The notes beneath the pieces are model-generated. The model was not told the DNA's origin. It did no database searches and saw nothing but the letters and a program-made list of their open reading frames with translations. DNA of 50,926 nt from NCBI GenBank assembly GCA_030123805.1, contig JASJXV010000007.1:1-50926 (forward strand), given 5' to 3'. Positions 1 through 50,926 of this stretch are shown one piece after another (the first letter of the stretch is position 1; the number at the start of each line of letters is the position of its first letter). This stretch comes from Gammaproteobacteria bacterium (lineage in GTDB: Bacteria; Pseudomonadota; Gammaproteobacteria; Pseudomonadales; Azotimanducaceae). The translations under genes were made by a program, and so were the position numbers.

Positions 1-42
1 GAAGTTGACGTGGATTCTGTCATCGGCTGAAGGCTCAGTCAT
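1..42 (-). CDS. recX: Probable RecX, N-terminal fragment (cut by window edge)
   Basis: An open frame starts with ATG at 42, 22 bases downstream of the recA stop, and runs off the window after 14 codons (MTEPSADDRIHVNF). The position directly behind recA on the same strand is where RecX, the small regulator that inhibits RecA filaments, lies in most gammaproteobacteria. Too little protein is visible to confirm the family, so the name rests on context. A 19-bp tandem duplication overlaps the start and creates a second upstream ATG that yields only an 8-residue peptide. Confidence 0.45.
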   Translation of the reverse strand, partial: MTEPSADDRIHVNF

Positions 43-56
43 CGGCTGAAGGCTCT
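19..56. repeat. 19-bp tandem duplication at the recA-recX junction
   Basis: GTCATCGGCTGAAGGCTC occurs at 19-36 and again at 38-55, a period of 19 bases. On the minus strand both copies encode the same start of a peptide (ATG-x-GAG-CCT-TCA-GCC-GAT-GAC). The upstream copy hits TGA after eight codons and the downstream copy continues into the presumed recX. It looks like a recent slippage duplication. Confidence 0.85.
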
Positions 57-64
57 GCCATTGA

Positions 65-1132
65 TCAAGAGAGAGCCGTGACGTTGTCCGGCTTATCGTC
101 ATCTTTAGCACTGGTCTCTTCGGTTTTATTCAGCAACTGAACGCGTATCTGTTTCTCGATCTCCTCGGCGATCGCCGGATTTTCGCTGAGATAGTCAGCC
201 GCGTTTTTCTTACCCTGTCCAATTCTGTCGCCTTTGTAGCTATACCAGGCGCCTGCCTTATCCACCAGCCCAAGTTTTACACCCAGATCAATGACTTCAG
301 CCAGACGATAGATCCCCTGGCTATACAGAATCTGAAACTCGGCTTGCTTGAAAGGCGGTGCTACTTTGTTTTTAATGACCTTCACGCGGGTTTCGTTGCC
401 TATGACTTCGTCGCCATCTTTAATTGCGCCGATGCGACGAATATCCAGGCGAACAGACGCGTAAAACTTAAGTGCATTGCCCCCGGTGGTGGTTTCAGGG
501 CTACCGAACATGACACCAATCTTCATACGAATCTGATTGATGAAAATTACAAGTGTTTTGGATTGACTGATGTTACCTGCCATTTTGCGCAGTGCCTGGC
601 TCATGAGCCGTGCCTGCAGGCCAACGTGGTGATCGCCCATTTCACCTTCAATCTCCGCTTTGGGAGTCAATGCAGCAACGGAATCTATAACAACCACGTC
701 GACTGCACTGGACCTGACGATCATGTCACATATTTCCAGCGCCTGTTCTCCGGTATCCGGCTGGCTTACCAACAAGTTGTCTACGTCCACGCCAAGAATT
801 CCAGCATAGATGGGATCAAGGGCGTGCTCTGCATCAATGAATGCACAGGTACCACCCTGTTTCTGACATTCGCCAATAACCTGAAGTGCCAATGTGGTTT
901 TACCGGACGATTCAGGACCATAGATCTCAACGATTCGACCTTTTGGAAGTCCACCAATTCCCAGCGCGATATCCAGTCCTAACGAGCCGGTAGAAATACT
1001 CGGAATCTGTTCACGGGGAGTGTCCCCCAATCTCATCATGGCACCTTTCCCGAACTGACGCTCAATCTGAGACAGTGCGGCAGCAAGTGCTTTTTCCTTG
1101 TTTGAATCGCGCTTCGAAGTGAATGATGCCAT
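65..1132 (-). CDS. recA: Recombinase RecA
   Basis: RecA polymerises on single-stranded DNA, catalyses homologous strand exchange and triggers LexA self-cleavage in the SOS response. The 355-residue protein is full length. Walker [10 protein letters not shown] lies at about 72-80, Walker B VVVIDS at about 146-151, and the DNA-binding L2 region [14 protein letters not shown] at about 197-210. The C-terminal tail is acidic, as is usual. It is transcribed away from mutS, from a promoter about 200 bases upstream that carries a LexA-type box, so SOS induction is expected. The presumed recX follows immediately. Identification is certain. Confidence 0.99.
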
Positions 1133-1242
1133 GGTGATGGTCCTTGCGTATGTTGGTGATTTTAATTTTCTATTTCTGTTGTCCGTGGGTTGTATCGGTC
1201 ACGTTTTGGTGTAGCCAGGCTGAATGTTCTGGTTCTCACTGT

Positions 1243-1277
1243 CCTCTCGCGATTTGCCCGCGGCGGCGGACCGTCGC
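1243..1277 (-). repeat. Dispersed repeat family A, copy 1 (recA leader)
   Basis: Read on the minus strand this site contains GCAAATCGCGAGAG (rc of 1243-1257), joined to a GC-rich block whose plus-strand form GCGGCGGCGGACCGTCGC ends at 1277. The 22 bases at 1256-1277 recur exactly at 30288-30309. ATTTGC at 1252-1257 and GCAAAT at 1276-1281 flank the GC block as an inverted repeat, so it can fold. Confidence 0.75.
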
Positions 1278-1292
1278 AAATAGCTGCCGGAT

Positions 1293-1319
1293 GTTGAAAT
1301 TGGCTTTGCCAATTTCAAC
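1293..1319. repeat. Perfect 12-bp hairpin in the recA 5' leader
   Basis: GTTGAAATTGGC (1293-1304), a TTT loop, and GCCAATTTCAAC (1308-1319) form a perfect stem. It lies between the presumed recA transcription start and the recA ATG. No T-run follows on either strand, so a simple intrinsic terminator is unlikely. Confidence 0.8.
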
Positions 1320-1322
1320 TAC

Positions 1323-1338
1323 CTGTTTATATATACAG
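1323..1338. promoter_or_regulatory. SOS box (LexA operator) for recA
   Basis: CTGTTTATATATACAG matches the gammaproteobacterial LexA consensus CTGT-N8-ACAG exactly, with an AT-rich centre. It sits just downstream of the proposed recA -10 element, over the start of transcription, where LexA binding would block initiation. It is 190 bases from the recA ATG and about 175 from the mutS start. Confidence 0.88.
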
Positions 1339-1339
1339 T

Positions 1340-1368
1340 ATTATTCCATAAAAAAATACAGACGCCAA
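1340..1368 (-). promoter_or_regulatory. Proposed recA promoter
   Basis: On the minus strand TTGGCG (1363-1368) is followed after 17 bases by AATAAT (1340-1345). This gives acceptable sigma-70 elements with ideal spacing, immediately next to the SOS box. Transcription would start near 1333, giving a recA leader of about 200 bases. Read by eye. Confidence 0.55.
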
Positions 1369-1511
1369 ATACTTTTTTGTTTTATTTCCTGTTGATTCCT
1401 GACCATCGCCTGGTTTGGATATCCGGGTTAGCGACACTCATCGCGATTTAACGTAGAATCCTTCCTGGTCGAAAGCTCAGAATCATCACAACCTTATTCC
1501 TGAATACTATC

Positions 1512-4082
1512 TTGTGCAGCGATAACACCAACCAGACACCAATGATGCGTCAGTACCTGCGTATCAAAGCAGATCATCCGGATGAACTGTTGTTTTATCG
1601 CATGGGTGATTTTTATGAGTTGTTCCATGCCGATGCACAGCGAGCGGCTGCTCTGCTGGACATTACCCTGACTGCCCGGGGCGTTTCGGCCGGGAAACCC
1701 ATCCCTATGTGCGGTGTACCATTTCATGCCGCCGATTCCTATCTTGCAAAATTGGTTAAACAGGGGGAATCCGTCGCAATCTGTGAACAAATTGGAGACC
1801 CAAGTACAAGCAAGGGGCCGGTAGAACGGAAAGTCGTTCGGATATTAACTCCAGGTACCCTGACGGATGAATCACTCCTGGAGGAAGGTGCTGATAATCT
1901 GATTGTCGCATTGCAGAATCATGATGACAATTATGGTCTCGCCTGCCTGGATTTGGCCAGCGGTAGATTCGAAATAGGCGAAGCAGATGGCGAAGAAGCA
2001 TTACTCAGTGAACTCCAGCGTTTATCTCCGGCAGAGCTTATACTCAATGAAGAGAAAAACTACCCGACATCTGCCTTGAATCATGTGGGAAAGCGAGGAC
2101 AGCCGGCCTGGGAATTTGACCATGACAATGCCGTACGACTGCTAACCGCTCAATTTCAGACCAGAGATCTGACCGGTTTCGATTGTGACGGCATGCATGC
2201 GGCGATTGAGGCAGCCGGTTGTTTATTGCAATTTGTACAGCAAACTCAGAAGTCTGCTCTCCCGCATATCCGCGGCCTTAACGTCTTCAGAAGAGAGGAA
2301 TCCGTATCACTGGATGCCAGCAGTCAAAGAAATCTGGAGTTGAATACAAACCTTGCCGGTGGTCGCGAGAACACCTTGCTCTCTGTTATTGATCGAACCT
2401 CCACGTCGATGGGAGGTCGATTGTTAAATCGATGGATTAACCGCCCCATAAGGGATCGGGAAATTCTGAACGCCCGGCTGGATGCAGTGGATTATCTATT
2501 GAGCAATTATCGATATGAGTCTCTGCAGGATTTGCTGCGAAGTATCGGTGATATCGAACGAATTCTGGCAAGGGTCGCACTGCAGTCTGCTCGTCCGAGA
2601 GATCTGGCCAGACTGAGGGATGCCCTGGCAATATTACCCGCTCTGCAGAGTAATATGGATTTATTTGACGATCCGCTGATTGCGAACTTGAAGGAAAAGA
2701 TTGCAGAGCATCCCGAAACGGTAGTGCTACTGACGAACGCCATCATAGAGAATCCACCGGTAGTGATCAGGGAAGGTGGTGTCATCGCGGCCGGTTTCGA
2801 TTCTGAACTGGATGATCTACGTGGCACTAATGAAAATGCGGGTCAGTATCTTCTGGATCTGGAAGCCAGGGAGAAAGAACGCACCGGATTGACATCCCTC
2901 AAGGTGGGATTCAACCGGGTTCATGGTTACTACATTGAAATAAGCAAGCTCCAGGCAGAAGCTGCTCCGACTGAATATATCCGCAGACAAACACTCAAGA
3001 ATGCAGAACGATATATCACACCCGAATTAAAATCATTCGAGGACAAGGCTCTGAGTAGTAAGAGCCGGGCGCTGGCAAGAGAGAAGCAAATCTATGCAGA
3101 GTTGCTGGAAACACTCCTGACCCACCTGCTAATATTACAGGACACTGCCACCGGGCTGGCAGAATTGGATGTCATAACGAATCTCTCTGAACGAGCCGTC
3201 AGTTTATCCTTTAACCGACCGCTGCTGGTGGATGAGCCCGGTATCGAAATCATCGATGGCAGACATTGTGTCGTCGAGCAGATGCTGCAACAACCCTTTG
3301 TCCCCAATAGTGTACAGCTCGGTCCCGAACAGCATACTCTGATTGTCACAGGCCCGAATATGGGCGGCAAGTCCACTTTCATGAGACAGACCGCGTTAAT
3401 TGTCCTGCTAGCCCATATTGGCAGTTTTGTCCCTGCCCGATCCGCGAGGATCGGACCCATCGATCGCATTTTTACCCGCATCGGGTCATCGGACGATCTG
3501 GCAAGTGGCCGCTCAACCTTTATGGTTGAAATGACGGAAACCGCTGTGATTCTTAACAATGCCACAGCGGAGAGTCTGGTACTTCTGGATGAAATCGGTC
3601 GTGGCACCAGCACCTTCGACGGTCTATCTCTAGCCTGGGCCTGCGCCCATTATATGGCTGAAGAAGTGCAGGCTATGACCCTGTTCGCAACCCACTACTT
3701 TGAATTGACGTCGCTTCAGGAGCATATTCCCGGCGTGGTTAATGTCCACCTTACCGCTCGGGAATACGGCGAACGGATTATTTTCCTGTACGCTGTCCAA
3801 CAGGGACCGGCCAGCCAGAGTTATGGCTTGCAAGTAGCTAGACTGGCCGGTATTCCGGATCAGGTTATCAGTCAAGCCAAGCAGAAATTGAGATTGCTCG
3901 AAGAAAACGAAATTCGGTCAGAGCGATCCGATTCACCACACCAAACTGACCTCTTTGTGCCAAATTCTGTAAATCCGGACCCGGCTATTGAAAAGTTGAA
4001 ATCCATTGAGCTTGATTGCGTAACACCCAGAGAGGCGCTCGACCTGCTATATGAGTTGCGTGAGCTCTGTGATAATTCCTGA
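1512..4082 (+). CDS. mutS: DNA mismatch repair protein MutS
   Basis: MutS recognises mismatches and small loops and recruits MutL in methyl-directed repair. The 856-residue protein has the mismatch-contacting GDFYELF motif (Phe34, Glu36), the core and clamp domains, and the C-terminal ATPase with Walker [10 protein letters not shown] near 614, Walker [15 protein letters not shown] near 693 and the ATHYFEL motif near 727. The start is TTG at 1512. The next in-frame methionines (1542, 1545) fall inside the conserved TPMM-QYL segment, and no upstream ATG exists before an in-frame stop at 1449. The ribosome site is weak. It lies beside fdxA as in Pseudomonas. Confidence 0.98.
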
Positions 4083-4292
4083 GGAATAGATCCCGGGAAA
4101 CGTTGATCGGGTTGAGCAGAACAAATCCCGCGGAACGGGTGGCGCAGACGGATCGCCATTAACCAGAGATCTCCCGATTGACGCCGACGAACCCGGACTG
4201 AGCTTTTATTTTGGTTCATACAGAAATACTAGCAGCCAACATAAAAGCTGATAGAATGCGCCTTTTACTTATTATCGAAAGGAATCTACAGC

Positions 4293-4616
4293 ATGACATT
4301 TGTGGTTAGCGATGCCTGTATCAAGTGCAAACTTACTGACTGTGTAGAAGTGTGCCCCGTCGATTGTTTCTATGAAGGGCCAAATTTTCTGGTGATCCAT
4401 CCCGACGAATGTATTGACTGTGCACTGTGTGAACCAGAGTGCCCCGTTGATGCGATTTTCTCGGAGGATGAGTTACCGGAAGACGAGCAGAATTTTCTCG
4501 AGCTCAATGCAGAACTGGCAGAGATCTGGCCCAATATCACCGAGAAGAAGGATGCGTTATCGGACTCGGAAGAGTGGGCTGAGGTCAAAGGAAAATTGGC
4601 ACACCTGGAACGCTGA
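4293..4616 (+). CDS. fdxA: Seven-iron ferredoxin FdxA
   Basis: This is a low-potential electron carrier with one [3Fe-4S] and one [4Fe-4S] cluster, 107 residues long. It is nearly identical in pattern to Azotobacter ferredoxin I. By family knowledge Cys9, Cys17 and Cys50 should bind the 3Fe cluster and Cys21, Cys40, Cys43 and Cys46 the 4Fe cluster; Cys12 and Cys25 are also present. AAAGGA at 4278-4283 is a good ribosome site. A TAGAAT -10-like element lies near 4251. It converges on nlpD with only 4 bases between the stops. In Pseudomonas rpoS lies between these two genes; here it does not. Confidence 0.97.
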
Positions 4617-4620
4617 CAGG

Positions 4621-5367
4621 TCATTTCCTTTTAGGCAGGTATCCAAGCGGGTCCACAGGTTTCCCATCTCTGCGGATCTCGAAATGCAATACCTCATTAC
4701 CTGACCCATCCGATCCATTCGATCCGAGCTTTGCGATCACTTTTCCGTGCCGCACCTTGTCGCCTTCCTTTACCAGGATGTCGCTGTTATTTCCATAGGC
4801 ACTGAGGTAGTGATCGTCGTGTTTTACGATGACCAATTTGCCGTACCCCCTTAATCCACCACCGGCATAAACTACCGTTCCAGCAGCAGCGGATGTCACG
4901 GGCTGCCCATTCTTACCCGCGATATCGAGGCCCTTGTTGATATTTCCCTGCAACGAGAACCCGTTGACTACTTTACCATCCAGCGGCCAATACCATTTAA
5001 CACCAGACGCACTGATTACCTGCTTCCGAGGCCTGGTTTCCACAGGCGCCTTCTTTACCAACTTCATCCCCCGGTTTGATCCGACAGTGTTTTTATAGCC
5101 AGGCTTTGACGGTCGAAGTTTGAGTCTCTGCTTGACGAAGATTGTGAAGGGAGATTCGATATTGTTTGATTTCGCCAGCTCACGGTAATCCATGCCATAT
5201 CGCCAGGCGATGGAATAAAGGGTTTCACCCGCTCGTACTTCATGGACAGATTGATTTGACCAGACAGATTTTCTTTCGCCGGTCTCTACCACCGGTACCA
5301 GACCACCGGTCTCCTGACAACCAGCGGTTGCTGATAGTATGAGCATAATTGAGAGATACTTTTTCAT
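4621..5367 (-). CDS. nlpD: Lipoprotein NlpD, LysM/LytM-domain amidase activator
   Basis: This outer-membrane lipoprotein activates the amidase AmiC to split septal peptidoglycan. The signal peptide ends in a lipobox with Cys17 (SATAGC). A LysM domain spans about 42-86 (VRAGETLYSIAWRYG) and a LytM/M23 domain about 128-240. The metal-binding residues of active M23 peptidases are degenerate: NKGLDI replaces HxGxD and AYGNNSD replaces the usual HxH-region His, although LHFE keeps one His. This fits a non-catalytic activator, as in E. coli NlpD. It is the last gene of the long minus-strand run. rpoS, its usual downstream partner, is absent. Confidence 0.93.
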   Translation of the reverse strand: MKKYLSIMLILSATAGCQETGGLVPVVETGERKSVWSNQSVHEVRAGETLYSIAWRYGMDYRELAKSNNIESPFTIFVKQRLKLRPSKPGYKNTVGSNRGMKLVKKAPVETRPRKQVISASGVKWYWPLDGKVVNGFSLQGNINKGLDIAGKNGQPVTSAAAGTVVYAGGGLRGYGKLVIVKHDDHYLSAYGNNSDILVKEGDKVRHGKVIAKLGSNGSDGSGNEVLHFEIRRDGKPVDPLGYLPKRK

Positions 5368-5382
5368 TTCCTACTCTACTCA

Positions 5383-5417
5383 CTAATAATTAAGTAAACT
5401 GTCCCCTTAATTATTAG
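5383..5417. repeat. GGGGAC-type palindrome (family B) in the popT-nlpD gap
   Basis: CTAATAATTAAG (5383-5394) and CTTAATTATTAG (5406-5417) form a perfect 12-bp inverted repeat around an 11-base loop. On the minus strand it reads AATTAAGGGGACAGTTTACT. From memory this resembles a widespread short palindrome associated with REP-associated tyrosine transposases. No transposase is present here. It fills half of the 68-base space between popT and nlpD. Confidence 0.8.
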
Positions 5418-5435
5418 CCCCTTAACTCTACGTCA

Positions 5436-6413
5436 TCAATCCCGGGTTACCCTTTCCATAACAAGCACCAGGGCAAGCCCTAAAACGCCCATAACTACCA
5501 CCATGGCTATCTGGGGATCATCGCCGGTTAACTGTTGAAAGGTAGAGGGCATGACGATTTCCTGTACCAACGGTATCGTTTCTCCGGCGTGTCCCATCTG
5601 GTAACTCAGTGTATATTTCCACGGCCATACTTTTGCCAGGGCACCGATCATAAATCCCACTAGCAGGCCCAGAGTCTCATCCCTGTATCGCTGAAACATC
5701 CAGGTGAGTACATGAGAGAAACAAATCAGACCCAATACGCAGCCCAAAGCCAGGGAACCCAGCAGCAGCAAATTCAGAGAATTAATGGCGTCGATAACAG
5801 TGGTATATAAGCCAAGTAATAACAGGATGAAGCTGCCTGATAATCCCGGCAATATCCAGGCGCAAACAGCCACCGCGCCACCAAGGAAAATATACACAGG
5901 TCCGGGATCCAGCTCCAACGGCACAATCTGAGTCATCATGAATCCAGCAATGGCGCCGACGATCATTGTGAGTATCGGATTAAGACGCCAATGCCTAACT
6001 TCCAGAGCCACAAGATAAACCGAAGCAGCGATCAGACCAAAGAAAAACGCCCAAACAAAAATGGCATAGTTAGTTAGCGCAAAACTGATTAGTCCGGCAA
6101 GCGTGAAAACACTGGTGGCCATTCCCGTGACCAGAACCGACAGAAACGTACCATCTACACGTACCCAGAGCCCACGCCACCCCTGATCCCGAAACACCTT
6201 CGCAAGCGCTGGAGTGAAAGCCCCGATAGCATATAAAAGTCTTTCATAGATGCCTGTTATGAACGCAATGGTCCCTCCGGACACGCCAGGGACAACTTCA
6301 GCAGCTCCCATCGCCATGCCCTTGATATAAAGCATTAACCAATAATGAAATGTCTCCTGACCGGTTGGGGGTTTATGTTCTGTTAATGGCATGTGATTCT
6401 TTCCGGTTTCCAA
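5436..6413 (-). CDS. popT: DUF368 membrane protein, undecaprenyl-phosphate translocase PopT type
   Basis: DUF368 proteins are polytopic inner-membrane proteins now assigned to recycling undecaprenyl phosphate across the membrane for wall and LPS sugar export. The 325-residue protein is almost wholly hydrophobic. It shows the two related motifs of the family, EVVPGVSGGTIAF at about 39-51 and WILPGLSGSFILL near 185, which suggests an internal inverted duplication. A later start at Met8 (6392) is possible. It sits 6 bases behind pcm and is probably co-transcribed, in the place between pcm and nlpD. The family call is firm; the transport role is transferred from the family. Confidence 0.88.
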   Translation of the reverse strand: METGKNHMPLTEHKPPTGQETFHYWLMLYIKGMAMGAAEVVPGVSGGTIAFITGIYERLLYAIGAFTPALAKVFRDQGWRGLWVRVDGTFLSVLVTGMATSVFTLAGLISFALTNYAIFVWAFFFGLIAASVYLVALEVRHWRLNPILTMIVGAIAGFMMTQIVPLELDPGPVYIFLGGAVAVCAWILPGLSGSFILLLLGLYTTVIDAINSLNLLLLGSLALGCVLGLICFSHVLTWMFQRYRDETLGLLVGFMIGALAKVWPWKYTLSYQMGHAGETIPLVQEIVMPSTFQQLTGDDPQIAMVVVMGVLGLALVLVMERVTRD

Positions 6414-6419
6414 ATCTGA

Positions 6420-7082
6420 TTATTTGGTACCACTTAGCAAAGGAACAAATCTCACCTGTTCCAGTACTTCAACTTGCATCTCACCGTCTTCAAGTGTAAT
6501 CAGCTGCAGTTGCTGGCCATCGGCGTCACCCACAGGAATTACCATGCGTCCATTTGGGGTGAGCTGATCTACCAGTTCCTGGGGCACTCTCCTGGGTGAC
6601 GCAGTAACCATAATGCCATCAAATGGAGCCTGTGCTGCCCATCCCATGCCGCCATCATGATGCCTGAACTGCACATTGCGCAAACCAAGCAGTCTCAGTT
6701 TTTGACGCGCTCTGTTTTGCAGACCTTTGATTCTTTCAACCGTATAAACCCGATCGGCCAATTGAGCAAGTATAGATGTTTGATAACCACTCCCGGTACC
6801 CACTTCGAGTAGCCTGGATAGCTTGCCACCTTGAAACAGAGCCTTGGTCATCAGCGCCACGATAAAGGGTTGCGATATGGTTTGATTAAAACCAATGGGC
6901 AGGGCGGTATCTTCATAGGCGCGATGCGATAACGCTTCATCAATAAAAATGTGCCGCGGGGTTTGACCGATTATTTCAAGTAGTTCTTCGTCATCAATTC
7001 CCTGTTGCCGCAACCGATCCAAGAGTCGAAATCGTGTCCGCAGGGAGGTCATGCCAATACCTGACAGGTCTAATTCATTCAT
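6420..7082 (-). CDS. pcm: Protein-L-isoaspartate O-methyltransferase
   Basis: Pcm methylates isoaspartyl residues in aged proteins with S-adenosylmethionine, starting their repair. At 220 residues it is of usual length. It has the SAM-binding motif [18 protein letters not shown] at about 91-108 and the substrate-side motif [16 protein letters not shown] at about 61-76. Its ATG overlaps the truD stop by 4 bases (ATGA), so the two are translationally coupled. In most relatives surE lies between truD and pcm, and it is missing here. Confidence 0.97.
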
Positions 7083-8047
7083 GCATTCGTTTCCATTTCC
7101 ACAGGCCAGTCAACGAATTCACGTAGTAGCGAGGTCGCGTAACAACCGCGAGGCAGTTCAAATTCCAATCTAAGACAGTCAGGCGTTATGAATTCCCAGC
7201 TAAAATCTTCAGATTCCATCACCAGAGCGCGATAACTTCGCTTCATCCCGAGCATCAACAAAGCTTCACACCACTCACTCATCTGTTGCTCTATTTTCCT
7301 TTCAGCAGGCGAATCGAAATCACCTTTCCCAAACAGCGACCCAATGGCACTACCCCCTGATTCCTTGCGTCGACACCAACTGCCATCGCGCACCCGCTCC
7401 TGCAAACTGCTGTTGAACAGATACGATCTTGCAGCAGACAAGTAAAGCCCTTTTCGCTGTCTATCCTTAATACGAATTTCCCGCTTGAGCAATTTATCTG
7501 CAAGCAGCAGATTCTTCATTGATTGGCCAAATCTTTGTTCTCCAAAATAATTGGGAACACCTTCTTCCTTGATTTTTTCAAGCCTTTCCTCAACTGCTGG
7601 TTGACCGCCATTTCCACAGGATAATTCTCTGATCACTATAGTAAATCTGTTGGCTTTAAGCGCACCTTTCTTCAGTTTTCTGTTATGCCTTCTGACATCC
7701 AGAATTTCGACACCTTTCGCATTGAGCGTCTGCCAATCAGGATCCGGACGCCCGGGTAACCAGCAACTAAACCATTGCGTGGTATCAGCATGACGATCCT
7801 TACGTCCGGCATATCCCACATCAACAGAACGAACTCCGGCAAATCTGGCAATCCGGGTGGCAACCCAACCTGTATTAGCTCCCCTTTTTCGGATATGTAA
7901 CAGGCAATGTTCTCCCTCTCCAGTAATCTCATAGCTGGGAATCTCTACAACCTGAAAATCCTCAAATCGATCTCTGATTATCCCGCTACACAGCGGTTTA
8001 CCATGTGCTCTCACAAAATCGAGACTATACTGATGAGGCCCGGTCAT
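7079..8047 (-). CDS. truD: tRNA pseudouridine(13) synthase TruD
   Basis: TruD converts U13 of tRNA-Glu to pseudouridine. The 322-residue protein carries the family motif [13 protein letters not shown] with the catalytic Asp at residue 84, and the later TRUD-insertion segment NYFGEQRFG near 165-173. It overlaps ispF at its start and pcm at its end by 4 bases each, so the three are tightly coupled. Confidence 0.96.
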
Positions 8048-8520
8048 TCGATAAGAACCATCGCAAGAGCAGCCAAACCTTCCTTCCGTCCGATGAATCC
8101 CATGCCCTCGGTGGTGGTAGCTTTTATATTTACATCCGCTTGTTTTATACCCAGCAGATCGGCTATAGCCACACGCATTTCATCTCTGTGGAGAGCAATT
8201 GCTGGTATTTGCGCAATCAGGGTAATATCAGTATTCATAACTCTGAAACTCAACTGTTCCAGTCTCAGCACAGTCTCACGCAGCAGACCGGTGCTATCTG
8301 CATCTTTATATTCAGGATCAGAGTCGGGGAAGTGCTGACCTATGTCTCCAAGTCCTGCCGCTCCGAACAAAGCATCGCACAAGGCGTGAATAATTACGTC
8401 GCCATCCGAATGTGCAATTATTTCACGATCGCACGGAACATCAATGCCACCCAGACGAATTGAATCAGCCGAACCTGATACACCAAACCGATGTGCATCA
8501 TATCCTTGCCCGACTCTCAT
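8044..8520 (-). CDS. ispF: 2-C-methyl-D-erythritol 2,4-cyclodiphosphate synthase
   Basis: IspF makes the cyclic diphosphate intermediate of the MEP isoprenoid pathway. At 158 residues it is the usual length. It has the zinc ligands D8 and H10 in GYDAHRF, the third His in the IIAHSDGD segment near 42, and the conserved GDIGQHFPDSD loop. It overlaps ispD upstream and truD downstream by 4 bases each. Together with ispD and dxr it gives three MEP enzymes in this window. Confidence 0.98.
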   Translation of the reverse strand: MRVGQGYDAHRFGVSGSADSIRLGGIDVPCDREIIAHSDGDVIIHALCDALFGAAGLGDIGQHFPDSDPEYKDADSTGLLRETVLRLEQLSFRVMNTDITLIAQIPAIALHRDEMRVAIADLLGIKQADVNIKATTTEGMGFIGRKEGLAALAMVLIE

Positions 8521-9239
8521 AAACTTGTATCCTGACGGGACAAATAGTATTCAGCCAGATTCAGATCACCCGGATAGGTGATCTTGATATTATCGATACT
8601 CCCTTCCACCAGTTGGGGAGAGTAGCCCATGGCCTCAATGGCTGATGATTCATCCGTAATCGGCACGCCCTTTTCAATTGCGCTTTTCAATGCCTTTGAT
8701 AACATTCCCAAGCGAAACATCTGCGGTGTTAATGCCCGCCAAAGTCCAGTTCGATCAATCGATTTTTTAACGTGGGGAGCCTTGTCATTCGACTCTTTCT
8801 TAATCGTATCGGTAATTCTGGCCGCCAGCAAACCACCCACTTCATGTTCTCGCAACGATTCCCTCAGCTTGATCACATCAGCGACGCTGACACAGGGTCT
8901 TACGGCATCATGCACCATCACCCAGTCGTCTTCAGAACAGGTTTCCAACAATTTTATAACACCGCTGAGCACCGATGATTCTCTGGTTTCACCGCCCTCC
9001 ACAAATATCAAATTCTTGTGCCTGGCGATAGCTAGCTCAGACCAGCGATCATCATCACGAGACACTGCAACAGCAATAGTCTGCATTCCGCTTTCCAATA
9101 GCCTTTCAATCGTGTGTTCCAGAACGGTTTTTCCGGAAAATAGAAGGTACTGCTTTCTGGTCCTGCCGCCCATGCGATCTCCCTTTCCAGCGGCAGGTAT
9201 TACGGCCAGTTTGCAGGATCTAGTGGTCGATGTGGTCAT
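8517..9239 (-). CDS. ispD: 2-C-methyl-D-erythritol 4-phosphate cytidylyltransferase
   Basis: IspD joins CTP and methylerythritol phosphate in the MEP pathway. The 240-residue protein has the nucleotide-binding N-terminus VIPAAGKGDRMGGRTRKQY at about 13-31, the VMVHDAVRPCV motif near 105 and the C-terminal IKITYPGDL segment. It lies 18 bases behind ftsB and overlaps ispF by 4 bases. Confidence 0.97.
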   Translation of the reverse strand: MTTSTTRSCKLAVIPAAGKGDRMGGRTRKQYLLFSGKTVLEHTIERLLESGMQTIAVAVSRDDDRWSELAIARHKNLIFVEGGETRESSVLSGVIKLLETCSEDDWVMVHDAVRPCVSVADVIKLRESLREHEVGGLLAARITDTIKKESNDKAPHVKKSIDRTGLWRALTPQMFRLGMLSKALKSAIEKGVPITDESSAIEAMGYSPQLVEGSIDNIKITYPGDLNLAEYYLSRQDTSL

Positions 9240-9257
9240 ATTATTTGCCGGGTCTTT

Positions 9258-9554
9258 TTAGTTGCTGTCGCTAGCGGTAGCATGATTGCCTACCAGAAGG
9301 TAGAAAGTCTCTCCCTCTTTGATCATACCCAATTCACTGCGGGCTCGTTCTTCTATTGATTCAAGACCGCTCTTGAGTTCAATAACTTCAGCACGGAGGA
9401 TTTGATTTCTATTCGCTTTGACTGCATTGTCAGTGACTGCTTTGGCTACCCGTTCCTCAAGCGAATTCATTTCAGCAAGGCTGCCTTCGCCAACCCAAAG
9501 TCGGTAATGAAGTCCGGCAATCAATATAAGAAGAACAGTAATAATGACTTTCAT
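9258..9554 (-). CDS. ftsB: Cell division protein FtsB
   Basis: FtsB is a bitopic division protein that works with FtsL and FtsQ to activate septal wall synthesis. The 98 residues comprise one N-terminal membrane helix (about 3-20) and a periplasmic coiled coil (about 27-75). The conserved ERARSELGMIKEGETFY segment follows, which defines the family. It lies between eno and ispD as in Pseudomonas. Confidence 0.95.
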   Translation of the reverse strand: MKVIITVLLILIAGLHYRLWVGEGSLAEMNSLEERVAKAVTDNAVKANRNQILRAEVIELKSGLESIEERARSELGMIKEGETFYLLVGNHATASDSN

Positions 9555-9616
9555 CGCCCCTGATTATTCCTCAACAATAATCGAACACTCGCAACCCGTA
9601 ATTCGCAACTGCCCTA

Positions 9617-10915
<1,299 letters not shown>

Positions 10916-10943
10916 TCATCAAACTATCCGGAGTCTGTCCGAG

Positions 10944-11756
10944 TCAGATTTGTTTAACAATTTGATCGATTTGTATCAATGATCCAAGTAATTCTGCCAT
11001 GCGATCCAATGGCCATGAATTGGGTCCATCACTCAGGGCCTTGTCCGGATCGGGATGCGTTTCCATAAATATGCCATCAATGCCTGCAGCAGTGGCGGCT
11101 CTTGCTAACACTGGCACCATCTCCCTCTGGCCACCGGACGAAGCTCCCTGCCCACCGGGCAACTGGACACTGTGAGTGGCATCGTACACAACCGGACACC
11201 CGGTCTCTTTCAGGACCGGTAGAGATCGCATATCAGACACCAGGTTGTTATAACCAAAACTCACGCCACGCTCACACACCATAATCTGCTCATTACCTGC
11301 ATCACGGGCTTTATCCACAACGTGGATCATGTCCCAGGGTGCAAGGAACTGACCCTTCTTGATATTTACCGGTAATCCTGTTGCGGCTACTTTCTGGATA
11401 AAATTAGTTTGTCGACACAGGAAAGCAGGTGTCTGCAGAACAGAGACCACTGCAGAGACTTCGCCCAGCGGTGTATCTTCGTGCACGTCGGTTAATACCG
11501 GCACACCGATAGTTTCTTTCACCTTCTGCAGGATCCTCAGACCCTCTTCAATGCCGAGGCCACGGTAACTTTTATGTGAAGATCGATTGGCCTTGTCGAA
11601 TGATGATTTGAATACCAGATTAATTTCTAATTCAGCACAGATCTCTTTTAGAGTGCCTGCAGTATCCAGTGCCAGTTGTTCACTTTCAATGACGCACGGA
11701 CCGGCAATCAGGAAGATTGGCTCGCCATTGCCTATTTCAAATCCGCACAGGTTCAT
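10944..11756 (-). CDS. kdsA: 3-deoxy-8-phosphooctulonate synthase (KDO-8-P synthase)
   Basis: KdsA condenses phosphoenolpyruvate with arabinose 5-phosphate to make KDO-8-P for the LPS inner core. The 270-residue protein has the family blocks [51 protein letters not shown] and [11 protein letters not shown]. It follows pyrG by 27 bases and precedes eno, whose substrate phosphoenolpyruvate it uses. Confidence 0.98.
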
Positions 11757-11783
11757 ATGCTATTGTCTCCGATGAATCCGCTG

Positions 11784-13415
<1,632 letters not shown>

Positions 13416-13563
13416 TTAGGACCCATCTTTAAAGAAAAATAGTAACTCTAGCGAGTCAACAAGATGGGTTTATAGAGTAACAGAAAGGTCAGATTGTCAC
13501 AATCAAAGAGTTATTTAATAGCTGCATTTACACAGCCAGGCTGAACTTTATTCCTGTAAAAAT

Positions 13564-14880
13564 TCAGGAACAATCGGTAATCTTCTCCCATGTGATTTCC
13601 CAGCCCTCCGTACCCTCCTGTGCCACGTGGCCTTCGCAGACGAACAGACCAGCCGCAGCCACCATTTCTTCACCTCTGTATATCAAGGGGGTCCGGTCCC
13701 GCAACCAGGGGGGGATCGCCAGTTCCTGAAAAATCTTCTTCAGTGGATGCGATCCTACCCTTCCCTGCGGCTGGCATCGCTCACCACCGATGCGAAACCT
13801 GATCGAGAACGGCTTGCCATCATCAATCAATCCGCCATTCTTAACGCGTTGTGCCGCCAACAATCTCCCACCCACCAGTCGGGATTCATCGCCCTGCCAT
13901 ATGAACGGTGTCTCCAATTCTGTGAGCGGTGCCATCAGATATGCTTTTTGTTTGAATGCTCTGATTTCAACACCTGGCCAGCTAATGAACTGTATCGCAT
14001 CCGATCGCTGCACATTCAATTGATGCACAAGCTCCAGCAGCTGGGTCTGTGTCGGCACGGGCAGACCTGAGTTGTCAATCCAGTGCAATACTGCATTTCT
14101 CTGTCTGGCACCGCCCAATCTGTGAAATTCGGTCAGGTCGATAGGATCATCGATGTTTCGATGCAACCGATCCAAATCCAGTTCTGCCAGTTCGCGCAAT
14201 AGTTGGAAGTCCGTACCAGCTAATTCAGCAAATCGGCTGATTGTTTTCTTATACGCAGGCCAGCGAGTTCTGATTATCGGCACAATTTCATGACGAATAT
14301 AATTCCGGTCAATATCCAGATCAAGATTGCTTTCATCGTCAATCCAGGTCAGTTTCTCTGACTCAGCATAGGCTTTTAGATCCTGTCTGCTAACACTCAG
14401 CACCGGGCGAATCAGGCTTGATTGGCCAATTGTTCTCTCAATCGGCATACCTGCCATCCCCTTGAGACCACTGCCTCTGAACAATCTGTATAGAATTGTC
14501 TCAATCTGATCGTCCAGATGATGCGCCAACAGCAACGTATCAGTGGCATTCAAGAATTTTTCAAAGGCATCATATCGAGCCGATCTGGCATCTCCTTCGC
14601 GGCCGTTCCCGGTTCCACTTACTTCGATCCTGATGCAGTTAAAATCAGCACCGAGTTCCTCACAGATGGACTGGCAGTGCTGTGCCCATTTATCGGCATT
14701 GCGGCTTAATCCATGATGAACGTGCAACCCAAGGATCTGCGCATCAACCCGTCGTTTCTGTTTGCACTTTATCAGGGCATGCAGTAACACATGTGAGTCC
14801 AGCCCGCCGCTGTATCCAACTACAAATCGTCCTTTGGGTCCTTCTCTGAAAAGATATTCGAGTTGCGAATAATCAAACAT
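13564..14880 (-). CDS. tilS: tRNA(Ile)-lysidine synthase
   Basis: TilS ligates lysine to C34 of the CAU-anticodon tRNA-Ile, so that it reads AUA. The PP-loop motif VGYSGGLDSHVLLHAL, the HHLDDQIETILYRLFRGSGLKGMAGM segment and the C-terminal TilS domain (RCQPQGRVGSHPLKKIFQELAIPPW region) are present. Methionines at 14946, 14910, 14898 and 14880 are possible starts. I prefer 14880, which has GGGAG 9 bases upstream and gives the usual spacing to the PP-loop. The frame opens inside the end of dnaE. accA, often found between dnaE and tilS, is absent. Confidence 0.93.
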   Translation of the reverse strand: MFDYSQLEYLFREGPKGRFVVGYSGGLDSHVLLHALIKCKQKRRVDAQILGLHVHHGLSRNADKWAQHCQSICEELGADFNCIRIEVSGTGNGREGDARSARYDAFEKFLNATDTLLLAHHLDDQIETILYRLFRGSGLKGMAGMPIERTIGQSSLIRPVLSVSRQDLKAYAESEKLTWIDDESNLDLDIDRNYIRHEIVPIIRTRWPAYKKTISRFAELAGTDFQLLRELAELDLDRLHRNIDDPIDLTEFHRLGGARQRNAVLHWIDNSGLPVPTQTQLLELVHQLNVQRSDAIQFISWPGVEIRAFKQKAYLMAPLTELETPFIWQGDESRLVGGRLLAAQRVKNGGLIDDGKPFSIRFRIGGERCQPQGRVGSHPLKKIFQELAIPPWLRDRTPLIYRGEEMVAAAGLFVCEGHVAQEGTEGWEITWEKITDCS

Positions 14881-14914
14881 CCGATGTGGCTCCCGCATAT
14901 CCTCAGCCATCCAA

Positions 14915-17900
14915 TCAGTAATCCAGCACCACGTACTCGGCGCCATAATGGTCCTGCAACTTCTCGATTAAATCATCGTGCGGTCTGACGCGCCATGCAT
15001 CCCCTAACATCAACCTGACACTGGCATCCACACAGCTATAGTCAATTGATACAGGACATCCCTCAGTGCCTCTATAGGGTTCCAAAAGACGGGCAAGTTT
15101 GGCCGTAAAATCAGTCTCGAGCTTGCAACTGTGCAAAGTTACCCGTAACCGTTTTGCAAATTTTTCCCTGGCCTGAACCAGATTCCACACATCCGTGGCA
15201 CGCATACGCATGCCTCCGGAAAAGTCGTCGACACTGACACTCCCCCTGATTACAAGGATCGTATCTTTCTGCAGTTTGTCTCTGTTCTCTTCAAATACAC
15301 TGCCTGTTACGGACAATTCAATTCGGCCGCTCTTATCATCCAGCGTTACAAACGCGATTGTGTCACCACGCTTGCTCTTCATGGTACGCAAACCAATCAC
15401 CAGCCCTGCGATCGTAAGCGCGTCCCTTGACGGCTTCAGGTCTTTAATTTTATATCGCGCCAGATGCTTTAGTTCTTTCTGATAGATCTCGATAGGATGA
15501 CCTGTTAGATACAATCCCAGAGTTTCTTTTTCTCTTCGCAGCCTGTCCTTGAGGCTCCAGCTTCGCAATACAGCGGTGTGGTTATAATTGTCACGATTAT
15601 TTTTAAAGCTTACATCGCCAAACAGATCGACATGACCACTGCTCTGATTCCTGGCTTTTTGCTCAGCCATTTTAATTGCATCTTCCTGATTCACAGCCAA
15701 CAGAGCGCGTTTCCAATTGAGTGCTTGCTGGTAAACATGATCCTGCTTCGATGCTGCCAGGGTATCCGAGTATTGCTCTTTGGCGAACTCTTTATTGAGA
15801 ACAGTATCCGGTACCAGGTAGTCCACTGCGCCACTACCAATTAGTGCATCCAACACCCGTTTATTGAGTTTCCTCGGCTCAACCCTTTCACATAAGTCAA
15901 ACAAGTCCGTGAACAGATCCCCCGTGGATCTGGCTTGTACAATACTCTCGATGGGCCCTTCTCCTAATCCTTTTATCGCACCCAACCCATAGATTATTTT
16001 GCCTTTACCATCCGCAACAAACCGGAACTGCCCGCGATTGATATCAGGTGGCACAATCTCCAATCCCATCTGCCGACACTCTTCAATGTTCGTGACCACC
16101 TTCTCCGTCGCCTGCATATCCGCTGACAATACGGCTGCCATGAAATCATCTGGATAATGAACCTTTAGCCAGGCTGTCTGATAAGCTATAAGTGCATATG
16201 CCACGGAATGAGATTTGTTGAAGCCGTATCCCGCAAACTTTTCCATCAAGTCAAAAATGTGGCTGGCCTGCGCTTGTGGAATGCCTTTTTTAGTTGTGCC
16301 CTTTAGAAATGTCTCTCTTTGCTGTGCCATTTCCTCAACGTTTTTTGTGCCCATTGCCCGACGCAGTATGTCTGCCTGGGCTATCGAGTAATCAGCAAGA
16401 ACCTGAGCAATCTGCATTACCTGTTCCTGATACAGCATTACGCCATAGGTATTTTTTAGTACAGGTTCCAGATCCGGATGAAGATAATCCACCTCTTCAC
16501 GACCATGTTTTCTATTAATGAAGTCATCCGCCATCAGCATTGGACCCGGTCTGAACAATGCTACCAGGGCGACGATATCTTCAAAGGTATCGGGCAGTAA
16601 TTTCTTAATGAGATCTTTCATGCCCCGGGATTCAAGCTGAAACACAGCGGTTGTCTTCGACTGTTTCAGCATGCTGAAAACGGCAGGATCTTCCAGTGAG
16701 ATCCGTTGAATATCGACTCGCTCACCGCCTTCCTGCTCTAGTCGCCGATTTATGCTCTTTATCGCCCAGTCGATTATCGTCAGCGTTCTGAGGCCCAAGA
16801 AGTCAAATTTAACGAGCCCAGCCAGCTCAACGTCATATTTGTCAAACTGGGTCATCAACCCCGTACCCCCTTCGTCACAATAAATGGGCGAGAAATCGGT
16901 CAACCGGGTCGGTGCGATCACTACGCCACCGGCATGCCTACCGACATTTCTGACCAGGCCTTCCAGCTTGAAGGCCATTTCCATGATCTCCTGGACTTCC
17001 TCATTTTGGTCAACAAACTCCTTTAGCAAAGGTTCCTCTGCCAATGCTTTTTTCAGTGTCATACCTGGATCAAAGGGTATCAACTTGGACAACTTGTCTG
17101 CTAACCCATAGGGTTTCCCCTGCACTCGAGCCACATCTCTTACTACAGCCTTGGCAGCCATCGTGCCGAAGGTGATAATCTGAGATACCGCCATGCGGCC
17201 ATATCTTTCAGATACATGTTGAATGACTCGATCACGGCCTTCCATGCAAAAATCCACATCGAAATCAGGCATGGAAACCCGTTCCGGATTAAGGAAGCGT
17301 TCAAACAACAAATCATACTGTAGAGGATCCAGATCTGTTATTTGCAATGCATATGCAACCAGGGAGCCAGACCCTGAACCCCGTCCGGGTCCAACAGGGA
17401 TATTGTTCTGTTTAGCCCACTGAATGAATTCCATCACTATAAGAAAGTAGCCGGGGAAACCCATCTGGTTGATAACGCCCAACTCAAAACCGAGTCGTTC
17501 GTCATAGGGTTTTCTTTTTTCCTGGAAGTCCTCTGCCTCCCGGTCCAGCAGATCGCTTAGCCGTTTCTCCAGACCTTCTCGAGACACTTTTTCAAAAAAT
17601 GCCTCTGTAGTCATGCCTTCAGGAACAGGATATTCGGGCAGGTAGTTATGTCCAAGATCAATGGTGACGCTACATCGACGTGCAATCTGCACACTATTCT
17701 CAATGGCTTCCGGAATGTCAGAAAACAGTTCGCACATCTCCTCGGTGGATTTGAGGTATTGCTGGTCACTGAATCTCCTCTCCCTCCGAGGATCATCAAG
17801 GGTTCGGCCATCGTGGATACAAACTCTTACCTCATGGGCTTCATACTCATCCTGAGTGAGAAAACGAACGTCGTTAGTCGCTACCACAGGGCAAGATTGT

Positions 17901-18475
17901 CTCTGTGCCAATGCCACTGCCAGATGGACATACTTATCTTCATCCGCACGACTGGTACGATGTAATTCCAGATAAAATCTATCCGGAAACATACTCATCC
18001 ATCGGGTCAGTCTTTCCTCTGCGACAGCGATCCGGCCACTGACCAGCGCACGCCCGATATCGCCAGCCTTCGCTGCCGATAGTGCAATTAGCCCTTCAGC
18101 TTTCTCCTTAATCCATTCATGATCGACCAGAGCACGACCGAGTCGCTGTCCTTCCAAATAACCACGAGAGAGCAACTCGGATATATGCCTGTAGCCGACA
18201 TCGTTCTGTGCAAGCAGAACAATTAATGATGGATCATCTTCAGTATTCTCAGGTGCCACCCAAAAATCACTAGCGACTATTGGCTTAATCCCGTGCTGCA
18301 TCGCAGCGGTGTAAAACTTGAGCAAGCCGAACAAATTTGCTTGATCACTTATTGCAACAGCAGGCATGCCTTTCGACACAACATCAGAGATCAGCGGTTT
18401 AATTCTGACTGTGCCGTCCACCATGGAATACTCAGAGTGAATACGCAGATGAACGAATTGTTGATCCATTGCCAT
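14915..18475 (-). CDS. dnaE: DNA polymerase III subunit alpha
   Basis: DnaE is the catalytic subunit of the replicative polymerase. It has an N-terminal PHP domain (FVHLRIHSEYSMVDG), the polymerase core with the catalytic PDFDVDFCMEGRDRVI motif, the GPGRGSGSGSLVAYAL segment, a helix-hairpin-helix region and the OB-fold (IAGLVIGLRTMKSKRGDTIAFVTLDD). The frame is open upstream to 18610, but family alignment places the start at ATG 18475 or 18469, giving about 1186 residues. No good Shine-Dalgarno precedes either. A strong hairpin lies 53 bases upstream. Confidence 0.97.
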   Translation of the reverse strand: MAMDQQFVHLRIHSEYSMVDGTVRIKPLISDVVSKGMPAVAISDQANLFGLLKFYTAAMQHGIKPIVASDFWVAPENTEDDPSLIVLLAQNDVGYRHISELLSRGYLEGQRLGRALVDHEWIKEKAEGLIALSAAKAGDIGRALVSGRIAVAEERLTRWMSMFPDRFYLELHRTSRADEDKYVHLAVALAQRQSCPVVATNDVRFLTQDEYEAHEVRVCIHDGRTLDDPRRERRFSDQQYLKSTEEMCELFSDIPEAIENSVQIARRCSVTIDLGHNYLPEYPVPEGMTTEAFFEKVSREGLEKRLSDLLDREAEDFQEKRKPYDERLGFELGVINQMGFPGYFLIVMEFIQWAKQNNIPVGPGRGSGSGSLVAYALQITDLDPLQYDLLFERFLNPERVSMPDFDVDFCMEGRDRVIQHVSERYGRMAVSQIITFGTMAAKAVVRDVARVQGKPYGLADKLSKLIPFDPGMTLKKALAEEPLLKEFVDQNEEVQEIMEMAFKLEGLVRNVGRHAGGVVIAPTRLTDFSPIYCDEGGTGLMTQFDKYDVELAGLVKFDFLGLRTLTIIDWAIKSINRRLEQEGGERVDIQRISLEDPAVFSMLKQSKTTAVFQLESRGMKDLIKKLLPDTFEDIVALVALFRPGPMLMADDFINRKHGREEVDYLHPDLEPVLKNTYGVMLYQEQVMQIAQVLADYSIAQADILRRAMGTKNVEEMAQQRETFLKGTTKKGIPQAQASHIFDLMEKFAGYGFNKSHSVAYALIAYQTAWLKVHYPDDFMAAVLSADMQATEKVVTNIEECRQMGLEIVPPDINRGQFRFVADGKGKIIYGLGAIKGLGEGPIESIVQARSTGDLFTDLFDLCERVEPRKLNKRVLDALIGSGAVDYLVPDTVLNKEFAKEQYSDTLAASKQDHVYQQALNWKRALLAVNQEDAIKMAEQKARNQSSGHVDLFGDVSFKNNRDNYNHTAVLRSWSLKDRLRREKETLGLYLTGHPIEIYQKELKHLARYKIKDLKPSRDALTIAGLVIGLRTMKSKRGDTIAFVTLDDKSGRIELSVTGSVFEENRDKLQKDTILVIRGSVSVDDFSGGMRMRATDVWNLVQAREKFAKRLRVTLHSCKLETDFTAKLARLLEPYRGTEGCPVSIDYSCVDASVRLMLGDAWRVRPHDDLIEKLQDHYGAEYVVLDY

Positions 18476-18527
18476 TAAGATTAGGGAGGATTTGGTAATT
18501 GAAAGATGTTTAGGCTTCCAGGACGAT

Positions 18528-18559
18528 ACCAGGAGGCTGTCCGAGAACAGACTCCTGGT
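18528..18559. repeat. Long hairpin between rnhB and dnaE
   Basis: ACCAGGAG (18528-18535) pairs with CTCCTGGT (18552-18559). After one mismatch, CTGT pairs with ACAG around a 6-base loop. The stem is in the 176-base rnhB-dnaE space, about 50 bases ahead of the dnaE start. Neither strand has a T-run directly behind it, so it is more likely an mRNA structure or repeat than a terminator. Confidence 0.65.
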
Positions 18560-18651
18560 CAAATTTACGTTCAGTGAATTAAACGAGGATCGAGTTACGA
18601 TAGCAAGCACTTACGGACTTCAAAATTGTCCGACACGTAAAATGTCGCGGA

Positions 18652-19227
18652 TCACGAGACCAATCTATCCCGGACAGGCGCAAATGATTTTCGGTGAATC
18701 TCACAGGGTCCCAGTTCATCTAATGCCTGCAGATGCATCCTGGTCGGGTAGCCCTTATGTCTTGCCAGGCCGTAGCCTGGATACTGTTGATCAAGTTGTT
18801 TCATCTCTCTGTCACGAGACACCTTGGCTATAATCGAAGCCGCCATAATGACGTCCAGCTTGTCATCGCCTTTGACAAGCCAGTCTGACTCACAGCCAAA
18901 ATCCGGGGTTCGATTACCATCCACCATTACGTAATCGGGTTTCACGGGTAGATTATCCACTGCCCTGACCATGGCCAACAAACTGGCTTGCAGTATATTA
19001 ATCTCATCAATCTCATTTACTTCCGCTCTGCCCAGAGCCCAGCAAAGCGCCTTGCATTTAATTTCTGCATCCAGTTCCTCTCTACGTCGAGCAGAGAGTT
19101 TCTTGGAATCCCGAAGACCGTCAACAGACACAAATGGATCGAGTATTACCGCGGCAGCGACTACCGCTCCGGCTAACGGACCACGGCCGACCTCATCTAC
19201 TCCGGCAAAATACTCTCGTGCATACAT
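18652..19227 (-). CDS. rnhB: Ribonuclease HII
   Basis: RNase HII cuts at ribonucleotides in DNA and starts ribonucleotide excision repair. The 191-residue protein has the catalytic [21 protein letters not shown] motif (Asp11, Glu12), the [13 protein letters not shown] segment, the Asp in [11 protein letters not shown] and the Asp in [20 protein letters not shown] precedes the ATG at good spacing. It follows lpxB by 13 bases. The lpxB-rnhB-dnaE order is the standard one. Confidence 0.98.
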
Positions 19228-19240
19228 AAAATAATTCCTT

Positions 19241-20377
19241 CTAAACCATCGTCAGCACTGCCTCTGCCGCCCTGGCTGCAGAATCCTGGCGTAATCGCAG
19301 ATGAATCTCTCGAAAAGCTGCCAACAATTCCGTCTGTTGCGTTGCCTGCAATCTCTCTAACAACGCGTTCGATAATCTCTCTGGTGTGGCCTGATCCTGA
19401 ATAAATTCAGGCACCAGTTCCTTATCTGCAAGTATGTTGGGCAAAGCAAAATACCTGTTCCGGGTCATTCTCGATACGATTGCATAGGTCAATTTGCCCA
19501 ACCGGTATGACATCACCATGGGGCGTTTAAGCAGCAATGCCTCCAGGGTGGCGGTACCGGAATTCACTAAAACCACATCGGCACAAGCCATGGCAGCCTG
19601 AGCGTTGCCTTGCAAAACCCGGATCGGCAGGTGGGGTGCTTGCTGGCGCACTAACGCCTCGATCTGTTGCTGGCGCGAAGGGTTTGCACTCGGAATCACA
19701 AATTTCAACTCAGGAATTTTTTGATAACACAGATCCGCGGCATGAAGAAAATCGGGACCAGATAGTTTTACTTCACTGCCACGGCTGCCGGGTAAGATGG
19801 CTACAATTTTGTCATTGTGTTGATAGCCCAACTGTGCCCTGGCTTTACTCACGTCAGTTTCAAAAGGGATTGCGTCCGCCAGAGGATGGCCTACAAAATT
19901 CGCTTTGATGTTATTTTTTCTATATATATCAATCTCGAATGGATAAAGCGTCAGCATCATATCAACGGCTTTTGCGATTTTTTTTATTCTGCGCTGGCGC
20001 CATGCCCATATTGTTGGACTTACGTAATGAACCGTCGGGATACCGGCTTTATGCAGCGTCTGCTCAAGCAATAAATTGAAAAAATTGAAATCGATTCCGA
20101 TAAATACCGCCGGTGGATCGGCCAGAAAGTGCCTGCGAAGTGTGAGGAAAATTTTGATTAATTCCGGTAAACGTTTAACAGGATCGACGAAGCCATTAAC
20201 CGAAAGACGTTCCATGTCAAACAGAGAATTGAATCCCTCGGTCAGCATGCCCGGCCCACCAATGCCTGAAAACGCGGCGTCCGGACGACGCTGTTTGATT
20301 TCCCTGATCAGTGGTGCAGCCAGATTATCACCGGAAATTTCTCCTGCCACCATACCGATAGTCAGGCAAGCATCCAT
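19241..20377 (-). CDS. lpxB: Lipid-A-disaccharide synthase
   Basis: LpxB, a GT-B fold glycosyltransferase of family 19 at the inner membrane, couples UDP-diacylglucosamine and lipid X into the lipid A disaccharide. The 378-residue protein shows [20 protein letters not shown] at the start, the GIGGPGM segment, [17 protein letters not shown] and the late [20 protein letters not shown] donor-binding region. GAGGA lies about 10 bases before the ATG. It starts only 13 bases behind fabZ; lpxA is missing from its usual place here. Confidence 0.97.
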
Positions 20378-20390
20378 GATAAACGTATCC

Positions 20391-20831
20391 TCAGGTTACT
20401 TTTTGTTCTGCGCAGGTTAGCAGACTCTCACAGACACACTGACCGTCGACCAGTGCTCGTCCGACCGCTTTCATCCAATGGTTTCTGAGTCTTGTGATTT
20501 CCACTTCCAGAATAAGCTGATCACCCGGAACCACAGAGCGTTTGAATTTTGTTTTGTCCGTACCGGCCAGAAAATAAACATAGCCATCGCTCAAGGTTCT
20601 ATTGCGACTCTTGAACGCCAGAATTCCGGCCGCCTGTGCCATCGCTTCAACTATCAGCACCCCGGGGAAAACCGGGGAAGCCGGAAAATGACCGTTAAAT
20701 ATCTGCTCATTGTAGGTTACATTTTTAAGTGCAATGATGGATTTGTCTGCTTTTAACTCCAAAACCCTGTCAATCATCAGAAAAGGGTATCGATGCGGCA
20801 AATACTTCTGAATTTCTGTTACATCCATCAT
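20391..20831 (-). CDS. fabZ: 3-hydroxyacyl-[ACP] dehydratase FabZ
   Basis: FabZ dehydrates 3-hydroxyacyl-ACP in fatty acid synthesis and competes with LpxA/LpxD for hydroxyacyl-ACP. The 146-residue hot-dog protein has LPHRYPFLMIDRV, the catalytic His48 in NGHFPASPVFPGVLIVEAMAQ and Glu62 in the same block. Its ATG overlaps the lpxD stop by 4 bases (ATGA). Confidence 0.98.
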   Translation of the reverse strand: MMDVTEIQKYLPHRYPFLMIDRVLELKADKSIIALKNVTYNEQIFNGHFPASPVFPGVLIVEAMAQAAGILAFKSRNRTLSDGYVYFLAGTDKTKFKRSVVPGDQLILEVEITRLRNHWMKAVGRALVDGQCVCESLLTCAEQKVT

Positions 20832-21886
20832 TTTTTTTGCTTTCCGTGATCCAGTTTGCTTATTCTGCCTTCAAGATTTCGTAATTGCTTAATAATCCCA
20901 TCCAGTTTTCGAAACCCGACAATACTCCTCTTCCACAGACCGCTGGGTAACAATCCGGTACCTGACGAATATCTGCCACTCTTCAAAATAGATTGGCTTA
21001 CCAGGGTCATGGCGGTTATCTCTACACGATCTGTTACTTCCAGATTATTGATAATACCCACGGCGCCGCCGATGAGACAATAGGATCCGATTCGAACACT
21101 ACCGGCAATTGCGCTACATCCCGATATTACCGTGTGATCGCCAATGATAGTCCCATGCCCAACTTGAACCTGGTTATCCAATTTTACCCCGTTACCGATA
21201 ACGGTATCATTCAATGCACCACGGTCAATGGTGGTACCCGCCCCTATTTCAACATCAGAGCCGATACTGACACCATAAACCTGGTGAATTTTCTGCATCC
21301 GTCCGGAGGATCGGTCAAGGGTAAAACCAAAACCATCCGCACCAATTACAACACCACTGTGAATAATCGTGTCGTCACCCAGAGCCACATCATGGTACAG
21401 CGTCACGTTTGGCCAAAGTCTGGTATTTTTACCCACTCGACAACGGGCGCCAACCACGCATCCCGCACCTATGATCGCACCTGACTCAATTATCGCCTGC
21501 TCATCAACCACGGCATGGGGACCGATGTAAACATTTTCCCCGACAAGCGCGGTTGAGCTGATTTCTGCACTTTTGTTAATCTCCGGCTCAGGCATGGGGG
21601 CAGGATCGAACAGTTTCGTCAGACGTGCAAAAGCCAGCCGTGGATCATCTGCAATTATGCGCTCTGCGGGGCAGTTCTGGGCATCCTGCCTGCTGAGAAC
21701 AACTGCTGATGCTTTGGTGTTTAAAAGGTGTTTACGATAGGAAGGGTCGAACAGGAAACTCAGTTGCCCGGCCTGAGCTTCCTGCAAGTTTGCTATTCCC
21801 GATATTTCGACAGCGGGATCACCAGTACACTCGAGTTCCAGATATGCCGCAATTTCCCCCAGGGTATAACCGGTGTCAGCGGTCAT
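20828..21886 (-). CDS. lpxD: UDP-3-O-(3-hydroxyacyl)glucosamine N-acyltransferase
   Basis: LpxD adds the second, N-linked hydroxyacyl chain in lipid A synthesis. The 352-residue protein has the N-terminal uridine-binding domain (about 1-100), a left-handed beta-helix of hexapeptide repeats (about 105-300) with the catalytic His at about 244 in VQVGHGTIIGDHTVISG, and a C-terminal helix rich in basic residues. It lies 18 bases behind skp and overlaps fabZ. Confidence 0.98.
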   Translation of the reverse strand: MTADTGYTLGEIAAYLELECTGDPAVEISGIANLQEAQAGQLSFLFDPSYRKHLLNTKASAVVLSRQDAQNCPAERIIADDPRLAFARLTKLFDPAPMPEPEINKSAEISSTALVGENVYIGPHAVVDEQAIIESGAIIGAGCVVGARCRVGKNTRLWPNVTLYHDVALGDDTIIHSGVVIGADGFGFTLDRSSGRMQKIHQVYGVSIGSDVEIGAGTTIDRGALNDTVIGNGVKLDNQVQVGHGTIIGDHTVISGCSAIAGSVRIGSYCLIGGAVGIINNLEVTDRVEITAMTLVSQSILKSGRYSSGTGLLPSGLWKRSIVGFRKLDGIIKQLRNLEGRISKLDHGKQKK

Positions 21887-21904
21887 AGTAGCCTCAATAC
21901 CCGG

Positions 21905-22435
21905 CTATTGTGCTTTGGGTTTGTCCATTAAATTGAGTTTTTCCGTGACCTTACGGGTTATATCATAGAGATCCGCTACATACAGGGCAGCTTGTCGCGG
22001 CAGGATCAAATCAAAATCATCACTCATTACTAACTCTTCGATCGCTTTCTGCACTTTCTGGTCTATTCCGGCAAACAATTCCTGTTGTCGATCATCGATC
22101 TGTCTCTGTAGTTTTTTGCGCAGGTAGAGGAAATCGCTGTTTTTATCTTCAATTTTCAGTTGTAGCTTCCTTTTTTCAGAGTCACTCATCACCTCGCCAT
22201 CTTTCTGCAGGCGTTCCAGCAATGCGGCAGCATCCGATTGCAAGGTACGAATCTCATCTTCCTCGCCCTTGAACTCATTCTGAATTTGCAGCATGTAAGT
22301 CTTGGCCTGCTCCGAGCGCAAAATAGCTTTCTGGACATCCACTACTGCAATCTTGACTTCCGCCCATGCTGTCGTGGCCACTAAACCAGCTACGGCCAAT
22401 GCCAGAATGAGTAGAATCCGGTGTATCTTTTGCAC
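21905..22435 (-). CDS. skp: Periplasmic chaperone Skp (OmpH)
   Basis: Skp is a trimeric periplasmic chaperone that carries unfolded outer-membrane proteins to BamA. The frame is open to 22465, but a GTG at 22435 has AAGGAG 7 bases upstream and gives a clean signal peptide (MQKIHRILLILALAVAG...TAWA) cut before EVKIAVVDVQ. The mature part is charged and helical (tentacle region about 50-110), as in the family. It lies between bamA and lpxD as is standard. Confidence 0.93.
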   Translation of the reverse strand: MQKIHRILLILALAVAGLVATTAWAEVKIAVVDVQKAILRSEQAKTYMLQIQNEFKGEEDEIRTLQSDAAALLERLQKDGEVMSDSEKRKLQLKIEDKNSDFLYLRKKLQRQIDDRQQELFAGIDQKVQKAIEELVMSDDFDLILPRQAALYVADLYDITRKVTEKLNLMDKPKAQ

Positions 22436-22465
22436 AATAAATCTCCTTGGCATGATGATAGGCAA

Positions 22466-22676
22466 ATAAATCCCGCTTCAGGAAAATCGTAGCGGATTCA
22501 AATAGATATACTAATTTATTCGTTATCAGTTTGAGTTTTCAAATCGAGCGGCTGATAGTTACACACAAACCGCCGTGATTCAATAAAATTACTCCTATAT
22601 TGGGTCCGGAATACCGTAAAACATCCAGGAACCCGCATTTGCATGGATATAGTGAGCGGTAATCAATTGTTCCAAC
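22466..22676. other. bamA-skp intergenic space
   Basis: This 211-base space is AT-rich near 22500-22530. It could hold a skp promoter, but I find no pair of elements I would defend. An imperfect stem (AATCCCGCT / AGCGGATT) lies at about 22471-22500. No gene is seen. Confidence 0.4.
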
Positions 22677-25013
22677 TCAGAATGTTCGACCCAATTCGAA
22701 CTGAAATGTTTCCGTGTCATCGCCTGCCTTGTCGTTTATAGGTATAGCCAGGCTAAACGTAATTGGCGCAAATCCGGTTATCCAGGTTACAGAGAGCCCG
22801 GCGGCGTACCTCAAATCACCGAAATCCAGATCCTCACATATGACACTAAAACTTTGACAGTCAGAATTATAGACGTTACCCATGTCGATGAAGAATGCTG
22901 ATTTCATAGATCGCTGATCTTCAACAAATGGCAGCGGGAATATAATTTCAGCACTGGCCTCAACCAGTACATTGCCACCAATCGGATCAATTGCTCCGAA
23001 TGGATCGTTCAACGAAGGGGTACTCTGAGGACCCAGGGAATTTCTTTCAAAACCTCTCACAGAACCTAAACCACCTGCGAAGAAATTCTTGTAGAAGGGA
23101 AATGTTTTGGTATTCCCGTATGTACCACCGTAACCGAGATCAGTTTTCAGCCTCAACGTAAAGAGTTTTGTCAACGGGAAGAAAATCTGACCAGTGTAAT
23201 TTATCCTGTAAAACTCCAGTGTACTGCCTGGAACGGAGAACTCCAGTGACACACTCTGTGATCGACCTCCGGTGGGCAGCAGCCCTCTGTTCAGTGCTGA
23301 CATCGCATAACTCGCAGTGAATGAGAACAGATCGAATGCATTGCCCTCTGTTGCTAAAAAGTGGGATATTTCCTGAGCAGGAAAAACACCTTCAGTTATA
23401 TCTGTATTCTCGTACCCAAAGCTGAAATTAAGACGCGACACTTCACTCAGTGGATAGCCGAAATTAACTGAACCACCAAATGAATTAGTAGAAAATCTGG
23501 CTATGTTTTGTTCCTTAAAATCACTTTTCCTGAAGAATATGGAATAACCTCTACTCACACCATCCACCGTGTAGTACGGATCAAAGAACGAAAAACTGTA
23601 TGCTGTCTGGAAATCACTTCTGCTGACACCCAGATTAATTTTATTACCCGTACCAAATACATTCGACTCCGAATAGTTGAGTCCAATAATCAGTCCGATA
23701 CCCTGGGAATATCCAAATGTTGCCGATATCGAACCGGATGGCTGTTCTTCTACCGTAAACTCAATATCAATCTGATCGCTACTCCCTGCGACGGATGGGG
23801 TTTCAACATTGACTTCCCGGAAGAATCCCAACCTTTCCAGACGTACCTTGGAAGCTTCGATTGCCGCCGTTGAGGCCCATCCACCCTCCATCTGACGCAT
23901 CTCCCTGCGTAATACGGAATCTTCAGTTATCGTATTGCCCCTGAAATTGATGCGGCGCACGTAAGCCCTGCTGCCTGCATCAACGAAAAACTTAACGGTT
24001 ACAGTGTGGTCTTCGTCATGAATAATCGGTTGGCCAGTAGCGCTGGAAAATGTATAGCCCGAATTACCCAGTGCGCGCTCTATCCTTTCTTCCGAAAACG
24101 TCATTAACTCACGCGAGAAGGTTTGGCCTGGCGCTGTGAGCAGCAGTGCGCGAATAGACTGTTCCGGCACATCGTGCAACTCACCTGCGATGTCTACATC
24201 CCTGATCGAATACTTGTCGCCTTCTGTGACATTAATCGTAATATAAACATCTTCCTTGCTGGGGGAAATCGAGACCTGAGTTGATTCAATGGCGAAATTT
24301 ATATAGCCACGGTCCAAATACCAGGATTCCAGCTTCTCAATATCACCGGACAATTTCTCCCTGGAGTACTTGTCATCTTTTGTATAGAACGACAGCAGGC
24401 TGGGTAGCTTGAGCTCGAGTAATTCCTTAAGCTCCTCATCTTTAAATACGGTATTTCCGACGATATTAATATGTTGAATTCCTGCCACCTCACCTTCCGT
24501 CACATCAATCTTCAGAGATACCCTGTTTCTGGGCAGATCAATTACTTCAGTCTCTATATTTGCACCGTAACGACCCTGCGAAACGTACTGGCGCTCCAGA
24601 TCCAGTTGAATATGATCCAGTGTTACCTGCTTAAAAATCTGCCCTTCCGCCAGGCCCGATCCTTCCAGACCTCGCAACAATGCTTCGGTTTCAATGGCCT
24701 TGTTACCTTCAATTTCAATGCTGTCAATGGAGGGTCGCTCGCTCACGATAATGACGAGAACGTTACCATCTCTGCCAACACTGACATCTTTAAAGAAACC
24801 TGTCTTAAAAATTTCGCGAATGATCTGGCGGATTTGAATATCAGTGACATCATCACCCACGTTGACGTGTACAGAGTTGAACACTGAACCGGCAGAAACT
24901 CGCTGCAATCCCTCAACACGAATATCAGACACGAGAAAGGCTAACGCCCAATCGGTAGCCGACAGCAAAAAGAGAAACAACAATAAGGAGAAAATTGACT
25001 GCTTCTTTACCAT
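22677..25013 (-). CDS. bamA: Outer membrane protein assembly factor BamA
   Basis: BamA is the core of the complex that folds beta-barrel proteins into the outer membrane. The 778-residue protein has a signal peptide (about 1-25, ending WALA), five POTRA domains (about 25-420, starting FLVSDIRVEGLQRVSAG) and a C-terminal barrel. The barrel contains the loop-6 motif VRGFERNSLGPQ and ends in FELGRTF with the terminal aromatic residue needed for its own insertion. It follows rseP and precedes skp. Confidence 0.98.
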   Translation of the reverse strand: MVKKQSIFSLLLFLFLLSATDWALAFLVSDIRVEGLQRVSAGSVFNSVHVNVGDDVTDIQIRQIIREIFKTGFFKDVSVGRDGNVLVIIVSERPSIDSIEIEGNKAIETEALLRGLEGSGLAEGQIFKQVTLDHIQLDLERQYVSQGRYGANIETEVIDLPRNRVSLKIDVTEGEVAGIQHINIVGNTVFKDEELKELLELKLPSLLSFYTKDDKYSREKLSGDIEKLESWYLDRGYINFAIESTQVSISPSKEDVYITINVTEGDKYSIRDVDIAGELHDVPEQSIRALLLTAPGQTFSRELMTFSEERIERALGNSGYTFSSATGQPIIHDEDHTVTVKFFVDAGSRAYVRRINFRGNTITEDSVLRREMRQMEGGWASTAAIEASKVRLERLGFFREVNVETPSVAGSSDQIDIEFTVEEQPSGSISATFGYSQGIGLIIGLNYSESNVFGTGNKINLGVSRSDFQTAYSFSFFDPYYTVDGVSRGYSIFFRKSDFKEQNIARFSTNSFGGSVNFGYPLSEVSRLNFSFGYENTDITEGVFPAQEISHFLATEGNAFDLFSFTASYAMSALNRGLLPTGGRSQSVSLEFSVPGSTLEFYRINYTGQIFFPLTKLFTLRLKTDLGYGGTYGNTKTFPFYKNFFAGGLGSVRGFERNSLGPQSTPSLNDPFGAIDPIGGNVLVEASAEIIFPLPFVEDQRSMKSAFFIDMGNVYNSDCQSFSVICEDLDFGDLRYAAGLSVTWITGFAPITFSLAIPINDKAGDDTETFQFELGRTF

Positions 25014-25066
25014 TTCTTGTTTACCACTTTATGTTCACCAGAGTGTCAATGTTGTACTTCTGATTT

Positions 25067-26476
25067 CTAAAAACGAACCAGATCATTATAAAAGGCCAGC
25101 AACATGATACTGACGATGATGAATATACCCAGTTGCATACCCAATGCCTGAATTCGTTCAGAAACCGGGTGACCTCTAATTAATTCAACAAGGTAGTAAA
25201 GAAGATGACCACCATCCAATACAGGAATGGGGAGCAGATTCAATACTCCAAGGCTGATGCTGAGAATTGCTATGAAACCGATATAAGATTCAAGCCCGGA
25301 TTTGGCAGAAGCACTGGCAACTTTGGCTATTGTAATTGGACCACTCAGATTACTGGTTGAGATAGCACCGAGAAGCATCTTTCTTATGGAATCCAGCGTG
25401 AACAGACTCATATCCCAGGTTTTACCCAGAGCAGGGATCCACGCAGTAAAAATAGAGTACTGAACAACACGCTGCATCTCCTCAGGAATCTCAAGGAACT
25501 GGGGTGCAGCACCTATGTATCCTATCTCTGCACCGTCCCGAACGATCCTTTCCGGTAACAAGCTTACGAAGGTTCGTGTGCCTTCTCTGAGCACTTCCAA
25601 GTGCAACTCACGGTTTGCACTAGCCTTGATTATGTCGACCCACTGATTCCAATTCTCGATCCTGGTAGAATCTGAAGTCAGAATTTGATCTCCTACCTGC
25701 AAGCCTGCCTCCAATGCTCTGCCACCTTCGATCAGACGTCCGATCACGGCCGGTACCGCAGGAGAATCCAACATCAGACCCAACGTCATTGTTGGATAGG
25801 GTGTTTCGGCATCTGCCAGCCAGGTTTCGACGGGAATTGACAGGTTGCGATGTTCGCCGAATGGCACCTTCACCTTAAAATTAATTCGTCCGGTATCGCC
25901 CATACGCCTAAAGAGTTGCAGGTTAACTTCAGACCAGATTGCAGTGTCCTTCCCATCCACCTGGACAATTTCCTGTCCCTTCCCGAACCCTGCAATTCCG
26001 GCTTGAGAATTTGCGTCAATCTCACCCAACAATGGCACGATCCCTGTAACACCTAGCGTAAACAATATCCAATAGGCAGCTATGGCTAGCAGGAAATTAG
26101 CCAACGGTCCCGCCAGAACAATGGCAATTCGTCTACTCACCGGTTTCCGATTGAAAGCCAGATGAAGTTCGTCATCAGCGACAAATGCCTCGCGTTCATC
26201 CAGCATTTTGACGTAACCACCCAGGGGAATTGCGGCAATTACGAATTCCGTGCCAATTAATTCATTGTTACGGGTCTTGATTTCCTGATCTTCAGGTATA
26301 GCAGGCACGCGAGCCGGTTTGCCATGCCACGTGAATAGCGGCTTGCCAAAACCTATAGAAAATCGCAGCACTTTGACACCACAACGACGTGCAACCCAGT
26401 AGTGACCGTACTCATGAATCGTCACCAGGATCGATATGGTCACTATCAATGCGACTATGCTTTCAATTGCTTCCAT
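25067..26476 (-). CDS. rseP: Site-2 protease RseP
   Basis: RseP is an inner-membrane zinc protease that cuts the anti-sigma factor RseA, and signal-peptide remnants, within the membrane. The 469-residue protein has the active site HEYGH at 21-25, two central PDZ domains (about 125-390) and the C-terminal NLLPIPVLDGGHLLYYLVELI motif containing the third zinc ligand Asp. It sits beside bamA, whose assembly failures it helps to signal. Confidence 0.98.
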   Translation of the reverse strand: MEAIESIVALIVTISILVTIHEYGHYWVARRCGVKVLRFSIGFGKPLFTWHGKPARVPAIPEDQEIKTRNNELIGTEFVIAAIPLGGYVKMLDEREAFVADDELHLAFNRKPVSRRIAIVLAGPLANFLLAIAAYWILFTLGVTGIVPLLGEIDANSQAGIAGFGKGQEIVQVDGKDTAIWSEVNLQLFRRMGDTGRINFKVKVPFGEHRNLSIPVETWLADAETPYPTMTLGLMLDSPAVPAVIGRLIEGGRALEAGLQVGDQILTSDSTRIENWNQWVDIIKASANRELHLEVLREGTRTFVSLLPERIVRDGAEIGYIGAAPQFLEIPEEMQRVVQYSIFTAWIPALGKTWDMSLFTLDSIRKMLLGAISTSNLSGPITIAKVASASAKSGLESYIGFIAILSISLGVLNLLPIPVLDGGHLLYYLVELIRGHPVSERIQALGMQLGIFIIVSIMLLAFYNDLVRF

Positions 26477-26548
26477 CTATCACCAGGTAATTTACCAATT
26501 TTGCTTGCGCGCCACCCTAAGAGATCAACTGCAACCAAAGCGCGAGAT

Positions 26549-27721
26549 TTAACTCCCAACTCTCTGAGCAGCTAATCTTCTCGCGTTCGCGTCCAATGCT
26601 AACACCTCTTCAATAGTATGTGCCGACACTGGTCCCATTTGTTCCAGTACCTTCTCAACTACTATTGGGATATCTGTAAAACGGATTAGTTCATCAAGAA
26701 ATGCCTGAACTGCAATCTCATTGGCAGCATTCAACACGGCGGATTCACCTGAGTTCTGTCGGGCAACCACATCCATGGCTAGTTTCAGGCAGGGAAATCG
26801 ATTTAAATCTACCTGTTCGAAGTTCAAGGTCGCCACCTTGACCAGGTCCAGAAAAGGTACTCCTGATTCAATTCTCTCGGGCCAGGCCAGGCCATAGGCG
26901 ATGGGTGTCCTCATGTCGGGTTGACCCATCTGTGCTAACACAGAACCATCAATATACTCTACCATCGAGTGAATGATGCTCTCTGGATGAATGACAACTT
27001 CGAGTTGTGCAGCAGATATATCAAATAACAGACTGGCTTCGATGAGTTCGAGCCCCTTGTTCATCATGGTGGCGGAGTCGACCGATATTTTCCGTCCCAT
27101 GCGCCAATTTGGATGGGCACAAGCCTGTTCCGGCGTCACCGACTGTAGCCGGTCCATTGGCTCCCTTAATAAAGGTCCACCAGATGCCGTGAGTAACAGC
27201 TTTTTAACCTGTTGGGTCACATTACCAGAAGGTAGGCACTGAAAGATGGCATTGTGTTCACTATCGATCGGCAGAAGTTGTGCACCGGATTCACGTACGA
27301 TTGTCATAAACAGCGGACCCGACATGACCAGAGATTCCTTGTTAGCCAAGAGTATTTTCTTTCCCGCTGCTGCTGCAGCCAGCGTGGGAAGTAAACCGGC
27401 TGCACCCACGATTGCAGCCATAACCGTATCGGAACCATCATCAGTGGCAATCTCGACTAACCCCTGTTCTCCGCTAAGCACTTTCGTGTTGATACCATGC
27501 ACACGCAAACGATCTTGCAGATCAACAGCAAGTTTCCGATCTGGTATAACCGCAAACCTGGGTTTGAATCGACAACATTGATCAAACAAAACATCGATCC
27601 TACGAAACGCCGTTAACGCGTACACCTCATAACGATCAGCATTTCGCGCTATAACATCCAGAGTATTGGTACCGATTGAACCGGTGGCACCAAGTATAGT
27701 GATACGGGATTTATCCTGCAT
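26549..27721 (-). CDS. dxr: 1-deoxy-D-xylulose 5-phosphate reductoisomerase
   Basis: Dxr makes methylerythritol 4-phosphate, the committed step of the MEP pathway. The 390-residue protein has the NADPH motif [18 protein letters not shown] at the N-terminus, [12 protein letters not shown], the metal and substrate site [13 protein letters not shown], and LTASGGPL. The ATG lies 3 bases after the cdsA stop. Confidence 0.98.
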
Positions 27722-27724
27722 AGA

Positions 27725-28534
27725 TCACTTCCAGCCTATGACTATCAGTAACAGTGCATAAACAGGCCCGGCTGCCACCAGAGAGTCAATTCTGTCAAGG
27801 ATACCGCCATGCCCGGGGAGTAAGTTGCTACTATCTTTTATACCTCGATAACGCTTGAACATACTTTCGGTTAGATCTCCCAACACAGAAATAAGTGTAA
27901 CGAACATACATATGGCGAAGAATTGCCACCAAAGCTTACTCTCAAATTGCATATCACCTTGCACAAATGTCATCGCTATGACGATCAGCACGGCAGTGAA
28001 CATGCCACCATATAATCCAGCCCAGGATTTTCCCGGGCTAACGGCGGGCGCCAGTTTTTTGTTACCAAATGCCCTGCCCGTGAAATAAGCTCCTATATCT
28101 GCGCCCCAGATCAAAAACATCAGTAATAATATTAAAAAGTTGCTGTTCTCATAGGTCTTTAATTGCTGCAGGCTCACCCAGGCAGGCACTAACACCATCA
28201 CACCGATCACGCTCCGCTGCCACATACCACCCCATATCCGGGTATCCATCGGATAACGCACTACCAGAATTAATGCCAGGCACCACCAAAGTAATCCGAT
28301 TGACAATATCCATGTGGCTGGCAGATACCAGGCCAGGACCAGGCTAACACTTATACCCGCAGCATAAATATAGGTTGTCTTTCCCTCTATTCCTGCGAGA
28401 TTCGCCCATTCCCATGCACCGATTACAATGATAATGCCAATAAACAGGGCAAAATATATGCCATCAAGCAGGAAAATTCCCGCAATGACAATTGGTGCAA
28501 GAATAAGAGCAGTGATGATGCGCTGTTTTAGCAC
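27725..28534 (-). CDS. cdsA: Phosphatidate cytidylyltransferase
   Basis: CdsA makes CDP-diacylglycerol from phosphatidate and CTP, the branch point to all phospholipids. It is a multi-helix membrane protein ending in the family signature GDLTESMFKRYRGIKDSSNL followed by PGHGGILDRIDS. The frame is open to an ATG at 28606, but a GTG at 28534 has AAGGGA 8 bases upstream and gives the usual N-terminus (LKQRIITALILAPIV). The 24 extra codons upstream are therefore probably not translated. uppS, normally just upstream, is missing. Confidence 0.95.
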   Translation of the reverse strand: MLKQRIITALILAPIVIAGIFLLDGIYFALFIGIIIVIGAWEWANLAGIEGKTTYIYAAGISVSLVLAWYLPATWILSIGLLWWCLALILVVRYPMDTRIWGGMWQRSVIGVMVLVPAWVSLQQLKTYENSNFLILLLMFLIWGADIGAYFTGRAFGNKKLAPAVSPGKSWAGLYGGMFTAVLIVIAMTFVQGDMQFESKLWWQFFAICMFVTLISVLGDLTESMFKRYRGIKDSSNLLPGHGGILDRIDSLVAAGPVYALLLIVIGWK

Positions 28535-28660
28535 CCGATTAGTCCCTTGCCGATAAAACCAAGAGGGTTCCTGCTCAAACACGGTAGGGTCATCTGACAC
28601 ACCCATGACGATTGCCCTTCAGTGTAACAAGAAGCCCGTAAAGAGGCTATTTTCCACGCG

Positions 28661-29218
28661 TCAAATTTCCAGAAGATCCTTTTCCTTCACCTGAAGAGCC
28701 TGTTCAATTTCGGCAATATTTTCATCCGTCAGTTTCTGAATGAGATCAATCGCATCATGTTCTTCATCCTCACCGATGTTCTTATCCTTGAGCAGTTCTT
28801 TCAGATGCGCGTTCGCGTCTCGTCTGATATTGCGTACTGCAACCCGGCCATTCTCTGCTTCATGCCTGGCGACTTTGGTCAGGGCAACGCGATTTTCCTC
28901 CGACAAATGGGGCATCGGTAACCGAATGCTCTCTCCTCCGGTAGAGGGAGTAAGACCCAGATCCGATTTAAGAATCGCTTTTTCAACTTCGGGTATTAAG
29001 GATTTTTCCCATGGCGAGATCAGAAGTGTACGCGCATCTTCAACCACTATATTTGCCACCTGTGCAAGTGGCGTATCATTACCATAGTAGGGAACCTTAA
29101 TATCGCTCAGCAAACTTGGATGGGCACGACCCGTCCTGATCTTCGCCAGAGCAGAATCGAGAGAAGCCAGGGATTTCCGCATACGCACTGCTGCATCCTT
29201 CTTAATTTCATTGATCAC
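28661..29218 (-). CDS. frr: Ribosome recycling factor
   Basis: RRF splits the post-termination ribosome together with EF-G. The 185-residue protein matches the family over its whole length, including [32 protein letters not shown] and the C-terminal [20 protein letters not shown]. The start is GTG at 29218 with GGAGG 8 bases upstream. Two TATACT -10-like hexamers in a short direct repeat near 29257-29278 may serve a local promoter. Confidence 0.98.
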
Positions 29219-29256
29219 CGATCCGTCCTCCGTTAGGGAAATCTGGGCATCATATA

Positions 29257-29278
29257 CTAGTATAACTCTAGTATAACT
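29257..29278 (-). promoter_or_regulatory. Direct repeat with two -10-like hexamers upstream of frr
   Basis: CTAGTATAACT occurs at 29257-29267 and, exactly repeated, at 29268-29278. On the minus strand each contains TATACT. A TTAGGT -35-like hexamer lies 18 bases upstream of the distal one. This could let frr be transcribed independently of pyrH. Read by eye only. Confidence 0.35.
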
Positions 29279-29344
29279 CCAGGAGTCCCTCGGACCTAAC
29301 GATGGTGTATTTGGGTCTGGGCACGCTCTGTGGTCTGCCTGATG

Positions 29345-29486
29345 GAATTAAAGGGGACCAAAAAAAGGGGACGGAGGCATTAAATTTTAACCAATAGTCA
29401 ATACGGGTAGTTGATCATAATTTAATGCCTCCGTCCCCTTTTTTAAATGCCTCCGTCCCCTTTTTTGTCTCCGTCACCTTTAATTC
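29345..29486. repeat. Nested palindromic element (family B) between pyrH and frr
   Basis: A perfect 26-bp inverted repeat lies at 29361-29386 and 29419-29444, with the core GGGGACGGAGGCATTAAATT and a 32-base spacer. A third arm copy (AATGCCTCCGTCCCC) follows directly at 29446-29466. Outside these, GAATTAAAGGGGAC (29345-29358) pairs with GTCACCTTTAATTC (29473-29486) with one mismatch. The GGGGAC core links it to the 5383-5417 palindrome. From memory such repeats accompany REP-associated tyrosine transposases; none is present here. Confidence 0.85.
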
Positions 29487-29490
29487 TGTA

Positions 29491-30213
29491 CTATTGAATC
29501 AGGGTACCTTCGGTATATCCCACCACGATGTTTCTGAGAGCATCTGATTTCGCCATAGCAAATACCCGCAGTGGCATATGGTGATCTCTGGCCAGGCAGA
29601 TCGCTGTTAAATCCATAACTCCCAACTGCTTCTCCAGCACTTCATCGTACGTGAGTTTGTCGTATTTTATTGCATCCGGATTAGATACGGGATCTGCAGA
29701 ATATACGCCGTCCACCTTGGTCGCCTTCAGTACAATTTCCGCTTCTACCTCAATGGCCCTGAGACACGCAGCCGAGTCAGTTGTAAAAAACGGATTACCC
29801 GTTCCCGCTGCGAAAATTACTACTCTGCCGCTTTCGAGATGCCGTATCGCCAGACGACGGTCATAATGTTCTACAACTCCACTCATTGGGATGGCTGACA
29901 TCACGACCGTTCCGATATTTGCTCTCTCCAGGGCATCACGCATGGCCAGTGCATTCATGATCGTTGCCAACATACCCATATGATCACCGGTAACGCGGTC
30001 CAATCCCGCGGCACTTAACGCGGCGCCGCGAAACAGATTGCCACCACCAATCACAAGGCCAACCTCTACGCCAATTCCAACCAGTTGGCCAATTTCCAGT
30101 GCCATCCGATCCAACACTTTGGGGTCGATTCCTGACTCGCGATTCCCCATCAGCGCCTCACCACTTAATTTGAGGAGAATACGCTTATACCTGGCAGTGG
30201 TTTTTGCGGGCAT
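29491..30213 (-). CDS. pyrH: UMP kinase
   Basis: PyrH phosphorylates UMP to UDP and is a hexameric amino-acid-kinase-fold enzyme regulated by GTP and UTP. The 240-residue protein has [13 protein letters not shown], the [16 protein letters not shown] motif, [15 protein letters not shown] and the [18 protein letters not shown] substrate region. It lies between tsf and frr in the standard order. The space towards frr holds a palindromic element, and the space from tsf holds a family A repeat. Confidence 0.98.
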
Positions 30214-30243
30214 TTAATTAATTCCTATTTTTCAACGGGGACC

Positions 30244-30309
30244 TGGCTCTTGCAGTTTGCTTTGCTAGGCTCTCGATGTTTGGTTTAGCCCGCGGCGGCG
30301 GACCGTCGC
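30244..30309 (-). repeat. Dispersed repeat family A, copy 2 (tsf-pyrH gap)
   Basis: TGGCTCTTGCAGTTTGCT (30244-30261, rc of the family core) is followed by a weaker copy (GGCTCTCGATGTTTGG) and then by the GC-rich block at 30288-30309, identical over 22 bases to 1256-1277. GGTTTAGC and GCTGAGCC flank the GC block and could pair in RNA with G-U wobbles. It fills most of the 114-base gap. Confidence 0.78.
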
Positions 30310-30327
30310 TGAGCCCAAGCTACCTGA

Positions 30328-31197
30328 TCAATTCCCTTGTAACTGTGCCGCTACTTCCGCAGCGAAATCGGCTTTCTCGACCTCAATTCCTTCACCTACC
30401 TCATAACGGACAAATCTGTTGACAGTTGCGTTAGCCGCTTTAAGCAGGCCACCGACCTTCAGATCCGGATCTTTTACAAAAGGTTGCTCAACCAGACTGA
30501 CTTCGGCCAGATACTTGTGGATACGACCTTCAACCATCTTTTCAACTATCTCAGGTGGCTTACCACTGTCCTCAGCCTGGGCTACATAAATTTCCCTTTC
30601 CTTGGCTACTTCCTCTGCCGGTAACTGATCAGGCGTAATCACCATCGGATTGGTTGCAGCCACATGCATCGCAATATCTTTTCCGAGTTCTTCGTTACCC
30701 CCCTCCAGCTCAACCATAACGCCAATTTTTCCATTCGTGTGAACATAGCTGCCAAGCTGCTTACCGTCGCTGTTATATCGGACTGCACGTCGAACACTGA
30801 TATTCTCACCAATTTTTTGTACCAACGCTTCACGCTCAGCTTCCAGACCTTCGGCAAGCAATTTCTCAAGATCAACCTGCTCAGCCCCCAATACAAGTTC
30901 CGTGACTCTGCCCACAAACGATTTGAAGTTCTCATCTCGTGCGGCGAAATCCGTCTCGCAATTAATCTCTACCAATACGGTTATTTGCCCATCATCGGAT
31001 TTCCGGATGCTGACCAATCCTTCACTGGCTGTTCTTCCGGCTTTTTTTGCTGCCTTCATACCACTGGACTTTCTAAGTGTTTCGATCGCCTGATCAATAT
31101 TTCCCTCGGCATCAACCAACGCTTTTTTGCAATCCATCATGCCAAGACCGGTTCGATCACGAAGCTCTTTAACCAGGAGTGGGGGAATCGTTGCCAT
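30328..31197 (-). CDS. tsf: Elongation factor Ts
   Basis: EF-Ts exchanges GDP for GTP on EF-Tu. The 289-residue protein has the N-terminal UBA-like domain (VKELRDRTGLGMMDCKKAL), the TDFAARDENFKSFV contact motif and the dimerisation core with MHVAATNP. It follows rpsB by about 140 bases as in the usual rpsB-tsf operon. Confidence 0.99.
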   Translation of the reverse strand: MATIPPLLVKELRDRTGLGMMDCKKALVDAEGNIDQAIETLRKSSGMKAAKKAGRTASEGLVSIRKSDDGQITVLVEINCETDFAARDENFKSFVGRVTELVLGAEQVDLEKLLAEGLEAEREALVQKIGENISVRRAVRYNSDGKQLGSYVHTNGKIGVMVELEGGNEELGKDIAMHVAATNPMVITPDQLPAEEVAKEREIYVAQAEDSGKPPEIVEKMVEGRIHKYLAEVSLVEQPFVKDPDLKVGGLLKAANATVNRFVRYEVGEGIEVEKADFAAEVAAQLQGN

Positions 31198-31271
31198 TTC
31201 AATACCTCATATATGTTTTATTGATACGATGCATGTGTACATCCGGGCAAGAAGTGGTATTAAAATGAGCG

Positions 31272-31293
31272 ATCCGGGAATCCGGATTTTTTT
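31272..31293 (+). terminator. Hairpin plus T-run, plus-strand sense, between rpsB and tsf
   Basis: ATCCGG-GAAT-CCGGAT (31272-31287) followed by seven T residues looks like an intrinsic terminator on the plus strand, opposite to the flanking genes. On the minus strand the same stem is preceded by A residues and has no T-run. It could stop antisense transcription or act as a weak structure between rpsB and tsf. The stem is only 6 bp. Confidence 0.4.
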
Positions 31294-31339
31294 AGTACCA
31301 GGCTTCAAGTTTGATTCAATCTTCCAAAGATTCGACTAA

Positions 31340-32275
31340 TTACTTCTGAGAATCGGATGCATCAGTTTCTGACCCAGATATCTGTGCAATCTGTGCTTCT
31401 GCAGCGGGATCCGCAGCAGGTTCTGCTGCTGTTTCCGCAGATTCTGACTCTGCTGTCGGTTCGATCCCTGTTTCTAAACTGGGACCCACCGCAACTTCGG
31501 CCTCCGGCGTGATTTCACCTGTCTCCCCGGTTTCAATAGTGGCCTCGGGTGTTGAAACTTCAACGAAATCATCTTTTGATACCTGACCATCAAATTCGGC
31601 CTTGCCTTCCAGAACCGCATCGGCAACTGCCGATACAAAAAGCTGGATTGATCTAATGGCATCGTCATTGCCTGGAATCACATAGTCGACACCATCCGGG
31701 TCACTATTCGAATCGACAATTCCCACCACAGGAATACCCAGCTTGTTGGCTTCGCTGATCGCGATACGCTCGTGGTCAACATCTACTACAAATAGCACAT
31801 CAGGCAGACCGCCCATATCCTTGATCCCACCCAGGCTCCTCTCAAGTTTGTCAAGGTCTCGAGATCTGGATAATGCTTCTTTTTTGGTAAGACTCTCGAA
31901 AGTTCCGTCAGCGCTTTGTTTTTCAAGATCCTTCAAGCGACGAATAGATTGACGAATGGTTTTATAGTTTGTCAGCATCCCGCCAAGCCAGCGTTTATCA
32001 ACGTAAGGCATGCCACATCTCTGGGCCTCCTGGCGAATCACTTTCCCAGCTGAACGTTTTGTGCCCACCAACAAAACCTTGTTTTTGCGTGCGGCAATAC
32101 CCTTAATGTATTTAGTTGCTGCCAGCAGTGTGGGAAGTGTGTGTTCAAGATTGATGATATGAATTTTGTTTCTCGCCCCAAAAATGAATTTCTTCATCTT
32201 GGGGTTCCAGTAGCGGGTGCGATGTCCAAAATGGACACCCGCTTCCAGCAGGTCACGCATGGATACGTTTGACAT
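31340..32275 (-). CDS. rpsB: 30S ribosomal protein S2 with extended acidic C-terminus
   Basis: S2 binds late to the 30S subunit at the head-body hinge and anchors S1. Residues 1 to about 230 match the family closely ([66 protein letters not shown]). The last 75 or so residues form an unusual low-complexity tail rich in Glu, Ala, Thr and Ser (from [15 protein letters not shown] to the end), making the protein 311 residues against about 241 in E. coli. The start is ATG 32275 with GGAG 6 bases upstream; an in-frame TTG at 32287 overlaps the ribosome site and is not favoured. Confidence 0.98.
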
Positions 32276-32455
32276 TATTGACTCCAACTATCGGGTTAAA
32301 CTTCCATACACCCCATGTCCCGACTCGTCGGTATCACCACACCATATGTGTCTACAACCGCCCGCGCACCCTGGGAAATGTGTCGATGTATGTTCGTATT
32401 TACAAATCTATCGTTAAACAACGCGCTGAAGAAAAACAGTTCTTCCTTCGTGGCG
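32276..32455 (-). promoter_or_regulatory. Long rpsB 5' leader
   Basis: From the proposed promoter to the rpsB ATG there are about 180 untranslated bases containing short stems, such as CCGAC-GA-GTCGG on the minus strand (about 32322-32333). In E. coli and relatives S2 represses its own mRNA through a leader structure. A similar role here is inferred from position and length; I did not match the known leader motif. Confidence 0.4.
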
Positions 32456-32461
32456 CGGCGC

Positions 32462-32490
32462 TTTATACCATAAATTGACTGATGGGCCAA
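32462..32490 (-). promoter_or_regulatory. rpsB-tsf promoter
   Basis: TTGGCC (32485-32490) and TATAAA (32462-32467) on the minus strand are separated by exactly 17 bases. The sequence after the -10 is GC-rich (GCGCCGCGCC), the discriminator type seen at stringently controlled ribosomal promoters. This is the clearest promoter in the window. Confidence 0.7.
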
Positions 32491-32604
32491 CCGTTTTAAC
32501 GGCATGTCAGCAATTATGATTTTTCTGCAGAGCAGAAAATATCAGCCGGCAGGTAGTTCAATATTTGATGCAATCAAATTTGAACGGCGGCAGCACTTTG
32601 TGCA

Positions 32605-32643
32605 AGCAAATTGCGAGAGCCACAGAGCAAATCGCGAGAGCCA
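32605..32643 (+). repeat. Dispersed repeat family A, copy 3 (tandem pair upstream of map)
   Basis: AGCAAATTGCGAGAGCCA (32605-32622) and AGCAAATCGCGAGAGCCA (32626-32643) are 18-base units differing at one base, with a 21-base period. A small GCAC-TTT-GTGC hairpin lies just upstream. The unit matches the rc of 30244-30261 with two or three differences. Confidence 0.8.
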
Positions 32644-32723
32644 GGGTTCGCCACATTTCTGTCTGTGACTTCACACGCCCTTCATGTATAGTTCCTTGTT
32701 TTTAATGCCCCTGAATCAGATCC

Positions 32724-33530
32724 ATGAGCGTTTCAACAAAAACTCCTGAAGAAATCGAGAAAATGCGCGTTGCCGGACGATTGGCAGCGGAGCAGTTGGA
32801 GATGATCGCCCGGTATGTTGAACCCGGGATCACTACCGGTGAACTCGATCGCATTTGCCACGATTACACACTAAATCACCAAAATGCCATCCCCGCACCG
32901 CTGAATTACCGGGGATTTCCGAAATCTATCTGCACATCGGTAAATCACGTGGTCTGTCATGGCATACCAAGTGACAAGAAGAAGCTCAAAAACGGTGATA
33001 TTATCAATATTGACGTTACTGTTATTAAAGATGCTTATCATGGTGACACGAGCCAAACTTTCCTTGTAGGCAAGTGCAATGTATTAGCAGAGCGCCTGGT
33101 CAGGGTAGCGCAGGAATGCCTTTACAAGGGAATTGAAATGGTTAAACCGGGGATTCGCCTCGGGGATATTGGTCACCTGATACAGAGCCATGCTGAGAAG
33201 AACAACTTTTCAGTAGTAAGAGAGTATTGTGGTCATGGCATTGGTCGCGAATTTCATGAAGACCCCCAGGTTCTACACTACGGTACTCCCGGGACTGGCC
33301 TGATATTGGAGCCTGGCATGACATTTACCATCGAACCCATGATCAATGCGGGTAAACGATACGTAAAACTGCTTCCGGACGACTGGACAGTTGTTACTAA
33401 AGACCACAAACTGACTGCTCAATGGGAACATACCCTGGTTGTGACAGATGATGGTTTTGAGATTTTGACCTTGCGATCAGATGAACCCGCTGATATCTGT
33501 AAATACCAGGAGGCTGACAGACAGAATTGA
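32724..33530 (+). CDS. map: Methionine aminopeptidase type I
   Basis: Map removes the initiator methionine from nascent proteins. The 268-residue protein has VNHVVCHGIP, the metal-ligand Asp pair in INIDVTVIKDAYHGDTSQTF, the His in YCGHGIGREFHEDP, the Glu in FTIEPM and the Glu in QWEHTLVV. It is divergent from rpsB and heads a plus-strand run with glnD and the dap genes, the standard arrangement. Confidence 0.99.
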   Translation: MSVSTKTPEEIEKMRVAGRLAAEQLEMIARYVEPGITTGELDRICHDYTLNHQNAIPAPLNYRGFPKSICTSVNHVVCHGIPSDKKKLKNGDIINIDVTVIKDAYHGDTSQTFLVGKCNVLAERLVRVAQECLYKGIEMVKPGIRLGDIGHLIQSHAEKNNFSVVREYCGHGIGREFHEDPQVLHYGTPGTGLILEPGMTFTIEPMINAGKRYVKLLPDDWTVVTKDHKLTAQWEHTLVVTDDGFEILTLRSDEPADICKYQEADRQN

Positions 33531-33573
33531 GCACACGCCAAATTGTTTTTCAGCTGCCAACGAGTAGCGTTTG

Positions 33574-36288
33574 ATGCACAGTTCCATCTCGAAAGACCAC
33601 CTTTTTGACCCGGTTCAGCTGGCGAAACGGCTCGACCAGAGCAAACGTATCATCCCCGTTTTAAAAGAAACACTAGTTGCGCTGCACTCCTATCTTGACG
33701 AACAATTCTATGCCGGTACTGATATCAGTGATTTGATATATAAGCGTTCAGACTACATGGATCAAATCCTGAAGCTGGTATGGCAACGCTTTGACTGGCA
33801 TGAAAATATTCGCAGTTGGCGTAAAACCCGTGTCAGCCTTATTGCTGTGGGCGGATATGGGCGAGGTGAGCTGCATCCATATTCAGACATTGATCTACTG
33901 ATTTTATTGGAGCGCAACAGCTACGATCTGCACAAACAGAGCCTACAAAGCTTTCTTACCTTATTGTGGGATATCGGACTGGATGTCGGACATAGCGTGA
34001 GATCATTGAATGAATGCCAAATCCAGGCAAAAGCAGATATAACCATCGCAACTACACTCATGGAGTCCAGGACCATCATAGGGGATGAGGCGTTGCGCGA
34101 GAAAATGATTCGAAAAACCGGACCATCGAAAATCTGGCCAAGCAAGCGCTTTTTTAAAGCAAAGTGGGATGAACAGAAAGAACGGCACCAAAAATTTGAC
34201 GATACCGTATACCACCTGGAACCGAATGTAAAAAGTTCACCCGGCGGATTGCGTGATATCCAGACTGTCATGTGGATTGCCAGAAGGGAAAGTTCCGCAG
34301 TGACGCTGTCAGATCTCTTTGATCGACACATGCTGACACAATCGGAACTGAAGCAGTTGGGGGAAGGAAGGAAATATCTCTGGAAAATACGCTATGGACT
34401 GCATCTCTTGTCAGGCCGTTCCGATGATCGACTCTCCTTTGAATACCAGCGCAAACTTGCCGATCTGTTTGGTTATTCTGACAGAGGCGATCTGTTGGCC
34501 GTAGAGCAATTTATGCGGGATTACTATCGCGTAGTCCTGGGTCTGCAGGCAATTAACCAACTCTTGCTACAGCATTTCGATGAAACAATCCTGAGGGTCG
34601 GTGAGAAGACCGTTATCAAGCCACTGAATAGCAGATTTCAGATTCGTAACAATGACATTGAAGTCACTCATGAAGACGTTTTCAAGCAATATCCTCCTGC
34701 CATGCTGGAATTGTTCGTGCTTGCGGGAAATCATGCGGATATTGAGGAAGTCAGCACGTCGACTACACGGCTGATGACAAGCCAACTCTATCTGATCGAC
34801 GATGAATTTCGTGCCAATCCAGAGGCTACCAAACTGTTCATAGAGCTACTCAAATCGCCGCTCAAACTTTTCACACAACTCACACGAATGAAAAAGTTTG
34901 GTGTTTTGGGTGCGTATCTGCCTGAATTCGGCCATATCATCGGGCAAATGCAATTCGACATGTTTCACATCTACACTGTGGACGCGCATACATTGCAAGT
35001 TATAAGAAACATGCGACGTTTTCGATATCGAAACAATGAGCAGAAGTTCCCTGTTGCGGCTCATATCATTCCCAGGTTACCCAAGATAGAACTGCTCTAT
35101 ATCGCTGGTCTGTATCACGATATTGCGAAAGGTCGGGGTGGTGACCATTCATATCTGGGTGTGCAGGATGTCACTAAATTCTGCCATTTTCACCAACTAA
35201 GCATCTGGGATACGAATCTGGTTCGCTGGCTGGTAGAAAATCATCTGTCGATGTCTGGTACAGCGCAGAGGAAAGATATCTCCGATCCTGAGATTATTCA
35301 CGAATTCGCGTTGTTGGTGCAGGATCAGGTCAGGTTGGACTACCTTTATGCTTTAACAGTGGCAGACATCAATGCTACCAATCCTACATTGTGGAATAGT
35401 TGGCGGGCTTCATTGTTGCGACAGTTGTACCTGGAAACGAAACGTATGTTACGCAGAGGACTCGAAAACTACGCTGACAAGTCGGAATACATTACTGAAG
35501 CCCAGTCCACTGCGATACAGCGATTAAAGCAGCACGGAGTAAATGAACAGGACGTACTGCAACTATGGGATGATATTGGCGAAGAATATTTTATCCGCGA
35601 ATCCGTCGGAAATATTGTTTTACAAACCGAATCGATTATTGAACACAGAAATCGCCCGGGAGATAAAGACGAGTCCCTGGTCCTGGTCAGAGATTATTAC
35701 ATGCGCCAGGGTGAAGAGGGCGCTACGCAAATATTCATACACTGTAAGAACAGGGACAATCTCTTCGCATCAAGCGCCTCTGCACTGGATCAGCTGGGTC
35801 TGAATGTATTGGATGCAAGAATATTCACTTCCGGGAGTAATTACGTATTTTACACCTTCATGGTTTTGGAAGCGAATGGCCAACTGGTAGGAGAAAATGC
35901 AACAAGGATCGAACGGATCACCAGATTACTCAGGGAATATCTTGAAGACACTGACGGATCGGTCAAGATATCCAAACGTAGAACTTCTCAACACCTGAAA
36001 CAGTTCAATATACCGACAGAGATCTCAATGTCCAAGGATGCGGCAAGATCGCACACAGTACTTGAACTCGTAACGCTCGACAGACCGGGTTTGTTAGCAA
36101 TAGTAGCGCAAATATTTGTTGAAATGGGTCTGGTCTTGCAGGGAGCAAAAATAACCACCCTGGGGGAGAGAGTGGAAGACGTCTTTTATCTGACCGATAA
36201 AAACAATCAACCAGTCACTGATCAGGTCTTGTGCATCAAACTGGAAGAAAGAATCCGCACTGAATTAGACAAGAAGTCTGATGGATAA
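33574..36288 (+). CDS. glnD: Bifunctional uridylyltransferase/uridylyl-removing enzyme GlnD
   Basis: GlnD senses glutamine and adds or removes UMP on PII proteins, controlling nitrogen metabolism. The roughly 904-residue protein has the nucleotidyltransferase motif GGYGRGELHPYSDIDLL near 93-109, the central HD domain for UMP removal (YHDIAKGRGGDHS near 514) and two C-terminal ACT domains (about 718-790 and 828-900) that bind glutamine. TTG at 33571 directly precedes the ATG used here. It ends 6 bases before dapC. Confidence 0.97.
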   Translation: MHSSISKDHLFDPVQLAKRLDQSKRIIPVLKETLVALHSYLDEQFYAGTDISDLIYKRSDYMDQILKLVWQRFDWHENIRSWRKTRVSLIAVGGYGRGELHPYSDIDLLILLERNSYDLHKQSLQSFLTLLWDIGLDVGHSVRSLNECQIQAKADITIATTLMESRTIIGDEALREKMIRKTGPSKIWPSKRFFKAKWDEQKERHQKFDDTVYHLEPNVKSSPGGLRDIQTVMWIARRESSAVTLSDLFDRHMLTQSELKQLGEGRKYLWKIRYGLHLLSGRSDDRLSFEYQRKLADLFGYSDRGDLLAVEQFMRDYYRVVLGLQAINQLLLQHFDETILRVGEKTVIKPLNSRFQIRNNDIEVTHEDVFKQYPPAMLELFVLAGNHADIEEVSTSTTRLMTSQLYLIDDEFRANPEATKLFIELLKSPLKLFTQLTRMKKFGVLGAYLPEFGHIIGQMQFDMFHIYTVDAHTLQVIRNMRRFRYRNNEQKFPVAAHIIPRLPKIELLYIAGLYHDIAKGRGGDHSYLGVQDVTKFCHFHQLSIWDTNLVRWLVENHLSMSGTAQRKDISDPEIIHEFALLVQDQVRLDYLYALTVADINATNPTLWNSWRASLLRQLYLETKRMLRRGLENYADKSEYITEAQSTAIQRLKQHGVNEQDVLQLWDDIGEEYFIRESVGNIVLQTESIIEHRNRPGDKDESLVLVRDYYMRQGEEGATQIFIHCKNRDNLFASSASALDQLGLNVLDARIFTSGSNYVFYTFMVLEANGQLVGENATRIERITRLLREYLEDTDGSVKISKRRTSQHLKQFNIPTEISMSKDAARSHTVLELVTLDRPGLLAIVAQIFVEMGLVLQGAKITTLGERVEDVFYLTDKNNQPVTDQVLCIKLEERIRTELDKKSDG

Positions 36289-36294
36289 CAATGA

Positions 36295-37512
36295 ATGAAC
36301 CCCAATCTGAATGCTTTGCATCGCTATCCTTTTCAAAGACTCGATCAGCTTCTGGCGAACCTGGAACCTGAGAAAAATCAGGATCCAATACCTCTATCTT
36401 TGGGCGAACCTCGCCACCGCGCACCTGAATTCATTATAAACCGACTTAAAGACACTGATCTAATTGCACAATCATTGGGTACCTATCCGGTGACAAGAGG
36501 AATCCCCGAACTCAGGCAAGCTATAACAGAATGGGCCAATAAGAGATACGATCTGGCCGCGTCGTCTCTTGATCCGGAGAGTCATCTATTACCGGTTAAT
36601 GGCACACGTGAAGCGTTGTTCTCGTTTGCACAAGCTACAATCGATGTGACCAGGGGGAACAAGATGCCACTGGTTCTGATGCCTAACCCTTTCTACCAGA
36701 TTTATGAAGGTGCATGTATATTGGCAGGTGCGCATCCTGTGTTCCTGCCCTGCACAACCTCGACTGACTTTCAACCGGATTTCGAACTGGTCTCTTCTGA
36801 TACCTGGCAAAGTTGCCAACTTCTCTACATCTGTACACCAGGCAATCCTACGGGTGCTGTATTGAGTGTGAAAACACTTGAACAACTTGTCGAAAAATCC
36901 CTGGAATATGATTTCATCATCGCATCTGATGAATGTTACTCCGAGATCTATTACGACGAAGCACAACCACCACCAGGATTATTACAGGCTTGTCATACAG
37001 CTGGAAATAGCGATTACAAGAACTGCGTGGTATTCAACAGCTTGTCCAAACGGTCAAATCTGCCCGGTCTGAGGTCCGGATTCGTTGCGGGAGACTCCGA
37101 TCTTATTGAAAAATTCCTGCTGTATCGAACTTACCACGGGTCAGCAATGCCTAAACTTTCTCAATGGGTAAGCACACTCGCCTGGCAGGACGAGAATCAT
37201 GTGATTGCAAACAGGCAGGTATATCGTGACAAGTTTAATGCCGTGTTCGATCTTATTAGCAATGTTATGCCCGTAAAGATGCCGCCAGCAGGATTCTATC
37301 TGTGGCCGGAAACGCCCGCAGCGGATGAATTGTTCACGCGGGATCTGTACCTGTCCCAAAACGTGACCGTGCTTCCGGGCAGTTATCTCTCAAGAGAATC
37401 AGACGGACTCAATCCAGGATTCAGAAGGGTGCGTATGGCTCTGGTGGCACCACTGGAAGATTGCATTACAGCGGCGGAACGGGTTTGTCGTTTTCTCTCA
37501 TCCGGAGCCTAG
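36295..37512 (+). CDS. dapC: Succinyldiaminopimelate transaminase
   Basis: DapC is the PLP-dependent aminotransferase step of the succinylase branch of lysine and diaminopimelate synthesis. The 405-residue fold-type I protein has CTPGNPTGAVLS, ASDECYSEIYYDE and the Schiff-base Lys in VFNSLSKRSNLPGLRSGFVAG. The assignment to DapC over other aminotransferases rests on family pattern and on its place beside dapD and dapE. Its ATG follows the glnD stop by 6 bases. Confidence 0.94.
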   Translation: MNPNLNALHRYPFQRLDQLLANLEPEKNQDPIPLSLGEPRHRAPEFIINRLKDTDLIAQSLGTYPVTRGIPELRQAITEWANKRYDLAASSLDPESHLLPVNGTREALFSFAQATIDVTRGNKMPLVLMPNPFYQIYEGACILAGAHPVFLPCTTSTDFQPDFELVSSDTWQSCQLLYICTPGNPTGAVLSVKTLEQLVEKSLEYDFIIASDECYSEIYYDEAQPPPGLLQACHTAGNSDYKNCVVFNSLSKRSNLPGLRSGFVAGDSDLIEKFLLYRTYHGSAMPKLSQWVSTLAWQDENHVIANRQVYRDKFNAVFDLISNVMPVKMPPAGFYLWPETPAADELFTRDLYLSQNVTVLPGSYLSRESDGLNPGFRRVRMALVAPLEDCITAAERVCRFLSSGA

Positions 37513-37548
37513 CGGTCATACTCCAGACAGTAATTCCGAGACGTCTAT

Positions 37549-37599
37549 GCGGCGGACCGCCGCTAAAGGCTAAAGGAAAACACCCGGCTCTTGCTGTTT
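37549..37599 (+). repeat. Dispersed repeat family A, copy 4 (dapC-dapD gap)
   Basis: GCGGCGGACCGCCGC (37549-37563) is a perfect version of the family's GC hairpin. Behind it GGCTCTTGCTGTTT (37586-37599) matches the other half of copy 2. The two halves occur in reversed order compared with copies 1 and 2. Confidence 0.6.
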
Positions 37600-37644
37600 C
37601 TCTGGTATCATTAACAGCCATACGGGTTGACCATGTCAGGAACC

Positions 37645-38676
37645 ATGTCAGATTCAAATTTCTTTAGCATCGCCATCGGAATTGGCACAAAGAACAGGAA
37701 AGGTGAGTGGCTTGAAGTCTATTATCCGCAACCAATTTTTCGACCCGATCAGGATATCGTCACCAACCTGGGATTAATCGCGGATTATCGAGGTGGCAAC
37801 ACTTTTGTCGAAGTGGACGATGACTTTCTTGAAGCTGCCACTAATATTCTAACCGAGGGAAAGCAACACCATGTCATCAGAGCACTCATCGCCAGCAAAC
37901 AGCCACGCGTTGTTACTTTTATCCAGTCTGACGAGGTACTTGCATCAACGCCTGAAGCCTATCTGAAACTGCATCTGCTCTCGCACCGATTTGTCACGCC
38001 CAATTCGATAAATCTGGAGGGCATCTTTGGGCTACTACCCAACGTTGCCTGGACTAACAGGGGTGCCGTAGATCCTGCGGAACTGTTCGACTTGCAACTG
38101 CAGGCCAGAGCTGCCGGAGAGACTCTTGAAGTCTCTAGCGTCGACAAATTTCCAAAAATGACCAACTACGTGGTGCCAAAAGGTGTTCGAATTGCTCACT
38201 CTGCCCGAGTCAGATTGGGTGCTTATATTGGTGAAGGGACCACAGTCATGCATGAAGGATTCGTCAATTTCAATGCTGGAACACTCGGTGAGGGCATGAT
38301 AGAAGGCAGACTTTCTCAAGGAGTTACCGTTGGTAATGGCAGCGACCTCGGGGGCAGCGCCAGCATTCCCGGGACTCTTTCCGGTGGCGGCACAGTGGTG
38401 ATTTCGATCGGCGAAGACTGTTTGATCAGTGCCAATGCCGGATGCGGGATTCCATTGGGTGATCGATGTGTTGTGGAAGCCGGGCTGTACATCACTCCGG
38501 GGGCATTGATTCAGGTCCTTGACGAAAAACGAAATCCTGTTGAGGTAGTGAAAGCGAGAGAGCTATCCGGTCGCTCGGACATGATGTTTATTCGCAATTC
38601 ACAATCCGGTCAGGTGGAATGTCGAATAAATACCAAGCAAGTCAGCCTGAATGAAGAGCTTCACGCACACAATTGA
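37645..38676 (+). CDS. dapD: 2,3,4,5-tetrahydropyridine-2,6-dicarboxylate N-succinyltransferase
   Basis: DapD succinylates tetrahydrodipicolinate to open the succinylase lysine branch. It is the longer Pseudomonas-type form, about 344 residues, with an N-terminal domain (LPNVAWTNRGAVDPAEL, VDKFPKMTNYVVPKGVRIA) and a left-handed beta-helix (LGAYIGEGTTVMHEGFVNFNAG, GGSASIPGTLSGGG). ATG 37645 matches the family N-terminus; ATG 37633 and TTG 37627 are in frame upstream. Its stop overlaps the dapE start (TTGA). Confidence 0.96.
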   Translation: MSDSNFFSIAIGIGTKNRKGEWLEVYYPQPIFRPDQDIVTNLGLIADYRGGNTFVEVDDDFLEAATNILTEGKQHHVIRALIASKQPRVVTFIQSDEVLASTPEAYLKLHLLSHRFVTPNSINLEGIFGLLPNVAWTNRGAVDPAELFDLQLQARAAGETLEVSSVDKFPKMTNYVVPKGVRIAHSARVRLGAYIGEGTTVMHEGFVNFNAGTLGEGMIEGRLSQGVTVGNGSDLGGSASIPGTLSGGGTVVISIGEDCLISANAGCGIPLGDRCVVEAGLYITPGALIQVLDEKRNPVEVVKARELSGRSDMMFIRNSQSGQVECRINTKQVSLNEELHAHN

Positions 38677-39836
38677 CGGCACCGCTTTTGAACAACCAGT
38701 CAGCGACAGTAGAGCTTACCCGGGACCTTATCCGGTGTCAGTCAATATCGCCGAACGACGCTGGATGCCAGGCCATATTGACAGATCGTCTTGCCCGCAT
38801 GGGATTCAGCATCGAAGCGATGCCATTCGAGGATGTGTCCAATTTATGGGCAACCCGCGGAGAGGGATCGCCGCTCTTTGTCTTTGCCGGTCACACAGAT
38901 GTTGTGCCAGCCGGATCTCTTGAGCAATGGCAATCTGATCCATTTCATCCCGTTTTAAGCAATGGTTGCCTGTATGGTCGCGGATCTGCCGATATGAAAG
39001 GCAGTCTGGCTGCGATGATTACAGCGCTTGAGAAATTCCTGAACGAAACTCCGAATCCCAAAGGAACTCTGGGCGTGCTTATCACCAGCGATGAAGAAGC
39101 TGATGCTATCAATGGCACTGTCCGGGTAATGGAATCCCTTTCTGCCCGTGGGATTTCTATAGATATGTGTATCGTTGGTGAACCATCAAGCGATCAACAA
39201 GTGGGTGATGTGATACGAGTCGGACGCAGAGGCTCCCTGGGCGGCAGGTTGACTGTCAAAGGCACACAGGGTCACGTGGCTTATGCAGAAAAAGCAGACA
39301 ACCCGATCCACAAGATTTTGGATTTGTTATCTGCCTTGACGCGTAAAGAATGGGACCAGGGGAACTCACAATTTCCGCCCACCAGATTTCAGATTTCGAA
39401 CATCCATGCCGGGACGGGTGCGACAAATGTAATTCCAGGTGAAGTAGAAGTCCTGTTTAACTTCCGATTCTCCACAGAAACCGATGCTGAAAGTCTGCAA
39501 CGTCGAGTTAATGAGATTATCGCCAGCCACGACCTGGACTCTGACCTCAACTATGCACTGGACTGGAATCTGTCCGGGAATCCGTTTCTGACGACCGAGG
39601 GGAAGCTAATCCCGGCTACTTTGACAGCAATAAGAAATGTGATGAATATCGACGCAGAACTTTCGACGAGTGGCGGAACATCCGATGGTCGATTTATTGC
39701 ACCAACTGGAACAGAGGTGGTTGAACTGGGTCCCTGTAACAGCACCATACATCAAGTGAACGAAAGCGTCGCCACCAAGGACCTGGATCAGCTTTCGGAC
39801 ATCTATTTTGAGATTCTGAAACAGGTGACTAACTAG
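38673..39836 (+). CDS. dapE: Succinyl-diaminopimelate desuccinylase
   Basis: DapE is a di-zinc M20-family hydrolase that releases succinate from succinyl-diaminopimelate. The 387-residue protein has the zinc-site segments FAGHTDVVPAG, GRGSADMKG, TSDEEADAINGT, VGEPSS and the late His in NSTIHQVNE. The start must be TTG at 38673, since the conserved N-terminus begins directly after it and no ATG precedes ELTRDLIRCQS. It overlaps the dapD stop by 4 bases. Confidence 0.97.
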   Translation: MTAPLLNNQSATVELTRDLIRCQSISPNDAGCQAILTDRLARMGFSIEAMPFEDVSNLWATRGEGSPLFVFAGHTDVVPAGSLEQWQSDPFHPVLSNGCLYGRGSADMKGSLAAMITALEKFLNETPNPKGTLGVLITSDEEADAINGTVRVMESLSARGISIDMCIVGEPSSDQQVGDVIRVGRRGSLGGRLTVKGTQGHVAYAEKADNPIHKILDLLSALTRKEWDQGNSQFPPTRFQISNIHAGTGATNVIPGEVEVLFNFRFSTETDAESLQRRVNEIIASHDLDSDLNYALDWNLSGNPFLTTEGKLIPATLTAIRNVMNIDAELSTSGGTSDGRFIAPTGTEVVELGPCNSTIHQVNESVATKDLDQLSDIYFEILKQVTN

Positions 39837-39849
39837 TTCCGGCTTGCCG

Positions 39850-39868
39850 AGCAAACTGCGAGAGCTGG
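39850..39868 (+). repeat. Dispersed repeat family A, copy 5 (after dapE)
   Basis: AGCAAACTGCGAGAGCTGG matches the 18-base family core at all but a few positions. TTCCG before and CGGAA after it (about 39837 and 39877) could pair. It lies in the 54-base space between dapE and the next gene. Confidence 0.6.
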
Positions 39869-39890
39869 TAGTATCGGAAACGAAAATACA

Positions 39891-40298
39891 ATGTCTCAAC
39901 ATACAACCATTGCCTATCCCGATATCGAGATATATCTGGCTGACACAACCAGCGATGAGATCATTGCCTGGCTGGCAACTATTCTGGCAGACATCCGACT
40001 AACACGATCATCCCGTAACACCCGTACCTCGCACTACTCAGCCAGGTGCATGCATCGGCAAGGCGAAGTTGAGGTTCCCTTCACCATCGTCAAGAACGCC
40101 AATGCCAACTTTACCAGCTTGTGGTTTAAAACCAACCGTACTCCCTGGGCATCGGATCTGCAGTGCGCACGCGCTGCGGCAGCCCATTTTCCTCGTGAAA
40201 TTCGCTGTTCACCCGGTTCCTGGAATCCGGATCAGGATAGCGACCAATGGTTGAGTATTCGAGACACGCACGAGTCGACAGTTATCTGGAGAACCTGA
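39891..40298 (+). CDS. Conserved-looking small protein, function unknown
   Basis: I do not recognise this 135-residue protein. It is soluble-looking, with no signal peptide or membrane segment. It has a helical acidic N-terminal part (ADTTSDEIIAWLATILADIRL), a central strand-like part (GEVEVPFTIVKNANANFTSLWFKT) and a Trp-rich C-terminal part (RCSPGSWNPDQDSDQWLSI). TSLWFKTNRTPWASDLQCARAA looks like a conserved core. It sits 54 bases behind dapE and 12 bases ahead of gspN, so it is probably co-transcribed. A role cannot be given. Confidence 0.8.
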   Translation: MSQHTTIAYPDIEIYLADTTSDEIIAWLATILADIRLTRSSRNTRTSHYSARCMHRQGEVEVPFTIVKNANANFTSLWFKTNRTPWASDLQCARAAAAHFPREIRCSPGSWNPDQDSDQWLSIRDTHESTVIWRT

Positions 40299-40310
40299 AC
40301 AAAACCCGGC

Positions 40311-41096
40311 ATGAAAAGGCTACTGACCATCTATCTTCCCATCGCGATATTGACACCAATTGTCAGTCTGCCGTTTCTATTCCCCGCCAGACTCATTTGG
40401 GCAGGCATAAGTTCTTATGTTTTGAATTCAAGCACAGCCGATACAATCACCCTGGGGGAATCGGCATTCGAAATTAACCTGTCAAACTTTGCCGGTGTTT
40501 TCTGGCAGGGATCAGTCAGCATAGCTATAAATAAGCTTCCTCTGGGCAAAGTCCATTGGGAAATACAGCCTTCCGCCTTTATCGACGGTCAACTTGGTGC
40601 TTCTTTGACGTTCAAGGGACCTTTTCATGACTTTAAGGGTCTATTTTCAGGCACTGATGAATATCTTCAAATCAGCCAATTAAACGGACAGATAGAAGCA
40701 GCCGCGATCACGCCATTTGCTTCTGCTTATGGGCTGTATCCGGATGGTATAGTATCGATTAGAGATATTAGCGTTGAAATTCAGAGGGACTGGTTAACGC
40801 AGCTGACCGGGGAGTTATCCTGGGATGGAGGTTCTATTCAATACCGAAATATGGATGCCAAAGCAACCTACGCCCTGCCACCATTGACAGGCTTGTTATC
40901 ACTCGATGAATCAGCGCTGACATTTGAAATAATACAGACACAGGGATCGCTCCCGGTAATCGGAGCAGCGCTGCAACCATCAGGTTGGGGATCGGTGAGC
41001 ATACACCGTCGCTTTTTTGATCTGGCCGGAAAGAATTGGCTCGCCACTGATTCTGCCGATGACATAGCCCTTAAAGTTGAACAGAAGTTATGGTGA
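40311..41096 (+). CDS. gspN: Type II secretion system protein N
   Basis: GspN is a bitopic inner-membrane accessory component of some type II secretion systems. The 261-residue protein has one N-terminal membrane segment (about 5-30) and a periplasmic beta-rich part with repeated short strands (FAGVFWQGSVSIAINKLPLGKVHWEI), typical of the family. It directly precedes gspC and gspD. The name rests on pattern and context, not on a catalytic motif. Confidence 0.85.
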   Translation: MKRLLTIYLPIAILTPIVSLPFLFPARLIWAGISSYVLNSSTADTITLGESAFEINLSNFAGVFWQGSVSIAINKLPLGKVHWEIQPSAFIDGQLGASLTFKGPFHDFKGLFSGTDEYLQISQLNGQIEAAAITPFASAYGLYPDGIVSIRDISVEIQRDWLTQLTGELSWDGGSIQYRNMDAKATYALPPLTGLLSLDESALTFEIIQTQGSLPVIGAALQPSGWGSVSIHRRFFDLAGKNWLATDSADDIALKVEQKLW

Positions 41097-41180
41097 TTTG
41101 TCTGATTCATTCGTGCAACAGTGGTTGAAAAACCTGATAATTGTTAAGGTATACGGCTTATATTACCCTTGGAGGGTTTA

Positions 41181-42149
41181 ATGGAACTGATACTGGATCT
41201 TTTTTCCAGGTACAGTCGAAAGTTGGCGACCGGGGCCACTATTGTGCTTGTGGTTCTGATAGCCTTGTCCGTTACACAGACAGCAATATTCGTCCTTGAC
41301 CATTACAACGAGACTGGTGAAACAATTACGAACACACCCAAAGGGGAAGCGACGGGTTCAACCAGAACGGCCATTTCTTCGTCAGATATTGCCAGTCTCA
41401 ATCTGTTTGGAAAAGTTGATGAGAAGCAAAGCAGCGCCGCACTCGAAGCACCTGAAACCAAGTTGAGCCTTGAACTACAAGGTGTTTTTACAGCCGCTAA
41501 CGAGGATCAATCCAGTGCCATTGTGGCTGCAATCAACAAAAATGGTGAATTATTCCAGATCGGAGATAGACTGCCCGGTAACGCCATACTGGCAGCGGTT
41601 TTTGACGATCATATCCTTATGCGGCGCGGTACTCGTTTTGAAACTCTGAGTTTCTCTGATGATGCATTCAGAGCACCATCTGTTGTTCAAAAATCACGAA
41701 CTCAAAAACGACCACCCAGATCGACACTTACTCGTCAACGACCAACCACTGGCTCAATGCGAAGAGATTCCCGCAATACAGATTTATCAGGAAACATGAC
41801 TTCGGGAAGAAATAGGTCAAAATTTAACAATGTGTCCATTGGTGATTTTGTTAATGCGAACAAACGACAACTTGAACAGGATCCTGTTTCATTATTAAGC
41901 GAACTGGGGGTTGAACCGGTCGCACCCGGTGAAGCCAAGGGTTATATGTTAGCTGGAAACGTCCCGGATGTAATTTTGCAGAAATCCGGGTTACAAAGAG
42001 GCGATATTATCCTTTCAGTCAATGGCCAACCAGTAGGAAATGCCATGGCTGACGCATCTCTGGTTGAGTCGGTCATGGCCCAGGGACGAATACGCGTGGA
42101 AGTCCAGCGTGCAGATCGCCGCTTCTTTGTAACAGTGCCAGTCCGATAG
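41181..42149 (+). CDS. gspC: Type II secretion system protein C
   Basis: GspC links the inner-membrane platform to the GspD secretin. The 322-residue protein has one membrane helix (about 15-36), a homology region contacting the secretin (LNLFGKVDEK to about residue 160), a basic low-complexity linker and a C-terminal PDZ domain (LQRGDIILSVNGQPVGNAMADASL). ATG 41181 has GGAGGG 4 bases upstream; an in-frame TTG at 41169 lies before the ribosome site and is disfavoured. Confidence 0.93.
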   Translation: MELILDLFSRYSRKLATGATIVLVVLIALSVTQTAIFVLDHYNETGETITNTPKGEATGSTRTAISSSDIASLNLFGKVDEKQSSAALEAPETKLSLELQGVFTAANEDQSSAIVAAINKNGELFQIGDRLPGNAILAAVFDDHILMRRGTRFETLSFSDDAFRAPSVVQKSRTQKRPPRSTLTRQRPTTGSMRRDSRNTDLSGNMTSGRNRSKFNNVSIGDFVNANKRQLEQDPVSLLSELGVEPVAPGEAKGYMLAGNVPDVILQKSGLQRGDIILSVNGQPVGNAMADASLVESVMAQGRIRVEVQRADRRFFVTVPVR

Positions 42150-42275
42150 CGCTAAAACGAAAGGGTGGTTAGGTGTAAAAGAAACTTTCCGGTACTATGC
42201 ATGATCAGGAAGGCATTTGCACTTAAATTTTTTTACCGGTTTTCATCGGAGTTTATCGGCATTGTGAAAACATAT

Positions 42276-44204
42276 ATGCAACTTTCATTGACGAAACTTT
42301 CTTTGCTAACGCCATGTCGATGGAAAAAGTGGCTAATTGCTCTCTTGCTCGTTTCCATTTCTCAAGCAGGACTAAGCGACGACCAGACATGGAAGATCAA
42401 TCTCAAGAATGCAGACATTCGAGAATTTATTACTCAGATCTCCACCATCACAGGCAAGACTTTCATAGTAGATCCCAGAGTAAAGGGTAAGGTGACGATT
42501 ATTTCCAGTACGTCACTGGATACGGATGCAACCTATGAATTATTCTTAAGTGTACTCAGAGTCCATGGTTATGCTGCGGTACCTAGCGGAAGTGTAGTCA
42601 AAATAGTACAACAGGTGCTGGCAAAACAAAGTGGCAGCGAGATGGATTTTGTAGAGACTGCAGAGGGTGAGCAGCTCATCACCCGCGTGATTCCTGTGGC
42701 TAATACAACTGCAATAGAACTCGTTAAAATATTGCGTCCCATGATTCCTCAATATGGCCATATCGCTGGTCTCACCACGCCTAACGCTCTGATCATTAGC
42801 GATCATGCCGAAAACATTAAACGACTCATTAAAATCGTCAACAGTATCGATGTAGCAGACACCACCACACTGATGATCCTGCAACTCAAAGAAGCCTGGG
42901 TTGAAGACATTGTCGCTCTGCTGGAAAAGCTTGCACCGGCAGAAATAGGCAAATCGGCAAAAGGTCCCAACAGCATCAGGATAGTAGCCAATGCTCGCAA
43001 TAACAGCCTGGTACTAAAGGGTGAGCCCAGGACACTGGAAAGAATGAAAGATCTGGTAGAGAAACTGGACATGCCTGCGGATGATACCAGCACAATCCAG
43101 GTAATCCGATTGGCAAATGCCGACGCAGGCGATATGGCCGAGATCCTGAAGAATCTGGTTTCCGACACGGATACCAGAACGGCCCGGACCGACCAACAAT
43201 CCGGCACAAGCATTCAAGCGGATGAAAGCTTGAATGCCCTGATCATCAGAGCTGATCCTGCGCAGATGTTCGAGTTAAAGAAAGTGATTGAACTGCTGGA
43301 CATCAGACGAGTGCAAGTGTTGATTGAAGCTGCCATTATCGAGGTATCAACTGACTTTACCAAGGATCTGGGTTCAGAATTGATCGCTGCAGACATCTCG
43401 GCGGAAACATTACCACTTGGCATTACAGCGCCATCGGGTATTTTGGCTAGTATTCTTCTAGCCCAGGCGGGGATACCTACCGCCTCGATTCCCGATCTTG
43501 GCACGTCTCCTCTTTTGGCCGCTGGGAAATGGAGAAAAGATGGAGTAAGTTTCGGATTCATTCTTCGTGCCCTGATACAGAACAGCGATGTAAATCTGTT
43601 GTCTACTCCCAGCATCCTCACCCTGGACAATCAGAAAGCAACGATTGTGGTGGGACAGAGTGTACCCTTCAGAACCGGTTCTACAACCACAGGGAGCGGT
43701 GGCACGATTAACCCATTTACTACGATTGAGCGTCAGGATGTGGGTCTTACTCTGGAAGTGACGCCTCACATTCATGATGGAAATCTTATTCGATTGGAAA
43801 TTTACCAGGAGGTTTCCGAAGTAGACCAGCGGAGCTTCGGCCTTGTGGGCGATGACGGTACGTCAGATCTCATCACCAACATACGAACAATAGAGACAAC
43901 GGTCCTGGTTGAAGATGGCGAGATCATCATCCTCGGTGGTTTGATGCGTGACAAGATTACAACCAGTGAATCCAGAGTACCTGTGCTGGGAGCAATTCCA
44001 CTTATTGGCAGGTTTTTCAAGAGCAGCAGTGACAAGCATGAAAAACAGAATCTGTTGGTGTTTCTCCGTCCCACAGTGCTGACTACCAAAGAAGGTATCG
44101 CAGAAATTAGCAAGCGGAAGTATTCCAGTGTATGGGAAGTGGAGATCAAGGGCGTCGATCCACTGCAGCTGATGAGTGAATCGCTGGATGGTACGTATCG
44201 CTAA
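42276..44204 (+). CDS. gspD: Type II secretion system secretin GspD
   Basis: GspD forms the outer-membrane channel of type II secretion. It has a signal sequence (membrane segment WLIALLLVSISQAGLS), N0 to N3 domains (NLKNADIREFITQISTITGKTFIVDP; N1-N3 with IQVIRLANADAGDMAEIL) and the C-terminal secretin domain (NLLSTPSILTLDNQKATIVVGQSVPF to VPVLGAIPLIGRFFKSS). The frame is open to 42165. GTG 42264 or ATG 42276 give a normal signal peptide. The C-terminal tail after LVFLRPTVL is about 40 residues. The gene follows gspC by 126 bases. Confidence 0.95.
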   Translation: MQLSLTKLSLLTPCRWKKWLIALLLVSISQAGLSDDQTWKINLKNADIREFITQISTITGKTFIVDPRVKGKVTIISSTSLDTDATYELFLSVLRVHGYAAVPSGSVVKIVQQVLAKQSGSEMDFVETAEGEQLITRVIPVANTTAIELVKILRPMIPQYGHIAGLTTPNALIISDHAENIKRLIKIVNSIDVADTTTLMILQLKEAWVEDIVALLEKLAPAEIGKSAKGPNSIRIVANARNNSLVLKGEPRTLERMKDLVEKLDMPADDTSTIQVIRLANADAGDMAEILKNLVSDTDTRTARTDQQSGTSIQADESLNALIIRADPAQMFELKKVIELLDIRRVQVLIEAAIIEVSTDFTKDLGSELIAADISAETLPLGITAPSGILASILLAQAGIPTASIPDLGTSPLLAAGKWRKDGVSFGFILRALIQNSDVNLLSTPSILTLDNQKATIVVGQSVPFRTGSTTTGSGGTINPFTTIERQDVGLTLEVTPHIHDGNLIRLEIYQEVSEVDQRSFGLVGDDGTSDLITNIRTIETTVLVEDGEIIILGGLMRDKITTSESRVPVLGAIPLIGRFFKSSSDKHEKQNLLVFLRPTVLTTKEGIAEISKRKYSSVWEVEIKGVDPLQLMSESLDGTYR

Positions 44205-44227
44205 AGACCTGAGCATCCGACACGATC

Positions 44228-46738
44228 ATGTCATATGGATTTAACAGGCCTGTGGAAAATCAAACACCAGTAGATGTTGTGCATAATCCCATAAGTGCAA
44301 GAATCAAATCGTTGCAATTCGGCATTGCGCAGAAACTAATGTCTGCGTGGGTCCGCCCTACAGTTATTGGCGATGATCCACGACAAACCGGACTCGACAC
44401 TTCACAACCGGTTTGCTACGTACTACCCAATCTGTCACTGGCGGACCTTCTGGTTACGGATCATGCCTGCCGTAATGCGCAAATGCCCGCGCCAGTTAAG
44501 CCTATTGCAGGACAAATTATTTCTGAGGACAAAGCCTTTTTCTATCTGGCGCATAGAGAAGGCAGGATTTTACAGCGTCCCAGCATGCGCGCATATTCAC
44601 CCCGGCTCCTACGTATTATGACGACGTTACGTACCAACACAGAGCTGGATATTCAATTGGTACCTGTATCTTTGTTCTGGGGTCATGCCCCGGACCGGGA
44701 AAAATCCATATTAAAAACTATCTTTTCGGACAACTGGGTTGTTACCGGACGATTCAAAAAGACCTTTGCCCTGATCTTTCACAGACGACACATTGTGCTT
44801 AGATTCAGCCCACCTATTTCACTTAGAGAACTCATTGACAATGAACCCGACCCTCAGCTGCAACTAAGAAAACTCAGGCGGATATTGCGCGTTCATTTCA
44901 GAAGGCAACGGCAGGCGATACTGGGTCCGGATCTTTCGCATCGTCGCACGCTGGTAGACACACTATTGTCCGGCACGCTGGTGCAAGACATGATATCGCT
45001 GGAAAGTAATGCACAGAAGTTACCCATTTCGGAAATAGAAGATACAGCCAGGCAGTATGCAAACGAAATAGCTGCACACCAATCTTATAGTGTCGTCCGC
45101 ATCATGTATACTTTGTTGACATGGTTATGGAATCGACTTTACGAAGGCATAACAATTAACAATATTGAAAGGGTGCAAAGCCTCGCCGAGGATAACGAGA
45201 TTGTTTATGTGCCCTGCCACAGGAGTCATATCGACTATCTGTTGCTGTCTTATGTGCTCTATACAAACGGATTAACGCCGCCACATATAGCTGCGGGCAA
45301 AAACCTGAACATGCCCATAGTGGGTCCTGTGTTACGCCGCGGCGGTGCATTTTTCATGCGCCGCTCATTTTCCGGCGATCCGTTATACAAAACCGTGTTG
45401 GATGAGTATATGCACTTAATGTTCAGTAAGGGCTATGCAGTCGAATACTTTATCGAGGGCGGCAGGAGCAGAACGGGGAGAATGCTGCAACCACGAACGG
45501 GCATGGTCTCCATGACCATGCAAAGTTTTCAAAGAGACCCTTCATTGCCACTTGTGTTTATGCCGGTTTACTTTGGCTATGAGAAAATACTGGAGGCAAG
45601 AACCTATGTCGACGAACTCAAGGGTACACCAAAAAAACAGGAATCTGTGTTTGATCTCTTCAGTATCTTCAAACAACTCAAGAGTTCGTTCGGCCGGGTA
45701 AACGTCAATTTCGGCGATCCCCTGTATTTATCCGAATTCATGGATGAACATCTACCAGAATGGCGGCATGTGAAGGAAATAGACAGGGAAGACAGTTTTA
45801 CTCTGGGAACTTTACTGGCCAATGAACTCGGAACGCGAATTAATAACGCCGCTGCAATCAATCCTGTCAATCTGGTTGCCACCATCCTGTTGGCAACTCC
45901 AAAGCAGGTTATCGAGGAGACCCGGTTACAAGAAAGTATCACCTTCCACCTCAGATTATTTCAAGCGTTCCCTTACACTGCAGACAGCACCATCACCTCG
46001 CTCTCTGCCACCGAGATCATCGACAAGGCCGTGCAAGTCTCAATATTGACACGTAAAAACTATCGGTTCGGTAATATTCTCTCCGCTGAAGGCGATGTGG
46101 CCGTTCTTTTAACTTACTATAAGAACAATATCAGCCATATCCTGGCATTACCATCTCTCGTTGCCAGACTTCTGTTAACCACCAATCAGCCATCCAGCAA
46201 TTTGTTAATCGCCAAATGCAAGCAAATCTATCCCTATCTGAAGGCGGAGCTACTGCTGTGCTGGCAACTATCAGACATTGAACAGGTTTTGGGTGAGCTT
46301 TTGCAGGCCATGGCCAGTATTGGTCTTTTCGAGATTAACCAGCATGAACTCATCCTTCCCACCGGTGCTTCCTCTGAATTCGCGGCACTGGATGTTCTCA
46401 GCCGCATGATCGAGCCCACGCTGGAAAGATATCTGATTGCATTATCCGTGCTGGAGGAAACTGAAAAACTGTCGAGACATGACTGGGAATCCAGTTGTCA
46501 AGTCATCGCCGAACAATTATCAGTAATCTATGGACACAATGCACCGGAATTTTTTGACAGATCTCTGTTCTCAACTTTTATCTCCACGATGATCGCGGCA
46601 AACCTGGTGACCGAGGAATTGAAGCGCCAACCGTCTCTGAACGAATTGATGCACATGATTCGCGGCAGTCTCAATCCAGCCATTCAGCACAACATCAATC
46701 AGGCAGTAAGTCAGCTTTCGATTACAACTCCCGGATAA
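44228..46738 (+). CDS. plsB: Glycerol-3-phosphate 1-O-acyltransferase PlsB
   Basis: PlsB acylates glycerol 3-phosphate, the first step of membrane lipid synthesis, at the inner membrane. The 836-residue protein is close to the family length. It has the acyltransferase motif I HRSHID near 330-336, GGAFFMRRSF, the EGGRSRTGR motif III and FMPVYFGYEKILE. The downstream part is helical and lacks motifs. It overlaps the convergent rsmJ by 17 bases at its 3' end. Confidence 0.97.
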   Translation: MSYGFNRPVENQTPVDVVHNPISARIKSLQFGIAQKLMSAWVRPTVIGDDPRQTGLDTSQPVCYVLPNLSLADLLVTDHACRNAQMPAPVKPIAGQIISEDKAFFYLAHREGRILQRPSMRAYSPRLLRIMTTLRTNTELDIQLVPVSLFWGHAPDREKSILKTIFSDNWVVTGRFKKTFALIFHRRHIVLRFSPPISLRELIDNEPDPQLQLRKLRRILRVHFRRQRQAILGPDLSHRRTLVDTLLSGTLVQDMISLESNAQKLPISEIEDTARQYANEIAAHQSYSVVRIMYTLLTWLWNRLYEGITINNIERVQSLAEDNEIVYVPCHRSHIDYLLLSYVLYTNGLTPPHIAAGKNLNMPIVGPVLRRGGAFFMRRSFSGDPLYKTVLDEYMHLMFSKGYAVEYFIEGGRSRTGRMLQPRTGMVSMTMQSFQRDPSLPLVFMPVYFGYEKILEARTYVDELKGTPKKQESVFDLFSIFKQLKSSFGRVNVNFGDPLYLSEFMDEHLPEWRHVKEIDREDSFTLGTLLANELGTRINNAAAINPVNLVATILLATPKQVIEETRLQESITFHLRLFQAFPYTADSTITSLSATEIIDKAVQVSILTRKNYRFGNILSAEGDVAVLLTYYKNNISHILALPSLVARLLLTTNQPSSNLLIAKCKQIYPYLKAELLLCWQLSDIEQVLGELLQAMASIGLFEINQHELILPTGASSEFAALDVLSRMIEPTLERYLIALSVLEETEKLSRHDWESSCQVIAEQLSVIYGHNAPEFFDRSLFSTFISTMIAANLVTEELKRQPSLNELMHMIRGSLNPAIQHNINQAVSQLSITTPG

Positions 46739-47492
46739 ACACATCAAAGCGGCTTGCTTTGCCCTTCAGGCTAAAGGTCGGTTTTACTGACACCCCTTCC
46801 GCACGAAGCGGTCGTTTCAGTACAACTCTGTCGGCACCGGAAGCTCTTGCACATGAAAACAAATCCTCGAATTCTTCATCTGAGCCGATTATTTCCTGCA
46901 TAAATTGCATATCCCCCCTGGATAAAGCACTTTGCGATTTGGCAGGAAACATGGGGTCCAGATATACAACATGGTTACATAAGGTTTGCTGGCGTTTGAT
47001 CCACTCACATGCTTCTGCAGTTTCGAACGTCATTCGAGCTGCTATTTCTGCAAGTGCATCAGATTCTGCAGCTCTTCGCAGACCGTCCTCCAACAGTAAT
47101 GCCATAATGGGAGATCTTTCCAACATAATCACTGAGCACCCCAGCATCGCCAATATAAAACTGTCCTTACCTAATCCCGCTGTCGCATCCACAACAGTAA
47201 CAGTGCTCTTCTTTCCGATACCAACTGCGCGAGCAATGGCTTCATTTCTGCGACTGCTGTGGACCCTTCTGTACGCCATGCTACCCGTATTGAAATCCAC
47301 GCGTAATGGTTTCTGATTTGAGCCAGTCTTTTTAATGGCCAAACCATCCTCTGCTACCAGTAGTTGAAAGTCGCCATGGGTGTGATTCGGCTTGCCATTC
47401 AAACCCAGGTTACTCACACCCAAACGTTCAGCGATCTCATCAGAGCGCGCCTGACAGGCGGTACTCATGGGTACAACACAAAGGTAGTTCAT
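46722..47492 (-). CDS. rsmJ: 16S rRNA (guanine1516-N2)-methyltransferase RsmJ
   Basis: RsmJ methylates G1516 of 16S rRNA. The 256-residue protein has the family block AYRRVHSSRRNEAIARAVG, the SAM-binding motif VVDATAGLGKDSFILAMLG, and the VVYLDPMFPAKSQSA catalytic segment. Its ATG shares one base with the tsaB stop (TGATG), so the two are coupled. Met9 is an alternative start. Its 3' end overlaps plsB by 17 bases, tail to tail. Confidence 0.95.
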   Translation of the reverse strand: MNYLCVVPMSTACQARSDEIAERLGVSNLGLNGKPNHTHGDFQLLVAEDGLAIKKTGSNQKPLRVDFNTGSMAYRRVHSSRRNEAIARAVGIGKKSTVTVVDATAGLGKDSFILAMLGCSVIMLERSPIMALLLEDGLRRAAESDALAEIAARMTFETAEACEWIKRQQTLCNHVVYLDPMFPAKSQSALSRGDMQFMQEIIGSDEEFEDLFSCARASGADRVVLKRPLRAEGVSVKPTFSLKGKASRFDVFIREL

Positions 47493-48175
47493 CAGGATGA
47501 TTTCTGCGCCACGGTCTCTCTCAGGTAGACCGGTTTGGCATGTTCGGCATCAACGTGGCTGCCTTGCAAAAAATCATTTTCAGCAAGGCTTATCAGATCT
47601 CTGGCATGAGGTAATGCCTCCACATCAATCCCCAAAGTCTCCTGCCCGAGCGCCTTTTCCAGAATAGGCCGATGTATCCAACCATTTCCAACTCCGAACC
47701 AGGTACCCGGTTCCGGTAGACTGACTTCAGATGCCTGCATAACACACTCTGCACCGATTTTAGTCATCAACCCATATTGCAGCTTATAGCTCCCCCAATA
47801 GACCTCTTCCTGACGTGCCTGCATCGCCACCAGGCATCGCTCTTCACCTGTCATGCGGAACTGCCCCTGCGCCATACAGGCCAGCGTAGAAACTGGAACT
47901 ACTGGCAGGTTCGCCCCAAAGGCCAATCCTTGCACAACACCGACGGTTATTCTTAACCCGGTAAAGGATCCTGGACCACAGCCAAAGGCGATACAGTCGA
48001 GACTTTTCAGAGTCATTGAACCTGACTCAAGAACTTCCTCGATCATAGGTAAAAGTTCCTGGTTATGATGCCGGGGAACAATCCTGAATATCTCGTTAAT
48101 TCCCTCTTCCGTCTGCAATGCGACCGTACAAGCTTGAGTGGAAGTGTCCAGAGCGAGTAGTTTCGGTTTTCTCAA
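47492..48175 (-). CDS. tsaB: tRNA threonylcarbamoyladenosine biosynthesis protein TsaB
   Basis: TsaB is the non-catalytic ASKHA-fold partner of TsaD in making t6A37 on ANN-decoding tRNAs. The 227-residue protein has the N-terminal LLALDTSTQACTVAL, the FGCGPGSFTGLRITVGVVQGLA motif and C-terminal PVYLRE. The only fitting start is TTG at 48175, overlapping the yoaA stop as TTGA; no ATG precedes the conserved N-terminus. Confidence 0.96.
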   Translation of the reverse strand: MRKPKLLALDTSTQACTVALQTEEGINEIFRIVPRHHNQELLPMIEEVLESGSMTLKSLDCIAFGCGPGSFTGLRITVGVVQGLAFGANLPVVPVSTLACMAQGQFRMTGEERCLVAMQARQEEVYWGSYKLQYGLMTKIGAECVMQASEVSLPEPGTWFGVGNGWIHRPILEKALGQETLGIDVEALPHARDLISLAENDFLQGSHVDAEHAKPVYLRETVAQKSS

Positions 48176-50103
48176 TCCTGTTCTCTCATAGTCATCTTTA
48201 GAAATTCCTTGGCGTCCTCAATACTTCTGGTGAGCGGCATACTTGGCAGACTTTTTATAAATAACTTACCATAGGATTTACTAAATACTCTGGGATCACC
48301 GAGTACGAACATTCCTTTATCGGTTTCGTCCCGAATCAATCTTCCGAATCCCTGCTTGAGTGCAATCACCGCTTCGGGTAATTGGTAGTTAAAAAAGCCA
48401 TTCACTCCTGCTGAAGACATTGAATCCAACCGTGCCTTTACCACAGGATCTGCCGGGCTGAGGAATGGCAGTTTGTCGATGATGACGCATGTCAACGCAT
48501 CACCCTTAACGTCCACGCCTTCCCAAAAACTGTTTGTTCCCAATAATACATCATGTTCTTGTTTTTTGAATTTGCGAATTAATTCTGAGCGAGGCATGCT
48601 CCCCTGCACCAGGCATTTCAGATTGGTCTCCCTGCTTAACTTTTCTGCGGTTTCTTCTAAGGCGCGATGACTGGTAAACAGAAAGAAGGTGCCGCCCTGA
48701 TTCGCTTCAATCAGTGGTTTCATCTGATCTACCAGCCTGGACGTATATGAAATATCTGAAGGTAAGGGTAAATCTTCAGGTACATAGAATAACACTTGTT
48801 CGTCAAATCTGTAGGGGCTCTCCAATCTTATCGTGCTGGTATTTTCTGTTACACCCAGTGTGTTCATGAAATATCCAAACGATTCCGCAACAGACAGCGT
48901 AGCAGAGGTAAATACCCAGGTGGCGCCAACTTCCTGTACCAATTCCCCAAATTGTCTGGATACATCCAAGGGCGACAGGTGTAATACAAATCCATATTTA
49001 CTGGATTCAACCCAATGCACATACTCATCATCTGACTCTATACGCTCTGTCAAATGGGCAAACATGTCAGCAAGCTTTACCAGTCTGCGGTTACAATTTT
49101 CCAAACCCTGGCTTCTCTCACAAACGGTGGCGAGCAGGTTCGATAATTCGATCAAACTAACGTCAAGATTTGATATAGCATCAACGACATCTGTTATCTC
49201 TTTTACATCTGACCAGGATGCAGGGCTATTTCCAATATCCATAGAAATCGCCAGAGCCTGTACGCTGTGTTGTAATTCCTGCAGAGAACCCGACAAGCGA
49301 AAATCATCATCACCGAGAAGGAACAATTCTGTCTGAACATCCCTGCTAAGATCCGTTAATTGCCTGCTACTGAGCGACATACCAAAAAATGTACTGGCAA
49401 TATCCGCAACCTGATGCGCCTCATCAACCACGAACGCATCCACAACCGGCAGCACCTGGCCAATTCCCTCTTCCTTTAGTACCAGATCTGCGAACATTAG
49501 ATGATGGTTCACTACTATAATATCTGCCTGACTGGCTGTAGATCTCGCATGATAGACAGGGCACTCATTAAATCTGGCACAATTCTGGCCCAAACAATTA
49601 TCCACCGTGCTGGTTACCTTTGGCCATACAGATGAGTTTTCGTGCACGTCTGTTACCTCAGATATGTCACCTGTAGTTGTGCTTGACCACCAGGTTCTTA
49701 TTATCTGCAATTCATTCAGAATTTTTCTCGAGGTCTCCAAGCCGCTATCAATAGATGATTGCATCCTTTCAGGACACAGATAATTTGCGCGACCTTTTAG
49801 CAGTGCAGATTTGAAATTTATATCGAGTGTTGCCTTTATCTGCGGGAGATCTTTGTAAAATAGTTGATCTTGTAAGTTTCGGGTTCCGGTAGAAATGACA
49901 ACCTTCAACCCGGAGCACACAGCCGGGACAAGGTAGGCTAAAGTCTTTCCTGTACCCGTACCCGCTTCAACTACTAAATGTCTATCATCTTTCAATGCGC
50001 TTTCTACGGCGTTTGCCATTTCCAACTGTTCAGCCCTGACCGTAAAGTCAGGAAACGTGTCTACAAAGGGGCCGCTTTCCCCCAGAATTGTGGCGCACTT
50101 CAT
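48172..50103 (-). CDS. yoaA: ATP-dependent DNA helicase, YoaA/DinG family (XPD-like)
   Basis: This is an iron-sulphur superfamily 2 helicase that unwinds DNA 5' to 3'. E. coli YoaA works with the HolC subunit at stalled forks. Seen are Walker A VEAGTGTGKTLAYLVPA, four clustered cysteines for the Fe-S cluster (YLCPER, then NCLGQNCARFNECP), Walker B VVDEAHQ, and the C-terminal QGFGRLIRDETDKG motif. ATG 50103 has GGAGGA 9 bases upstream and is preferred to 50127. The length of about 643 residues fits YoaA better than the longer DinG. No SOS box is seen upstream. Confidence 0.92.
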   Translation of the reverse strand: MKCATILGESGPFVDTFPDFTVRAEQLEMANAVESALKDDRHLVVEAGTGTGKTLAYLVPAVCSGLKVVISTGTRNLQDQLFYKDLPQIKATLDINFKSALLKGRANYLCPERMQSSIDSGLETSRKILNELQIIRTWWSSTTTGDISEVTDVHENSSVWPKVTSTVDNCLGQNCARFNECPVYHARSTASQADIIVVNHHLMFADLVLKEEGIGQVLPVVDAFVVDEAHQVADIASTFFGMSLSSRQLTDLSRDVQTELFLLGDDDFRLSGSLQELQHSVQALAISMDIGNSPASWSDVKEITDVVDAISNLDVSLIELSNLLATVCERSQGLENCNRRLVKLADMFAHLTERIESDDEYVHWVESSKYGFVLHLSPLDVSRQFGELVQEVGATWVFTSATLSVAESFGYFMNTLGVTENTSTIRLESPYRFDEQVLFYVPEDLPLPSDISYTSRLVDQMKPLIEANQGGTFFLFTSHRALEETAEKLSRETNLKCLVQGSMPRSELIRKFKKQEHDVLLGTNSFWEGVDVKGDALTCVIIDKLPFLSPADPVVKARLDSMSSAGVNGFFNYQLPEAVIALKQGFGRLIRDETDKGMFVLGDPRVFSKSYGKLFIKSLPSMPLTRSIEDAKEFLKMTMREQD

Positions 50104-50192
50104 AAAGTGCGATCCTCCGCTAAGCATTATCCTTTCTCGTGAACTTTAATGTAAACTTGTCATGTTTCATTGTAACGGGTTAGGTAAAATAA

Positions 50193-50738
50193 GTGAGCAG
50201 AATTTCAGCCGTCATACTTGCTGGAGGAGAAGGCAAACGTGTGGGAAGTCAGGATAAAGGCCTGCTGAAGTGGCGCGGTAGGCCCATGGTTCAGCATATA
50301 ATTGAAGCACTGGCTCCCCAGGTCGATGAAATACTGATTAGCTGCAACAGAAATATGGACACCTACAGGAATTTCGATTTGCCGCTTGTTGCTGATGAAA
50401 TTGAGGGGTTTCTGGGACCCTTGTCCGGATTAGCAAGCGCCAATAAATTCTGTCACTTCGATCTGGTTTTAACTGTGCCCTGTGATTGTCCCCTGCTGCC
50501 TTCAAACCTGGCACAGAACCTCTATAAAAGTCTTCAATCTGCTGACATAGCGGTTGCTCATGACGGTACAGATTTACAACCCATGTTCTTGCTCGTGCAA
50601 AAAAGCGTAATCGCATCAATCGAAAACTACCTGGCAGAGGGCAATCGATCTGTTAAAGGTTGGCTGGAAACCAGAAGCTATACCACCGCACAATTTACCG
50701 ATGGCTTTCTGAATCTGAATGAATTGACGGGTCAATAG
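50193..50738 (+). CDS. mobA: Molybdenum cofactor guanylyltransferase
   Basis: MobA joins GMP to molybdopterin to form the guanine dinucleotide cofactor. The 181-residue protein has the nucleotidyl-binding loop ILAGGEGKRVGSQDKGLLKWRGRP at about 8-31, the Asp motif in VLTVPCDCPLLP near 95-106 and LQPMFLLVQ. The start is GTG at 50193, 89 bases from the divergent yoaA. It implies that the organism uses molybdoenzymes. Confidence 0.94.
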   Translation: MSRISAVILAGGEGKRVGSQDKGLLKWRGRPMVQHIIEALAPQVDEILISCNRNMDTYRNFDLPLVADEIEGFLGPLSGLASANKFCHFDLVLTVPCDCPLLPSNLAQNLYKSLQSADIAVAHDGTDLQPMFLLVQKSVIASIENYLAEGNRSVKGWLETRSYTTAQFTDGFLNLNELTGQ

Positions 50739-50784
50739 TACACGGGGATTGCGAACATCGAACTTTTTGCGACGCTATCATTGA

Positions 50785-50807
50785 AACCTCTGAATTAATC
50801 AGAGGTT
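50785..50807. terminator. Hairpin between convergent mobA and the histone-like gene
   Basis: AACCTCTGA (50785-50793), loop ATTAA, TCAGAGGTT (50799-50807) is a perfect 9-bp stem between two converging genes. The plus strand continues with CCCC rather than T. On the minus strand TTCAATG follows. It is a plausible weak bidirectional terminator by position. Confidence 0.5.
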
Positions 50808-50857
50808 CCCCAGTGACTAGTTCTCCACCTTTTTCCTGGCGAGCGTCTTATTTGCTG

Positions 50858-50926
50858 CTACTTTCTTTTTACAGCTTTCTTTTTGGCGGCTGGTTTTTTC
50901 TTGGCAGCCTTCTTCTTAGCGGCTGG
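50858..50926 (-). CDS. Histone H1-like Lys/Ala-rich protein, C-terminal fragment (cut by window edge)
   Basis: The minus strand ends in a frame of 22 codons plus TAG. The sequence is built of AAKKK and KKP units (PAAKKKAAKKKP, then AAKKKAVKRK). Such PAAKK-type tails are typical of bacterial histone H1-like and AlgP-type nucleoid proteins, which bind DNA nonspecifically. Only the tail is visible, so a basic tail on another protein cannot be excluded. Confidence 0.7.
   Translation of the reverse strand, partial: PAAKKKAAKKKPAAKKKAVKRK

Follow-up and report, generated by a model that had tools for sequence, protein, structure and literature searches.

A Lentisphaeria-type lpxA outside the lipid A cluster, and empty lpxA slots, in a family of Pseudomonadales

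Introduction

The gene cluster lpxD-fabZ-lpxA-lpxB is considered highly stable, and the enzymes of lipid A synthesis are viewed as drug targets. In the stretch of gammaproteobacterial DNA analysed here (the window, 50,926 nucleotides in all), the slot between fabZ and lpxB in which lpxA would be expected is empty, which raises the questions of what carries out the first step of lipid A synthesis in this bacterium and how the slot came to be vacated. The genes lpxA, lpxC, lpxD and lpxB are often clustered with fabZ, LpxA and LpxD were either both present or both absent in all of the bacteria examined, and Gram-negative bacteria without the lipid A pathway exist (PMC3087551).

Results

The lpxA slot of the window is empty

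An earlier note on this DNA had claimed that lpxA is absent from the cluster and that only 13 bases separate fabZ from lpxB; both the distance and its position proved correct (Table 1). The canonical gene order is not present in the window, the gap being too small for any gene, and the flanking lpxD, fabZ and lpxB are intact, each scoring above its NCBIfam curated cut-off in a profile search. The neighbourhood rseP-bamA-ompH-lpxD-fabZ-(lpxA)-lpxB-rnhB-dnaE recurs across the family; the names of rnhB, dnaE, the ompH/skp-like gene, bamA and rseP in the window are presumed ones and come from no family search. Eleven further genomes with the same type of LpxA (described below) likewise have nothing in the slot, as does one genome, G014, with another type. 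Since 12 of the 13 genus representatives of the same type share the empty slot, a local assembly error, which the earlier note had named as one finding that would undo its claim, is excluded.

Table 1. Positions of the empty slot, its cluster and neighbours in the window, and of the lpxA gene on contig C94
Feature	Position	Strand	Basis
Empty lpxA slot (13 bases between fabZ stop and lpxB start)	20378..20390	(-)	Sequence read
lpxD, 352 aa, UDP-3-O-acyl-glucosamine N-acyltransferase	20828..21886	(-)	TIGR01853, 324.5 bits (cut-off 242.5)
fabZ, 146 aa, 4-base overlap with lpxD	20391..20831	(-)	TIGR01750, 192.2 bits (cut-off 155.15)
lpxB, 378 aa, lipid-A-disaccharide synthase	19241..20377	(-)	TIGR00215, 359.3 bits (cut-off 190.25)
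rnhB, conserved neighbour downstream of slot	18652..19227	(-)	Recurrent neighbourhood; name presumed
dnaE, conserved neighbour downstream of slot	14915..18610	(-)	Recurrent neighbourhood; name presumed
ompH/skp-like, conserved neighbour upstream of slot	21905..22465	(-)	Recurrent neighbourhood; name presumed
bamA, conserved neighbour upstream of slot	22677..25013	(-)	Recurrent neighbourhood; name presumed
rseP, conserved neighbour upstream of slot	25067..26476	(-)	Recurrent neighbourhood; name presumed
lpxA, 270 aa, contig C94 (locus L005)	C94:10143-10955	minus	LpxA profile match

One LpxA is encoded elsewhere in the genome

The genome, which is in 252 contigs and 94.8% complete, was searched with the profile TIGR01852. 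Of four matches only one, at C94:10185-10943, lay above the cut-off (301 bits; cut-off 231), and the expectation that a copy or replacement of lpxA must exist elsewhere was thus borne out. Against the two curated profiles of LpxA, the UDP-GlcNAc O-acyltransferase, the full protein scores 301.6 bits (TIGR01852; cut-off 231.05) and 331.1 bits (NF003657; cut-off 226). In common with the known LpxAs of these families it has the hexapeptide repeats (PF00132, 83.7 bits), the C-terminal Acetyltransf_11 domain (PF13720, 80.8 bits), the catalytic His125 and most of the substrate residues, the alignment giving retention of E. coli His125, D74, K76, H122, H144, H160, Q161, G173, N198 and R204 (in its own numbering, H122, H119, H141 and H157 correspond to E. 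coli His125, H122, H144 and H160, respectively). It differs from them in being a Lentisphaeria-type sequence in a gammaproteobacterium, in the location of its gene outside the cluster, and at E200 and R205, which are replaced by I and A, respectively; I or V at position 200 is also found in the 22 Lentisphaeria rows. We take D74, N198, R204 and R205 to be substrate-site residues, in part from PMC6408518. H125, H122, H144 and H160 are functional residues of E. coli LpxA, and G173M/M169G constitutes an acyl switch (PMC6408518). His125 and H160 are present in all 24 aligned rows of the C94 type, which we refer to as the foreign type.

The C94 lpxA is followed on the same strand by genes for a HAD-type hydrolase and galE, and on its other side ∼500 bases separate it from a divergent fabA-fabB pair. 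Its G+C content is 48.5%, compared with 47.7% for the window and 44.7% for lpxA of Lentisphaera marina, and by this measure it looks like a resident, ameliorated gene; because of this host-like composition it is probably not a recent arrival. LpxC (contig C87) and LptD (contig C99) are encoded in the same genome, and judging from its sequence the C94 LpxA should probably start lipid A synthesis, feeding LpxC, LpxD and LpxB.

The closest relatives outside the family are those of Lentisphaera

A search of a genome collection gave 43 confirmed loci, among which nine from MAGs titled Pseudomonadales, Gammaproteobacteria or K189A were 68–78% identical to the C94 LpxA, followed by two Lentisphaera-type loci at 58–59%, with the remainder at 47% or below. 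The K189A clade, which appears in the title of one of the nine MAGs, is an OMG-group label. Within the class of Lentisphaera marina (98 genomes), identity was 57–59% in five genomes, 52% in one and at most 50% in the others among the matches listed, and the closest LpxAs outside the family are those of Lentisphaera, at 57–59%. Across 321 Gammaproteobacteria, the genome itself set aside, there was no match above 43% among the matches listed, best first, and 14 of the 321 gave no match at the threshold used. The Lentisphaera genes L044 and L045, at 57–59% identity, are sister to the C94 type in the trees described below, but their setting is different: Lentisphaera lpxA comes after two fabZ-like genes, whereas the C94 gene adjoins HAD/galE and the divergent fabA-fabB. 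No relative of fabA, HAD or galE was found in L044–L046, and co-transfer of the neighbours from Lentisphaera is therefore not seen in these loci.

The fetched loci yielded 193 distinct LpxA sequences, from which 125 were picked by group for a quick tree. A careful tree with bootstrap/SH-aLRT support was built from 68 of these rows, and includes none of the seven Lentisphaeria or Verrucomicrobiota rows that were oddly placed in the 125-row tree (four out of 22 from the class Lentisphaeria and three out of 14 from other Verrucomicrobiota). The 24 foreign-type rows form a single clade (SH-aLRT 99 with 125 rows; 100/98 with 68 rows), which is joined by six Lentisphaera-type rows (99; 100/99). Together these lie inside the Lentisphaeria group (92; 94/81), within a wider node that includes Verrucomicrobiota (89; 99/96). 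Support for the node that gives the donor, uniting the foreign type with Lentisphaeria, is moderate. The LpxAs native to the family fall among Pseudomonadales LpxA, eight of them forming one clade (100/99, 68 rows).

The C94 LpxA does not group with proteobacterial LpxA, as a vertically inherited gammaproteobacterial LpxA would. Forcing the foreign type to do so was rejected by the AU test on the careful 68-row set (p 5.5e-7, delta lnL 86.8), and with 125 rows and all beta/gamma rows included on the quick tree the rejection is only just significant (p 0.035, delta lnL 67.5). A further value (p 0.00018, delta lnL 168) was obtained with a constrained group lacking five beta/gammaproteobacterial rows; it overstates the rejection and is not relied on. 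The earlier note had proposed checking for horizontal replacement and, by the phylogeny and the AU tests, C94 lpxA does look like one. As a separate observation, the LpxA on a contig titled Klebsiella pneumoniae MAG (L060) groups with those of two betaproteobacterial MAGs (90), and the title may be wrong.

Distribution of the foreign type and state of the slot

Of 200 genomes of the family, 70 or more encode a C94-type LpxA at 57–100% identity, the genome of the window included; the number is a lower bound since genomes with weak matches only had no row. The carriers fall in 14 of the 37 genera among the matches listed, and the other full-length LpxAs of the family among the matches listed are 34–43% identical to the C94 protein. 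One representative was taken for each of the 37 genera (G000–G036), and the slot could be read in 33. Thirteen of these carry the foreign type. Twelve of the 13 have an empty slot, and that of the remaining one, G030, contains a truncated native relic of 135 aa without the catalytic region, lying between fabZ and lpxB (L188:2455-2862), with a full-length foreign lpxA on another contig. In G014 the slot is empty and only a third type of LpxA is carried. Eighteen representatives of sister genera have the native type, with lpxA in the slot and adjoining fabZ, lpxB or both (G018 and G032 being split or cut by contig ends, and G023 showing only lpxA adjoining lpxB). In G026 a damaged lpxA (L297:2427-3206), whose product lacks the catalytic His, adjoins fabZ in a cluster without lpxD and lpxB, and searches of this genome for LpxC and LptD gave no match. 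The other four representatives (G003, G010, G013 and G035) gave no lpxB match.

In a species tree built from BamA, DnaE, RnhB and RseP, 10 of the 13 foreign-type genomes and G014 form one clade (100). In the nine genera of this clade that were examined (g1, g2, g3, g9, g21, g23, g25, g29 and g34), lpxA lies between HAD and fabA in all nine. The possibility raised against the original observation, that lpxA sits at a different conserved place throughout the family, therefore stands in part: the C94 type is found in 14 of 37 genera, beside fabA in its own clade, but 18 of 33 representatives keep lpxA in the slot. Three foreign-type genomes, G007, G030 and G031, are placed by the species tree within the native clade (G007 is a long branch of unsure place), so that one simple event is not enough for all. 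The fetched lpxA flanks of seven genomes from g8, g31 and g32 gave no fabA or HAD relative, and at E<=1e-40 fabA had no match in any of the 16 genomes of native type that were searched, or in G007, G030, G031, G010 and G013. G121 does have fabA, as do two genomes that belong to other families in the order. LpxC gave two nearly full-length matches each in G036 and G031.

Native LpxAs of the family have an altered set of pocket residues

The catalytic His is kept in all 17 family-native rows (from L264–L298; an alphaproteobacteria-like row from G076 is left out of this count), but D74 is lost in 16, K76 and H160 are lost in all 17, and C163 is replaced by Arg in all 17. Among 13 rows that represent other families in the order, D74 and H160 are each kept in all 13 and K76 in 12. 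Loss of H160 alone is not unique, as it is also lost in the third LpxA type (4/4) and in 6 of 22 Lentisphaeria rows. The family-native LpxAs thus appear to have a rebuilt substrate pocket, and the joint loss of D74, K76 and H160 possibly reflects another acceptor or a changed pocket. With these native and foreign residues, the swap separates a canonical-pocket branch from a rebuilt-pocket branch. The residue aligned to E. coli G173 is G in 10 and A in 7 of the 17 natives, and G in 23 of 24 foreign-type and 4 of 4 third-type rows. A change of acyl length was considered as the reason for the swap and rejected because there is no Met-to-Gly switch at this position, and no strong shift in acyl length is predicted.

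G076 has a second LpxA, encoded in an lpxD-fabZ-lpxA arrangement on a 5-kb contig (G076:C165, L201), which groups with alphaproteobacteria (83); this is possibly a stray contig.

A third type of LpxA

The third type (L189, L190, L191, L202, L327 and L334) occurs in genera g9, g15 and g34, and its four rows in the 125-row tree form one clade (100). In G014 and G104 it likewise lies between HAD and fabA, oriented the other way round. In G121 the copy in this interval is spread over two reading frames, and a further contig carries a second copy. A long run of small, unrelated, one-strand genes surrounds the gene in L190 (G033:C3:2000-21000) and resembles a cassette array. An integron cassette origin for this copy was considered and set aside: a crude scan without positive control detected no attC-like pairs in L190, nor in 20 shuffles, and the repeats found there amounted to one weak two-copy repeat.

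Loss of lipid A genes in some genera

In nine of nine genomes (L318–L326, being G010, G013, G035, G044, G003, G062, G085, G103 and G065, in that order), lpxD, lpxA and lpxB are gone from the cluster and fabZ lies between ompH and rnhB. In G035, bamA and rseP are located elsewhere on that contig, which ends within rnhB; G044 is a member of another family of the order. LpxC had no match in eight of the nine genomes and a partial match in G003, LptD was found in eight of the nine, G003 being the exception, and LpxB was not found genome-wide in the five that were searched (G003, G010, G013, G035 and G044). The closed synteny, with fabZ between ompH and rnhB, is not accounted for by genome incompleteness. 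At least three genera (g11, g14 and g36) have lpxD, lpxA and lpxB deleted from the cluster, no LpxC match, and LptD kept. Some Gammaproteobacteria thus seem to have lost lipid A yet kept the LPS translocon, in which case LptD in g11, g14 and g36 would export something other than lipid A.

Discussion

Xenologous displacement is the loss of a vertically inherited copy and the retention of a horizontally acquired one. The arrangement of lpxA in this family has the pattern of such displacement of housekeeping genes, and we consider it very probable that the native lpxA was displaced by a Lentisphaeria-type gene, which then spread within the family. An ancestor in this Pseudomonadales family would have acquired the Lentisphaeria-type lpxA, which in its own clade would have settled between the HAD-hydrolase/galE pair and fabA-fabB. 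The new LpxA would have taken over the first lipid A step, the transfer from 3-hydroxyacyl-ACP to UDP-GlcNAc, after which the native gene between fabZ and lpxB would have been deleted. Further lineages of the family would then have received the new gene, most plausibly via transfer inside the family. That the new enzyme carries the step alone, that gain came before loss, and the direction of transfer are points that we infer.

A different course of events, which we regard as unlikely, is that the foreign lpxA was already present in the ancestor of the whole family, both copies coexisting until one or the other was lost in different lineages. Foreign-type genomes are indeed spread over the two major clades that the species tree shows, and the base of the foreign clade is without resolution in the 68-row tree. 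However, no genome combines a native slot LpxA with the foreign type among the matches listed, and the foreign LpxA of G030 is nested within those from the other clade (93/84) while the slot keeps its native remnant, which together suggest a later transfer into G030.

The reverse direction, in which the gene arose in the family and passed to Lentisphaera, is quite improbable. The family and Lentisphaera-type rows are sister groups, so that the last step alone carries no direction, but the pair nests in Lentisphaeria and, more widely, with Verrucomicrobiota at the supports given above, and the 321 Gammaproteobacteria contain no other match above 43% among the matches listed. There is very little to be said for relocation and fast evolution of the native lpxA without horizontal transfer. 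The same context beside fabA-fabB in many members is what a moved gene would show, and a proteobacterial placement is rejected only at p 0.035 with 125 rows. Against this, the natives cluster with Pseudomonadales LpxA and the C94 type with Lentisphaera (both 100/99), the joint clade is strongly rejected on the careful set, and the C94 type has D74, K76, H160 and C163, each of which is missing from 16 or all 17 of the native rows; a relocated native gene is thus rejected by both trees and the AU tests. Because of the weaker p value, our confidence in displacement is slightly lowered, and that in relocation and in the reverse direction slightly raised. Contamination by a Lentisphaera contig in an assembly of 252 contigs, combined with a local gap in the window, or an assembly error, is ruled out for practical purposes by recurrence in 70 or more of the 200 genomes of the family, a G+C content equal to that of the host, neighbouring fabA and fabB that are 69–77% identical across members (bar one partial fabB match at 64%), and the empty slot in 12 of 13 foreign-type genomes.

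Displacement of lpxA by a Lentisphaeria-type gene would differ from xenologous displacement elsewhere in that it affects the reaction with which lipid A synthesis begins, crosses phyla and has members in 14 genera. The term 'xenologous' appears in a paper on pantothenate genes that a Rhizobium plasmid encodes (PMC3082293). The words 'horizontal' and 'gene transfer' are absent from the main text of PMC3087551, and none of the best matches from one literature collection reported a lentisphaeral lpxA in Gammaproteobacteria or members of this family devoid of lipid A.

In 14 genera an essential-looking step would thus have been replaced by the gene type of another phylum, the evidence being the empty slots and a single remnant, and lipid A trees should not be taken for species trees. 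These close relatives, whose lpxA is native, foreign, a remnant or absent, form a set in which gain, loss and dispensability could be tested. Taken jointly, the rebuilt native LpxA, the Lentisphaeria-type swap, the third type, and pathway loss with LptD kept might mean that the lipid A entry step of this family is in flux, a reading that we put forward tentatively and with some doubt. If it is true, nature would have provided in this family an experiment on how an outer membrane alters or abandons its lipid A.
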